Origin: Candidatus Parabacteroides intestinigallinarum
GTDB lineage: Bacteria; Bacteroidota; Bacteroidia; Bacteroidales; Tannerellaceae
DNA: 51,324 bases
Reading direction: 5' to 3'
Assembly (NCBI GenBank): GCA_019114945.1
Contig: DXEN01000016.1
Location: 1-51,324, forward strand
How positions within the stretch are numbered: the first letter of the stretch is position 1; each line of letters begins with the position of its first letter. The position numbers were made by a program, and so were the translations under genes. Positions 1-51,324 of the stretch are shown piece after piece. Under the pieces are notes generated by a model, which had not been told where the DNA came from, searched no databases, and saw nothing but the letters and a program-made list of their open reading frames with translations.

Positions 1-185
1 CGGAAGAAATAGAACTCGAAGAAGTCAGTCCGATACCGCTTGTCCGTGTCGAACCAGCCCCGCTTCTCCGTGCTTTCCGCCGTGTTCAGCAGGAAGTCCA
101 CGCCGCACGAGCTTTTGGAGTATTTCAGGAGGGAAATCTGTTCGGGCGTGTCGTTGTATATGCCGTAAGTGTCTTTGCGATTCAT
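1..185 (-). CDS. Probable AraC-family transcriptional regulator, N-terminal fragment
   Basis: The gene is cut by the left window edge; about 62 N-terminal residues are visible, starting MNRKDTYGIYNDTPEQ from an ATG whose complement lies at 183-185. The visible part has Asp/Thr-Pro-Glu-Gln followed by an aromatic-rich stretch (FFEFYFF). From memory this resembles the N-terminal sensor part of Bacteroides AraC-type regulators, but no helix-turn-helix is visible, so the family call is tentative. A good Bacteroides-type promoter sits just upstream. It is divergent from the alkaline-phosphatase-like gene and could regulate it; that is inference from position only. Confidence 0.45.
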   Translation of the reverse strand, partial: MNRKDTYGIYNDTPEQISLLKYSKSSCGVDFLLNTAESTEKRGWFDTDKRYRTDFFEFYFF

Positions 186-204
186 CTTTATTTGTTTATG
201 GCAA

Positions 205-235
205 CAAAGGTAAGATTCTTTTAGCGGACTACAAA
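205..235 (-). promoter_or_regulatory. Bacteroides-type promoter for the leftmost gene
   Basis: On the minus strand TTTG (232-235) is followed after 19 bases by TACCTTTG (205-212), an exact fit to the Bacteroides housekeeping promoter. It lies 20 bases upstream of the start codon at 185. Confidence 0.75.
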
Positions 236-300
236 CGGATTACTTATCAAAATGGTAGGTATTGGCTCTTGATTGGTAGTATTTTATGTCGCTGATTACT

Positions 301-308
301 TACTTTCG
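301..308 (+). promoter_or_regulatory. Possible -7 box for the alkaline-phosphatase-like gene
   Basis: TACTTTCG is one base off TAnnTTTG and lies 21 bases before the ATG at 330. No TTTG is correctly spaced upstream, but ATTGG occurs twice (261-265 and 272-276), which may mark an activator site rather than a strong -33 element. Confidence 0.35.
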
Positions 309-329
309 CGAATAAAAAGAGATTCGAAT

Positions 330-1442
330 ATGAAACATTACAGTTTATTCAAAGCGCTTTGTTATTTCGTTTTCGTTGTTTTTCCCTTTTGTTTGCAGGC
401 AAAAGATGCGGAACCACGGAATATCATCCTCTTTATCGGAGATGGAATGAGTCTTGCCCAATGGCAGACGGGTATGATTATGAGTGATAAACCGCTTAAT
501 ATCGAGCGTATGCGTTCAGTTGGCATTGTGCGAACGAATTCCTTAACGGACTTTAATGGAGATGGTCCGTCTCACGGAACTGCCATCGCTTCGGGGGTGA
601 ACACTCGAAAGGGAACTGTCGGTCTCGATTCGGACGGAAAGCCTGTGAAATCCATTATGGAATACGCGGCAGAGAATCAAATCGCAACAGGAATCGTGTC
701 GGCCAATACGTTATTGGAAGGCAGCATCGCCCCTTTTGTCGCGCATGTCGAAAGCCGGATGCAAACGGAAGATATCGCGAAGGCTTATGTAGAACAAACG
801 CCGGATGTCTTTATCGGTGGCGGAATGCGTTATTTCACCGAACGAAAAGACGGTCAGGATTTGTTGGCTATATTGGAAAGTAAGGGTTATCACATCGCGG
901 AATCTATGGATGAAATACGAAATGTCCACGAAGGAAAATTGGCTGGCTTTATTTCCGAGACCAATGTACCGGATATCTCGCGGGGGCGTGGGGATTCACT
1001 TACCGAATCCGTCCGTACCGCGATAGATTTGTTGAGCCAATCGGAAAAGGGATTCTTCCTTTTGGTCGGCGATATGTTTGTAGACCGGGCATCGCACGCT
1101 TGCGACACGGAGCTGGTCGGTAGAGAGGCGATAGATCTTGACAAAGCGGTCGGCATCGCGTTGGATTTCGCGGAAAAGGAGGGCAACACATTGGTCGTAG
1201 TGGTTGGCGGTCCGGAAGCATCGGGTATGGTACTTGTCGGAGGGGATATTACGAAGCACGAGGTAACCGCAAAATGGGCGATGCAGGGAATGATTCATAC
1301 CGGGACGATGGTTCCCGTATTTTCCTATGGGGTTGGTGCTGAAAGGTTTCAAGGAATCATGAAGAATACGGATTTGTTCTTCCATATTAAGGAACTATTA
1401 TTGAATGAAAATAAAGTTTACGGCCAACGAGATTCGTTATGA
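330..1442 (+). CDS. Alkaline-phosphatase-like protein lacking catalytic residues
   Basis: A 370-residue exported protein of the PhoA-type alkaline phosphatase family. I chose the ATG at 330 because a signal peptide (MKHYSLFKALCYFVFVVFPF, cut near LQA-KD) begins there; upstream in-frame starts overlap the promoter region. The first metal-binding motif is kept (NIILFIGDGM, D38). Compared by eye with E. coli PhoA, the nucleophile region is D78-G79-P80 where PhoA has Asp101-Ser102-Ala103, so the catalytic Ser is Gly. Glu322 is Gly247 and Asp369-His370 are Gly294-Pro295. D252, H256 and H323 match Asp327, His331 and His412. Zinc and phosphate handling should be badly damaged, so a pseudo-phosphatase (phosphate binder or regulator) is more likely than an active enzyme. 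The alignment is manual. Confidence 0.8.
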   Translation: MKHYSLFKALCYFVFVVFPFCLQAKDAEPRNIILFIGDGMSLAQWQTGMIMSDKPLNIERMRSVGIVRTNSLTDFNGDGPSHGTAIASGVNTRKGTVGLDSDGKPVKSIMEYAAENQIATGIVSANTLLEGSIAPFVAHVESRMQTEDIAKAYVEQTPDVFIGGGMRYFTERKDGQDLLAILESKGYHIAESMDEIRNVHEGKLAGFISETNVPDISRGRGDSLTESVRTAIDLLSQSEKGFFLLVGDMFVDRASHACDTELVGREAIDLDKAVGIALDFAEKEGNTLVVVVGGPEASGMVLVGGDITKHEVTAKWAMQGMIHTGTMVPVFSYGVGAERFQGIMKNTDLFFHIKELLLNENKVYGQRDSL

Positions 1443-1447
1443 ATGGT

Positions 1448-1475
1448 TGGGCGGGTAAGCATTACCTCCCGCCCA
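1448..1475. terminator. Hairpin between convergent genes
   Basis: TGGGCGGG (1448-1455) and CCCGCCCA (1468-1475) form a perfect 8-bp GC-rich stem between the phosphatase-like gene and the convergent helicase gene. The right arm overlaps the helicase C-terminal codons. There is no T-run, so a terminator role is only plausible. Confidence 0.4.
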
Positions 1476-4400
1476 CGAACAGGTCGAAGCAGAAGGGTAG
1501 GCGCCGCTTCTTATAGTTCAGGACGTAGGCGAACGAGGTTCTTTCCCGCTTAAGCGCTTTCACGCGGCGGCTCAGGTTATCCACGAAGACCTTGTAGGTG
1601 TTCAGCTGGTGGTCCGTGTCGGAGTGTTGGACGAAAATGACATAGTGGTTGAGCGGGTAGCGCGCCATGACGTCGTTGATCTGCTGGGCGAGCCGCTCGG
1701 CGAAACGTGCCGTGATGTTGGAGAAGAAATAGGACAGGTTCAGGACGACCAGCGAGGGGAGCTCCGAGCACCCCGCCCAATACGCCTCGTCGAGCGCGGC
1801 GAACGACTCGATCATCCTGTAGCGCAATCGGTTGTGGAAGCGGTCGTCGAGCAACCGCGCGCCCATCCGCTTCATCGCCGCCGAGATGTCGACACCCGTA
1901 TAGACCATGTTCGGGGTGTCGGGCAAGAAGACCTCGGCGAAGGCCAGGCCGCATGTCGCCGGGCCACAACCGATATCGATCATCCACACACGCCCCTCCA
2001 CGGAGCGGATTAGCGCGCGTGTCCAGGCACCACAGCTCTCATACAGGTTTTTGGCGCTGCAATAGTGTTGGCGCATGATGTAATAACAATAAAGCAGCAC
2101 CTGCCGCTCGGGGCTCATCGCGACGTCGTCGAATAGGGTGATCTGGTTGGAGAAGTTCACGCGACCATAGCCAATGGCGTTCAGGTTCGTGGGCATGTCA
2201 TAGCCAAAGACCTTCGAGGGCCATTCCTCGCCCGAGGCCTCCTTGACGGGCTGGAGCACGTGGCGCTCGTAGGCGGTGTTGAATTCCCGTGTGGTGGTGT
2301 AAGTGGCTTGGCTCAAGTCTAAGGCCTCCACTCGCTCGTATTCCGGCACTTGGAAACGACCCGCCACGTAATCGTCTCGCTCGATATCGAAGTATCCCTG
2401 CCGGCTGCGGACGAACTCGATCAGCTTGAAGAAGGTGAAATTGTTCGAGAGCAATTCGGGGTTGCCGACCATCAGCAAGTGCTCCTCCGCCCGCGTCATG
2501 GCCACGTTGAGCTTGCGGTCGACCACCGTGCCATCCGCATCCTCGAAGACGTTGTTCGTCAGGAAGTCCAGTTGGTAATATTTCTGGATCGTGAAGCCAT
2601 AGATGATGTATTTCCGCTGGGAGCCTTGATAACGCTCCACCGTGTCGATCGTAATATCGTGCAAGGCCTGGATGCCGTATTTGTCGATCGTGTTGCGGAT
2701 GGTCGCGATCTGGTTCCGGTAGGGAACGATCACACCCACGGTCTCATTAACATCAAAGTTTTCCTTTTCGATATCATAGATCTTCACGACCGTCGCGGCG
2801 ATGATATCCGCCTCCACCTGATTGACCTTGTCCGACGAGGAAGACGCTTCCGGCGACCTGGCCGCGATAAAGGTGACGCGTCGGGTGGCCAGCAAATCCA
2901 CGATGCCATTCCCGCTCATGCCCAAGGCCGGCAAGGCCCGGTTTTGGTGAGGGCGGGGCACTTCCTCGAGGGCGTTATTATAAAAGGTATAATTCGGGAA
3001 GAGGGCGATGTCGTGGTGCATCCGTCCTTGCTTGGTGAGCAAGTAAGTCAGGTTCTTATTGTTTCGGTATTTCTTAAGCAATCGCTCGAACAAGGAGAGG
3101 CGGCAATCCGTCAACAAGATCTCATTCAACAGGGCGTCCTGTACTCGCGAGACGTCTGGTTTCTGCTGCACCACCGCGGGCAGTTGCTTGTGATCGCCAA
3201 TCAAGACGAATTTCCGGATGGCCGGGACACCCTCCCGGTGGGCGCTCAGCAGACCGATCAAATGCGGCTCCAAGATCTGGGAAGCCTCATCAATCACCGC
3301 CAAGCTAAAGGACTTCAATTGGAAGAGAGAGAGGTTGGCGTTCAGTGCGGTTGTCGTTCCCACGAAGACCCGTGTAGAGAGCAGCTTTTGCCGTAACTCC
3401 TCCATCTTCGCGCAGTCCCGTACCTGGGCGCTGAGCATATACTCCCGATAGGCTGGCGAGCAACTCAATCTCGTCCCGATCCGGATAAAGTCGATCCCTT
3501 CCGCCACCAGCTTGCCGCAAATCTCATCGATGGCCCGATTGGTATAGGCCATCAGGAGGATGTTGCTCTTCGGCTTCAGCAACTCTTCCTTTACCGTGTT
3601 CAAGAGGCCATAGGAGGTCTTGCCCGTCCCCGGAGGACCAATGATCAGGAAAAGATCCCTCGCCCTTTTCACCTGCGAGGCCAGCTCGTTGAAAGCGCCA
3701 TAATCCCCCTTCAATGCGAGCGATGGGTCATGTTCAGGCTCTCGCTGGAAGAGCAACAAGTCGCGACGCTCCTTGGGTGCCGACAGGAATGCGTGCATCC
3801 CCCGATAGAGTGAGCTGTAGGAAGAGTCCAGGAAGTCGTGCTCGATCGCCCACAATTTCCCCGCTTCCCGCTTGAACACCCGCCCATCGGACTGCGCGGC
3901 CCGCAACGCCAATTGGATGGTATCGATCCGTAAATCCTCGATCGTGCAGCGGAACACCATGGTCGTACGGACATCTGGTTCCTCGCCCGGATTATAGGGG
4001 TAAAGGATCACGATATCCCCAACGCGGAAATTAGACATATCGTTATCCTTCGTCTCCGAGAAACGGAGGGTTACGGACTTAATCTCCCCTTCCGTCTGGT
4101 CGTTCGGCGAGGCAAGCTTCAAGCCACAATAGATATTGCCCGCCCGCAGCTTCTCTTCCAGCGAATCATACCATTTCGCCGCGAAGCCGGAGTTCTCCTT
4201 GGTCTTGTTTCCCAATTTGGACAACAAATGCTCGTTGGCGATAAAGGTCATGAAACGGAAATAATAGGCTTTCTCTAACTCGGAAGCCTGGTGGATTGGG
4301 GTCACCAGGCTCTCGATTTGCTTTGATTGGTAATCCTCCCAAAGCCGACCGGAAGTCCCCTTTTGGTTCATCTTCTCCGGCGTGATCGCCTCCAAGATCC

Positions 4401-6360
4401 GAAAACCGGACGGACGGGCGTACAAGATCTCTGTCCAAGCGATCTCATTCCGGATCTTCATCGCCCGGAAGATTAACTCCGGAGCGAATCCCAATCCCAG
4501 TAAACTGTTCGTGTATTTCGAATAAAGAAGGAAAGCGTGCAACTCTTGCTTGTTCCGCTCGTAAATCTCCCGGAAATTATAACGGATCAACGCCATGTAG
4601 AGCAACAACTGCACGTAATGCTCCTCCTTCTGTTTAGGTTTGACATAGTTATCATAAGGGAACTCCCCCTTCCCGGACTTTTGCTCGATCAAGACCCGGA
4701 AGTCCAATTGCAAATAATCCATACGTCCTTGGAGGCCCAACAACTCAGAGAAGAAAGACGGTTCGACCATCGCCGCTTTCAAGTCGAAATGCTTCATGTG
4801 GTTCGGCAATTCCGTATAGATCGCTTGGGCGATGTTTTGCTTCTGCTTTTGCGCTTCGCTATGGAAGCTTGCGTCAATCCCCCCGGTCAACAGCCCCAAT
4901 GCGTTATCTTGATAGAAATCCCTTATGCTTTGGGCGTAGGGTCGTGCGTCCGGCAACTGATGGATCGCCTCGTCTAACAATTGCCCCGCGAAATTACCCA
5001 ACAGGATCGGGCCTGTCGCTTGAACGGGAGTAATCTTATTCAAGAGGTTCACGAAAGGCGATTCCGCGTAGTTCGTGAAACAGCGGGCAACCGAAGAAAT
5101 ATCCACAAGAAAGTCGGGTTCGAATACGATCAACTCCGGATAGAGGATTCCCTCCTCCTTGCGAGGACGCACCAAGTTCAACTGGGCGCCTTTATAGAAA
5201 AGATTCTTCAAATAGCTCCAATCATAATCATAGGTACGATTGGTCAGATAGTCTATCTTAAGCAATTCCTCCTCCCCGGACTCCTCTGATTGCCCATAGA
5301 CATACTGATCGTCCCATTGCTCTATCAGCACCCGTAGCCGCTCTCCGACAAGCGGCGCTTTGAACACGGGCAGCTCCTCTTTCGGGAAGAGCGCCGAGAG
5401 CGTCTCCGGGATTCGGGCTCTCGGGTAAACGAACGCGATGAACGCGCACAGGTTCCTCAAGTCGTGGCGATAATATTTTTCCAAATCCTGAACGGGGAGC
5501 TTGCTACTTTTCCTCAGTCTGACCCGCGTATCGTTCGTATGCCTCGCCATCTCGCGAGACGCTCCGTGTTCCTTCAGCAGGTAATCCGTCTTGGCGAAAG
5601 GCCCACCAAAATGAAGTCTCGTCGCGCTCGTATTCAAATCCAGGCATTTATGGAACACCCTGTTGTAGGCCTGATAAACGGCCTGATAATTAGGAACCTG
5701 CCGGGTAGCCGCTTCCAGTTCCTCAAACAAATTTGTGGACGACTCCGGATCGTAAGCTTCGGAAAGCGTCGCCGAATCTTCTTGCCCCCGCTCTTTCGTC
5801 ACCTCGAATTCCTCTATCCGCAATAAAGCCGGTATCCGTTCGATATACTCCGCCTCGAAAACAGGGCGATTCCGACTTCCCAAAAGAACCGATAGCCGCG
5901 TGTAGTCGCATACGGAAAGCCATGCCTTGACCGTTCCGGACAACTGGGTCGTATCGATACGAGCCTTTTTCCCAAAGATAATGGTCGCTCCCAGCGCCTG
6001 AACCTTCTGTCCTAACAACACCGTCAACCCTTTCGCCACCCGACTCCGATTCAACCGGATTTGCTCATATGGGGTCTTCCTTCCGGCTCCGCCTTCGATA
6101 ATCAGGCCGTCCGAAGTCCAGGAGCCATTCTCTCGCGCGACAATCTGGCCACCCCAATTCTTAAACTCCAAAATCCGGAATCCACCCGTGGTCACCAAAA
6201 GCGCGTCCAACTCGACCCCTTCGATATTGTAATTCCCGATTAGCAGGCAAGGATCCGTGCGATCGGCATACTTCGCCTCAAGCATCGCCCGGATCGCGTC
6301 GAATTGTTTCCGCTCCGCGGCATGATCATATTCCGATATCTTAAACACACGCAAGGCCAT
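1462..6360 (-). CDS. Giant NERD / Cas4-like nuclease / SF1 helicase / methyltransferase-like fusion
   Basis: A 1632-residue soluble protein with at least four recognisable parts. Residues 10-125 are a NERD nuclease-like domain (VELDALLV with D52, then ILEFKNWGG with E65 and K67). Residues 520-600 hold a PD-(D/E)XK core of the Cas4/RecB type (GRMD D548, IEQK E559 and K561, QLLLY Q584-Y588). Residues 880-1315 are a UPF1/Dna2-type SF1 helicase: Walker A GPPGTGKT 908-915, DEAS 1024-1027, GDHKQLPA 1055-1062, YQGSQRK near 1244-1250 and VAMTRAEEH 1286-1294. Residues 1455-1630 look like a Rossmann SAM methyltransferase (IDIGCGPATCG 1461-1471, GVDIS 1489-1493). It lies 18 bases after the DUF1848 gene and is surely co-transcribed. 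All catalytic motifs named are intact. DNA processing in repair or phage defence is inference; the domains are seen. Confidence 0.85.
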   Translation of the reverse strand: MALRVFKISEYDHAAERKQFDAIRAMLEAKYADRTDPCLLIGNYNIEGVELDALLVTTGGFRILEFKNWGGQIVARENGSWTSDGLIIEGGAGRKTPYEQIRLNRSRVAKGLTVLLGQKVQALGATIIFGKKARIDTTQLSGTVKAWLSVCDYTRLSVLLGSRNRPVFEAEYIERIPALLRIEEFEVTKERGQEDSATLSEAYDPESSTNLFEELEAATRQVPNYQAVYQAYNRVFHKCLDLNTSATRLHFGGPFAKTDYLLKEHGASREMARHTNDTRVRLRKSSKLPVQDLEKYYRHDLRNLCAFIAFVYPRARIPETLSALFPKEELPVFKAPLVGERLRVLIEQWDDQYVYGQSEESGEEELLKIDYLTNRTYDYDWSYLKNLFYKGAQLNLVRPRKEEGILYPELIVFEPDFLVDISSVARCFTNYAESPFVNLLNKITPVQATGPILLGNFAGQLLDEAIHQLPDARPYAQSIRDFYQDNALGLLTGGIDASFHSEAQKQKQNIAQAIYTELPNHMKHFDLKAAMVEPSFFSELLGLQGRMDYLQLDFRVLIEQKSGKGEFPYDNYVKPKQKEEHYVQLLLYMALIRYNFREIYERNKQELHAFLLYSKYTNSLLGLGFAPELIFRAMKIRNEIAWTEILYARPSGFRILEAITPEKMNQKGTSGRLWEDYQSKQIESLVTPIHQASELEKAYYFRFMTFIANEHLLSKLGNKTKENSGFAAKWYDSLEEKLRAGNIYCGLKLASPNDQTEGEIKSVTLRFSETKDNDMSNFRVGDIVILYPYNPGEEPDVRTTMVFRCTIEDLRIDTIQLALRAAQSDGRVFKREAGKLWAIEHDFLDSSYSSLYRGMHAFLSAPKERRDLLLFQREPEHDPSLALKGDYGAFNELASQVKRARDLFLIIGPPGTGKTSYGLLNTVKEELLKPKSNILLMAYTNRAIDEICGKLVAEGIDFIRIGTRLSCSPAYREYMLSAQVRDCAKMEELRQKLLSTRVFVGTTTALNANLSLFQLKSFSLAVIDEASQILEPHLIGLLSAHREGVPAIRKFVLIGDHKQLPAVVQQKPDVSRVQDALLNEILLTDCRLSLFERLLKKYRNNKNLTYLLTKQGRMHHDIALFPNYTFYNNALEEVPRPHQNRALPALGMSGNGIVDLLATRRVTFIAARSPEASSSSDKVNQVEADIIAATVVKIYDIEKENFDVNETVGVIVPYRNQIATIRNTIDKYGIQALHDITIDTVERYQGSQRKYIIYGFTIQKYYQLDFLTNNVFEDADGTVVDRKLNVAMTRAEEHLLMVGNPELLSNNFTFFKLIEFVRSRQGYFDIERDDYVAGRFQVPEYERVEALDLSQATYTTTREFNTAYERHVLQPVKEASGEEWPSKVFGYDMPTNLNAIGYGRVNFSNQITLFDDVAMSPERQVLLYCYYIMRQHYCSAKNLYESCGAWTRALIRSVEGRVWMIDIGCGPATCGLAFAEVFLPDTPNMVYTGVDISAAMKRMGARLLDDRFHNRLRYRMIESFAALDEAYWAGCSELPSLVVLNLSYFFSNITARFAERLAQQINDVMARYPLNHYVIFVQHSDTDHQLNTYKVFVDNLSRRVKALKRERTSFAYVLNYKKRRLPFCFDLFVGGR

Positions 6361-6378
6361 ACTCCATTCTCCTCCTTT

Positions 6379-7455
6379 TTAACGTCCGGTAATTGTTTCC
6401 GCGTACTTATTCAAGCGATGCGCCTCATAATTACGCCGCGCGGCCTCCTTACTCGTATTCGCGTAACAATACTCACACAAGTGCACGCAAGTGTTGTACT
6501 CCCCGATATCCTTGGCCATCATGCATCCGCAAAAGGAGCGTTGTCCCGCATCCTTCTTATGCTTACTATAAAAATAATGAGTATCGTCCAGCTGGATCGC
6601 GTCCGCCGGTATTCGGGGTATATCGAATAGAGAGGGCTGAAGCTCATGGATCTCCACTTTCATAAATTCCATCAAGGCCTTATCCCGCCAGGCGATCCTC
6701 GTAATCAAATCGCCATCAATACACCGGTTATGGACGATTCCATACCGCTCGATATCGATCTTCTCGCAACAGGTCGCCAACTGATAATCCCAATCTCTTT
6801 CTTGGTTCATCCGGGAAAGACGCTCTGCGAAGGTTTCCATCCGCCCCGCCTCCCATATCCGATAAGGGACGCCATTTCGTTTCAAATTACTTTTGACTTT
6901 GGCATATTCCTCGATATCCGCGAAACTAAAAACGAGCTTCTCTGTTTGCCCTCGCAATAGATCGCCCACACGCTGTACTTTCTCGAGCAACCGTTCCTCG
7001 TCCACCGCATCCGTCAAGATTAGGGGATCAAACCGCCAGATCACCCGGCCTTTCCCCAAACGCTCGATGAGTCGGTGGAACGTCTCTATCCGATAGGCCA
7101 AGGGTTTCACCCCTTTCTCTAGACCCTCCGCCTCGTAGTCGTTCAAGCTGTATTGCACATAACACCCTATTTCCTTCTCTTCCAGATAATCCAACAATCC
7201 GGACGTCAACAAGGGACGGGGATCCTTCGACCAAAAGACGATAAACCGCGTATTGGCGTATGACACGTAGCTCCTCACGCCATTGAACGGATTGGTCCAC
7301 ACGGAATAACCTTTCTCCTTCAACCGATAAAGGAACCAATCTGCGTAGAAAGCGGGAATATCCGTACTCCTGCTCGCCGAGACAATCACGGGGATTTGCG
7401 CGACCGCCTTATCCCCATTCTCCAATGTAATCTCCTCTTTCGCCCACGATGCCAT
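6379..7455 (-). CDS. DUF1848 protein with C-terminal radical-SAM-like cysteine motif
   Basis: A 358-residue protein of the DUF1848 family, recognised from the VSASRSTDIP start (25-34), the WSKDPRPL segment (75-82), IWRFDPLILTD (139-149) and the C-terminal cysteine cluster. The cluster is CGC (C309, C311) followed by CVHLCEYCYA with C323, C327 and C330. This is exactly the CX3CX2C spacing that binds the 4Fe-4S cluster of radical SAM enzymes, and the HxCxYCY context resembles spore photoproduct lyase, but it sits at the C-terminus instead of the N-terminus. It is the first gene of a two-gene operon with the nuclease-helicase fusion. Biochemical function is not known to me; a redox or lesion-repair enzyme working with the helicase is inference. 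Confidence 0.8.
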   Translation of the reverse strand: MASWAKEEITLENGDKAVAQIPVIVSASRSTDIPAFYADWFLYRLKEKGYSVWTNPFNGVRSYVSYANTRFIVFWSKDPRPLLTSGLLDYLEEKEIGCYVQYSLNDYEAEGLEKGVKPLAYRIETFHRLIERLGKGRVIWRFDPLILTDAVDEERLLEKVQRVGDLLRGQTEKLVFSFADIEEYAKVKSNLKRNGVPYRIWEAGRMETFAERLSRMNQERDWDYQLATCCEKIDIERYGIVHNRCIDGDLITRIAWRDKALMEFMKVEIHELQPSLFDIPRIPADAIQLDDTHYFYSKHKKDAGQRSFCGCMMAKDIGEYNTCVHLCEYCYANTSKEAARRNYEAHRLNKYAETITGR

Positions 7456-7504
7456 AAAACCGATATATTATAACCGTTCGCGTTCTTGATAAACGCGCTC
7501 GATA

Positions 7505-7512
7505 CAAAGGTA
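7505..7512 (-). promoter_or_regulatory. -7 promoter box for the DUF1848-helicase operon
   Basis: TACCTTTG on the minus strand lies about 50 bases upstream of the DUF1848 start codon. The upstream -33 element is weak (ATTG at 7535-7538, 22 bases away), suggesting modest or activated transcription. The 22-base repeat array begins 43 bases further upstream. Confidence 0.6.
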
Positions 7513-7554
7513 AGTCTTTATCGCGAGATAACGGCAATCCGCCGGCTATTTGAG

Positions 7555-7642
7555 ACAAACCTATGTTTTACTCTTTATGAACCTATGCTTTGCACCCGGA
7601 GAAACTATGTTTTACACGGGAAACATAGATGCCTTTTCCCCC
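7555..7642. repeat. Intergenic array, four 22-base units (array A)
   Basis: Four imperfect tandem units start at 7555, 7577, 7599 and 7621. The core CTATG recurs at 7561, 7583 and 7605, exactly 22 bases apart; the fourth unit has AGATG at the same phase. The core reads ACCTATGTTTTA, closely similar to the units at 24243-24418 and 49305-49414. The array fills the divergent gap between the DUF1848 and rpsF promoters. A short in-frame peptide could be drawn across it but has no support. Confidence 0.75.
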
Positions 7643-7658
7643 TTTTTTTACTGTACCC

Positions 7659-7689
7659 CTTGCCGTTTCCAAAATAATCACTACCTTTG
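7659..7689 (+). promoter_or_regulatory. Promoter of the rpsF-rpsR-rplI operon
   Basis: CTTG (7659-7662) is followed after 19 bases by TACCTTTG (7682-7689), 40 bases upstream of the rpsF ATG. It is a near-perfect Bacteroides housekeeping promoter, as expected for ribosomal protein genes. Confidence 0.8.
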
Positions 7690-7729
7690 CACCGCAAAAA
7701 ATAATTAATCAATTATCAAATAACAAATT

Positions 7730-8083
7730 ATGAACAATTACGAGACCGTTTTCATTTTGACTCCCGTTTTGTCTGATGTCCAGATGAAGGAAGCGGTAGA
7801 GAAATTCACGACTCTCTTGAAGTCGCAAGGCGCTGAGATCGTGAATGAGGAGAACTGGGGTTTGCGCAAATTGGCTTATCCTATCCAGAAGAAGACGACT
7901 GGCTTCTATCAACTGATCGAGTTTAAGGCAGATCCGACCGTGATCGCTACTTTGGAGGTGAACTTCCGTCGTGACGAGCGCGTGATCCGTTTCCTGACAT
8001 TCCGTCAAGACAAGTACGCTGCGGAATATGCGGCTAAGAGAAGAAATTTGAGAGCATCTAAAGAAACAGTAAAGGAGAATTAA
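7730..8083 (+). CDS. rpsF: 30S ribosomal protein S6
   Basis: A 117-residue protein with the classic S6 start ([20 protein letters not shown]) and the [16 protein letters not shown] and [11 protein letters not shown] segments. S6 binds the central domain of 16S rRNA together with S18. It is the first gene of the rpsF-rpsR-rplI operon, only two bases before rpsR. As commonly in Bacteroidota, ssb is not inserted between S6 and S18. Length and start are typical. Confidence 0.97.
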
Positions 8084-8085
8084 TT

Positions 8086-8355
8086 ATGGCAACAACTCAA
8101 TCAGAAATCAGATATTTGACACCGCCTTCGGTAGATGTTAAGAGAAAGAAATATTGCCGTTTCAAGAAAAGCGGCATCAAGTATATCGATTACAAGGATC
8201 CCGAGTTCTTGAAGAAGTTCTTGAACGAGCAAGGCAAGATCCTTCCGCGTCGTATCACCGGTACTTCCTTGAAGTTCCAACGTCGTGTGGCTCAGGCCGT
8301 AAAGCGCGCGCGTCACTTGGCTTTGCTTCCATACGTAACCGATTTGATGAAATAA
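8086..8355 (+). CDS. rpsR: 30S ribosomal protein S18
   Basis: An 89-residue basic protein with the S18 signature ([17 protein letters not shown], then [31 protein letters not shown]). It partners S6 on the 30S platform. It starts two bases after the rpsF stop and ends 22 bases before rplI, consistent with one transcript. An AAAGGAGG-like ribosome site for the next gene sits in that gap. Confidence 0.97.
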
Positions 8356-8377
8356 TAAATAAAGGAGGAGACAGAAT

Positions 8378-8824
8378 ATGCAAGTTATTTTGAAAGAGGA
8401 TGTAGTGAATTTAGGCTACAAAGACGAGATCGTAACGGTAAAAGACGGTTACGGGCGTAACTTTCTAATCCCCACAGGCAAGGCCGTGATCGCTTCGGAG
8501 GCCGCTAAGAAAGTGTTGGCGGAGAACTTGAAGCAACGTGCGCACAAATTGGCGAAGATCAAGGCGGACGCTGAGGCGTTGGCTGAGAAGTTGGCGGGTG
8601 TTTCGTTGACAATCGGCGCGAAGACCAGCTCTACCGGAACGATTTTCGGTTCCGTGACGAATATCCAGATCGCGGATGCTTTGGCTAAGGCAGGTTTCGA
8701 GAATATCGATCGTAAGATTATCTATATTAAGGAGGCTGTTAAAGAGGTAGGTACATACAAGGCTCTTTTGAAACTTCACAAAGAAGTTTCGGTGGAGGTA
8801 CCTTTCGAGGTTGTTTCCGAGTAA
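8378..8824 (+). CDS. rplI: 50S ribosomal protein L9
   Basis: A 148-residue L9 with the N-terminal rRNA-binding domain ([32 protein letters not shown]), a connecting helix rich in Ala/Lys/Glu (about 45-75) and a C-terminal domain ([17 protein letters not shown]). L9 binds 23S rRNA domain V at the base of the L1 stalk and affects reading-frame fidelity. It is the last gene of the operon; a strong terminator follows 28 bases later. The ribosome site AAAGGAGG is clear. Confidence 0.97.
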
Positions 8825-8851
8825 GAATATTCCCGCGAAATAAGAATTCAA

Positions 8852-8886
8852 GAAGGAGGGTGATTGCGTAATCATCCTCTTTTTGT
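8852..8886 (+). terminator. Intrinsic terminator after rplI
   Basis: GAGGGTGATT and AATCATCCTC pair (one G-U) around a GCGT loop, followed by TTTTTG. It closes the ribosomal protein operon. Confidence 0.9.
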
Positions 8887-8906
8887 TTTAATTATCAAAA
8901 AAGAAA

Positions 8907-8936
8907 TTTGTCAATCCGCGAAAAACGTTACATTTG
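8907..8936 (+). promoter_or_regulatory. Promoter of the amidase gene
   Basis: TTTG (8907-8910), 18 bases, TACATTTG (8929-8936). It overlaps an upstream in-frame TTG at 8908, which therefore cannot be the start of the amidase; this supports the GTG at 8962. Confidence 0.75.
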
Positions 8937-8961
8937 TCCCCGAATTGTAAAGATCCGGGAA

Positions 8962-10122
8962 GTGAGTAAAATATCTTTTCAATATATAAGCCTGCTTTTC
9001 ATATGGGTTCTTTCGTGGCCGGCCATGACTTTACGGGCGAGCGAGAAATCTTTTACGATCGTAATCGACGCTGGACATGGGGGGAAAGATCCGGGCGCTC
9101 GCGGAACGAACGTCAACGAGAAAACGATCAATCTCTCTGTCGCCTTGAAATTGGGGAAGTTGATCGAGAATAACGCTCCGGATGTGCGGGTGATTTATAC
9201 GCGTACGACCGATCGATTCATCGAATTGGACGAACGGGCGAATATCGCGAATCGGAATAAGGCGGATCTTTTTATGTCTATTCATACCAATGCCGTCCGG
9301 CGTGGAAGTAGCGTGCAAGGCACGGAGACATATACGTTAGGTTTGGCCCGTAGCCAAGAGAACTTAGAGGTGGCGATGAGCGAGAACGCCGCGATTTTGT
9401 TGGAGGACAATTACCAGCAACGCTATGAGGGCTTCGACCCTAATTCCTCGGAATCGTATATCATTTTTGAATTCATGCAGAACAGGCACATGGATCAAAG
9501 TATTAACTTGGCTTCGGAGATCCAAAAATCGTTTACCGCGCAAGGGCGGGTGGACCGTGGTGTTCGGCAAGCCGGTTTCTTGGTCTTACGAAAGACCAGT
9601 ATGCCCAGTGTATTGGTCGAGTTAGGATATATTTCGAACCGTCAGGAAGAACGTTTTATGCGCTCTTCCGCGGGGCAGGATAAACTGGCGAGGGCGTTGT
9701 ATGAGGCTTTTGCCAAGTATAAGCGGGAATATGATCGCCGGAAGGGGAGCGGAACGAGCGTGGCGGCGTCCGTAACTCCGCTCGTGGAGCATAGCGAGGG
9801 GAAGACTCCCCCGCCGGGAAGTGAGGCCGATATCTTGCTTAAGAAAAAGGACGCGCTCGCGGATAAAGACACTGAAAGCCAGAAAGGCGCGGTGGTCTAT
9901 AAGGTCCAGATATTGACATCGGACAAGAAGCTTCCCGCGGGTTCCCGGCAGTTCAAGGGCTATCACCCCGTGGATTATTACAAAGAAAAAGGTCTCTATA
10001 AATATACGTATGGTGAGACAACAGATTTCGATTCGATTCGAAAAATCCGAAGAAAGGTGGCGAAAGATTTTAAAGACGCGTTTATCGTAGCCTTCAAGGA
10101 TGGGAAAAAAGTGAGATATTAA
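8962..10122 (+). CDS. N-acetylmuramoyl-L-alanine amidase, exported
   Basis: An Amidase_3-family zinc hydrolase that cuts the bond between N-acetylmuramic acid and L-Ala in peptidoglycan. The GTG at 8962 gives 386 residues and a signal peptide (MSKISFQYISLLFIWVLSWP, cut near LRA-S); a farther in-frame TTG lies inside the promoter. Zinc and catalytic residues are visible: H39 in IDAGHGG, E53 in NEKT, H108 in SIHTN and the Glu of LVELGYISN. A long insertion (TLGLARSQENLEVAMSEN) is typical of cell-division AmiC-like enzymes. The last 75 residues (YKVQIL to KKVRY) look like a degenerate SPOR-type septal-binding domain. The MCE gene follows 33 bases later, suggesting an envelope operon. Confidence 0.9.
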   Translation: MSKISFQYISLLFIWVLSWPAMTLRASEKSFTIVIDAGHGGKDPGARGTNVNEKTINLSVALKLGKLIENNAPDVRVIYTRTTDRFIELDERANIANRNKADLFMSIHTNAVRRGSSVQGTETYTLGLARSQENLEVAMSENAAILLEDNYQQRYEGFDPNSSESYIIFEFMQNRHMDQSINLASEIQKSFTAQGRVDRGVRQAGFLVLRKTSMPSVLVELGYISNRQEERFMRSSAGQDKLARALYEAFAKYKREYDRRKGSGTSVAASVTPLVEHSEGKTPPPGSEADILLKKKDALADKDTESQKGAVVYKVQILTSDKKLPAGSRQFKGYHPVDYYKEKGLYKYTYGETTDFDSIRKIRRKVAKDFKDAFIVAFKDGKKVRY

Positions 10123-10155
10123 TGTTGGATAAATATAGGTTATTAAATTAAGGAG

Positions 10156-11040
10156 ATGAAAATTGCGTTCACGAAAGAGGCGAAGATAGGGATCGTGTCG
10201 ATTGTAAGCTTGGTCCTATTGTATGTGGGGATTAATTATCTGAAGGGTATTAATCTGTTTAAACCGGTGAATCATTATTATGTAGCGTTCAATAACGTGA
10301 AAGGTATAACGATTTCAAGCCCTGTTTATGTGGAGGGATTCAAGGTGGGATTGGTGCGCGATATTGTGTACGATTACAACACTACCGGAAAGATTACCGT
10401 AGAGGTCAGCTTGGAAGATGAGATGCGGGTCAATAAGGGCAGTTATATTACGGTATTCAATAGTTTCTTAGGCGGGTCGGAATTGCATATACATTTAAAT
10501 ACGTATGTGGATGAGTACCTGAAGCCGGGTGATACGATAGAGGGTCGGATAGAGGAAGAGATGATGCAGGCCGTACAGGAGAAAATCCTGCCGGGCGTTG
10601 AGAGCCTGTTGCCTAAGATCGATTCGATCTTGAGTGGCTTACAGACCTTGATCGCTCATCCCGCGTTGTCTGTGTCATTAAGTCATATAGAGAAGACAAC
10701 CGGCAATTTGGAGGTGTCGAGTCGCCAGTTGAATCAACTTCTTAGCGAGGATGTGCCCGGCATCGTGAATAATTTGCGGACAATCACCGATAATTTCTCT
10801 ACGGTCAGCGGAAACTTGAAAGAGTTGGACCTGGCTTCTACGGTCAATGCTATCAACGCCACGTTGGCGAACTTGAAATTGACAACGGATAAGTTGAACG
10901 CTACGGATAATAGTTTGGGATTGCTTTTGAACGATAGAGGTCTGTATGACAACTTGAATGGCACGATGGACAATGCTTCCAAATTGTTGTTGGATTTGCG
11001 GGAGAATCCGAAAAGGTACGTTCATTTCTCTGTTTTTTAG
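10156..11040 (+). CDS. MCE/MlaD-family lipid transport protein
   Basis: A 294-residue protein with one N-terminal membrane anchor (about 11-30, GIVSIVSLVLLYVGINYL) and an MCE domain (about 38-118: YYVAFNNVKGITISSPVYV, GFKVGLV). The rest is a helical region (about 130-290) with repeated NL/LN pairs typical of periplasmic MCE proteins. In the Mla system such subunits form hexameric rings that carry phospholipids between membranes. No MlaE or MlaF is next to it, so it probably works with partners encoded elsewhere. The ribosome site AAGGAG directly abuts the ATG, an unusually short spacing. It follows the amidase and likely shares its transcript. Confidence 0.88.
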   Translation: MKIAFTKEAKIGIVSIVSLVLLYVGINYLKGINLFKPVNHYYVAFNNVKGITISSPVYVEGFKVGLVRDIVYDYNTTGKITVEVSLEDEMRVNKGSYITVFNSFLGGSELHIHLNTYVDEYLKPGDTIEGRIEEEMMQAVQEKILPGVESLLPKIDSILSGLQTLIAHPALSVSLSHIEKTTGNLEVSSRQLNQLLSEDVPGIVNNLRTITDNFSTVSGNLKELDLASTVNAINATLANLKLTTDKLNATDNSLGLLLNDRGLYDNLNGTMDNASKLLLDLRENPKRYVHFSVF

Positions 11041-11407
11041 GGCGGGAAAAAGATCCGGGATGAGCAGGCGGATTATTTAGAATCATTCTAATTAATCAAA
11101 AAAACGAATCCGGGGGTTATGATATGTGTAAGGTCTTTGGGGTAAGTGAGATAACCGCGTCCAAAGGCCTTACTCCTTTATAGTGCGCCTCTTGGCCGGT
11201 GGCGAAAGAGCGCTGAAATAAAGCCGCTTTTCTTTGTTGATGCATAAAAAGACTATGAAAATCAAAGCGTTATAGGTAACTATCTGAATGTAAAATGAAT
11301 ATTGAATAATTAAATCCACCAAATAAATTGGCGTTTTTTTTTTCAGAATTAATTTCTAAACTTTGTACACCGAATGAGAGAAATCAAAGTGAGAGAAAGA
11401 AGGTAAG
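11041..11407 (+). other. 367-base gap with two inverted repeats, no gene seen
   Basis: No convincing reading frame. It holds a perfect 7-bp palindrome (TTAGAAT-C-ATTCTAA, 11077-11091) and a 13-bp stem with one G-U pair (11128-11140 with 11161-11173, 20-base loop). The second lacks a T-run, so it is a poor intrinsic terminator. It is followed by a GC-rich segment up to about 11235 that can fold further. The region could hold a structured leader or small RNA; this is inference. Confidence 0.45.
11357..11365 (+). promoter_or_regulatory. Possible -7 region of the dnaA promoter
   Basis: TAAACTTTG lies 42 bases before the dnaA ATG. It has one base more than the TAnnTTTG consensus and no well-spaced TTTG upstream, so the call is weak. 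Confidence 0.35.
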
Positions 11408-12808
11408 ATGCATACAGATTATCAGACATTGTGGAACAGCTGCCTCGCGATTATCAAGGATATCGTGCCAGAGGTCGCTTATAATACATGGTTCGTGCCG
11501 ATTGTACCATTGGCATATGAGGAGAATAAGTTTACGATTCAAGTGCCCAGCCAATTCTTTTATGAGTATTTGGAGGAGAAATATGTAAACGTGTTGAAAT
11601 CTACCTTGTATCGTGTGATGGGAAAGGGAACTATTCTGATTTATCGCATCATGGTAGATAAGACGACGGGTGGAACGATCGATTATCCGGGCGGAAATAA
11701 CAATACTACGGAGGCGAAGAAGAAGCCTGCTGTGCCCGAGGTGCGGATTCCCGGTGTCTTTACTCCGATACCACCGCAAGATTGGGACTCTCACTTGAAT
11801 CCCAAATATAATTTTGATAATTATTTTGAGGGAGCCAGCAACAAGCTTGTCCGTACGGCGGGAGAGGCTGTAGCGCAAAATCCGGGGAAGACGACATTTA
11901 ATCCTTTGTTCATATTCGGTCCCTCCGGAGTTGGAAAAACGCACTTATGCCATGCGATTGGTTTGCGTGTGCGGGAATTGTATCCGACAAAGAAGGTGTT
12001 ATATGTTACTTCTCATGAGTTTCGCGTACAATTTACCGATGCTATCCGTAAGAACATGACAAACGATTTCCTGCATTTTTATCAGCAAATCGATGTCTTG
12101 ATCTTGGATGATATACAGGAGTTGATCGGGATGGACAAGACCCAGAATACATTCTTCCATATATTTAATCATCTTCATCAATTGGGGAAGCAGTTGATTA
12201 TGACATCCGATAAGCCCCCTGTGGATTTGCAAGGCATGGAAGAGCGCTTGATTACTCGTTTGAAGTGGGGGCTGACCGCTGAATTGTGCCGTCCGGATTT
12301 GGATTTGCGTAAGAAGATCTTGAAGAATAAGATCAATCAGGATGGAATTGTTATACCCGAAGAAGTCTTTGAGTTTATCGCGGATAATGTCACGGAGAAT
12401 GTTCGCGACTTGGAGGGAGTGCCAGTCTCTTTAATGGCGAGTGCGGTATTCAATAACCGGGAAATTGATTTGCCGTTGGCGAAACGGGTAATCGGCCAGG
12501 TAATCCGTTTAGAGAAAAAACAACTTTCCGTGCAGGCTATCCAAAGCGTGGTGTGCGATTATTTTAACTTGGAGCAAGCGGCTATTCAAACCAATTCTCG
12601 CAAGCGAGAGATTGTACAAGCGCGTCAAATCACGATGTACTTGGCGAAGAAATATACGGATTCCTCGTTGTCGTGCATTGGGAAGATCGTGGGGAAAAGG
12701 GATCATGCGACGGTTTTACATGCCTGTAAGACCATTCGGGATCAGATAGAGACGAATAAGTCATTTCGTTCCTCGGTGGAAGAGATTGAGGGCTTGCTCA
12801 TGAATTAA
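11408..12808 (+). CDS. dnaA: Chromosomal replication initiator DnaA
   Basis: A 466-residue DnaA with the usual four domains: N-terminal DnaB/DiaA-interaction domain (about 1-85, WNSCLAIIKDIVPEVAYNTWF), a short linker, an AAA+ ATPase (about 130-355) and the C-terminal DNA-binding domain. Walker A is GPSGVGKTH and Walker B is LILDDIQ. The DnaA signature near the end (SCIGKIVGKRDHATVLHACKTI) reads the 9-base DnaA box. DnaA-ATP opens the origin and loads helicase. A terminator follows at once, and DnaA-box-like sites lie between it and nrdJ, so this may be near the origin. The start ATG has AGGTAAG upstream. Confidence 0.97.
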   Translation: MHTDYQTLWNSCLAIIKDIVPEVAYNTWFVPIVPLAYEENKFTIQVPSQFFYEYLEEKYVNVLKSTLYRVMGKGTILIYRIMVDKTTGGTIDYPGGNNNTTEAKKKPAVPEVRIPGVFTPIPPQDWDSHLNPKYNFDNYFEGASNKLVRTAGEAVAQNPGKTTFNPLFIFGPSGVGKTHLCHAIGLRVRELYPTKKVLYVTSHEFRVQFTDAIRKNMTNDFLHFYQQIDVLILDDIQELIGMDKTQNTFFHIFNHLHQLGKQLIMTSDKPPVDLQGMEERLITRLKWGLTAELCRPDLDLRKKILKNKINQDGIVIPEEVFEFIADNVTENVRDLEGVPVSLMASAVFNNREIDLPLAKRVIGQVIRLEKKQLSVQAIQSVVCDYFNLEQAAIQTNSRKREIVQARQITMYLAKKYTDSSLSCIGKIVGKRDHATVLHACKTIRDQIETNKSFRSSVEEIEGLLMN

Positions 12809-12831
12809 GAAGAGATTGTAGAGTTGAGATA

Positions 12832-12869
12832 GGGTGGGAATATCGTGGAAGCGGTATTCTCACCTTTTT
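12832..12869 (+). terminator. Intrinsic terminator after dnaA
   Basis: GGTGGGAATA (12833-12842) pairs with TATTCTCACC (12855-12864) with one G-U pair, followed by TTTTTC. It ends the dnaA transcript. Confidence 0.88.
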
Positions 12870-12942
12870 CTTTTTGGAGAACCTGATTGTTGTGCGCGTT
12901 TTCTTTTTGGAAAACTTTGTGGGGGCCTTTTATCGTTTAATT

Positions 12943-13023
12943 AGTTGATAATGTGGATTGAAATGATGGAAAATGGAAAACTTATCAACAATTTCCTTTT
13001 TTCTGTCGGTGTAATTTGGATAA
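12943..13023. other. Cluster of four DnaA-box-like 9-mers (possible origin or operator)
   Basis: Compared with TTATCCACA: AGTTGATAA at 12943-12951 (reverse TTATCAACT), TGTGGATTG at 12952-12960 (reverse CAATCCACA), TTATCAACA at 12982-12990 and TTTGGATAA at 13015-13023 (reverse TTATCCAAA). The last two are one base off consensus, the first two are two bases off. The last overlaps the -33 element of the nrdJ promoter. The surrounding sequence is AT-rich. They may form an origin element or let DnaA control nrdJ. Confidence 0.4.
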
Positions 13024-13046
13024 CTGATAAAGTATCCGTAAACTTG
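13015..13046 (+). promoter_or_regulatory. Promoter of nrdJ
   Basis: TTTG (13015-13018), 20 bases, TAAACTTG (13039-13046), one base off consensus. It leaves a leader of about 20-25 bases before the GTG at 13075, too short for a cobalamin riboswitch. Confidence 0.65.
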
Positions 13047-13074
13047 CACTCGCAAAAAATAAGAGCAGATAGTC

Positions 13075-15612
13075 GTGGACCGTAAAACTTACACTTTTGA
13101 TGAAGCCTTTAAGGCCTCACTGGATTACTTTGGTGGTGATGAGCTGGCCGCTAAAGTATGGGTAAATAAGTATGCCCTGAAAGATGGATTCGGAAATATT
13201 TACGAGAAATCGCCCGTGGATATGCACCGTCGTTTGGCGAAGGAAATCGCCCGGGTGGAGCGGAAATATCCAAATCCATTGTCTGAACAGGAATTATTCG
13301 ACCTGTTTGATCATTTCCGTTACATCATTCCTCAAGGAAGTCCGATGACGGGAATTGGCAATGATTATCAAATTGCCTCACTCTCTAATTGTTTTGTGAT
13401 AGGCTTGGATGGGGAAGCGGATTCCTATGGCGCCATTATCCGTATTGATGAGGAGCAAGTACAATTGATGAAACGGCGCGGTGGAGTAGGGCACGATCTT
13501 TCTCATATCCGCCCGAAAGGTTCACCGGTCAAGAACTCGGCTTTGACTTCCACCGGATTAGTGCCTTTTATGGAACGTTATTCCAATTCCACACGCGAGG
13601 TGGCGCAAGATGGCCGGCGAGGAGCTTTGATGTTGAGCGTCTCTATCAAACATCCGGATTCGGAGGCATTCATTGACGCTAAGATGACAGAGGGAAAAGT
13701 GACGGGGGCGAACGTATCGGTCAAGATAGACGATGACTTCATGAAGGCCGCGATTGATGGCGGTGTTTATAAGCAGCAATATCCGATCGATGCGGAAAGC
13801 CCGTTGTATGAGAAGGAGATCGACGCTTCCGCCTTGTGGAAAAAAATTATCCATAACGCTTGGAAATCGGCGGAGCCTGGCGTATTGTTCTGGGATACGA
13901 TCTTGCGCGAATCAGTGCCGGATTGTTATGCCGATTTGGGTTTCCGGACGGTGTCTACAAATCCTTGTGGAGAGATTCCGCTTTGTCCGTATGATAGTTG
14001 CCGTTTGCTAGCGATTAATTTGTATTCATACGTGATGAAGCCGTTTACGTCCGAGGCTTATTTTGATTTTGATTTATTCCAGAAGCACGTAGGGCTGGCT
14101 CAACGTATCATGGATGATATTATCGATTTGGAATCGGAGAAGATCGAGAAGATTTTGGAGAAAATAGACTCGGATCCGGAATCGTTGGAGATCAAGCAGA
14201 CAGAACGTCATTTGTGGGAGAAAATACAGCATAAAACGTTGCAAGGACGCCGTACGGGAGTGGGAATTACGGCGGAGGGCGATATGCTCGCCGCTTTGGG
14301 CTTACGCTATGGTACGGATGAGGCGACCGATTATGCGGAGAGCGTACAGAAGGCATTGGCTCTGGCCGCTTATCGTTCCTCGGTTCATTTGGCGAAAGAG
14401 CGTGGAGCGTTTGAGGTATTTGACGCGAAGCGGGAAGAGAACAACCCCTTTATCAATCGTTTGCGTGAGGCTGATCCATCCTTGTATACCGATATGGTAA
14501 AATATGGCCGTCGTAATATCGCTTGTTTGACAATCGCTCCGACAGGTACGACCAGTTTGATGACGCAAACGACATCGGGTATCGAGCCTGTGTTTTTACC
14601 CGTTTATAAACGTAGGCGCAAAGTGAACCCGAACGATGCCGAGGCACGTGTGGATTTTGTCGATGAAACGGGGGATGCTTTCGAGGAATATATCGTGTTC
14701 CATCATAAGTTTGTTACTTGGATGCAGGCGAATGGCTATTCTACGACAAAGAAATACTCGCAAGAGGAGGTCGATGAGTTAGTCGCTAAATCCCCTTATT
14801 TTAAGGCTACCTCCAATGACGTGGATTGGTTGCAGAAGGTGCGTATGCAAGGTCGTATTCAAAAATGGGTGGATCATTCGATCAGCGTGACGATTAATCT
14901 GCCGAATAACGTGACAGAGGATTTGGTCGATTCTCTTTATGTAGAGGCTTGGCGTTGCGGATGCAAGGGATGTACCGTATATCGGGATGGATCGCGTGCC
15001 GGCGTATTATTGGCGACAGATAAGAAAAAGAAAGACGATTGCAATTGCATGCAACCACCGATCATCGTTTCTACCCGTCCGCGGGAGTTGGAGGCGGATG
15101 TCGTGAAGTTCCAAAATAACCGGGAACGTTGGATCGCTTTTGTCGGTTTGTTGAATGGGCGTCCTTACGAGATTTTTACCGGTCTTGCGGATGACGACGA
15201 AGGTATCATGCTTCCCAAGCATGTATCCAAGGGTTCGATTATAAAGAACTATGACGAGGATGGCAAGAAGCATTACGATTTCCAATTCAAGAATAAGCGT
15301 GGTTATAAGATGACAATCGAGGGTTTGGATGGTAAGTTTAATCCGGAGTATTGGAACTACGCGAAATTGATATCGGGCGTACTTCGTTATGGGATGCCAA
15401 TCGACCAGGTTATCAAATTGATACAAGGAATGGAATTGAACAGTGAATCCATTAACACGTGGAAGAATGGCGTGGAACGTGCTTTGAAGAAGTATCTTCC
15501 GAACGGGACGGAGGCAAAAGGGCAAAAATGTCCGAATTGTGGCTTGGAGACTTTGGTGTACCAAGAGGGATGCTTGATTTGCACGAATTGCGGTGCCTCG
15601 AAATGTGGTTGA
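13075..15612 (+). CDS. nrdJ: B12-dependent (class II) ribonucleotide reductase
   Basis: An 845-residue adenosylcobalamin-dependent reductase that makes deoxyribonucleotides without oxygen, fitting an anaerobic gut organism. The start is a GTG; the next Met lies beyond conserved sequence. The 10-stranded barrel carries the redox cysteine in LSNCFVIG (C106) and the finger-loop NPCGE motif (C298, E300). The last 27 residues form a CPNC...CTNC zinc-ribbon-like tail and a final SKCG, the usual C-terminal redox shuttle region. It is a single polypeptide without NrdR-type inverted boxes that I could see. DnaA-box-like sites overlap its promoter. malQ follows 26 bases later. Confidence 0.94.
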   Translation: MDRKTYTFDEAFKASLDYFGGDELAAKVWVNKYALKDGFGNIYEKSPVDMHRRLAKEIARVERKYPNPLSEQELFDLFDHFRYIIPQGSPMTGIGNDYQIASLSNCFVIGLDGEADSYGAIIRIDEEQVQLMKRRGGVGHDLSHIRPKGSPVKNSALTSTGLVPFMERYSNSTREVAQDGRRGALMLSVSIKHPDSEAFIDAKMTEGKVTGANVSVKIDDDFMKAAIDGGVYKQQYPIDAESPLYEKEIDASALWKKIIHNAWKSAEPGVLFWDTILRESVPDCYADLGFRTVSTNPCGEIPLCPYDSCRLLAINLYSYVMKPFTSEAYFDFDLFQKHVGLAQRIMDDIIDLESEKIEKILEKIDSDPESLEIKQTERHLWEKIQHKTLQGRRTGVGITAEGDMLAALGLRYGTDEATDYAESVQKALALAAYRSSVHLAKERGAFEVFDAKREENNPFINRLREADPSLYTDMVKYGRRNIACLTIAPTGTTSLMTQTTSGIEPVFLPVYKRRRKVNPNDAEARVDFVDETGDAFEEYIVFHHKFVTWMQANGYSTTKKYSQEEVDELVAKSPYFKATSNDVDWLQKVRMQGRIQKWVDHSISVTINLPNNVTEDLVDSLYVEAWRCGCKGCTVYRDGSRAGVLLATDKKKKDDCNCMQPPIIVSTRPRELEADVVKFQNNRERWIAFVGLLNGRPYEIFTGLADDDEGIMLPKHVSKGSIIKNYDEDGKKHYDFQFKNKRGYKMTIEGLDGKFNPEYWNYAKLISGVLRYGMPIDQVIKLIQGMELNSESINTWKNGVERALKKYLPNGTEAKGQKCPNCGLETLVYQEGCLICTNCGASKCG

Positions 15613-15638
15613 AGTGATGGATTAAAATATCTATTACC

Positions 15639-18326
15639 ATGAAAATTACTTTCAATATAAATTTTCATACGGTCTGGGGACAGAAGTTGTGTGTCGTTGG
15701 ATCTGTGCCGGAATTGGGTTCGTGGGAACCCGTTCTGGCGAAAGAGATGTGCTACTCGGGTGATGGAAATTGGCGATTAGAGCTGGAACTTCAATCGGAT
15801 GTAAGGCAATTGGAATATCGATATTTCTTATGCATCAACGACAACCGGATTTTTGAGGAATGGGAGAAAAATCATCGTGTTCGCTTCGATGGACAGTCCG
15901 AGTCGTACGTCTTGTACGATTATTGGCAGATTCCTCCGGATGATTTGGCCTTTTGCAGTTCCGCTTTTACCAAGGGGTTGTTCGCTCACTCCAATGATAT
16001 GCGGGGGCATAGCGTGGAGAGTGAGAAAAGGTTGCTTATCAAAGTGCTGGCTCCCCGTGTCGAGAAGGGGCAATATGTGGCGATATCGGGCAATCAGGAA
16101 TGCTTGGGGAATTGGTGCCCGGAGAACGCGCTTCTTTTGAATTGCGACGCGGCTCCGGAATGGAGCATTATGTTGGACGCTACTTTGATACATTATCCCT
16201 TGGAATATAAGTTCTTGGTACGGGATGCCCAATCTCACCGATTGCTTTATTGGGAGAGCGAGGAGAATAGGACGCTGCGTCTGGACTCTCAGGGAGCGGG
16301 GGAGACGATCGTGATATCGGGTCTTCATTTCCGTGAAAACTTGCCGCTATGGCGTTGCGCGGGCTCGGTGGCCCCGGTATTTTCCTTGCGTTCGGAGGAT
16401 AGCTTTGGTGTCGGGGATTTGGGTGATTTGCGGAAGCTCGTGGATTGGGCTCATAAGACTCATCAGCATATCATCCAAATATTGCCTATGAACGATACGA
16501 CCATGACTCATACATGGCTCGACTCTTATCCTTATAGCGCGATATCGATTTATGCGTTGCATCCCTTGTATGTGGATTTATCGGCTCTTGGCTCGTTGCG
16601 AGATCCGGCGAGGGCGGCTTTTTACGAGGAAAAGCGGCAAGAATTGAACGCTTTGGAGTGCGTGGACTATGAGCGCGCTTTGCGATACAAATTAGGTTAT
16701 TGCCAAGAATACTTCGCCCAGGAAGGGAAGCGGGTTTTGGATACGCCCGAATTTAAGGCGTTCTTATCGGAAAACGAATCGTGGCTGATGCCATACGCCA
16801 CTTTCTGTTTCTTGCGGGAAAGCTATGGAACCGCCGATTTTTCCCAATGGTTGGGGAATTCTGTTTATAACCGGACAAGGGTTCGGGCGCTTTGTAGACC
16901 TACAAGCGACGCGTGGGGGGAAATCTCTTTTACCTACTTCTTGCAATTTGTGTTGCATAAGCAGTTTAAAGCGGTATCCGACTATGCGCGGGCGAATGAG
17001 GTTGTGCTGAAAGGTGATTTGCCGATAGGGGTAAGCCGGACCAGTGTGGAGGCATGGACAGAACCGGGTTATTTCAATATGGATAGCCAAGCGGGAGCGC
17101 CACCCGATGATTTTTCCGTGAATGGACAGAATTGGCATTTCCCTACATACAATTGGGATGCGATGGAAAAAGATCATTTTACGTGGTGGAAGAAACGTTT
17201 CGCCAAATTGGGTGATTATTTTGATTGTTTCCGGATTGATCATATCTTAGGCTTTTTCCGCATTTGGGAGATTCCGACCGATTATGTACAAGGTCTTTGC
17301 GGGCATTTTAACCCGGCGTTGCCTTTATCGAGGAAAGAAATCGAGCGGTATGGATTGACTTTCGACGAACATAGGTTTACGATTCCGCGTATCAATGAGC
17401 GATTCCTTTCGGAATTATTCAAGGAAAATATGGAGGAGGTGATCGGCACGTATCTGGCGCGTTCGTCTTCCCGGCATTATGTGTTAAAACCTTTCTGTGA
17501 TACGCAAAGAAAAATCGAGGCGTTATTCGCGGATAAGACAGACAGGGCTTCTATCCGTATCAAGGAAGGATTGCTCGCGATTACGAACGAGGTGTTATTT
17601 ATGCGTGATACCAAGGATCCGGATAAGTTCCATCCCCGGATATCCGCGAGCCAATCTTTTATTTATCGCGAGCTAAGCGCCTCGGAACGATACGCTTTCG
17701 ATCAGCTGTACTGGCATTTCTTTTATCATCGTCATAATGAGTTTTGGAAAGCACAGGCGTTGAAGCGATTGGTGCCATTGGTATCGTCCACGGAGATGTT
17801 GGTTTGTGGCGAGGATTTGGGCATGATTCCGGCTTCCGTGCCGGAGGTGATGAATAAGTTGCAGATTTTCAGCTTGGAGATCGAGCGTATGCCTAAGACC
17901 TCGCAACAAGAGTTCACTGATTTGAGGAATCTGCCGTATCATTCGGTTTGTACGACATCTACGCATGACATGAATCCCTTGCGGAGTTGGTGGAAGGAGG
18001 ATCCGCTAAAAATGCGACGCTATTATAATAATGTATTAGGTCGGGAAGGGGAGGCTCCGGAAGAATGCTCGGCGGAGATCGCGACTCAAATCGTTCTCAA
18101 TCATTTAAACGCGAAGTCGATGTTGACGATCATTCCGTTGCAGGATTGGTTCGCCATGGACGATTCTATCAAGCGGAAGGATTGTGAGGCCGAGCGTATT
18201 AACGTTCCGGCGGACGCTCATCATTATTGGCGATATAGGATGCATATCACGTTGGAAAAACTTATGGCCGCGGATCATCTGAATCAAAAGATTTGTGCGT
18301 TGATCGCAGAGTCCGGCAGGAAGTGA
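15639..18326 (+). CDS. malQ: 4-alpha-glucanotransferase (GH77) with two N-terminal CBM20 domains
   Basis: An 895-residue amylomaltase that moves alpha-1,4-glucan segments between maltodextrins, releasing glucose. Two starch-binding CBM20 domains come first (about 1-95, with VVGSVPELGSWEP; about 125-225, with ISGNQECLGNWCPENA). The GH77 barrel follows: QILPMNDTT near 280, DLPIGVSRTSVEAW near 460, the nucleophile Asp in FRIDHILGF near 534, the acid/base Glu in CGEDLGMIP near 725 and STHDMNPLRSW near 773. No signal peptide, so cytoplasmic. This long architecture is the Bacteroidota and plant DPE2-like form rather than the short E. coli form. A strong double hairpin follows. Confidence 0.93.
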   Translation: MKITFNINFHTVWGQKLCVVGSVPELGSWEPVLAKEMCYSGDGNWRLELELQSDVRQLEYRYFLCINDNRIFEEWEKNHRVRFDGQSESYVLYDYWQIPPDDLAFCSSAFTKGLFAHSNDMRGHSVESEKRLLIKVLAPRVEKGQYVAISGNQECLGNWCPENALLLNCDAAPEWSIMLDATLIHYPLEYKFLVRDAQSHRLLYWESEENRTLRLDSQGAGETIVISGLHFRENLPLWRCAGSVAPVFSLRSEDSFGVGDLGDLRKLVDWAHKTHQHIIQILPMNDTTMTHTWLDSYPYSAISIYALHPLYVDLSALGSLRDPARAAFYEEKRQELNALECVDYERALRYKLGYCQEYFAQEGKRVLDTPEFKAFLSENESWLMPYATFCFLRESYGTADFSQWLGNSVYNRTRVRALCRPTSDAWGEISFTYFLQFVLHKQFKAVSDYARANEVVLKGDLPIGVSRTSVEAWTEPGYFNMDSQAGAPPDDFSVNGQNWHFPTYNWDAMEKDHFTWWKKRFAKLGDYFDCFRIDHILGFFRIWEIPTDYVQGLCGHFNPALPLSRKEIERYGLTFDEHRFTIPRINERFLSELFKENMEEVIGTYLARSSSRHYVLKPFCDTQRKIEALFADKTDRASIRIKEGLLAITNEVLFMRDTKDPDKFHPRISASQSFIYRELSASERYAFDQLYWHFFYHRHNEFWKAQALKRLVPLVSSTEMLVCGEDLGMIPASVPEVMNKLQIFSLEIERMPKTSQQEFTDLRNLPYHSVCTTSTHDMNPLRSWWKEDPLKMRRYYNNVLGREGEAPEECSAEIATQIVLNHLNAKSMLTIIPLQDWFAMDDSIKRKDCEAERINVPADAHHYWRYRMHITLEKLMAADHLNQKICALIAESGRK

Positions 18327-18345
18327 GAATTTCCGTGAGTGCGGT

Positions 18346-18410
18346 CTGAGGCTCGGACGACGCTTGATATTTATTCGGCGTGTCCGAGCCTCAGCTTGTT
18401 GGATACAAGC
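18346..18410. terminator. Double hairpin between convergent malQ and DUF308 genes
   Basis: A perfect 13-bp stem (CTGAGGCTCGGAC at 18346-18358 with its complement at 18382-18394) is followed by a second small stem GCTTGT/ACAAGC (18394-18410). They fill the space between two convergent genes and probably end both transcripts, although T-runs are short. Confidence 0.7.
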
Positions 18411-18412
18411 AT

Positions 18413-18943
18413 TTATGATTCAGAGATTCTTTTCTTGAACTTATACCAATTGATTACCTCGCAAATGCCGTAGAAGAGGCTGGCTATGCCGAAGATCACG
18501 AAGGTATTGGCCATCGCCTCGAATGGATAGGCGAGGATCATCACGCCGGTGATCAATACCAGCGTAGGCATGAGGTAGAACCCCCAGGGCACTCGGCTCC
18601 ATTTGCGGGCCAAGATAAGAGAGGCGAGTTGCTGTCCGCCGGCGATTACCAATAACGCGCCTAACACGTACATGAAGATATTCACGAAGAAATCGGGCAT
18701 GATCACCAACCAGGCTCCGAATAGAACGCTACCCGCTCCCTCGATCGGGAAGGTCTTCTTTTCCCCGAACATATCTTTCGGACGGGTGAAGTAGCTGAGG
18801 ATCGCGAACAATCCCGGCAAGATGAACAAGATGCCCACCGTTATCACCAAATAGATGATGGCGGCTTCCGGCCATACGATCAATACGAATCCCAACAACA
18901 TCGCGAACGCTCCGCGTACCACGGCACTATGAATTGAACCCAT
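18413..18943 (-). CDS. DUF308 / HdeD-like membrane protein
   Basis: A 176-residue integral membrane protein with about six hydrophobic segments in DUF308 pairs (for example LGFVLIVWPEAAIIYLVI, AGSVLFGAWLVIMPDFFVN, LVLITGVMILAYPFEA). The repeated G-x-x-L-x-x-x-P pattern is typical of the family that includes E. coli HdeD, linked to acid resistance. Precise role unknown. The ribosome site AAAAAGGAGGAAACGTT is very strong. It is transcribed alone, facing malQ, and diverges from the TonB receptor gene. Confidence 0.85.
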   Translation of the reverse strand: MGSIHSAVVRGAFAMLLGFVLIVWPEAAIIYLVITVGILFILPGLFAILSYFTRPKDMFGEKKTFPIEGAGSVLFGAWLVIMPDFFVNIFMYVLGALLVIAGGQQLASLILARKWSRVPWGFYLMPTLVLITGVMILAYPFEAMANTFVIFGIASLFYGICEVINWYKFKKRISES

Positions 18944-19070
18944 AACGTTTCCTCCTTTTTTAATTGATTCGAATACGAAGATAAGGATTTATTTTGGAAT
19001 TATCCGAATCGCGGCTTATTTATCGCGTGTGCTTATTTTCCTCGCGTGGTCAAAGTGGAGGAAACGAAAA

Positions 19071-19098
19071 TGTAACAGGTATTATCAGGAATGTTACA
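19071..19098. promoter_or_regulatory. Inverted-repeat operator candidate upstream of the TonB receptor
   Basis: TGTAACA (19071-19077) and TGTTACA (19092-19098) are exact inverted copies, 21 bases centre to centre, one or two helical turns apart on one DNA face. They lie just upstream of the -33 position of the TonB receptor promoter, a typical activator site. Confidence 0.5.
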
Positions 19099-19129
19099 AG
19101 CCTTACACATCGCTGAAATATTCCCCGGC

Positions 19130-19137
19130 TACTTTTG
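19130..19137 (+). promoter_or_regulatory. -7 box of the TonB receptor promoter
   Basis: TACTTTTG fits TAnnTTTG exactly and lies 32 bases before the ATG. No TTTG is correctly placed upstream, which fits an activator-dependent promoter served by the inverted repeat at 19071-19098. Confidence 0.55.
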
Positions 19138-19169
19138 CGTCGAATTGAAAGACGAAAAGTAGAATAAGA

Positions 19170-21971
19170 ATGGAAAAAAATGTAAGGTGTAGGTGTAAGG
19201 GATTAAATAGGAGCATCTTCTTTCTAATGGGAATGTTCCTGTCGTTCTCGCTTTGGGCGCAGACGGGCGTAATTTGCGGAACGGTGACGGACGCTAAGCT
19301 AAAAGAGCCATTGATCGGCGCCTCGGTCGTGATTGAGGGAACCACGGTGGGCGCGATTACAGATATTGACGGAAACTTCCGGATAGAGAACGTGCGGCCG
19401 GGGACGTACACGGTGACAGCCTCGTACGTGTCGTATCAGACACAGACGGTGAGGGACGTGCCGGTGGTCGCGCATCAGGAGGCGGTGTTGCGGATAGAGC
19501 TTTCGGACGCCGATTTGCAGCTGGAAAACGTGGTGGTCGTGGCGCAACGGAAGTTGGGCACCGAGATGGCCGTGCTGAATACGATGCGGAAGAGCCTCCC
19601 GGTGGTGAATGGCATCTCCGCGCAACAGATTGGCAAGACGCAGGATAGCGACGCCGCCGAGGTATTACGGCGTATTCCGGGTATCACCATCGTGGACGAC
19701 CGTTTCATCGTGGTGCGCGGCTTGGCGCAGCGTTATAATAATGTATGGTTGAACAACGCCACGACTCCCTCCAGCGAGACGGACAGCCGTGCTTTCTCGT
19801 TCGATGTGCTGCCTTCTTCCTTGATCGATAATATGATGGTATATAAAAGTCCTTCGGCGGAGTTGCCCGCGGATTTCTCCGGAGGTTTCGTGCGGGTGTT
19901 GACGAAGAATATCCCGGAGGGGAATACGTTCAGTATTTCGTATCAGGCGGGGTTCAACACGAACTCGGCTTTCCGCGATTTCCAGTTGACCGAGGGAAGC
20001 GCGATGGATTATCTGGGATTTGGGGCGAAATCTCGTATGTTACCCGCTAATTTTCCCGCTCATCTGAACGACGTGTCGGTGTCGGAAGCCGCCGCGTTCA
20101 CGAAGCGGGTGAACACGGGCTGGAACATCCGTCATTTTACCGCGATACCGGAGCAGAAACTGACTTTCTCGATGAACCGAACGTTCGATGTCGGAGATAT
20201 AAAAATCGGTAATATCACGAACGTGAATTATAGTACGGGATATGATTATTACGAGATGAAGAATAACAACTACCTCTCGTACAATATGGTGGAGGACCAC
20301 TCTTCTTATCGGTATCGTTATGATGACGTACAGTATAAGAACACGACAAAATTAGGAGCTTTGTTTAATTGGTCGTTGTTGAAAGGAAATAACAAGTATG
20401 AGTTCCGGAATTTCTTTAACCAACGAGGGACTTCTTCCTTGTCGCAACGGGAGGGAACGGATTACTACTCGGAGCAGAACGTTCAGAAATGGGAGTCGCT
20501 CTACACGGGCCGTACAACCTATTCCGGGCAGTTGAGCGGCGATCATACGTTGAAAGAGGACGTTAATCGGTTGGATTGGACGTTGGGCTACGCCTTCGCC
20601 GCTTACAAGGAGCCGGACCGGAAGGTGGTGGAGTCGATCGAGCGGAATGGGAGCGATGAGTATGACTATTACGTCTCTGACCCGACTCGTTATTATCAAG
20701 ACTTGAAAGACCACAGCGGTTCCGTGGCTTTGAATTACGAGCATACGTTCAATGTCTCGGAGATGTTCTCGCCGGTCTTCAACGCCGGAGTGTATGGCGA
20801 GTTCAAGAAGCGCGATTTCGGCGCTCGCCGATTTGTATATAACTTGCTGGGAAGTGGTTACAATCGCTTCGCTGAATGGGATTATAGTGGTCTTTTCGCC
20901 GACGAGAATATCTCGGCCGATCGTATCTATATGCGGGAGAGCACGAACAAGAGCGACTCTTATACCTCCGATAATTTGCTGGGTACCGCCTACGTCTCCG
21001 CTAAATTGAATTGGGGCGATAGGCTGAATGCCAATGTGGGTGTCCGCATAGAGTATTACCGGTTGAAGTTGGATGGTTATGAGTCGGATGGTATTAAGCC
21101 GGTGCATCTGGATCAAGACGCGACGGATTTCTTCCCGTCGGTAAATATCGCATACAACCTGAGCGAGAAGCATCAATTGCGTGTGGCGTATGGCCGTTCG
21201 GTGAACCGGGCAGAGTTTCGCGAGATTGTTCCTTACGTATATTATGACTTCGCTTTGGACGCGAACATTACCGGCAACGTGGACTTGAAGAATGCGTACG
21301 CCAATAACGTAGATTTGCGTTACGAGTTCTATCCCGCCGCGGGCGAGACCGTGACTATCGGAGGCTTCTTCAAGCGCTTCAACGATCCGATCGAGCAGAC
21401 CTATATGGAGGCGGGTTCTGGTTTGCAATACACATACCATAATGCCGATCACGCGACCGCTTTCGGCGTGGAGGTGGATATCAAGAAGAACTTGGACTTC
21501 ATGGGACTGAATGGCTTGAGCCTGGTATTCAACGGGGCTTATATCCATAGCAAGGTGTATTTCGCGGAGGGTTCTTTCGAGCGCGACCGTGCGATGCAAG
21601 GACAATCGCCTTATTTGATTAATACCGGTTTGTTCTATCAACACGACAACGCCGGCATTTCCGCCTCGCTGCTGTACAACCGCATCGGAAAACGTATCGA
21701 GACGGTGGGCGTGCCGAAACAGGACCCGAACGATGATATCCCTGATATCTACGAGATGCCGCGCAACTCGTTGGACTTGAGTTTCTCGAAAAAGGTGGGC
21801 AAGTACGTGGAGATTAGGGGGGGCATAAAGGATTTGCTGAACTCCAGGATCGAGCACAAACAGTTCCTGACGCTGACAGAGGAGTCTGGCACGAGACGCG
21901 AGGTGGAGCAGTTGATCCGCAGCTACCGTCCGGGCGTGAATATCAATATCGGCGTGTCCGTGGAATTCTAA
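19170..21971 (+). CDS. TonB-dependent outer-membrane receptor without SusD partner
   Basis: A 933-residue outer-membrane beta-barrel. After a signal peptide (hydrophobic 15-30, cut near LWA-Q) comes a carboxypeptidase-D-regulatory-like beta-sandwich (about 33-112, GTVTDAKLKEPLIGASVVI), then the plug (about 140-250, with DAAEVLRRIPGITIVDDRFIVVRGL cut here into DAAEVLRRIPGI and VVRGLAQRYN) and the barrel, ending in the aromatic residue Phe (NIGVSVEF) as BAM substrates do. It lacks the SusC-type TonB box context and no susD follows; instead a Big2 surface lipoprotein follows 52 bases later. The substrate is unknown: metal, siderophore, peptide or sugar are all possible. It is the first gene of a three-gene unit. 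Confidence 0.88.
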   Translation: MEKNVRCRCKGLNRSIFFLMGMFLSFSLWAQTGVICGTVTDAKLKEPLIGASVVIEGTTVGAITDIDGNFRIENVRPGTYTVTASYVSYQTQTVRDVPVVAHQEAVLRIELSDADLQLENVVVVAQRKLGTEMAVLNTMRKSLPVVNGISAQQIGKTQDSDAAEVLRRIPGITIVDDRFIVVRGLAQRYNNVWLNNATTPSSETDSRAFSFDVLPSSLIDNMMVYKSPSAELPADFSGGFVRVLTKNIPEGNTFSISYQAGFNTNSAFRDFQLTEGSAMDYLGFGAKSRMLPANFPAHLNDVSVSEAAAFTKRVNTGWNIRHFTAIPEQKLTFSMNRTFDVGDIKIGNITNVNYSTGYDYYEMKNNNYLSYNMVEDHSSYRYRYDDVQYKNTTKLGALFNWSLLKGNNKYEFRNFFNQRGTSSLSQREGTDYYSEQNVQKWESLYTGRTTYSGQLSGDHTLKEDVNRLDWTLGYAFAAYKEPDRKVVESIERNGSDEYDYYVSDPTRYYQDLKDHSGSVALNYEHTFNVSEMFSPVFNAGVYGEFKKRDFGARRFVYNLLGSGYNRFAEWDYSGLFADENISADRIYMRESTNKSDSYTSDNLLGTAYVSAKLNWGDRLNANVGVRIEYYRLKLDGYESDGIKPVHLDQDATDFFPSVNIAYNLSEKHQLRVAYGRSVNRAEFREIVPYVYYDFALDANITGNVDLKNAYANNVDLRYEFYPAAGETVTIGGFFKRFNDPIEQTYMEAGSGLQYTYHNADHATAFGVEVDIKKNLDFMGLNGLSLVFNGAYIHSKVYFAEGSFERDRAMQGQSPYLINTGLFYQHDNAGISASLLYNRIGKRIETVGVPKQDPNDDIPDIYEMPRNSLDLSFSKKVGKYVEIRGGIKDLLNSRIEHKQFLTLTEESGTRREVEQLIRSYRPGVNINIGVSVEF

Positions 21972-22023
21972 AGTTTGATGACAGATTATTCATTTTACTT
22001 ATATTCATTAAATCATTTATTTT

Positions 22024-23631
22024 ATGAACAAGTTCTTATTAAAAGGCGTGGCCGCTATCTTCTGTATGGCCACGATGCTTGGGACAATCGCTTGTGATGA
22101 CGACGATGATCCCGTAAACGAGATCGTGAGTGTGACGGGTGTAACCTTGGACAAGACATCCGCCGCCGTGAAACCGGGAGAGACGGTTAAACTGACCGCT
22201 ACCGTAGCGCCGGCTGAGGCTTCGAACAAGGCCGTGACTTGGAATTCATCGGACGAGGCTGTCGCTACCGTGGCCGATGGTACGGTGACCGGTGTTGCTG
22301 AGGGTACCGCTACGATTACGGTGACAACCTCGGATGGAAATCATACCGCTACTTGTACGGTGACGGTTTCCGCGGACGCTCCGGTAAGCGAGGATGTGGT
22401 CTTAGAAGGAGAAATTACAGAGGATATGACCTTGAAGGCAACCGATAACGTCTTGCTGAGAGGTTATGTATATGTAACGGATGGCGTAACGCTGACCATC
22501 GAGCCGGGTACGGTCATCAAGGGCGAGAAGGCGACGAAAGGTTCCTTGATCATCGAGCGTGGTGGCAAGATCATGGCCGAGGGTACGGCGGATAGCCCGA
22601 TCGTGTTCACTTCCGACCAGCCGGTAGGCGCCCGTACGTATGGCGATTGGGGTGGCTTGGTGCTGTGCGGTAAGTCTACGGTAAACAATACGGCTGGCGA
22701 GGCGCAGATCGAGGGTGGCCCGCGCTCGTACTATGGAGGTTCGGATCCCGCGGACAACTCCGGCGTGGTTAAGTATGTACGTATCGAGTTCGCCGGTTAT
22801 CCGTTGGAGCCGGATAAGGAGATCAATGGTTTGACTTTCGGTGGCGTAGGTAGCGGCACGACCATCGAGTACGTGCAGGTATCCTTCTGCGGTGACGATT
22901 CTTTCGAGTGGTTCGGTGGTACGGTGAACGCGAAACACTTGATCGCTTACAAAGGCTGGGACGATGAGTTCGATACGGACTATGGTTTCCAAGGCAAGTT
23001 GCAGTTCTTGCTGGGCGTACGCGATCCGGAGCACGCCGATACATCTAAGTCGAACGGCTTTGAGTCGGACAACGATGGTGATGGCTCGAACAACTCTCCG
23101 TTGACGAACCCGATCTTCTCGAACGTTACTTTGATCGGCCCGCTTTATGGCGAGAACGCCGGCAAGGCGGAGGATGAGGTTTTGTATGTGACCGAGGATG
23201 CTCCCAACGGCGCGCGCGGCGGTACGTTCCAGGCTTCTATGCACATCCGTCGTAACTCGGCCTTGAACGTGTACAACTCCGTATTCACGGGCTGGCCTTA
23301 TGGCTTGTACTTGCAGAACGCGAACGAGGGTGCTGTGGTAAAGAACGTGATCTTCGCCGGTATGTGGGAGAACTTCATGGATGAGACGACTCAGAACTAC
23401 TTCGAGACCGCCGATCTGGGTAATATCGTCCTCGCTTCTACGAACGACATCATCGCTGAGGATGGCGACTACGCTTCGGTAGTAGCCGAGAACGTAGCTG
23501 GTGCCGATTTCTCCGACGCGGCATTGAGCGACTCTTTCTTCGAGCAAGTATCGTATAAGGGCGCGTTCGATGGCCAGAACGACTGGGCAGCCGGTTGGGC
23601 AAACTTCGATCCGAATAATACCGAATATTAA
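22024..23631 (+). CDS. Surface lipoprotein with Big2 Ig-like domain and beta-helix-like body
   Basis: A 535-residue lipoprotein. The N-terminus is a lipoprotein signal (KGVAAIFCMATMLGTIAC) and the Cys is followed at once by DDDDD, an acidic tract like the Bacteroidota signal for export to the cell surface. Residues about 38-118 are a Big_2 Ig-like domain (VTGVTLDKTSAAVKPGETV, VTWNSSDEAVATV). The rest (about 130-535) has repeated IEPGT, GSLIIERGGKI, YGDWGGLVLCGK and NVIFAG strands typical of a right-handed beta-helix-like fold in Bacteroidota surface proteins. It directly follows the TonB receptor and likely acts as its extracellular substrate-binding partner in place of SusD; that role is inference. 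Confidence 0.8.
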   Translation: MNKFLLKGVAAIFCMATMLGTIACDDDDDPVNEIVSVTGVTLDKTSAAVKPGETVKLTATVAPAEASNKAVTWNSSDEAVATVADGTVTGVAEGTATITVTTSDGNHTATCTVTVSADAPVSEDVVLEGEITEDMTLKATDNVLLRGYVYVTDGVTLTIEPGTVIKGEKATKGSLIIERGGKIMAEGTADSPIVFTSDQPVGARTYGDWGGLVLCGKSTVNNTAGEAQIEGGPRSYYGGSDPADNSGVVKYVRIEFAGYPLEPDKEINGLTFGGVGSGTTIEYVQVSFCGDDSFEWFGGTVNAKHLIAYKGWDDEFDTDYGFQGKLQFLLGVRDPEHADTSKSNGFESDNDGDGSNNSPLTNPIFSNVTLIGPLYGENAGKAEDEVLYVTEDAPNGARGGTFQASMHIRRNSALNVYNSVFTGWPYGLYLQNANEGAVVKNVIFAGMWENFMDETTQNYFETADLGNIVLASTNDIIAEDGDYASVVAENVAGADFSDAALSDSFFEQVSYKGAFDGQNDWAAGWANFDPNNTEY

Positions 23632-23666
23632 TAGATTGGATATTGAATAGTTTGTGAATTTGTTGG

Positions 23667-23706
23667 GGGACATCGGGGTGATACGAAACCTTGGTGTCCC
23701 TTTTAT
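23667..23706 (+). terminator. Hairpin between the lipoprotein and MORN genes
   Basis: A 13-bp stem allowing three G-U pairs (GGGACATCGGGGT with ACCTTGGTGTCCC) followed by TTTTATT. It may end or attenuate transcription, so the MORN gene could be expressed less than its upstream neighbours. Confidence 0.7.
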
Positions 23707-23734
23707 TGTTATTTATAATAAAGAGAAGGGCATT

Positions 23735-24214
23735 ATGGATAAGAAATTATTACTCGTATCCGCGTTCATGGCGGGTGCTACATGGACCATACAAGCGCAG
23801 GATTTGGTGCTGAGCGAGGGGCAGTATTATACCGACGAGACACAAACCACCCCGTATACGGGCCGTTATACGGAATTCTACGAGGACGGGATGCTGAAGA
23901 TGGAGCTGTATCTGAAGGACGGCCGTCCGGAGGGCACGTACGTCATCTATTATCCGGATGGGAAGATCGCCGAGGTGCGCTCGTATTATCACGGCATCTT
24001 CCATGGCGAGTGGCGTACCTATAACGAGCATGGTAAGCTGATCGGCTTAGCTTCTTATAAAGAGGGACAAAAGGACGGGCCGTGGCGCATTTGGAGCGAC
24101 GAGGGTAAGTTGCTGTACGAGATGTTCTATACGAACGGGAAGAAGTCCGGCGTATGGCGCAGCTGGGACGAGGAGGGCAACCTGCTCTCCGAGGAGAGGC
24201 AAGAGGAGGAATAG
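23735..24214 (+). CDS. Exported MORN_2-repeat protein
   Basis: A 159-residue protein with a signal peptide (MDKKLLLVSAFMAGATWTIQA then QD). I chose the ATG at 23735 because the signal peptide begins there; a longer upstream reading frame crosses the terminator. The mature part is about five MORN_2 repeats of 22-24 residues: YTEFYEDGMLKMELYLKDG, YVIYYPDGKIAEVRSYYHG, WRTYNEHGKLIGLASYKEG and so on, each with G-x-W/Y at the turn. Automated names for such proteins often say YwqK-family antitoxin; nothing here suggests a toxin-antitoxin pair. It sits downstream of a TonB receptor and surface lipoprotein and is probably periplasmic or surface-associated. Function unknown. Confidence 0.82.
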   Translation: MDKKLLLVSAFMAGATWTIQAQDLVLSEGQYYTDETQTTPYTGRYTEFYEDGMLKMELYLKDGRPEGTYVIYYPDGKIAEVRSYYHGIFHGEWRTYNEHGKLIGLASYKEGQKDGPWRIWSDEGKLLYEMFYTNGKKSGVWRSWDEEGNLLSEERQEEE

Positions 24215-24237
24215 CTTATTCCCGCTCGGACATGAAT

Positions 24238-24285
24238 GCCCGGAGAACATAGGTGCGACCGGCAAGTCACCTATGTTCTCCGGGC
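24238..24285 (+). terminator. Perfect 18-bp inverted repeat opening array B
   Basis: GCCCGGAGAACATAGGTG (24238-24255) and its exact complement (24268-24285) flank a 12-base loop, 23 bases after the MORN gene. The stem could end transcription although no T-run follows. The two arms are also the first two units of the 22-base array. Confidence 0.55.
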
Positions 24286-24418
24286 AACGCACGTATGTTA
24301 AATCGTCCACGCACGTATGTGTCTTTGTCCGCGCACGTATGTGAGGCAGATAACATAGCTTCGTGAGGCAGATAGCATAGGTTTGTGAGGTGTAAAACAT
24401 AGGTATGTAATAATGAAC
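24243..24418. repeat. Intergenic array, eight 22-base units (array B)
   Basis: Units start at 24243, 24265, 24287, 24309, 24331, 24353, 24375 and 24397. Typical units are ACGCACGTATGTTAAATCGT and ACGCACGTATGTGTCTTTGT, each completed by two more bases; later units drift to GCATAGGTTTGTGAGG. The phase of exactly 22 bases is kept while sequence diverges. Cores are near-palindromes of the CACNTANGTG type. The array fills the gap between the MORN gene and the PurF-like gene and matches the arrays at 7555 and 49305. Confidence 0.85.
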
Positions 24419-24432
24419 GTTCCTCGATAAAT

Positions 24433-24465
24433 TTTGGAACATATCTGATTAATCTTGTAAATTCG
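24433..24465 (+). promoter_or_regulatory. Promoter of the PurF-like gene
   Basis: TTTG (24433-24436), 21 bases, TAAATTCG (24458-24465), one base off consensus. It begins 15 bases after array B ends and lies 32 bases before the ATG. Confidence 0.6.
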
Positions 24466-24497
24466 CGGTCGAAATATAATAACAAACAAACAAGACA

Positions 24498-25904
24498 ATG
24501 GGTGGTTTTTTCGGAACTATTTCAAAAACATCCTGTGTCACGGATTTATTCTACGGCACGGACTACAATTCTCATTTAGGAACTCGCCGAGGTGGTATGG
24601 CCACGTATGACAAGGAAGGAGGATTCACGCGGTCGATCCATAATTTGGAAAACTCTTATTTCCGGACAAAGTTCGAGTCCGGGCTTCACAAATTCAAGGG
24701 CAACGCGGGTATTGGCATCATTAGCGACACGGATGCCCAGCCCATCGTCTTTAATTCGCATTTAGGGAGATTCGCGATCGTTACCGTCGCGAAGATCAAC
24801 AACTTGGATGAGTTGGAACGGGAGTTGTTGGACGCGAATATGCATTTCTCGGAGCTGAGTTCCGGGAAGACCAATCAAACGGAACTGGTGGCTTTGTTGA
24901 TTACGCAGGGCAAGAATTTCGTAGAGGGTATCGAGAACGTATATAATAAGATAAAAGGTTCGTGCTCGATGTTGTTGCTTACCGAGGATGGCATCATCGC
25001 CGCTCGGGACAGATGGGGACGGACGCCAATCGTGATCGGTAAGAAAGAGGGGGCTTATGCCGCGACGAGTGAGTCGAGCAGCTTCCCGAATCTGGATTAT
25101 GAGGTAGATCGGTTCGTGGGACCGGGAGAGATATTGCGCCTGCGTGCGGATGGCGTGGAGCAGATGCGGGCTCCGAGCGAAGGGATGCAGGTATGCTCCT
25201 TCTTGTGGGTTTATTACGGGTTTCCGGTTTCGAGCTACGAGGGTCGGAACGTAGAGGAGGTCCGTTTCCTGAGCGGCTATAAGATGGGAAAGAAAGACGA
25301 GTCGGAGGTGGATTGCGCGTGTGGCATACCGGACTCGGGCGTAGGCATGGCGTTGGGCTACGCGGAAGGGAAAGGCGTGCCTTATCACCGGGCGATCGCT
25401 AAATATACGCCTACATGGCCCCGTAGTTTCACCCCGGCGAATCAGGAGATGCGCTCGTTGGTGGCCAAGATGAAATTGATTCCCAACCGGACCATGCTGG
25501 AAGGCAAGCGGATATTATTCTGCGATGACTCCATCGTGCGCGGTACGCAATTGCGCGATAACGTGAAGGTATTGTACGACTATGGAGCGAAAGAGGTACA
25601 CATGCGTATCGCTTGCCCTCCGTTGATCTACGCTTGCCCGTTTATCGGGTTTACCTCGTCGAAAAGCGCCTTGGAATTGATTACGCGCCGTATCATCAAG
25701 GAGCTGGAGGGCGACGAGAATAAGAATCTGGAAAAATACGCCACGACGGACTCTCCGGAGTATAAGCGGATGGTTCAGATCATCGCGGAGCGATTCGGGT
25801 TGACCTCATTGAAATTTAATACGTTAGAGACGTTAGTCGAGGCGATCGGGCTTCCGAAATGCAAGGTTTGTACGCATTGTTTCGATGGTTCGAGCCATTT
25901 TTAA
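24498..25904 (+). CDS. PurF-like amidophosphoribosyltransferase without the glutaminase cysteine
   Basis: A 468-residue homologue of PurF, which makes phosphoribosylamine from PRPP and glutamine. The phosphoribosyltransferase half is intact, with the PRPP loop ILFCDDSIVRGTQ (about residues 335-347). The N-terminal glutaminase half is degenerate: PurF requires Cys right after the initiator Met (MCGI), but here the start is MGGFFG with a GGT glycine codon. The glutamine-binding Arg region (HVRYxT in PurF) reads GIISDTDAQ, and the oxyanion Asn-Gly pair (HNGN) reads VAKINN. No better start upstream. It should use free ammonia or do another PRPP reaction. Transcribed alone with its own promoter and terminator. 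The C-terminus has CKVCTHC, possibly a metal or redox site. Confidence 0.85.
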   Translation: MGGFFGTISKTSCVTDLFYGTDYNSHLGTRRGGMATYDKEGGFTRSIHNLENSYFRTKFESGLHKFKGNAGIGIISDTDAQPIVFNSHLGRFAIVTVAKINNLDELERELLDANMHFSELSSGKTNQTELVALLITQGKNFVEGIENVYNKIKGSCSMLLLTEDGIIAARDRWGRTPIVIGKKEGAYAATSESSSFPNLDYEVDRFVGPGEILRLRADGVEQMRAPSEGMQVCSFLWVYYGFPVSSYEGRNVEEVRFLSGYKMGKKDESEVDCACGIPDSGVGMALGYAEGKGVPYHRAIAKYTPTWPRSFTPANQEMRSLVAKMKLIPNRTMLEGKRILFCDDSIVRGTQLRDNVKVLYDYGAKEVHMRIACPPLIYACPFIGFTSSKSALELITRRIIKELEGDENKNLEKYATTDSPEYKRMVQIIAERFGLTSLKFNTLETLVEAIGLPKCKVCTHCFDGSSHF

Positions 25905-25932
25905 TGACATTTTTCGTAGGAATACGGGAATG

Positions 25933-25960
25933 GCGGGGCAAATTGTCCCGCTATTTTTTT
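25933..25960 (+). terminator. Intrinsic terminator after the PurF-like gene
   Basis: GCGGGGC and GTCCCGC (one G-U pair) around AAATT, followed by a run of seven T after TA. Confidence 0.9.
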
Positions 25961-26014
25961 GCCATGTAAAGAGCTTTGCCTAATTTTATAGCTGTTTTTA
26001 AAAAGAGATATGAT

Positions 26015-27259
26015 ATGACGGTTTTAGATAGATTTTTGCGGTACGTGACCTTCGATACGCAATCGAGCGAGGAGACCGGCACGACACCGAGCACGCCGGG
26101 GCAACGGGTTTTCGCGGAAGCGCTGGTAAAGGAGCTGGAAGAGATAGGCATGGAGGATATAACGTTGGACGAGCGTTGCTATTTGATGGCGACTCTTCCC
26201 GCGAATATGGACGGACAAGCGCCGGTGATCGGTCTGATCGCCCATTTGGATACCAGCCCCGATATGTCGGGCAAGGACGTCCGTCCTCGTATCGTGACTT
26301 ACACGGGAGGTGATATCGTGTTGAATGAGCGCGAGAATATCGCGCTCTCGCCTTCGATGTTCCCGGAGCTCGCGGATTACGAGGGGCAGGATATTATCGT
26401 GACCGATGGCACGACCTTGCTTGGCGCGGATGACAAGGGAGGCGTGGCTTCTATTATCGCCGCTATGCGTTATTTGAAAGATCATCCCGAGGTGCGGCAT
26501 GGCAAGGTGCGGATCGCCTTTACGCCTGATGAGGAGATCGGGAAGGGAGCGGATTATTTCGATGTCGAGAAGTTCGGCTGCGATTGGGGGTATACGATCG
26601 ATGGCGGACAGATCGGCGAGTTGGAATATGAGAATTTTAACGCGGCTACGGCGAGGATTACCTTTAAGGGACTGAATGTGCATCCCGGTTACGCGAAAGG
26701 TAAGATGCGGAATGCGTCGTTGCGTGCCATGGAGTTCGCTTCATGGTTGCCGGTGAACGAACGTCCGGAGTACACGGAAGGGTATGGGGGATTCTTTCAT
26801 CTGACGGGTATGAAAGGGTCGGTGGAGGAGGCCACTTTGTCCTATATTATCCGCGATCATGATCGGGTATTGTTCGAGGAAAAGAAAGCGATACTTCGCA
26901 CGTTGGTGGAGAAGATGAACGAGGCTTATCCGGGATGTGTCCGGATAGAGTTGCGGGATCAATATTATAATATGCGCGAGGTGGTGGAGCCTCAAAAACA
27001 TGTCGTGGACTTGGCTTTTGAGGCGATGCGGGCCGCGGGGGTCGCTCCCATCGTAAGGCCGATCCGTGGCGGTACGGATGGGGCGCGCCTCTCGTTCATG
27101 GGATTGCCTTGCCCCAATATTTTCGCGGGTGGCCTGAATTTTCACGGGCGTTACGAGTTCCTGCCCGTTCGGTCTTTAGAGAAATGCATGGAGACGATCC
27201 TGAATATCATCGAGTTGGCTCCATCGAAACAGACAATTGACAATTCATTTAAATCATAA
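26015..27259 (+). CDS. pepT: Peptidase T (tripeptide aminopeptidase)
   Basis: A 414-residue M20-family zinc tripeptidase that removes the N-terminal residue from tripeptides in the cytoplasm. Visible metal and catalytic residues: H77 and D79 in AHLDTSPD, D139/D140 in LGADDKGG and E173/E174 in PDEEIGKG. The [17 protein letters not shown] segment and a His in [11 protein letters not shown] near the end are typical of PepT. The ATG at 26015 is chosen over an upstream TTG at 25976, which sits next to the preceding terminator and lacks a ribosome site; AAAAGAGATATG leads into the chosen start. gcvT follows after 20 bases, so they may share a transcript. Confidence 0.94.
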
Positions 27260-27279
27260 ATCATAAATTATAAATCAAC

Positions 27280-28365
27280 ATGAAAACAACTCCATTTACC
27301 GATTTACACATAGCCTTGGGCGCTAAGATGCATGAGTTCGCGGGGTATAACATGCCGATTGAGTACTCCGGGATTATTGACGAACACATGACGGTCGTGA
27401 ACGGTGTCGGCGTATTCGATGTCTCTCATATGGGCGAGTTCTGGGTGAAAGGCCCGAACGCGCTGGCTTTCATCCAAAGCGTGACTTCCAACGACGCTTC
27501 CGTATTGCCCATCGGAAAGGCGCAATATACTTGTTTCCCGAATGAGAAGGGCGGCATCGTAGACGATTTGTTGGTTTATCATTACGAGCCGGAGAAATAT
27601 ATGCTGGTGGTCAACGCCGCGAATATCGATAAGGATTGGGAGTGGTGCGTAAGCCATAACTCGGTGGGTGCCGAATTGGAGAACGCCTCCGACCGGATGG
27701 CTCAGTTGGCCATACAAGGTCCGAAAGCGAAAGAGGTGTTGCAACGGCTTACGCCGGTCGATCTCTCCGCTATCCCTTATTACGCGTTTACGACAGGCGA
27801 GTTCGCCGGTTGCCCGAATGTCATTATCTCGAACACGGGATATACCGGAGCGGGTGGCTTCGAGCTTTATTTCTATCCGAATGACGCGCTAACGATCTGG
27901 AATGCCATTTTCGAGGCCGGCAAGCCGGAGGGAATCAAGCCTATCGGATTGGGCGCTCGCGATACGCTTCGTTTGGAGATGGGCTTCTGCTTGTACGGAA
28001 ATGATTTGGACGATACGACTTCACCCATCGAGGCCGGTTTGGGTTGGATTACGAAATTCGTGGAGGGCAAGAACTTTACGAACCGGGCGGAATTGGAACG
28101 CCAGAAGAAAGAGGGCGTGGCCCGCAAGCTCTGCGCCTTTGAGTTGCAAGACAAGGGTATTCCTCGCCATGGTTATGCGATCGTGGACGCGGAGGGGAAT
28201 CAAATCGGTGTCGTAACCTCCGGGACGATGTCGCCTGTATTGAAGAAAGGCATTGGTATGGGGTATGTGCGAACCGCGTATTCGAAAGCCGGCTCGGAAA
28301 TCTATATCCAAGTGCGCAACAGGAATTTGAAAGCCCAGGTGGTAAAGGCTCCTTTCCGTAAATAA
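27280..28365 (+). CDS. gcvT: Aminomethyltransferase (glycine cleavage T protein)
   Basis: A 361-residue T protein that takes the aminomethyl group from the lipoyl arm of GcvH and makes methylene-tetrahydrofolate and ammonia. The start [20 protein letters not shown], the [25 protein letters not shown] folate region (shown here by its ends YSGIIDEH and VSHMGEFWV) and [11 protein letters not shown] are characteristic. Full length for the family. The other gcv genes are not in the window. It sits 20 bases after pepT and 14 bases before the oxidoreductase, forming a run of three tightly spaced genes. Confidence 0.95.
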
Positions 28366-28379
28366 GTAAACGAAATAAA

Positions 28380-29411
28380 ATGGATAAAGTACGTTTTGGT
28401 GTAGTCGGCACCAATTTCATAACCGACTGGGTGATAGCCGGGGCGCATCAGGATGAGCGTTTCGAGTTGGTGGCCGTCTACTCCAGGACGCGCGAACGGG
28501 CGAACGAGTTCGCGGCGAAGCACGGTATTCCTTATACATTCACCTCTTTGGAGGAGATGGCGGAAAGCCCTCTGATCGATGCCGTGTATATCGCCTCGCC
28601 CAATTTCCTGCACGCCTCGCAAAGTATCCTTTGCATGAGCCGTGGAAAGCACGTGTTGTGCGAGAAACCTTTGGCGTCGAACGTGCGGGAGGTCCAAGCG
28701 ATGATAGAGGCTTCCCGAAAATATAACGTGACGTTGATGGAGGCCATGAAGCCGACGTTGACCCCGAATTTCCGGGTTTTACGTGAGAATCTGGGGAGGG
28801 CGGGAGTGATTCGTCGCTATTTCTCGTGTTATTGCCAATATTCCTCGCGTTACGACAAGTTCAAGGAGGGCATTGTGCTGAATGCATTTAAACCGGAATT
28901 GTCCAACGGGGCTATGATGGATATTGGTATCTATACGGTCTATCCGATGGTCGTATTGTTTGGTCGTCCGAAAAAGATAGACGCTTCCGGCATCGTCCTT
29001 TCTTCCGGGGCGGATGGACAAGGAACCGTGAATTTCCTTTACGAGGGCATGAATGCCACGGTACTTTATTCCAAGATCGCCAACTCCTCCTTGCCTACCG
29101 AGATTCAAGGAGAGGATGGTAACTTGACACTCGACCGGATTAACATTATCCGCGAGGTGACTTTTACGCCTCGATTGGCTCCCGCGATGGGGAAAGGGCC
29201 GGAGCCTGTCCCGGAGAACTTGACCGCGGTAACGGATAAGGACGAGTACTATTACGAGGTGGCTGAGTTTATAGACTTGGTTCTTTCCGGGCGAAGAGAG
29301 TCTTTGGTGAATAGCCACGAGAATTCGCTTATAACCTTGGAGATTATCGACGAGGTGCGTCGCCAGCTGGGTATTGTTTATCCTGCGGATCGATCGCTTT
29401 TGTGTACATGA
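28380..29411 (+). CDS. Gfo/Idh/MocA-family oxidoreductase
   Basis: A 343-residue NAD(P)-dependent dehydrogenase. The Rossmann fold starts at once (VRFGVVGTNFI, residues 4-14) and the family motif CEKPLASN is at 94-101 with K96. The C-terminal alpha/beta domain has the GGAMMDIGIYTV-like segment (NGAMMDIGIYTVYPMV) where the active-site Asp and Tyr/His lie; here the last position is Tyr rather than the more usual His. Substrate, probably a sugar or polyol, cannot be told. It is tightly spaced behind gcvT. Its last 68 bases overlap the 3' end of the convergent AlbA_2 gene. Confidence 0.88.
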   Translation: MDKVRFGVVGTNFITDWVIAGAHQDERFELVAVYSRTRERANEFAAKHGIPYTFTSLEEMAESPLIDAVYIASPNFLHASQSILCMSRGKHVLCEKPLASNVREVQAMIEASRKYNVTLMEAMKPTLTPNFRVLRENLGRAGVIRRYFSCYCQYSSRYDKFKEGIVLNAFKPELSNGAMMDIGIYTVYPMVVLFGRPKKIDASGIVLSSGADGQGTVNFLYEGMNATVLYSKIANSSLPTEIQGEDGNLTLDRINIIREVTFTPRLAPAMGKGPEPVPENLTAVTDKDEYYYEVAEFIDLVLSGRRESLVNSHENSLITLEIIDEVRRQLGIVYPADRSLLCT

Positions 29412-30024
29412 TGCGCTTGTCTATAAGGGTATATTGGATGGCATCTACGGCAAGTAGGTCGATCAGGATGTCGCGGGCGGTGGAGTAACGGAGGTGAGTG
29501 ACGCGGCAGAATTGCCGAAAGCTGATGTAGGGATGCGTGTCAAGCCACGCGAACAAAATCTCCACCGGCTTGCTGACGCGCAGGAGGGTGCCTCGTGTGT
29601 CGCGACGTTTCTTCCAGGCGTGCGTCAATATCTCGTTGGCTAATATGTTTTCGTCTGCTACCCGGATGTAAGCCTTATAGGTGTCGTCCTTGTCGGGCGC
29701 CAGATGAGGGCGTTGCTCGCTGGGGGCGATGTAGACCTCAAGTACGGTTTTCCCTTGGATATCCCAGCGAGTGGTGGTGAAAGGCACCTCGGGTCGTGTG
29801 TACATACATGAGGCGGCCTCAATCATGTAATACTCCTCGTCACTCCGTATGCCGGAGATGGCGCCGTTGTCCTTCACGCCAATTAGCAAGCGTCCGCCGT
29901 CGGTATTGGCGAACGCGCTCAGCGTACGAGCGATTTTCTTGCTATCGCTCACCTCGAATTTAAAATCGAGTTGTTGGTGCTCCCCTTGCTCGATCAACGC
30001 TTCTATCGGATGTTTTCGCCTCAT
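29344..30024 (-). CDS. AlbA_2 (Schlafen-type) putative DNA-binding protein
   Basis: A 226-residue protein with an N-terminal AlbA_2 domain (about 10-125: QLDFKFEVSDSKKIARTLSA, NTDGGRLLIGVKDNG, then RPHLAPDKDDTYKAYIRVA), the domain shared with Schlafen proteins and many bacterial regulators. The rest (about 145-210) looks like a small winged helix (HPYISFRQFCRVTHLRYST). No full ATPase domain is present, though relatives are often named ATP-binding. A regulatory role is inference. Its 3' end overlaps 68 bases of the oxidoreductase gene on the other strand. It is divergent from the antiporter gene. Confidence 0.82.
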   Translation of the reverse strand: MRRKHPIEALIEQGEHQQLDFKFEVSDSKKIARTLSAFANTDGGRLLIGVKDNGAISGIRSDEEYYMIEAASCMYTRPEVPFTTTRWDIQGKTVLEVYIAPSEQRPHLAPDKDDTYKAYIRVADENILANEILTHAWKKRRDTRGTLLRVSKPVEILFAWLDTHPYISFRQFCRVTHLRYSTARDILIDLLAVDAIQYTLIDKRIMYTKAIDPQDKQYPAGDAPRR

Positions 30025-30064
30025 TTTGTCTCTCGTTTCGCCTCGCGAAATTAAAATAAATCCC

Positions 30065-30072
30065 TAACTTTG
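30065..30072 (+). promoter_or_regulatory. -7 box of the antiporter promoter
   Basis: TAACTTTG fits TAnnTTTG and lies 24 bases before the ATG at 30097. It overlaps an in-frame TTG at 30070, ruling that out as the start. The -33 region is poor (TTCG at 30037-30040, 24 bases away). Confidence 0.6.
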
Positions 30073-30096
30073 GCAATCGAAAAAGAACGATGCATC

Positions 30097-32370
30097 ATGT
30101 CTCAGATACCAACGCTTATATCCGACCTCGCGGTGATATTGATATCCGCTGGTCTGGTTACGTTATTGTTCAAGAAGTTAAAGCAGCCTGTCGTGTTGGG
30201 TTATATCGTGGCAGGCATCCTAGCGGGCCCTTCCATCGAGGAGATTCCTACCGTGACGGACGTGGAGAGTATCCGCATCTGGGCGGATATTGGCGTGATT
30301 TTCCTGCTGTTCGCGTTGGGATTGGAGTTTAGCTTCAAGAAGTTGGTGAAGGTGGGTGGTACGGCCGTGATTGGCGCTATCACCGTGGTGATCGGGATGA
30401 TGACTTTGGGTTATGCTACTGGCCTCTTATTGGGTTGGGGACAGATGAATAGCCTTTTCCTCGGCGGGATGTTATCCATGTCGTCCACGACAATTATTTT
30501 TAAGGCTTTTGACGATATGGGGTTGCAGAACCAACGTTTCGCCGGTGTGGTTTTCGGCATCTTGGTGGTCGAGGATTTGTTCGCGGTGTTGCTGATGGTA
30601 TTGCTATCGACGGTGGCTGTCAGCAAGCATGTGGAAGGTATCGAGTTGCTGGATAGCGTGGTGAAGTTGGGCGTATTCCTATTATTTTGTTTTGTCGTGG
30701 GCATCTATTTGCTTCCTTCTTTCCTGAAGAAGGCGAAAAGTTTCCTGAACGACGAGACACTGCTGGTGGTCAGTATCGGACTCTGTTTAGGCATGGTGAT
30801 TATCGCGACGAAGGCGGGTTTCTCCTCGGCGTTGGGCGCTTTCGTGATGGGCTCGATTTTGGCGGAAACGGTAGAGGCGGAGCGAATCGAACGCTTGGTG
30901 AAACCGGTGAAGGACTTGTTCGGGGCGATTTTCTTTGTTTCTGTAGGCATGTTGATCGACCCGCAAATGCTATGGGAATATAAGTGGCCTATCTTGTTGA
31001 TTACGTTTGTCGTGATGGTGGGGCAGATTCTCTTCGCCAGTTTCGGCGTGTTGTTGTCCGGACAACCGCTCAAGATCGCGATTCAGTCCGGTTTCTCGTT
31101 GGCCCAGATAGGCGAGTTCGCTTTTATTATCGCGGGTTTGGGCTTGTCGCTGAAGGTGACCGACCATTTCCTGTACCCGATTGTTGTGGCTGTTTCCGTG
31201 CTCACCACATTCTTTACTCCTTATATGATCCGTTTGGCGGAGCCTGCTTGCCGCTTGGCCGACCGGGCGTTGCCGGAGCGATGGAAGCGCTTTTTGGAGC
31301 GTTACGCTTCCGGCTCGAACACGATTCCGCAAAAAAGTGCTTGGCATAAGTTGCTAAAGTCGTTAGCGCGTATCGTCGGGACTTATACGGCGGTGTGTGT
31401 AGTGTTGATTTTTATTTGGTTACAGGTAGTGACGCCTGTTCTTCTTCATTATTTGCCCGGTTGGCGCGGAAACGTGCTCTCGTTGGCGTTGATTTTGATG
31501 CTGATATCGCCGATGTTGCGGGCGATCGTGATGAAAAAGAACCATTCCGAGGAGTTTCAGCGCTTGTGGCACGATAGTAAATATAACCGGGGGCCATTGG
31601 TGTCATTAATCATCTTGCGGATTCTTCTTTGCGTCGCTCTTGTGATGTTGCCGGTCGCTCGCCTGCTGAACGCCGCGGTGGGCATTTTGTTGGCGATCGC
31701 GGTTGTCCTTACCTTATTTATTATCTTTTCCAAACGTTTGAAGAGGCGGTCGATTCTTATGGAACGTCAATTTTTTAGCAATCTATCGGCGCGGGAAGTG
31801 GAGGAGGAGCGGAAGTCGCCTATCAACCAGCGTTTCGCGAATCATTTGTTGGAGCGCGACCTGCACTTGGCGGATTTCGAGGTGAAACAGAATTCGCCCA
31901 GTATGGGCAAGAGCTTACGGGAATTGAACTTCCGGCAGAAATGCAACGTGAATGTGGTGACGATTATCCGAGGCGACCAGCGTATCAATATACCGGGTGG
32001 CGACGAGCGGCTGTATCCGTTCGATAAGTTGGTTGTGGTAGGTTCGGATAACGATTTGGAGCATTTCAGGCAATACCTGGAGGAGCGTTATAAACAATCC
32101 TCCGCTGAGCGCTCAGCGATGAGGCGGCGGGAGATTCGCATGGAGCAGATTACCATCTCGGAAGGCTCGTGCTTGATTGGGCGTTCGATTATCCAGTCGG
32201 GTATTCGTGACAAGGCCGCTTGCTTGGTTATCGGTATTGAGCGGGGTGCCACGTCTATCAAGAATCCGCCACCTGATACGGTATTCGAGAAAGGCGATAT
32301 TGTTTGGTTGGTTGGCGAGCGTGAGCGACTGATTCAATTGAGCGAGGGACAAGTTGTCGCGGGAGATTGA
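30097..32370 (+). CDS. Kef/CPA2-type cation:proton antiporter with two RCK_C domains
   Basis: A 757-residue membrane protein. The first about 390 residues are a CPA2 Na+/H+-exchanger core of about 12 helices (for example KQPVVLGYIVAGILAGPSIE, FLLFALGLEFSF, LSMSSTTIIFKAF, GFSSALGAFVMGSILAE). A second hydrophobic block (about 420-560) adds further helices. Two cytoplasmic RCK_C (TrkA_C) ligand domains end the protein: about 600-665 (MGKSLRELNFRQKCNVNVV) and about 695-750 (LIGRSIIQSGIRDKAACLV). The NAD-binding RCK_N domain of KefC is missing. It probably exports K+ or Na+ for pH or osmotic balance. An AT-rich inverted repeat separates it from kdsB. Confidence 0.9.
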   Translation: MSQIPTLISDLAVILISAGLVTLLFKKLKQPVVLGYIVAGILAGPSIEEIPTVTDVESIRIWADIGVIFLLFALGLEFSFKKLVKVGGTAVIGAITVVIGMMTLGYATGLLLGWGQMNSLFLGGMLSMSSTTIIFKAFDDMGLQNQRFAGVVFGILVVEDLFAVLLMVLLSTVAVSKHVEGIELLDSVVKLGVFLLFCFVVGIYLLPSFLKKAKSFLNDETLLVVSIGLCLGMVIIATKAGFSSALGAFVMGSILAETVEAERIERLVKPVKDLFGAIFFVSVGMLIDPQMLWEYKWPILLITFVVMVGQILFASFGVLLSGQPLKIAIQSGFSLAQIGEFAFIIAGLGLSLKVTDHFLYPIVVAVSVLTTFFTPYMIRLAEPACRLADRALPERWKRFLERYASGSNTIPQKSAWHKLLKSLARIVGTYTAVCVVLIFIWLQVVTPVLLHYLPGWRGNVLSLALILMLISPMLRAIVMKKNHSEEFQRLWHDSKYNRGPLVSLIILRILLCVALVMLPVARLLNAAVGILLAIAVVLTLFIIFSKRLKRRSILMERQFFSNLSAREVEEERKSPINQRFANHLLERDLHLADFEVKQNSPSMGKSLRELNFRQKCNVNVVTIIRGDQRINIPGGDERLYPFDKLVVVGSDNDLEHFRQYLEERYKQSSAERSAMRRREIRMEQITISEGSCLIGRSIIQSGIRDKAACLVIGIERGATSIKNPPPDTVFEKGDIVWLVGERERLIQLSEGQVVAGD

Positions 32371-32379
32371 TTATTTAAA

Positions 32380-32427
32380 ATTTAAAATTTCAGAATTAAG
32401 CTCGCTTTTAAATTTGAAATTTTAAAT
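32380..32427. repeat. AT-rich inverted repeat between antiporter gene and kdsB
   Basis: ATTTAAAATTTC (32380-32391) and GAAATTTTAAAT (32416-32427) are perfect 12-base inverted copies. Similar AAATTT-rich repeats are common between Bacteroidota genes. It may act as a weak hairpin; no T-run. Confidence 0.6.
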
Positions 32428-32450
32428 CTGAAATCATAATTTATACGAAG

Positions 32451-33221
32451 ATGCGATTTATAGGAATCATTCCGGCGCGTTACGCGTCGAGCCGCTTTCC
32501 GGGGAAACCGTTGGCGGATATGCTTGGTAAACCCATGATACAGCGGGTATATGAGCGAGTGAAGGATACGTTGGACGCGGTGTGTGTAGCGACCGATGAC
32601 GAGCGGATCGCCGAGGCCGTACATGCGTTTGGCGGAGAGGTGGTGATGACCTCCGAGCGGCACCGGAGCGGCACGGATCGTTGCTACGAGGCGTACGAGA
32701 AGGTGGGGATGGGTTACGATGTCATCGTGAATATCCAAGGCGATGAGCCTTTTATCCATCCGGAGCAAATAGAGACTGTCAAGGCCTGTTTCGCCGACGA
32801 GGCGACCGAGATAGCTACTTTGGTGAAGCCGTTTCGTGCCGACGACGATTTCGAGCGGACATTGTTCAATCCCAATTCGCCGAAGGTTGTCGTGAATAAG
32901 CGAGGCGAGGCTATGTACTTCAGCCGCTCTATCATTCCTTACATTCGTGGGAAGAATTATACGGAGTGGCTTTCCTCGCATACGTTTTATAAGCATATAG
33001 GGTTGTACGCTTATCGGGCGGAGGTGTTGCGTGCGATCACCCGCTTGCCTCAATCATCCTTGGAGCTGGCCGAAAGCTTGGAGCAATTGCGTTGGTTGGA
33101 GAATGGCTACCGGATAAAAGTAGGTGTCACCGAGCGCGAGACTATCGGCATCGATACGCCGGAGGATATGGAAAAGGCGATCGCTTTCTTGAAGCGTTTT
33201 GAGGCGGGATACCAATTATAA
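32451..33221 (+). CDS. kdsB: 3-deoxy-manno-octulosonate cytidylyltransferase
   Basis: A 256-residue CMP-Kdo synthetase that activates Kdo with CTP for lipopolysaccharide inner core. The family start [20 protein letters not shown] contains the nucleotide-binding RxSxRxPGK loop. The NIQGDEPFI motif (Mg2+-binding Asp) and YFSRSIIPY and HIGLYAYR segments are typical. Full length. It stands between the antiporter and panB with its own short AT-rich leader. Confidence 0.96.
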
Positions 33222-33225
33222 TAAC

Positions 33226-33233
33226 TACCTTTG
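33226..33233 (+). promoter_or_regulatory. -7 box of the panB promoter
   Basis: TACCTTTG lies 32 bases before the panB ATG. The nearest TTTG (33198-33201) is 24 bases upstream, inside the end of kdsB, slightly far for the consensus. Confidence 0.6.
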
Positions 33234-33265
33234 CACCCCGAAAATAATGCATAAACAGTAAAGTT

Positions 33266-34087
33266 ATGTCTGTCGCGAAAGAAGATAGTGTAAAGAAGGT
33301 GACCACGCGGCATCTGGTAGAGATGAAGCAACGGGGAGAGAAGGTATCCATGCTGACCGCGTATGATTATTCGATGGCGAAATTGATTGACCAAGCGGGG
33401 ATAGATGTTATTTTGGTGGGTGATTCGGCATCCAACGTGATGGCCGGGAATCAAACGACCTTGCCCATTACGCTCGATCAGATGATTTATCACGCCACGT
33501 CGGTCGTGAAAGGGGTAAACCATGCGTTGGTGGTGGTGGATCTCCCATTTGGCACTTATCAGGGAAATCCCTTGGAGGCGTTGGCTTCCGCCGTACGTGT
33601 GATGCGGGAAACGGGAGCCGATTGTTTAAAGCTGGAAGGAGGAAGCGAGATTCGGGAATCCATTGAGCGTATTTTATGCGCGGGTATTCCGGTGATGGGG
33701 CATTTGGGGTTGACTCCTCAGTCCATTCACAAGTTCGGTACCTATTCGGTGCGTGCGCGCGAGGAGGCGGAGTCGAGGAAGCTGGTTGAGGATGCCCACT
33801 TGTTAGAGGAGATCGGTTGCTGCTCGTTGGTTTTGGAGAAGATTCCGGCGGCGTTGGCGGCACGGGTGGCGTCGGAGCTGACGATTCCGGTGATTGGTAT
33901 TGGCGCGGGTGGAGGTGTAGATGGCCAGGTCTTGGTTATGCATGATATGTTAGGCATCAATCAAGGTTTCTCGCCTAAATTTTTACGTCGTTACGCGAAT
34001 ATTGGCGACGAGATTGTCCGTGCGGTGCAAGCGTATGTAGGGGATGTGAAGTCCCGCGATTTCCCGAACGAGACAGAGCAATATTGA
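33266..34087 (+). CDS. panB: 3-methyl-2-oxobutanoate hydroxymethyltransferase
   Basis: A 273-residue PanB that adds a hydroxymethyl group from methylene-tetrahydrofolate to ketoisovalerate, the first step of pantothenate synthesis. Motifs: [34 protein letters not shown] (Mg2+ site), [10 protein letters not shown] and [11 protein letters not shown]. Full length with typical start. No panC or panD beside it. A 448-base gap follows. Confidence 0.96.
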
Positions 34088-34248
34088 TTCGTGGGATTGC
34101 TTATCGGGCTTTTATGAAAAGCTAACAAGTTATAATAAAATGTGAATGAATATTTTGATGCAAGGTTTAAATGAGTTGATATGTTAAACAAAGTTTTTGT
34201 ATTGCGTTTTTTCTTGTTGGAAAAGTATGTTGGATAACATAAATGCTC

Positions 34249-34327
34249 TATATTTGCATCGTGTTTTTCATGGTATTTGATTTAAGGTTAACAATGAAAT
34301 TGGCCATCTGTGAAGATGGCCTTTTTT
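34249..34327 (+). ncRNA. Candidate small RNA between panB and thi4
   Basis: TATATTTG (34249-34256) is an exact -7 box; a transcript from about 34263 would run about 65 bases to a strong terminator, GGCCATCT-GTGA-AGATGGCC followed by TTTTTT. No gene stands between promoter and terminator apart from a tiny frame starting at 34294 that has no ribosome site. The -33 element is weak (TTGG at 34230-34233, 15 bases away). Promoter plus terminator in an empty gap suggests a short RNA, or alternatively the far terminator of panB. Confidence 0.35.
34302..34327 (+). terminator. Strong intrinsic terminator
   Basis: A perfect 8-bp stem GGCCATCT/AGATGGCC with a GTGA tetraloop, then six T. It could end either the candidate small RNA or panB read-through. 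Confidence 0.88.
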
Positions 34328-34471
34328 GTTTTATGCCAAATTCCCTCGATCGCCCCCAATGAGGAGAAAGAAATGGTTACTTTTTATCGCCTGTTATAAT
34401 AAAGAAATACCGATTCGCTAGAAAGGGATGTCTTCGTGTTCGTACGGGTGGGCGAAATTCGTGGTCCGGCG

Positions 34472-34501
34472 TTCGTAACTCGCGATTTTTATCTACCTTT
34501 G
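34472..34501 (+). promoter_or_regulatory. Promoter of thi4
   Basis: TTCG (34472-34475), 18 bases, TACCTTTG (34494-34501). The leader before the ATG at 34536 is under 30 bases, so no TPP riboswitch fits downstream of this promoter. Confidence 0.65.
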
Positions 34502-34535
34502 TCGGCGAACTCTAAAAAATTAGCATATTAAAAGT

Positions 34536-35312
34536 ATGGAACAGATTGTTTCGAGTGGAATTATTGACTCTTACTTCGCGAAGTTGAAGAGCCATTTGTC
34601 GGTAGATGTGGCGATCGTGGGAGGTGGTCCTTCCGGTATCGTAGCCGCTTATTATTTGGCGAAAGCAGGGAAGAAGGTAGCGTTGTTCGACCGGAAGCTG
34701 GCTCCCGGTGGCGGTATGTGGGGCGGCGCTATGATGTTTAATGATATCGTGGTGCAGGAAGAGGCGATGCCGATTGTAAAGGAATTGGGCGTTTGCTATC
34801 ACGAGGGAGCGAACGGGACCTATATCATGGATTCTGTCCATACGACCTCGGCCTTGATTTATCAGGCGACGAAAGCCGGGGCGACACTTTTCAACTGCTA
34901 TTCGGTGGAGGACGTGGTGTTCCACAACGACGCCGTGGCGGGCGTGGTGGTCAACTGGGCTCCGGTGATTCGCGAGGGTATGCACGTGGATCCGCTCACG
35001 ATCATGGCGAAAGCGGTGTTGGAAGGCACGGGACACGATTGCGAGATCGCGCGTGTCGTGGCTCGTAAGAACGATATCCGGCTCAATACGCCGACGGGTG
35101 GCGTGATTGGCGAGCGCTCGTTGAACGTAGAGTTGGGCGAGCAGACGACCGTCGAGAATACGAAGGAGATTTATCCCGGATTGTTTGTCTCCGGTATGGC
35201 GGCCAACGGCGTGAGCGGTAGTTTCCGTATGGGACCCATCTTTGGCGGTATGTTGATGAGCGGAAAGAAAGCCGCCGAGCTGATTTGCGAGAAGCTCGAC
35301 AAGCAAGCGTGA
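34536..35312 (+). CDS. thi4: Thi4-family thiazole synthase (sulfide-dependent type)
   Basis: A 258-residue FAD-like-fold enzyme that makes the ADP-thiazole precursor of thiamine from NAD and glycine. The dinucleotide site is VAIVGGGPSGIVAAY (25-39) and GGGMWGGAM (58-66) follows. At the position of the yeast suicide Cys205 this protein has H150 (GMHVDP), as in the methanogen enzymes that use free sulfide and turn over many times. That suits a sulfide-rich anaerobe. A C-terminal GMAANGVSGSFRMGP loop (220-234) is conserved. Transcribed alone from its own promoter. Some databases call archaeal relatives ribose-1,5-bisphosphate isomerase, but the Thi4 residues favour thiazole synthesis. Confidence 0.88.
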   Translation: MEQIVSSGIIDSYFAKLKSHLSVDVAIVGGGPSGIVAAYYLAKAGKKVALFDRKLAPGGGMWGGAMMFNDIVVQEEAMPIVKELGVCYHEGANGTYIMDSVHTTSALIYQATKAGATLFNCYSVEDVVFHNDAVAGVVVNWAPVIREGMHVDPLTIMAKAVLEGTGHDCEIARVVARKNDIRLNTPTGGVIGERSLNVELGEQTTVENTKEIYPGLFVSGMAANGVSGSFRMGPIFGGMLMSGKKAAELICEKLDKQA

Positions 35313-35328
35313 CGCTTTTCCTTTCGAG

Positions 35329-35430
35329 AGAAAATAAAGTTTCATCCGAGTGAAACAAAGTGTTTCTTCGGATGAAACAAAGTGTTTCTCCCGGGTGGAA
35401 CAAACTGTTCCATAAGGAAGAACATTTCCT
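35329..35430. repeat. Spaced-palindrome array with about 22-base period (array C)
   Basis: The core TGAAACAAAGTGTTTC occurs at 35351 and 35373, 22 bases apart, then TGGAACAAACTGTTCC at 35396 (23 bases), with weaker copies at the two ends. Each core is a palindrome: GAAAC or GGAAC, five bases, then GTTTC or GTTCC. The two last-named arms changed together (GAAAC/GTTTC to GGAAC/GTTCC), which keeps pairing. The array lies between thi4 and the metal-efflux operon. Sequence is unrelated to arrays A, B and D but the period is nearly the same. Confidence 0.75.
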
Positions 35431-35463
35431 GGAAATCGCGACTGGATTGCGAAATATCTTTCT

Positions 35464-35471
35464 TACCTTCG
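35464..35471 (+). promoter_or_regulatory. -7 box of the metal-efflux operon
   Basis: TACCTTCG is one base off consensus. It ends only four bases before the ATG at 35476, so the transcript would be leaderless from that codon, or translation starts at the ATG at 35503 instead. Confidence 0.5.
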
Positions 35472-35475
35472 CGGT

Positions 35476-35883
35476 ATGAGTGAGAAGGTGATACAACAGG
35501 CTATGCGATATGTGGTACTGATGGCCGGTATCTTATCGTTGTTATCCGTGGTGGTTCCCCATCATCATCATCGGGATGGCATGCCTTGTTATCATGCCTG
35601 GACCGCCGATCACGCCCAAGGCGAGGGTGATACCGATAGTGGGCAGTGCGGGTGTGATGGACACAACCTCGCTTATCTTAACTCGAATGGCACCTCGGTA
35701 GCCACGGACGGCGATGCCGACTTGTACCTGACCCCTTTATTGATTCTTTTCGATTATCTTTATCCCCCGGAATTGACGTTAGGCGAACGGTTGGTCGTTC
35801 GAGAACGTATCGGGTATATAGAGTCGCCACACGATAGTTGGATTGTGGAGGCGACGGGATTGCGCGCCCCTCCTGTATCTTGA
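35476..35883 (+). CDS. Small His-rich membrane-anchored protein (DUF6769-like)
   Basis: A 135-residue protein of the kind often found before metal-efflux genes in Bacteroidota; I recall the family as DUF6769 but cannot check. One hydrophobic segment (about 11-27, RYVVLMAGILSLLSVVVP) is followed by HHHHRDGMPCYHAW and a loop with CGCDGHN, all good metal ligands. The C-terminal half (LLILFDYLYPPELTLGERL) has no known motif. The given start is very close to the promoter box; a start at 35503 (MRYVVLMAG) would remove nine residues. It leads the czcBAC genes and may sense or pass on metal; inference. Confidence 0.7.
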   Translation: MSEKVIQQAMRYVVLMAGILSLLSVVVPHHHHRDGMPCYHAWTADHAQGEGDTDSGQCGCDGHNLAYLNSNGTSVATDGDADLYLTPLLILFDYLYPPELTLGERLVVRERIGYIESPHDSWIVEATGLRAPPVS

Positions 35884-35975
35884 TATATTATTTTCACACG
35901 GAATGAACCGTGTACCTTTTATTTATGAGTTTATATCAAGAATCTTAATACATCTATTATTATATTTTACAAGTT

Positions 35976-37205
35976 ATGAGAAAAATATATTGGGCGGGCG
36001 TAGTATGCGCTTACCTGTTGGCCGGTTGTGCGGGCGGAGCCTCGCACGCGGAGCACGAAGGACACCATGAGCACGAGCATGAGGAACATATACATAGCGA
36101 TCATGAACACGAGCACGGTCATGAACACGAACACGAGCACGAACATGAGCATGAGCACGGGGCGGGAGGCGCCGCTCACGCGGGAGAGATCGTTTTCCAT
36201 AAAGCGCAGGCCGAGGCGGTCGGGTTGCGGACCGAGACAATGCGGCCGGCGCCATTTACCAATGTGATCCGGACGAGCGGCCGGGTGATGGAGGCACAAG
36301 GCGAGGAGTCGGTTATCGTGGCGACGATTCCCGGTGTCGTTTCTTTCGGAAGTCTTCCTTTCGTGGAAGGAACGGCCGTACGGAAAGGGCAAGCCGTATT
36401 AAGCATCGCTTCCAACGCTTTGTCGGAGGGCGACGTGGCGGCTCGTGCGAAAGCGGCTTACGAGACCGCGCGGGAAGAATATGAGCGCGCTCGCTCGTTG
36501 GTGGGCGATAAGATCGTATCCGCCAAGGATTTCGAGCAGGCTCGTTTGACCTACGAGAACGCGAAAGCGGCGTATGAGGCCGTGGAGGGGAAACAGACCG
36601 AGCGAGGTGTGTCTGTCGTAGCCCCGATGAACGGCTATTTGAAGAACTTGCAGGTGAAAGAGGGCGATTATGTGTCGGTTGGCCAGCCTTTGGCGACGAT
36701 ATCCCAAAGCGACCGTTTGATGTTGCGGGCGGATGTATCCGAGAGGTATTACGCCGCGCTCCCCACCATTCGCTCCGCGCATTTCAAGACACCTTATGAT
36801 AGCACGTTGTATCGGTTGCCTGATTTGCACGGACGTTTGTTGTCGTATGGAAAGGCATCGGACGAGAATACGTTCTATATACCCGTGACCTTCGTGTTCG
36901 ATAACAAGGGGGCGGTGATTCCCGGTTCGTTCGTGGAGATTTACCTGCTTACGTCACCTGTGGAGAATGTGCTGACGGTGCCCGTCTCCGCATTGATCGA
37001 GGAACAAGGTGTTTACTCGGTGTATGTGCGTCTGGACGAGGAATGTTACCGGAAACAAGCGGTGACCTTGGGCGCTACCGATGGCGCGAAAGTGCGTGTC
37101 TTGTCCGGCTTGAAGGCGGGCGACGAGGTAGTGGTGAACGGCGCTTATCAAATCAAGTTGGCTTCCGCCTCGAACGCGATACCGGCTCATACACACCATC
37201 ATTAA
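35976..37205 (+). CDS. czcB: RND metal efflux periplasmic adaptor (CzcB-like lipoprotein)
   Basis: A 409-residue membrane-fusion protein. It starts with a lipoprotein signal ending LLAGC (C18). Residues 24-61 are almost pure His/Glu (HEHEHE runs with Asp and Gly), a strong metal-binding tail, and the protein ends PAHTHHH. Adaptor domains follow: barrel-sandwich (about 75-225, with GVVSFGSLPFVEGTAVRKG and VVAPMNGYLKNLQVKEGDYV), a helical hairpin (about 145-200, YETAREEYERARSLVGDK) and beta-barrel and membrane-proximal domains to the end. It bridges the inner-membrane pump CzcA and the outer-membrane channel CzcC. Zn, Co, Cd, Ni or Cu cannot be told apart; His richness favours Zn/Co/Ni. Confidence 0.9.
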   Translation: MRKIYWAGVVCAYLLAGCAGGASHAEHEGHHEHEHEEHIHSDHEHEHGHEHEHEHEHEHEHGAGGAAHAGEIVFHKAQAEAVGLRTETMRPAPFTNVIRTSGRVMEAQGEESVIVATIPGVVSFGSLPFVEGTAVRKGQAVLSIASNALSEGDVAARAKAAYETAREEYERARSLVGDKIVSAKDFEQARLTYENAKAAYEAVEGKQTERGVSVVAPMNGYLKNLQVKEGDYVSVGQPLATISQSDRLMLRADVSERYYAALPTIRSAHFKTPYDSTLYRLPDLHGRLLSYGKASDENTFYIPVTFVFDNKGAVIPGSFVEIYLLTSPVENVLTVPVSALIEEQGVYSVYVRLDEECYRKQAVTLGATDGAKVRVLSGLKAGDEVVVNGAYQIKLASASNAIPAHTHHH

Positions 37206-37220
37206 TCGGGAGGAGCGTTT

Positions 37221-40200
37221 ATGCTGAATAAGATTATTTATTATTCGCTGCATAACCGGTTGGTGATACTGGTTTGCTCGCTGTTGTTGATGATCTGGGG
37301 AACTTACACGGCTTTCAATACGGACGTGGACGTGTTTCCGGACTTGAACGCGCCGACCGTCGTGATTATGACGGAGGCGAATGGCATGGCTCCCGAGGAG
37401 GTGGAGCGATTGGTGACTTTCCCGGTGGAGACCGCCGTGAACGGAGCGATGGACGTGCGTCGCGTGCGTTCTTCCTCGACGACCGGCTTCTCCGTCGTGT
37501 GGGTGGAGTTCGACTGGGGAACGGATATTTATAAGGCGCGTCAGATCGTTTCCGAGAAGTTGTCGATCGTGAGCGAGGATTTGCCGGAGAACGTGGGCAA
37601 ACCGACCTTGGGCCCGCAATCCTCTATCTTGGGCGAGATGATGATTATTGGCTTAACCGCCGATTCGACCTCGTTGCTGGATTTGCGTACGATCGCGGAC
37701 TGGACGATCCGGCCGCGTCTGCTCTCTACCGGTGGCGTGGCGCAGGTGGCGGTAATTGGTGGCGATATCAAGGAGTACCAAATTTTGTTGGAGCCGGCAC
37801 GTATGAAGCATTACGGCATCACCTTGGGCGACGTGATGACGGCTTGCCGGAACATGAACCGGAACGCCAACGGTGGCGTGTTGTATGAGTATGGCAATGA
37901 GTATATCATCCGAGGCGTGTTGTCGACGACATTTTCCGAGGAGATCGCCAAGGGCGTGGTGAAGACGGTGAATGGCTATCCCGTGACATTGAGCGATATC
38001 GCGACGGTGAAGATCGGGGGCAAGAGCCCGAAGCTGGGTACCGCGTCCGAGCGGGCGAAACCGGCGGTATTGATTACCGTGACGAAACAGCCGGACACGA
38101 GCACGGAGAAATTGACGGAGAAATTGGACGAGATTGTCGTGGATTTGCGGAAGAATTTGCCGGCCGACGTGCATCTCTCCACCGATATATTCCGTCAGAG
38201 CCGTTTTATCGATAGCTCTATCGACAACGTGAAGCGTAGCCTTTTCGAGGGAAGTTTCTTTGTGGTGATTGTCCTGGCGCTGTTCTTGATGAACGTCCGT
38301 ACGACGGTGATTTCCTTGATTGCCTTGCCGCTCTCCTTGTTGGTCTCTATCATCGTGTTGCATTACATGGGATTGACCATCAATACGATGAGCTTGGGTG
38401 GTATGGCGATCGCCATCGGTTCGTTGGTGGACGACGCGATCGTGGATGTGGAGAACGTATATAAACGGATCCGGGAGAACCGGATGCTGCCTCCCGACCA
38501 GCAACGTTCGACATTGGATGTGGTGCACGATGCCTCGTGCGAGGTGCGTATGCCGATCCTGAACTCCACGTTGATTATCGTGGTGAGCTTCGTGCCGCTC
38601 TTCTTCTTGAGCGGTATGGAGGGACGTATGTTGATTCCGTTGGGCATCGCTTTTATCGTGGCGTTGTTCGCCTCTACGGTGGTGGCGCTTACGTTGACAC
38701 CGGTGTTGTGCAGCCATCTGTTAAACCGAAAGGCGACCGGCATGAAGGAGTTGCGTGAGGCATGGGTGGCCCGGAAACTGAAAGTGGTCTACGAGCGTGC
38801 CTTGCGTTGGGCTTTGGAGCGGCAGAAATGGGTGTTAGGTTCTACTATCGCTTTGTTCGTGGTGGCGTTGGTGGTCTTCTTCCAGTTGGGGCGTAGCTTC
38901 TTGCCGCCGTTCAACGAGGGGTCGTTTACTATCAACGTTAGTTCGCTTCCCGGTATCTCGCTGGAGGAATCGGACCGGATAGGAAGGCGTGCGGAGGAAT
39001 TGTTGTTGCAAGTGCCGGAGATCCAGACCGTGGCCCGGAAGACAGGACGTGCCGAGCTGGACGAGCATGCGTTGGGCGTGAATGTCTCTGAGATTGAGGC
39101 TCCGTTTGAGCTGAAGGACCGTACGCGGGACGAGGTGACGGACGACGTGCGTCGGAAGTTGTCTACGATTAGCGGTGCTAATATCGAGATTGGGCAGCCG
39201 ATTTCCCACCGTATCGACGCGATGCTTTCCGGTACGGAGGCGAATATCGCCATCAAGTTGTTCGGTACTGATTTGAATCAGATGTTCACGATCGGTAATC
39301 AGGTGAAAGAGGCGATCCAGGCGATACCGGGTTTGGTGGACTTGAAGGTGGAGCAGCAGATCGAGCGTCCGCAACTGACGATTACGCCCCGCCGGGAACT
39401 GTTGGCGAAATATGGCATTACGTTGCCGGAGTTCGAGGAATATGTGAACGTGATGTTTGGTGGCGAGGTGGTAAGCCAGGTGTACGACGATGGCAAGACC
39501 TTCGACCTGACGGTGAAGACTTCCGACAGTAGTCGCGCCACGATGGATGTGATCGACGATTTGATGATTGACGCGGCCGGAGGTAAAGTGCCGCTCAGCT
39601 ACGTGGCGGACATTCGCTCGGCGACCGGTCCGAATACGATCAACCGCGAGAACGTGCAGCGGAAGATCGTGGTCAGCGCGAATGTGTCGGGACGCGATTT
39701 GCGCGGTGTTGTCAACGAGATACAGGAGCGGGTAGAGGCGAATATCCATTTGCCGGAAGGTTATCATATCGAGTATGGCGGGCAGTTCGAGAGCGAGGCG
39801 GAAGCGAGCCGCACGTTGATGCTGACCTCGCTGATGTCGTTGTTGGTAATTTTTATGTTGCTGTATCACGAGTTCAAGGACGTGAAGGAGAGTGGCGTGA
39901 TTATGTTGAACCTGCCGTTGGCGTTGATTGGCGGCGTATTCATTTTGTGGATTACTTCCGGCGAGATTAGTATCCCGGCGATCATTGGTTTCATCTCCTT
40001 GTTTGGTATCGCGACCCGCAACGGTATGTTGCTGATTAGTCACTACACGCATTTGCGGGGCGAGGGAAAAGGTTTGCGCGACGCGGTGATACAAGGCTCG
40101 CTGGACCGCTTGAACCCGATCTTGATGACTGCGCTCAGTTCGGCGCTCGCTTTGATTCCGCTGGCCTTGAATGGCGATTTGCCCGGTAACGAGATTCAGA

Positions 40201-40304
40201 GTCCGATGGCGACGGTGATATTGGGTGGTTTGCTGACCTCTACTTTCTTGAATGGGTTTATCATCCCGATCGTATATTTGATTATGAATAAGAATAAAGC
40301 GTAA
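37221..40304 (+). CDS. czcA: Heavy-metal RND efflux pump, CzcA/CusA type
   Basis: A 1027-residue inner-membrane proton-driven pump with 12 transmembrane helices and two large periplasmic loops. The N-terminus (HNRLVILVCSLLLMIWGTY, then TDVDVFPDLNAPTVVIMTEA) is diagnostic of the heavy-metal efflux branch. The helix-4 proton relay is GSLVDDAIVDVEN (about 400-412) with two Asp and a Glu. The segments GRSFLPPFNEGSF and GIATRNGMLLISHY are typical. It follows the adaptor by 15 bases, with ribosome site GGGAGGAG, and overlaps the next gene by TAATG. Confidence 0.94.
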   Translation: MLNKIIYYSLHNRLVILVCSLLLMIWGTYTAFNTDVDVFPDLNAPTVVIMTEANGMAPEEVERLVTFPVETAVNGAMDVRRVRSSSTTGFSVVWVEFDWGTDIYKARQIVSEKLSIVSEDLPENVGKPTLGPQSSILGEMMIIGLTADSTSLLDLRTIADWTIRPRLLSTGGVAQVAVIGGDIKEYQILLEPARMKHYGITLGDVMTACRNMNRNANGGVLYEYGNEYIIRGVLSTTFSEEIAKGVVKTVNGYPVTLSDIATVKIGGKSPKLGTASERAKPAVLITVTKQPDTSTEKLTEKLDEIVVDLRKNLPADVHLSTDIFRQSRFIDSSIDNVKRSLFEGSFFVVIVLALFLMNVRTTVISLIALPLSLLVSIIVLHYMGLTINTMSLGGMAIAIGSLVDDAIVDVENVYKRIRENRMLPPDQQRSTLDVVHDASCEVRMPILNSTLIIVVSFVPLFFLSGMEGRMLIPLGIAFIVALFASTVVALTLTPVLCSHLLNRKATGMKELREAWVARKLKVVYERALRWALERQKWVLGSTIALFVVALVVFFQLGRSFLPPFNEGSFTINVSSLPGISLEESDRIGRRAEELLLQVPEIQTVARKTGRAELDEHALGVNVSEIEAPFELKDRTRDEVTDDVRRKLSTISGANIEIGQPISHRIDAMLSGTEANIAIKLFGTDLNQMFTIGNQVKEAIQAIPGLVDLKVEQQIERPQLTITPRRELLAKYGITLPEFEEYVNVMFGGEVVSQVYDDGKTFDLTVKTSDSSRATMDVIDDLMIDAAGGKVPLSYVADIRSATGPNTINRENVQRKIVVSANVSGRDLRGVVNEIQERVEANIHLPEGYHIEYGGQFESEAEASRTLMLTSLMSLLVIFMLLYHEFKDVKESGVIMLNLPLALIGGVFILWITSGEISIPAIIGFISLFGIATRNGMLLISHYTHLRGEGKGLRDAVIQGSLDRLNPILMTALSSALALIPLALNGDLPGNEIQSPMATVILGGLLTSTFLNGFIIPIVYLIMNKNKA

Positions 40305-41491
40305 TGATTATGAGATTCTATATCGTGATAGCCGTCCTGTCTGTCCTGGCAGGTGGCCTTTCCGCCCAAACCACTATCGAGGAGGTACTTCGGAGCGTGG
40401 AGGCGAATAATAAGGATTTGCGAGCGAATACTCAGTTGGTTCGCTCGCAAAAGATCGAGGCGGGCTTGGATAATAATTTGCCCGACCCGTCGGTAACCTA
40501 TTCGCATTTGTATGGAAATAAAGAGGGGATGGGATTCACGGGTGAGTTTATCGCCTCTCAGTCCTTCGATTTCCCGTCGTTGTATTATCAAAGGCGGAAG
40601 TTGGCGAAGGCGAAGTCGGCGGGATTCGACCGTCAGTCGCAAAGCTTTCGTCAGCAAATTTTGTTGCAAGCAAAAGAGATCTGTTTAGATTTGGTATTGT
40701 TGAACCAGCAGAAGCGTTTGCTGGATATCCGCTTGGAGAACGCGGAGCGGCTTTCGGCTCTTTACGCCACTCGTCTGGAACGTGGTGACGCGAATATCTT
40801 GGAGACGAACAAGATCGATTTGGAGTTGCTGAACGTACGCACGGAGGCCCGGATGAACGAGACCGCCCGGCAGGCGAAGGCGCATGAGTTGGCGACGCTG
40901 AATGGAGGCGTCGCTATCGAGTTTACCGATACGTCGTATGCCGATGTGGACGAGCCGCTCTCGTTCGATGCTTTGCGGGGCGAGGCGTTGGATGCCGACC
41001 TTTCGTTGCGGCTGTTGCGCGACGACCAGGAGACGGCTCGCCGGCAGTTGAAAGTGAACAAGGCGAAAGGACTGCCCAGTTTTCAGTTGGGTTACCGTAT
41101 GAATCCTTCCTCGGGCGGGCAGCGTTACAATGGTTTCTTGGTGGGCATCAGTATCCCGCTGTTCTCGAACCGGAATTACGTCAAGCAGGCGAAGGCGCAG
41201 AGCCATTATACGGAGATGCTTTTGGAGAGTACTTCGTTCACGGTTGAGAATGAGCTGCGTCGTTTGTACGATCAAGCGGTCGCCTTGAAACATTCGATGG
41301 ACGAGTATGAGAAGGTGCTGAGAAGCCAGAACAATCTGGCGTTGCTGAATAAGGCGATCCAGTCCGGGCAAATTTCCATGATCGAGTATTTCGTGGACGT
41401 GACTACGTATTACCAGAGCGTGCAGAATTACTTGCAATTGCAGAACCAGTACCAGAAGGCGATGGCACAGCTGTATAAGTATCGGCTTTAG
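40304..41491 (+). CDS. czcC: TolC-family outer-membrane factor (CzcC-like)
   Basis: A 395-residue outer-membrane channel protein. The start overlaps the czcA stop (TAATG), showing translational coupling. A signal peptide (MRFYIVIAVLSVLAGGLSA-Q) is followed by two outer-membrane efflux repeats of long alpha-helices (about 25-200 and 215-395: TTIEEVLRSVEANNKDLRA, NNLPDPSVTYSHLYGNKEGM and NPSSGGQRYNGFLVGISIPL). Shorter than typical TolC, as usual for CzcC. It completes the tripartite metal exporter with czcB and czcA. Confidence 0.9.
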   Translation: MIMRFYIVIAVLSVLAGGLSAQTTIEEVLRSVEANNKDLRANTQLVRSQKIEAGLDNNLPDPSVTYSHLYGNKEGMGFTGEFIASQSFDFPSLYYQRRKLAKAKSAGFDRQSQSFRQQILLQAKEICLDLVLLNQQKRLLDIRLENAERLSALYATRLERGDANILETNKIDLELLNVRTEARMNETARQAKAHELATLNGGVAIEFTDTSYADVDEPLSFDALRGEALDADLSLRLLRDDQETARRQLKVNKAKGLPSFQLGYRMNPSSGGQRYNGFLVGISIPLFSNRNYVKQAKAQSHYTEMLLESTSFTVENELRRLYDQAVALKHSMDEYEKVLRSQNNLALLNKAIQSGQISMIEYFVDVTTYYQSVQNYLQLQNQYQKAMAQLYKYRL

Positions 41492-41536
41492 TGTTGTTTT
41501 CATGCTTGCCGGGATGGATTTTCGATGGAAACGGTC

Positions 41537-41565
41537 TTTGGATATGAATTTATTTTGTATGTTTG
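41537..41565 (+). promoter_or_regulatory. Promoter of the cytidylate-kinase-like gene
   Basis: TTTG (41537-41540), 17 bases, TATGTTTG (41558-41565), an exact -7 box with a slightly short spacer, 18 bases before the ATG. Confidence 0.65.
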
Positions 41566-41583
41566 TGAAGACGAATAAAAGAA

Positions 41584-42237
41584 ATGTTTATGAATGATAA
41601 AATAATATTGACGATAGGCCGGCAATTTGGAAGTGGAGGCCGTGAGATTGGTCAGCGGTTGGCGAAAGAGTTGGGGATTGGTTATTATGACAAGGAACTG
41701 ATTTCCGTGGCGGCCAAGGAGAGCGGATTGTGCGAGGATGTGTTCGAGCGTGCGGACGAGCGCGCTTCAAACGGTTTGTCGTATGCGTTCACGATGGGAT
41801 ATTCCTCTTTCTTGGGTGGCATGTTCGCTCCGTATAATGACATTTTGTCGAACGATGGCCTTTTTAAGATACAAAGTGACGCTATCCGCACATTGGCGGA
41901 GAGAGAATCTTGTGTCTTGGTGGGGCGGTGCGCCGATTATATCTTGCGCGATGATCCGGCCTGCTTGAGTTTTTTCATTCATAGCTCGGTGGAGAGCCGT
42001 ATCCAGAAGATCGTGGAAAGGCAAGGCGTAACGGTGGAGGAGGCGAGAAGCCTGATGGAGAAAACCGATAAGTCGAGGGCCGCCTACTATAATTATTATA
42101 CGAATAAGACGTGGGGAATGGCTTCTTCTTATAATTTCTCGATCGATGTATCTGTATTGGGATTGGACGAGACCGTCGCGTTTATCAAGGGCTTCGTGGA
42201 GCATAAGATGAACCAGCGACCCCCGCATTTTGGTTAG
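41584..42237 (+). CDS. Cytidylate-kinase-like protein
   Basis: A 217-residue P-loop kinase of the cytidylate kinase-like family. The P-loop is IGRQFGSGGREIGQRLA (about 11-27), differing from true Cmk, which has GPSGSGKGT. Further signs: YYDKELI, VLVGRCADYIL and a lid with RQGVTVEEARSLMEKTDKSRAAYYNYYT split here as GVTVEEARSLM and AAYYNYYT. Bacteroidota usually also carry a standard cmk, so the substrate is uncertain. ATG at 41584 or 41590 both fit. Transcribed alone and ended by a strong hairpin. Confidence 0.85.
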   Translation: MFMNDKIILTIGRQFGSGGREIGQRLAKELGIGYYDKELISVAAKESGLCEDVFERADERASNGLSYAFTMGYSSFLGGMFAPYNDILSNDGLFKIQSDAIRTLAERESCVLVGRCADYILRDDPACLSFFIHSSVESRIQKIVERQGVTVEEARSLMEKTDKSRAAYYNYYTNKTWGMASSYNFSIDVSVLGLDETVAFIKGFVEHKMNQRPPHFG

Positions 42238-42258
42238 CGTTTTTTCTACATTCCATAA

Positions 42259-42303
42259 AGAGAGAGGGTGTGTCAAAATCAAGTATTGGCACACCCTCTC
42301 TTT
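42259..42303. terminator. Bidirectional terminator between the kinase gene and dnaJ
   Basis: AGAGAGGGTGTGTCAA and TTGGCACACCCTCTCT pair with one G-U around AAATCAAGTA-type loop sequence, flanked by AAAG on the left and TTTATT on the right. It lies between two convergent genes and can serve both. Confidence 0.88.
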
Positions 42304-42330
42304 ATTCGCTCGCTTAGGAATTATTCTCGC

Positions 42331-43485
42331 TTATTCAAAGAAATGCTTGAACTTGCTGAACAGGTTTTCCTTAACCGTTTTATTGGGTTGGAAATTCGGG
42401 GAGTTCTCCAAGCCGTTCAGGATTTCTTTCTCCGACGAGGATAGTGATTCGGGAATATAGACACTTACGTTGATTAATAAATCGCCCGTTCCATAGCTAT
42501 TGATGGAGGGCAGGCCTTTGTTACGCAAGCGCAAGACCTTGCCCGGTTGCGTACCCGGCTCGATTTTTACTTTTGCTTTACCGTCGACCGTGGGGACTTC
42601 TACCGTGGTGCCCAAGGCGGCTTGCGGAACGCTCAGCAAGAGATTGTATAGAAGGTCGTTCTCGTCGCGGATTAACTCCGGATGCGGCTCTTCCTCGATT
42701 AGGATTAGCAGGTCGCCGTTTACGCCGCCGTGCCGTGCCGCATTTCCTTTCCCGTTCATCGAGAGCTGCATGCCTTCGGCGACACCCGCCGGGATGTTGA
42801 TCGTGATAATCTCGTCGTCGCGCACGATGCCTTCACCATTGCATTTCGGGCATTTCTTGACAATCGTTTTCCCCTCGCCGCCACACGTCGGGCAGGTGGT
42901 TTGTGTCTGCATCTGTCCTAAGATCGTGTTGGCGATGCGGGTGACAACGCCGCTTCCCTTACACGTATCGCATACTTTTACGCCATCCGAACCGTCCGCT
43001 CCGGTGCCATGGCAATGGGAGCAAGGCACGTACTTTTTCACCTTGATCTTTTTCTCGACACCGGTGGCGATCTCTTTCAAGGTCAGTTTTACCTTTACCC
43101 GTAAGTCCGAGCCTCGGTTGACGCGACGTCCTCCTCGCGAGCCGCCGAAGCCTCCGAACCCACCGAAGCCTCCGAAATGTCCGCCGAAAATATCGCCGAA
43201 TTGTGAGAAGATGTCTTCCATGGACATGCCTCCGCCGAATCCGCCACCTTGCGAGGCTCCGCCTACACCCGCATGGCCGAACTGGTCGTAACGCTGGCGC
43301 TTCTGCGGGTCGCTCAGCACGTCGTATGCTTCCGCCGCTTCCTTGAATTTCTCCTCGGCCTCCTTGTTTCCCGGATTCTTATCCGGATGGTATTGTATCG
43401 CCTTCTTGCGATATGCTTTTTTTATCTCTTCCGCTGAAGCGTTCTTGTCAACGCCTAATACTTCGTAATAATCTCTCTTAGCCAT
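42331..43485 (-). CDS. dnaJ: Chaperone DnaJ
   Basis: A 384-residue type-I Hsp40 that delivers unfolded proteins to DnaK and stimulates its ATPase. The J-domain (3-70) has the HPD tripeptide in [10 protein letters not shown] long Gly/Phe-rich linker (about 75-120, [11 protein letters not shown]) follows, then four zinc-finger repeats [24 protein letters not shown] and CPKCNGEG (about 155-230), and the C-terminal substrate-binding domains. Full length. It lies 33 bases after grpE in the same operon. Confidence 0.97.
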
Positions 43486-43518
43486 CCTCGTCGTTGTTTA
43501 GATTCGCCGATACCCTGA

Positions 43519-44103
43519 TTATTCTCCTACTACGACTTTTGCGTGACGTAACACTTTGTCGAACAGCGTATAGCCTGTCTGTACGCAGTCTAATATTTTT
43601 CCTTTCATCGCCGGATCCGGTGCGGGTATTGTCGCGATGGCCTCGAACTCCTCCGTATTGAAAGGCTTGCCGATGGCCTCGATTGGCTTGACGCCTTGTT
43701 GGGAGAGGTAATTGATGAATTTACCGTGGATAAGGTTTATGCCCTCTTTCAGCGCCTCGATATCTTCCGCCGTTTGTACGTTCTGTAGCGCTCGCTCAAA
43801 ATCGTCGATAATCGGGAGCAGGTTCTTCAAGGCGTTCTCGCCGCCCGATTTGATCAAGTCGGCTTTCTCGCGCATCGTGCGTTTACGGTAGTTGTCGAAC
43901 TCGGCCCGCAAGCGTAAATGCGTGTCGTTTAACTCCTCATATTTCTTTTGCAGGCTTGTTAATTCATCCGACACATTGTCAGAGGTCTCGTTCTCCTCTG
44001 TCATATTGTTCTCTTCTTCCTGCAAATTTGTCGTTTCCTCGTTGTCGACATTCGTTTGTCTGGAGTCTACTTTCTCCTCTTCCTGATGATCCATCTTGTC
44101 CAT
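43519..44103 (-). CDS. grpE: Nucleotide exchange factor GrpE
   Basis: A 194-residue GrpE that releases ADP from DnaK. The first about 50 residues are highly acidic and Asn/Gln-rich (EEEKVDSRQTNVDNEE). A long coiled-coil helix follows (about 48-110, LTSLQKKYEELNDTHLRLRA, DNYRKRTMREK) and then the beta-domain (GVKPIEAIGKPFNTEEFEAI with ends shown, and VQTGYTLFDKVLRHAKVVVG). First gene of the grpE-dnaJ operon; dnaK is elsewhere. About 100 bases of leader precede it. Confidence 0.96.
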   Translation of the reverse strand: MDKMDHQEEEKVDSRQTNVDNEETTNLQEEENNMTEENETSDNVSDELTSLQKKYEELNDTHLRLRAEFDNYRKRTMREKADLIKSGGENALKNLLPIIDDFERALQNVQTAEDIEALKEGINLIHGKFINYLSQQGVKPIEAIGKPFNTEEFEAIATIPAPDPAMKGKILDCVQTGYTLFDKVLRHAKVVVGE

Positions 44104-44211
44104 AATTTATCTTGTTTTTATTATTAACTACCTGAAAGTGAAATACCGTATCACTTAGAATCCCGTCCCGTGCGTATGAGGCTGCGTCCGTCGGGAGCAA
44201 TTATCTCCCCG

Positions 44212-44240
44212 CAAATATATTGCCAACTATTCCGTGCCAA
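44212..44240 (-). promoter_or_regulatory. Promoter of grpE-dnaJ
   Basis: On the minus strand TTGG (44237-44240), 17 bases, TATATTTG (44212-44219), an exact -7 box. It sits about 110 bases before the grpE ATG. Its -33 region is next to the -7 box of the divergent promoter at 44253. Confidence 0.6.
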
Positions 44241-44252
44241 TAAAAATATCTT

Positions 44253-44260
44253 TACCTTTG
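44253..44260 (+). promoter_or_regulatory. -7 box of the PDZ-DUF4136 gene
   Basis: TACCTTTG, exact consensus, 37 bases before the ATG. The divergent grpE promoter lies 12 bases to the left, so the two may interfere. Confidence 0.6.
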
Positions 44261-44297
44261 CCACATATTTGCGAGCGAAAATCCGATAGTAAGAATC

Positions 44298-45731
44298 ATG
44301 GTACGACATTTATTTATAATGGTATCGCTGTTATGGGGCGCGTTTGTCTCCGCTGCCGCCCAGGATCGTAACAGCGTGGTTTGCCGATTGGGCTTCACGT
44401 ATGATATCAGCCAAAGTAAGAATTGGGGGTATCGGAAGCCGGTTATCAATAGCGTTATTCCTTATTCGTCCGCCGAGCAGGCGGGCGTCAAGCGTTACGA
44501 CGTGATCGAGGCGATCGATGGGGTCGCGGTGACGGATGTGTCGGTCGATGAGATCGCCCAGCTGCTGAATCCGGCAGGGAAGAACGAGGTCACCTTGGCG
44601 ATTCGGAACCTCTCGTCCGCTTCTACCAAGCATGTAATCGTTAAGAAAGATTGCAAGAAGAGCGACGCCATTACGGAGGATCAGTTGGCGTCGGCCTTCG
44701 CGATGTATAGCTTGGAGACTACGGGCGAGCGGGATTTCGTGTGTCCGTTTAGGACGACGGTTACGGCGGATAGCGTGGATTTCGGGAATTTCCGGACGTT
44801 CGCCTTCTCGCCGGTCGACGAGAGCAACCGCCAGTTGGAGTTGGTAATCAACGACTGTATCGAGGAAGAGTTGCTGAAGAAAGGTTTGACAAAAGACCTC
44901 GTGAAACCGGATATCCTGATACAGACGTTCTATTTCTTCGATAAGAATCCTAATTTTATGGGAGTCAATAAGGTACAGGTGAAGAAGGAGCCGACTTACC
45001 GTTATAATTCCGTGTATGGCAAGATGGAGCGGTTCCCGTTCTTGGATTACGCTATGGCGGAGTCGGAGGCGGAGTATTTGTTACAATTCGGGCTTCGCCT
45101 GATCGACCAGAAGGAAGTGCCCGGCCGGGTGCTTTGGGAGTGCGAGGCGAACGAGATGCTGGAGGAGTCGTTCCGCCTGGACGAGTATGCCCGTGTACAT
45201 GTGCCGTTGATGTGCTTGCAATATCCGTACGCGAAATATGGTCGCAACGTCCCGTTCCGCTTGCGGCAGAAGACCTATAATTATACAGGTATCAGCTATG
45301 ATATAAATGAGTTGGCTTTGGTGGTCGACGTGGATAAGAACTCGCCGGCGTATGCCGCCGGGGTTCGTCCGCGCGACGTGATCGAGCGTATCGGTCGCAA
45401 CAAGATGGGGTATTCGGCGGAGGAATTCTCGTCCGCGTACAAGCGGTTTATTTCCCGTACGATGGAATATCGCGACCCGAAGACGCTTTTCACGGATGCC
45501 AACGGGTTCCGGTATTGCATGTTCTGGGATGTATTCAAATATCCGCAGATTGCCGACGAGGTGCGGGACGCCGACTATTTGCCGGCCTTTTCCTACCTAT
45601 ATTATTTCGCCCCCTACATCAATCCGTCCGGCAACAATGCCTGTACGTTTTACATACAGCGGGGAAAGAAGCGATTGGAAGTGATTATCCGTCCGACCAT
45701 CCGTTCCGAGGCGGTGGTGGAGGTTAAATAA
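44298..45731 (+). CDS. Exported PDZ-DUF4136-PDZ protein
   Basis: A 477-residue protein with a signal peptide (MVRHLFIMVSLLWGAFVSAAA-Q). A first PDZ-like domain spans about 45-115 (VINSVIPYSSAEQAGVKRYD, VIEAIDGVAV). The middle (about 155-310) resembles DUF4136, common in Bacteroidota lipoproteins (FGNFRTFAFSPVDES, CIEEELLKKGLTKD, KPDILIQTFYFF). A second PDZ spans about 335-395 (VVDVDKNSPAYAAGVRPRDV). No protease triad is visible, so it is likely a periplasmic scaffold or binding protein. It sits between grpE and mutS2, 16 bases before mutS2, which may share its transcript. Function unknown. Confidence 0.78.
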   Translation: MVRHLFIMVSLLWGAFVSAAAQDRNSVVCRLGFTYDISQSKNWGYRKPVINSVIPYSSAEQAGVKRYDVIEAIDGVAVTDVSVDEIAQLLNPAGKNEVTLAIRNLSSASTKHVIVKKDCKKSDAITEDQLASAFAMYSLETTGERDFVCPFRTTVTADSVDFGNFRTFAFSPVDESNRQLELVINDCIEEELLKKGLTKDLVKPDILIQTFYFFDKNPNFMGVNKVQVKKEPTYRYNSVYGKMERFPFLDYAMAESEAEYLLQFGLRLIDQKEVPGRVLWECEANEMLEESFRLDEYARVHVPLMCLQYPYAKYGRNVPFRLRQKTYNYTGISYDINELALVVDVDKNSPAYAAGVRPRDVIERIGRNKMGYSAEEFSSAYKRFISRTMEYRDPKTLFTDANGFRYCMFWDVFKYPQIADEVRDADYLPAFSYLYYFAPYINPSGNNACTFYIQRGKKRLEVIIRPTIRSEAVVEVK

Positions 45732-45747
45732 AAGATAACATAGGCAA

Positions 45748-48213
45748 GTGATATATCCACAGAATTTCGAGCAAAAGACAGGATTCGACAAGATCCGTAG
45801 TTTTATTTCAGACAAGTGTTTAAGCCCCCTTGGCAAGGAGCGGGTGGGGGATATGTGTTTTTCCGTGCGGATCGACGAGGTGCTTACGTGGTTGGAGCGG
45901 ACGGACGAGTTTCTGCGCCTCATTCGGGGCGACGAGGAGTTCCCGGTCAATTATTTCTTCGACGTGCGTCCCGCCTTGAAGCGGATTCGTCCGGAAGGGA
46001 CGTGGATGGACGAGCGGGAGTTGTTCGACCTTGAGCGTTCCTTGCGGACCATCGACGATATCGTGCGCTTTTTCCGACCCAACGAGGAGGGAACGGTGCG
46101 CTATCCGGCGCTGACGGAGCTGGCCGGCGACGTCCAGGTATTCCCCACGTTGATTCAGCGTATAGACGGTATATTGGACAAGTTCGGGCATATCAAGGAT
46201 AATGCCTCGCCTGCCTTGGCGCGGATCCGCGGGGAGATAACGACGACGATGAGCGGCATCTCGCGCAACCTGCAATCCATTCTCCGCTCGGCGCAGGCGG
46301 AGGGTGTGGTGGATAAGGATATCACCCCGACCATGCGCGACGGGCGTTTGATGATTCCCGTCGCTCCGGCGTTCAAGCGGAAGATAAAGGGTATCGTGCA
46401 CGACGAATCCGCCAGCGGGAAGACGGTTTTTATCGAGCCGGAGGCCGTGGTGGAGGCGAACAACCGCATCCGGGAGTTGGAGGCGGAGGAGCGCCGGGAG
46501 ATTATCCGGATATTGACGGATTTTACGGCGGAGGTCCGTCCGCGGGTGGCGGACATCCTGCGCTCGTACGAGTTCCTGGCGGATATCGACTTTATTCGGG
46601 CGAAAGCCCTCTTCGCCGACCAGATCGGGGCGATCAAGCCGGTCGTGGAGGACAAGCGGCAAATCGACTGGGTGGGCGCTGTCCATCCGCTTTTGTATCT
46701 ATCGTCGCGGAAGCAGGGTAAGGAGGTCGTCCCCTTGGATATCGAGCTGACGGAGGCGAAACGCATCCTCCTGATTTCCGGACCGAACGCCGGTGGCAAG
46801 TCCGTGTGCCTGAAAACGGTCGGGTTGCTTCAATACATGCTGCAATGCGGGGTGCCCATCCCCTTGCGCGAGAGCTCTCGAACCGGCATCTTCGAGCGTA
46901 TCTTCATCGATATCGGCGACGAGCAGAGCATCGAGAACGATTTAAGCACCTATAGTTCGCACTTGCTGAATATGAAATATTTCGTACGTAATTGCGACGA
47001 TCGCACGTTGCTATTGATTGACGAGTTCGGCGGGGGTACGGAGCCGCAGATAGGCGGGGCGATCGCCGAGGCGTTGCTCGACCGCTTCAATCGCAACCGT
47101 GCGTTCGGGGTCATCACGACGCATTACCAGAACCTGAAGCATTTCGCCGAGGACGCGGAGGGCATCGTGAACGGGGCTATGTTGTACGACCGGCATCTGA
47201 TGCGGCCGTTGTTTCGCCTTTCCATTGGAAATCCGGGCAGCTCGTTCGCTATCGAGATCGCCCGCAAGATCGGTCTCCCGGAAGAGGTGATCGCCGAGGC
47301 CTCGGAGAAAGTCGGGGCGGACTACATCAATATGGATAAGTACCTGCAGGACATCGTGCGCGACAAACGCTACTGGGAGACTAAGCGGCAGAACATCCGC
47401 CAGCGGGAGAAACGGTTGGAGGAAGTCACCGCCCGCTACGAGCAGGACTTGGAGGCCGTGGGCAAGCAGCGGAAGGAAATTATCCAGGAGGCGAAGGAGG
47501 AGGCGCGCCGTATCCTGCGGGAGGCGAACGCGCGGATCGAGAACACGATACGGGAGATTAAGGAGGCGCAGGCGGAGAAGGAGCGGACCAAGCTGGCCCG
47601 CAAGGCGCTGGAGGATTTCAAGGATACCGTGGACGCCGCCGCCGAGGACGACGAGCGCATCGCCCGGAAGATGGAGAAACTGCGTGAGCGCGACCGGCGC
47701 AAGCGGCGGAAGGCTGAGCCGGAAGCGCAAGCGGCGGAGGTGGTAGCGATCGGTGTGGGCGACGCCGTGCGCCTGAAAGGGCAGGCCTCGGCGGGCGTTG
47801 TCATGGAGCTGCAAGGCAAGCAGGCGGTCGTGGCGTTCGGGATGCTGAAAAGCACCGTCAAGTTGGAGCAACTGGAAAAAGTGAGCAAGGGGCAAATCAA
47901 GAAAGAGACCCCGAAGAGTACCTTCATCAGCGCCCGGACCGCTGACGATATGCACGAGAAGAAGATCCACTTCAAGCAAGAGATCGATATACGCGGGATG
48001 CGCGGCGACGAGGCCTTGCAGGCGGTGACCTACTTTATCGACGACGCCATACAGGTAGGTGCCTCGAAGGTCCGTATCCTGCACGGCACGGGTACGGGAG
48101 CCTTGCGCCAGTTGGTGCGCGAGTACCTGCGCACGGTGCCGAGCGTGCGGCATTTCGAGGACGAGCATGTTCAGTTCGGCGGCGCCGGCATCACGGTGGT
48201 GGAGTTGGAATAG
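45748..48213 (+). CDS. mutS2: MutS2 family ATPase with Smr domain
   Basis: An 821-residue MutS2. It lacks the mismatch-recognition domain of MutS. A core and clamp region (1-300) precedes the ABC-type ATPase (about 330-515) with Walker A SGPNAGGKS near 345, the signature DLSTYSSHLLNM and Walker B LLLIDEFGGGTEP. A long charged coiled coil (about 525-655) and a KOW-like segment (VGDAVRLKGQASAGVVMELQ) follow, and a C-terminal Smr nuclease domain (about 740-821, IDIRGMRGDEAL, ILHGTGTGALRQ). The family acts in recombination control or in splitting collided ribosomes. The start is GTG at 45748. corA follows 11 bases later. Confidence 0.93.
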   Translation: MIYPQNFEQKTGFDKIRSFISDKCLSPLGKERVGDMCFSVRIDEVLTWLERTDEFLRLIRGDEEFPVNYFFDVRPALKRIRPEGTWMDERELFDLERSLRTIDDIVRFFRPNEEGTVRYPALTELAGDVQVFPTLIQRIDGILDKFGHIKDNASPALARIRGEITTTMSGISRNLQSILRSAQAEGVVDKDITPTMRDGRLMIPVAPAFKRKIKGIVHDESASGKTVFIEPEAVVEANNRIRELEAEERREIIRILTDFTAEVRPRVADILRSYEFLADIDFIRAKALFADQIGAIKPVVEDKRQIDWVGAVHPLLYLSSRKQGKEVVPLDIELTEAKRILLISGPNAGGKSVCLKTVGLLQYMLQCGVPIPLRESSRTGIFERIFIDIGDEQSIENDLSTYSSHLLNMKYFVRNCDDRTLLLIDEFGGGTEPQIGGAIAEALLDRFNRNRAFGVITTHYQNLKHFAEDAEGIVNGAMLYDRHLMRPLFRLSIGNPGSSFAIEIARKIGLPEEVIAEASEKVGADYINMDKYLQDIVRDKRYWETKRQNIRQREKRLEEVTARYEQDLEAVGKQRKEIIQEAKEEARRILREANARIENTIREIKEAQAEKERTKLARKALEDFKDTVDAAAEDDERIARKMEKLRERDRRKRRKAEPEAQAAEVVAIGVGDAVRLKGQASAGVVMELQGKQAVVAFGMLKSTVKLEQLEKVSKGQIKKETPKSTFISARTADDMHEKKIHFKQEIDIRGMRGDEALQAVTYFIDDAIQVGASKVRILHGTGTGALRQLVREYLRTVPSVRHFEDEHVQFGGAGITVVELE

Positions 48214-48224
48214 AAAAACGGAGA

Positions 48225-49301
48225 ATGATGAGACGGGTATTCCATAAGAGAAAGCGCTCGCTGGCCAATCGGCATTTGTCGGAGCGTTATTGTTACGCGG
48301 GGGAGTTGGATACGGAGACCCGTATCCGCCTCACGCGGTACAACGAGCGGGATTTGCGGGAGAAAGAGATACGGGTGGCGGATGCCTCGTTCGACGCGTT
48401 GATTCGTCCGGATCAGATGAATTGGTTGGAGGTACGGGGCTTGACGAATGCCGACGTGATTACCCGTATCGTGAAGAACTTTGGCTTTCATGAGTTGGAC
48501 GCGAAGGATATCCTGACACCGTTGCACGTGGCGAAGATCGAGGAGTACGAGGGGCGTATGCTGATCGTCTTGAACACGTGTTATTTCGATGAGCGGCAGG
48601 AGATGCGCTCCGAGCATATCGGCATCTTGGTATCGGAGCGTGCGGTGGTCACTTTCACGGAAAGCGATAATCCTATTTTTGAGAATACGCGCGAGGCGTT
48701 GCGCTCGAATACGTTGAATATACGTCGGAAAGGATATGGACTATTGGTGGCTTTCTTGCTGAACTCGATTATAGCGGGTTTGGCGGACGCGGCCGCGAAG
48801 GTGGAGGAGTTCCTGGAGGATATCGAGGAGACATTGCTGAACCCGGATGATACGCCCGAGAATGTGGGCTCGCTTATCCAGCAGCGGCGCCATGAGTTCA
48901 TGGAGATTCGCAAGAGCAGCCAGCCGTTGAAAGACCAATTCTCGCGACTGACACACACGGAGAACGGATTGATCACGCCCGATATCCAGCCAATCTATAT
49001 CGACTTGCAGGATGAGTTGCAATTCGTGATCCAGACAACGGAGAGTTGCCGCGAGATTACCTCCTCGTTAGTGGATTTATATATCTCCAACAACGACCTG
49101 CGTATGAACGCTATCATGAAACGCTTGACCATCGTTTCCACGCTGTTCATTCCCTTGACATTCTTGGTGGGTGTATGGGGCATGAATTTCGAGGTGATGC
49201 CGGAGTTGGACTGGCGCTACGGCTATCTCGCCGCATGGGTGATCATGCTTCTTACGGGACTGCTCACGTGGCTCTACATGAAAAGGAAGGATTGGTATTG
49301 A
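48225..49301 (+). CDS. corA: CorA-type magnesium/cobalt channel
   Basis: A 358-residue Mg2+ channel. A large cytoplasmic funnel (1-290) with a long stalk helix (about 200-290) is followed by two C-terminal transmembrane helices (about 295-320 and 330-352), with the filter motif GMN in VGVWGMNFEVMPEL. The first helix has LTIVSTLFIPLTFLVGVWGMN-type sequence (ends shown). Two ATGs are adjacent (48225, 48228). It follows mutS2 by 11 bases, so co-transcription is likely. The 22-base repeat array D begins right after its stop. Confidence 0.94.
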   Translation: MMRRVFHKRKRSLANRHLSERYCYAGELDTETRIRLTRYNERDLREKEIRVADASFDALIRPDQMNWLEVRGLTNADVITRIVKNFGFHELDAKDILTPLHVAKIEEYEGRMLIVLNTCYFDERQEMRSEHIGILVSERAVVTFTESDNPIFENTREALRSNTLNIRRKGYGLLVAFLLNSIIAGLADAAAKVEEFLEDIEETLLNPDDTPENVGSLIQQRRHEFMEIRKSSQPLKDQFSRLTHTENGLITPDIQPIYIDLQDELQFVIQTTESCREITSSLVDLYISNNDLRMNAIMKRLTIVSTLFIPLTFLVGVWGMNFEVMPELDWRYGYLAAWVIMLLTGLLTWLYMKRKDWY

Positions 49302-49304
49302 TAA

Positions 49305-49414
49305 ACGCACCTACGTGTCTTCGCCAACGCACGTATGTTAAAATGCCAACGCACCTACGTGACTTTGCCCACGCACGTATGTTAAAATGCCCACGCACGT
49401 AGGTGACATTTAAG
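49305..49414. repeat. Intergenic array, five 22-base units (array D)
   Basis: Five units of exactly 22 bases start at 49305, 49327, 49349, 49371 and 49393. All begin ACGCAC and most end TGCCA or TGCCC. The core alternates between CACCTACGTG and CACGTATGTT, and the last unit has CACGTAGGTG, the exact complement of CACCTACGTG. The array starts four bases after the corA stop and ends 18 bases before the end of the convergent ATPase gene. Same family as arrays A and B. Confidence 0.88.
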
Positions 49415-49431
49415 CAAACCGCATTATAACT

Positions 49432-50349
49432 TTATTCAGCGAATAGCTCCTCGTACCGTTTAAACAGTTTGTAATAGCAACGGACATTTTCGAGATTCTG
49501 CCATTTATCCCTTTGAATAGGTTGTGCGTCCAAGTCATAAATCCAAGCCCCCGGAATGGATAAGATGAATGGTGAATGAGTAGCTATTATCAGTTGGCAA
49601 TGAAAAGCGCGAGCGGCTCCTTGTAGGAATTGCGCCAATTCAATTTGCCATTTAGCGGATAGACTATTTTCTGGTTCATCCAGTAATATCAGAGAATCAT
49701 CTTGTATCTTCTTTACAAAATAATTAAACGCGGTCTCACCGTTCGATTGCTCGGGGTGGTTTCGTGACAAGCGGGAACGTACATATTGGGAACAAGAAGG
49801 ATCATTTTTCTTACGAATGGGCCTTTCTATGAATTCTTTTACCAAACGTTCACGCTCAAAATCAATCGCTTGATTCTCATTTCGTATTCTAAGCATATTG
49901 TCGAACACATCATCGCTGGTGATGATTTCCCCTTTTTGAATAGCGGATCTGCTCGTGGCCTCTTTGATAAGAAAAGCGTCACAAAATTTCAGATAATCAT
50001 CAAAAAAGGGGCCTCTGTTATACAACGTCGAGCGACGCAATCCCAACTTTTGCGCGATCACATTCAATAAGGTTGTTTTACCCGAACCATTTCCTCCGTA
50101 AAGGATTGTAATATCTCCCAAATGAAAATCAAATATTCCTCGCTGGTAGAATATTTTCCAAGGATACCAGGAAGTGAATCCTGTCATCTCATTAGCTTGT
50201 GGTATTCCATCTGGGAATCGTTCTTCTAGAGTTTCAAGGATTGACTTGATATTGGGAGGTATTATATGCCATCTGTAAACTTCCGGTGGAGAGAAATACC
50301 AATCCTGCCATATATCCGGAGGCAATTGGAAACTTTTTAGGTATATCAT
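49432..50349 (-). CDS. ABC/SMC-type AAA ATPase, stand-alone
   Basis: A 305-residue ATPase of the AAA_15/AAA_21 kind. Walker A is GGNGSGKT (85-92), an ABC-like signature SNGE is at 202-205, Walker B is LILLDEPEN (220-228, D224 and E225) and the switch His is H258 in ATHSP. The first 70 residues (PPEVYRWHIIPPNIKSILE) and the middle lid (110-200) have no known motif. It has no nuclease domain, so partners must supply any effector. It is 24 bases after the gene at 50374 on the same strand and surely co-transcribed. Base composition is visibly richer in A+T than the genes to its left, suggesting more recent arrival. Confidence 0.85.
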   Translation of the reverse strand: MIYLKSFQLPPDIWQDWYFSPPEVYRWHIIPPNIKSILETLEERFPDGIPQANEMTGFTSWYPWKIFYQRGIFDFHLGDITILYGGNGSGKTTLLNVIAQKLGLRRSTLYNRGPFFDDYLKFCDAFLIKEATSRSAIQKGEIITSDDVFDNMLRIRNENQAIDFERERLVKEFIERPIRKKNDPSCSQYVRSRLSRNHPEQSNGETAFNYFVKKIQDDSLILLDEPENSLSAKWQIELAQFLQGAARAFHCQLIIATHSPFILSIPGAWIYDLDAQPIQRDKWQNLENVRCYYKLFKRYEELFAE

Positions 50350-50373
50350 AATATTCTACTTTCATTACAAAAA

Positions 50374-51321
50374 TCAGCAACTGGCTAATAATAACATTGA
50401 GATATCCTCATCCAGAGTATCATCTGTTCCTATTCCCCATTGTATAGAAGCCGACGGGCTGAAACGAGACTCTATCCTTTTTAAACGAGTATATTCCTCC
50501 TCTGTTATTGGACGTTCAGAAGAAGCTTTAACCGTAATAGCAATTCTGGTATCTTCTTCATAATCCGTATAATCGTATTTTTGTATCAATTCAATTAAAT
50601 AATCTACCCGATCGTGTTTTCCAAATGTGCGGGAACGATAAGATCTTTCTTGAATATATTCAGTTTGAAACAAATATTCTATATCTTTCCGCGGAATAGG
50701 GCTTAAACGTTGTATGGCATTTTCTACTTTGCCCATACGTTTTAATACTTCGCATCTTTTCCGTTGCCGATGAGCACGTTTCCGTTTGCTTCGGTTAAAA
50801 TGCTTTAACTCTGCTCCACAAGGATATGAACCCTTTCCGCGTAAGGCTTTTGGATATTCATTGTCACACATTTTCCTGAATAAATCCCAATAGGCTTGCT
50901 CATATTTATTCGTAATAATAGGTTCCCCATTCATTTCCTCACGCACTTTTTCTTGATCTTCCGGCAAACCATAGAATGTAAGTTCCCATAAACAATTTGC
51001 GGCAAGAACCCCTTTAGGATAGTTTAATAAATCCTTTGTGATATAGAATGGAACGACCAAAGCCCATTCAAAACTCAAATGGTGTACATTGATACGTATG
51101 CGACTTTCTTTCAACGTTTCTTCCGATATCGGTTCCTCTTTGAAATCATTCACCTTTGGATAGATAATATCTTCATCTGATAGTTCTTTCTCCAAATACG
51201 AAATGACGGATGTCGTGTACCAATCATCGTCCGGAACCTTTATATCTTCTTTTGCGCTTACCTCCTTCCATTCTTGGAACAATTCCCGACATACGTCAAA
51301 CGCTTCCTTGAAGTAAAACAA
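50374..51321 (-). CDS. Unknown protein with FtsZ-C-domain-like end (probably cut at 5' side)
   Basis: About 315 residues are visible. The only start in the window is a TTG at 51319-51321 and the frame stays open to the edge, so the true start probably lies outside. The middle (WALVVPFYITKDLLNYPKG, AANCLWELTFYG, about 85-140) resembles DUF6557-type proteins as I remember them. A very basic patch (RSKRKRAHRQRKR, about 178-190) may bind nucleic acid. The last 57 residues read RIAITVKAS, then EEEYTRLKRIESRF, SASIQWGIGTDDTLDEDI and SMLLLAS. This matches the order of the FtsZ C-terminal domain (VNI-G, helix, ANIIFGA-ID--L-DE, V-VIATG). No GTP-binding GGGTGSG loop is seen. First gene of the operon with the ATPase. 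Function unknown. Confidence 0.65.
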   Translation of the reverse strand: MFYFKEAFDVCRELFQEWKEVSAKEDIKVPDDDWYTTSVISYLEKELSDEDIIYPKVNDFKEEPISEETLKESRIRINVHHLSFEWALVVPFYITKDLLNYPKGVLAANCLWELTFYGLPEDQEKVREEMNGEPIITNKYEQAYWDLFRKMCDNEYPKALRGKGSYPCGAELKHFNRSKRKRAHRQRKRCEVLKRMGKVENAIQRLSPIPRKDIEYLFQTEYIQERSYRSRTFGKHDRVDYLIELIQKYDYTDYEEDTRIAITVKASSERPITEEEYTRLKRIESRFSPSASIQWGIGTDDTLDEDISMLLLASC

Positions 51322-51324
51322 ATT

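Follow-up and report, generated by a model that had tools for sequence, protein, structure and literature searches.

A pair of adjacent minus-strand genes in the window, the whole 51,324-nucleotide stretch of Candidatus Parabacteroides intestinigallinarum DNA that was analysed, is read here, with a probability of roughly 45%, as a horizontally mobile two-gene anti-invader cassette in which SAM enzymes would modify or read nucleic acid and a nuclease-helicase would destroy it. The first-pass annotation had proposed a two-gene unit, consisting of a DUF1848 protein and a 1632-residue chain with two nucleases, a helicase and a methyltransferase. Open reading frames at 1462..6360 and 6379..7455, both on the minus strand and separated by 18 bases, agreed with the proposed unit, and the domain set was borne out by profiles, motifs and a structure model. 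The features are:

6379..7455, minus strand: DUF1848 gene, first of the pair, 358 aa (open reading frame; Pfam E 1.4e-81)
6361..6378: intergenic gap, 18 bases
1462..6360, minus strand: second gene, 1632 aa, ATG start; NERD, Cas4/RecB nuclease, DNA2/UPF1-like SF1 helicase and class-I methyltransferase
5761..6360, minus strand: NERD nuclease-related region, residues 1-200 (Pfam match 34-112; D52, E65, K67)
4402..5109, minus strand: Cas4/RecB-type PD-(D/E)XK nuclease core, residues ~418-653, end approximate (D548, E559, K561, Q584, Y588)
2395..3693, minus strand: SF1 helicase motor, residues ~890-1322 (GPPGTGKT 908-915, DEAxQ 1024-1028, DRKLNVAxTRA 1281-1291)
1465..2343, minus strand: class-I SAM methyltransferase domain, residues 1340-1632 (DxGCGPxT 1462-1469)

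Domains of the 1632-residue protein

The NERD assignment was confirmed by Pfam PF08378, which matched residues 34-112 above its cut-off (E 5e-8; 33.9 bits against 22.1), and by an alignment in which the proposed residues D52, E65 and K67 were identical in all 11 full-length sequences whose N-terminus is present, the window's among them; L037, which lacks the N-terminus, was left out of this count. The Cas4 domain was weak by profile (PADLOC Cas4, E 0.033), and PHROG 1706 ("CRISPR/Cas system associated") matched residues 541-613 with E 6e-4. The five residues that had been named for this core, D548, E559, K561, Q584 and Y588, were invariant in 31 of 31 aligned sequences (12 full-length and 19 others, window included). 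The two folds on which the first-pass annotation had staked its proposal, a nuclease at residues 520-600 and a methyltransferase at 1455-1630, both found support in the model, which covers residues 418-1617.

The helicase matched Pfam AAA_12 (E 7.5e-31) and AAA_11 (E 7.5e-24), and these matches, together with its conserved motifs and a superposition on DNA2, upheld the proposed SF1 UPF1/Dna2 type. The superposition extended over 806 residues of the model, with nuclease and helicase co-linear. DNA2 (5eaw, 5ean, 5eax) has in common with the window protein both this co-linear structure and the nuclease motifs D, E-x-K and Q-x3-Y ahead of an SF1 helicase. However, the window protein adds a NERD N-terminus and a methyltransferase C-terminus, and it is bacterial, apparently mobile and paired with DUF1848. 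The DNA2 nuclease carries four cysteines that serve as Fe-S ligands, whereas no such set was conserved in residues 418-653 among the aligned relatives; the only conserved cysteine in this region was C427 (12 of 12 full-length sequences; at least 90% of 34 in another alignment).

At the C-terminus, the motif I glycine loop DxGCGPxT was invariant in the 12 full-length sequences, and the alternating strands and helices of a methyltransferase were found at model residues 1041-1179. PADLOC C3a159, whose C3a name we take to denote a type III CRISPR accessory gene, matched with E 3.9e-11 for the whole protein and E 2.3e-12 for the domain alone (profile 51-226 of 265). C3a159 is a 265-position family, whereas the window's methyltransferase is the tail of a helicase. 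Pfam Methyltransf_12 stayed below its cut-off (E 0.0054; 17.9 bits against 30), and a profile search with the methyltransferase yielded generic methyltransferases at E 0.014 at best, plus chance rows. The loop, the C3a159 match and the model fold nevertheless support the methyltransferase-like C-terminus that had been claimed.

The fold comparison ranked the RNA-bound helicase IGHMBP2 above DNA2 (Z 25.7 and 24.2). Its best methyltransferase row, from a candidate list set by the helicase-dominated model, was a ribosome-assembly protein of METTL17/Rsm22 type (8csr chain 7, which we take to be METTL17); the window's genome had no Pfam Rsm22 (PF09243) match at E 0.01. In these model-based comparisons, the two rankings together are as suggestive of RNA as of DNA.

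DUF1848 as a candidate radical-SAM enzyme

An iron-sulfur or radical enzyme had been guessed from the cysteines of DUF1848. Near its C-terminus the protein carries a CX3CX2C motif (C323/C327/C330) that was invariant in 29 of 29 sequences, with further cysteines at C309 and C311. In a fold comparison of its model, the first 26 rows were all radical-SAM enzymes, as were 33 of the 50 rows listed; this ranking came from a second aligner run on Foldseek's own candidates. Foldseek alone placed an aldo-keto reductase and other barrels first, with low TM-scores. When the sequence was rotated, the match reached past the cysteine stretch in two of five rotated sequences, the native order being the sole control, and Pfam Radical_SAM gave at most 16.5 bits in rotated or native order (cut-off 29.5). 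The invariant motif and the modelled fold thus speak for the iron-sulfur or radical guess, as does the rotation test weakly, and the model suggests a circularly permuted radical-SAM barrel. The CX3CX2C motif and the modelled barrel are common to DUF1848 and to radical-SAM enzymes such as spore photoproduct lyase, but in DUF1848 the motif lies near the C-terminus and the Pfam Radical_SAM score falls below the cut-off. Zinc-only ligation by these cysteines was considered and is disfavoured by their spacing and by the fold, which favour radical-SAM. Searching the DUF1848 profile against sequences of solved structures returned chance rows only, PHROGs gave no DUF1848 match, and the word DUF1848 was not found in the literature searched.

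Genomic linkage, companions and mobility

The helicase was found in 47 of 393 genomes; 30 loci were among the matches listed, of which 20 were read with wide flanks. The proposed DUF1848-helicase linkage held for full-length versions, 10 of 12 of which (window included) have DUF1848 adjacent to the helicase gene, and failed for the other helicase loci, where DUF1848 was found beside the helicase in 0 of 19 (18 core-only and one with a methyltransferase tail; wide flanks read). The full-length set was collected by a scan with window-protein patterns that favours close relatives, and with L034, L036 and L039 closely related to one another, the 10 of 12 represents fewer independent cases. Helicase identity among the linked versions ranged from 51 to 93% across both gene orders. 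Seven further versions with the window's gene order had gaps of 1 to 18 bases, L041 showed an apparent 26-base overlap, and in L042 the order was reversed with 9 bases between the genes. The two unlinked versions were L038, whose genome contained no DUF1848 match, and L037, with only a distant copy elsewhere in its genome. In L046 both the methyltransferase tail and DUF1848 were missing.

At 11 of 20 other DUF1848 loci within the bacterial order, several from related genomes, a different class-I methyltransferase family lay within three genes; its profile was built from nine of the loci later counted. The remaining nine had no member of that family within reach. Companions at these other loci included a UvrD-type helicase, a helicase with an ADP-ribosyltransferase/glycohydrolase, Sel1/LRR genes and a DpdF-like helicase. 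Since 0 of 19 other helicase loci but 11 of 20 other DUF1848 loci showed the respective association, the partner that recurs beside DUF1848 is more aptly termed a class-I methyltransferase than the helicase. A single family comprising this methyltransferase and that of the window was rejected (38% probability and E 3e-4 when the profiles were compared, with 92 columns aligned around motif I). Both families match a common PADLOC model, and by sequence they appear to be related no more closely than as members of one superfamily; a search with the second family's profile likewise gave generic matches and chance rows (best E 0.0013). Given the 11 loci and their varied companions, DUF1848 and a methyltransferase may therefore form a portable module, newly seen here. 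It is possible, if doubtful, that this is a two-SAM-enzyme module, a permuted radical-SAM enzyme with a class-I methyltransferase, carried in several chassis, the window's NERD/DNA2-like nuclease-helicase among them, and providing radical marking of nucleic acid for self/non-self immunity; to our knowledge, radical modification chemistry has not been described for restriction-type immunity.

A Parabacteroides genome carried the same pair at 93% identity in a different location, whereas its rpsF-rplI and dnaA were 81% and 74% identical, which indicates that the two genes have moved together between species by horizontal transfer. The window pair is flanked by an alkaline-phosphatase-like ORF and, on the other side, by what we take to be rpsF; promoter and terminator scans gave chance level only. 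The defence-island context of the pair is weak: among ten neighbour proteins hand-picked from six full-length loci, only a type II methyltransferase beside L036 had a strong defence-type match, another L036 neighbour was DpdF-like, and most others look housekeeping. Among plasmids, 162 records matched the helicase, none over 80% of its length, so no full-length relative was present there. DUF1848 matches, all below 60% identity, came from 6 plasmid records and 8 phage records, two of the phage records being without annotation. In the phylum survey, DUF1848 occurred in 59 genomes of one other family, f136, which filled the matches listed, and there it looks like a resident gene.

Competing readings and known systems

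In the proposed anti-invader cassette, the best supported step is that the Cas4/RecB nuclease and SF1 helicase would work as a single DNA2-like machine, translocating along DNA strands and degrading them, and NERD would serve as a second nuclease for a different step or substrate. Second in support, DUF1848 would use a [4Fe-4S] cluster to make a 5'-deoxyadenosyl radical and, with the methyltransferase tail, act on one nucleic-acid substrate by adding or reading a mark. The least supported step is that this mark would select DNA for the nuclease-helicase, so that unmarked or wrongly marked incoming DNA would be destroyed. If the reading is true, the system would be compact and mobile, with both nucleases, the helicase and the methyltransferase on a single polypeptide that a radical-SAM enzyme serves. 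DUF1848 gains a candidate function and DNA2 a bacterial relative open to genetics, and the recurrent DUF1848-methyltransferase neighbourhood is a handle for finding more systems.

Another candidate is a mobile DNA-repair or recombination module, in which DUF1848 would reverse a DNA lesion in the manner of spore photoproduct lyase and the DNA2-like protein would resect or unwind damaged ends. This is rather unlikely: two nucleases plus a methyltransferase on the same chain are more than repair should require, the neighbours of DUF1848 elsewhere include Sel1/LRR, ADP-ribosyltransferase and DpdF-like genes, and radical-SAM families that act on peptides or RNA (SuiB, Elp3, RlmN) score as high in its fold comparison. 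RlmN, Cfr and Elp3 are radical-SAM enzymes, and with a UPF1/IGHMBP2-like helicase and an rRNA-assembly-type methyltransferase, such an enzyme could instead modify or degrade RNA during infection. We consider an RNA-directed system improbable: the DNA2 order of Cas4/RecB and SF1, together with NERD, points to DNA, the fold does not separate SF1 RNA from DNA helicases, and the genome lacks the Rsm22 match noted above.

Finally, a solo DUF1848 enzyme might adjoin the helicase since both share one mobile cassette. In the DUF1848 tree, helicase-linked genes were interspersed with solo and other methyltransferase-linked ones, and the best tree required five changes for them, of which well-supported branches forced at least two; many DUF1848 genes lack a partner of this kind, and 2 of 12 full-length helicases stand without an adjacent DUF1848. 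Set against these observations are the tight spacing of 10 of 12 versions, with gaps of at most 18 bases or a slight overlap, retained across the helicase divergence and both gene orders, the complete lack of DUF1848 at the 19 other helicase loci, and the joint absence in L046, which make the absence of functional pairing quite improbable.

By sequence, the proposed anti-invader pair looks like a defence or DNA-processing system not previously described. PLuB_AAA (NCBIfam NF040671) matched residues 759-1316 (157.2 bits, E 3.4e-46; profile 692-1247 of 1256), far under its curated cut-off of 999, with only the helicase half in common. The SF1 motor resembles that of Mokosh MkoA/MkoC (PADLOC; MkoA E 5.9e-47, best stretch residues 984-1306), but the MkoA match was limited to the motor (profile 755-1081 of 1112) and the other domains differ. 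Mokosh has a kinase partner or a PLD domain; neither was matched in either gene by Pfam or PADLOC. The candidate defence protein PDC-M16A (PADLOC) resembled residues 1-185 at the NERD end (E 2.3e-21) over profile 1-192 of 917, the remainder not being common.

RTasDUF1848, from the DRT reverse-transcriptase defence in PADLOC, matched the window's DUF1848 with E 4.7e-33. No reverse transcriptase was found in the pair (Pfam, PADLOC) or beside it, and RT_UG25 found none in the window's genome at E 1e-8. With lists compared by eye, no DUF1848 place lay near an RT_UG25 match, the nearest on one contig being ~120 kb away. RT_UG35 matched the methyltransferase with E 0.032 at positions 44-104 only. 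The DUF1848-linked methyltransferases of L036 and L112 matched RT_UG25 weakly (E 7e-4 and 4e-3) within profile residues 48-133. Nearly all matches listed in the RT_UG25 survey fell in profile ~255-577, presumably the part that any reverse transcriptase would match.

Distribution and linkage of the two genes

The pair is encoded on the minus strand, with an alkaline-phosphatase-like ORF on one side:

6379-7455, minus strand: DUF1848 gene (358 aa), first of the pair, by ORF call
1462-6360, minus strand: gene for the 1632-aa nuclease-helicase-methyltransferase protein, 18 bases after the DUF1848 gene, by ORF call
273-1442: alkaline-phosphatase-like ORF, NCBIfam match below the cut-off

The ORF calls thus agree with the two-gene unit and 18-base gap described in the first-pass annotation. 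The other flank holds what are presumably rpsF, rpsR, rplI and dnaA, as named from the sequence, and both flanks look like ordinary chromosome. Between DUF1848 and rpsF, TTACCTTTG- and TACCTTTG-like elements, which we take to be of the Bacteroides promoter kind, were spotted by eye in the printed sequence at approximate positions 7490-7520 and 7640-7700. The window is one entire contig (51,324 bases) of a 2.98-Mb genome that contains a single DUF1848 match and a single helicase match at E 1e-30.

The helicase was found in 47 of 393 genomes surveyed in the order Bacteroidales. Among the 30 loci listed, residues 1-1628 were covered in two (the window's own and genome G211), core and methyltransferase without NERD occurred in one (G258), and the remaining ones carried a core of ~960-1270 residues. 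A contig scan added 10 further relatives, nine spanning residues 1-1595 or more and one (L037) lacking residues 1-198. The proposed coupling of DUF1848 to the helicase was borne out for the full-length versions, 10 of 12 being adjoined by DUF1848, in reversed order (helicase, then DUF1848) at locus L042; DUF1848 was found in none of 19 other helicase neighbourhoods of 17-20 kb each (18 core-only loci and L047). The two exceptions were L037, whose genome has a single distant DUF1848 copy elsewhere, and L038, with no DUF1848 match genome-wide. At L047 (7990-13051), the core helicase ends in a divergent methyltransferase tail; NERD and DUF1848 are both absent, and a 259-aa ORF of no recognised kind precedes the helicase by 13 bases.

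Transfer of the pair and apparent exchange of partners

The window and L032, a locus from a Parabacteroides metagenome bin, matched at 93.0% identity over 1483-7466, with no match beyond these positions within the 14.8 kb compared, which included only ~0.8 kb on the DUF1848 side. Between these two genomes, third codon positions were 86% and 89% identical in the genes of the pair, but 68%, 65% and 53% in rpsF, rpsR and rplI; dnaA shared 74% DNA identity. Furthermore, four related genomes, two from the genus of the window and two others from its family, have different genes upstream of rpsF and regain similarity to the window at ~7660-7681, and G+C is higher in the pair than in the stretch that comes after. 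From these sequence comparisons, we conclude that both genes moved together between species.

A core tree that included 10 members of the full-length set of 12 placed them in an 11-row group (97/91 support) with a single core-only protein, L007, which is nested next to L040. Because of this nesting, L007 probably shed its extra domains. Its locus, L046, shares flanking gene families with L042 from another genome of the same genus; L042 carries the full NERD-helicase-methyltransferase gene with DUF1848 and L046 a bare core helicase, representing two versions of the same site. In the best DUF1848 tree, helicase-linked genes did not form one clade, so partners appear to have been swapped or linked anew.

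Methyltransferases beside DUF1848

The chief addition to the first-pass annotation is the recurrence of methyltransferases. At 11 of 20 other DUF1848 loci with wide flanks (L100, L102, L106, L110, L111, L112 and L114-L118), a protein encoded no more than three genes from DUF1848 carries a class-I methyltransferase from a different family, with the consensus DWGCGQG...LIEPSE; no such domain was found within that distance at L101, L103-L105, L107-L109, L113 and L119, nor in any of the 19 other helicase neighbourhoods. At L112 (6494-9190), DUF1848 and the methyltransferase are fused in one reading frame, the C-terminal part resembling the LRR protein of L100, with a partial second copy of the methyltransferase at 4291-4908. 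Elsewhere the methyltransferase is fused to Sel1 repeats (L100, L110 and L111, with LRR repeats as well in L100) or to a UvrD-type helicase (L102 and L115, 92% identical). It also closes a four-gene operon and occurs, within a ~1745-aa methyltransferase-helicase protein, behind two full-length pairs:

L114:203-5506, L116:460-5992 and L117:8293-13674: DUF1848, small SF1 helicase, one protein with two-component ADP-ribosyltransferase and ADP-ribose glycohydrolase domains (Pfam scan in L114 alone; same gene families in L116 and L117), methyltransferase
L036:12104-19855 and L039:12915-19043: ~1745-aa protein, whose L036 version has a helicase region resembling DpdF and matches the MTES_1575 nuclease weakly; next comes a protein of 291 aa, which in L036 resembles a coiled coil

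L036 additionally encodes a tubulin/FtsZ-family protein behind the pair. Across these varied fusions and operons, methyltransferases thus recur next to DUF1848 as the remaining domains change, a recurrence that is a correlation. When 12 other-family domains were compared with PADLOC at E up to 1, five matched the methyltransferase model C3a159 (best 8.9e-7) and three the reverse-transcriptase defence model RT_UG25 (best 1.6e-4), the stretches observed sitting at the N-terminal end of the latter profile. The window's own methyltransferase also matches C3a159; it gave no direct match to the other family in either direction.

A candidate anti-invader system

The first-pass annotation had likened the domain set to phage-defence and DNA-repair systems. 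We favour a candidate mobile anti-invader system: the nuclease-helicase would be the executioner, and DUF1848 with the methyltransferase would form a modifying or mark-reading part. The analysis shows the co-transfer, the motifs and the predicted folds; DNA as the substrate, radical chemistry and a self/non-self logic are what we infer from there. Against this reading, defence-island context is scant, the best matches are RNA-related, and DUF1848 looks like a resident gene in 59 genomes of one other family (f136, genera g258 and g263) in the phylum survey.

The word DUF1848 appeared in no paper of the literature searched, and no paper describing the domain combination was recognised in that literature, as far as its partly available texts go; no single Pfam, PADLOC, NCBIfam or PHROGs model matched the whole combination. 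PADLOC already places a DUF1848 model among reverse-transcriptase-associated proteins, so the link of DUF1848 to defence is not wholly new. On a cyanobacterial (Planktothrix) plasmid, L158, DUF1848 is followed by two opposite-strand genes, one hypothetical and one for an AlkB-family dioxygenase.
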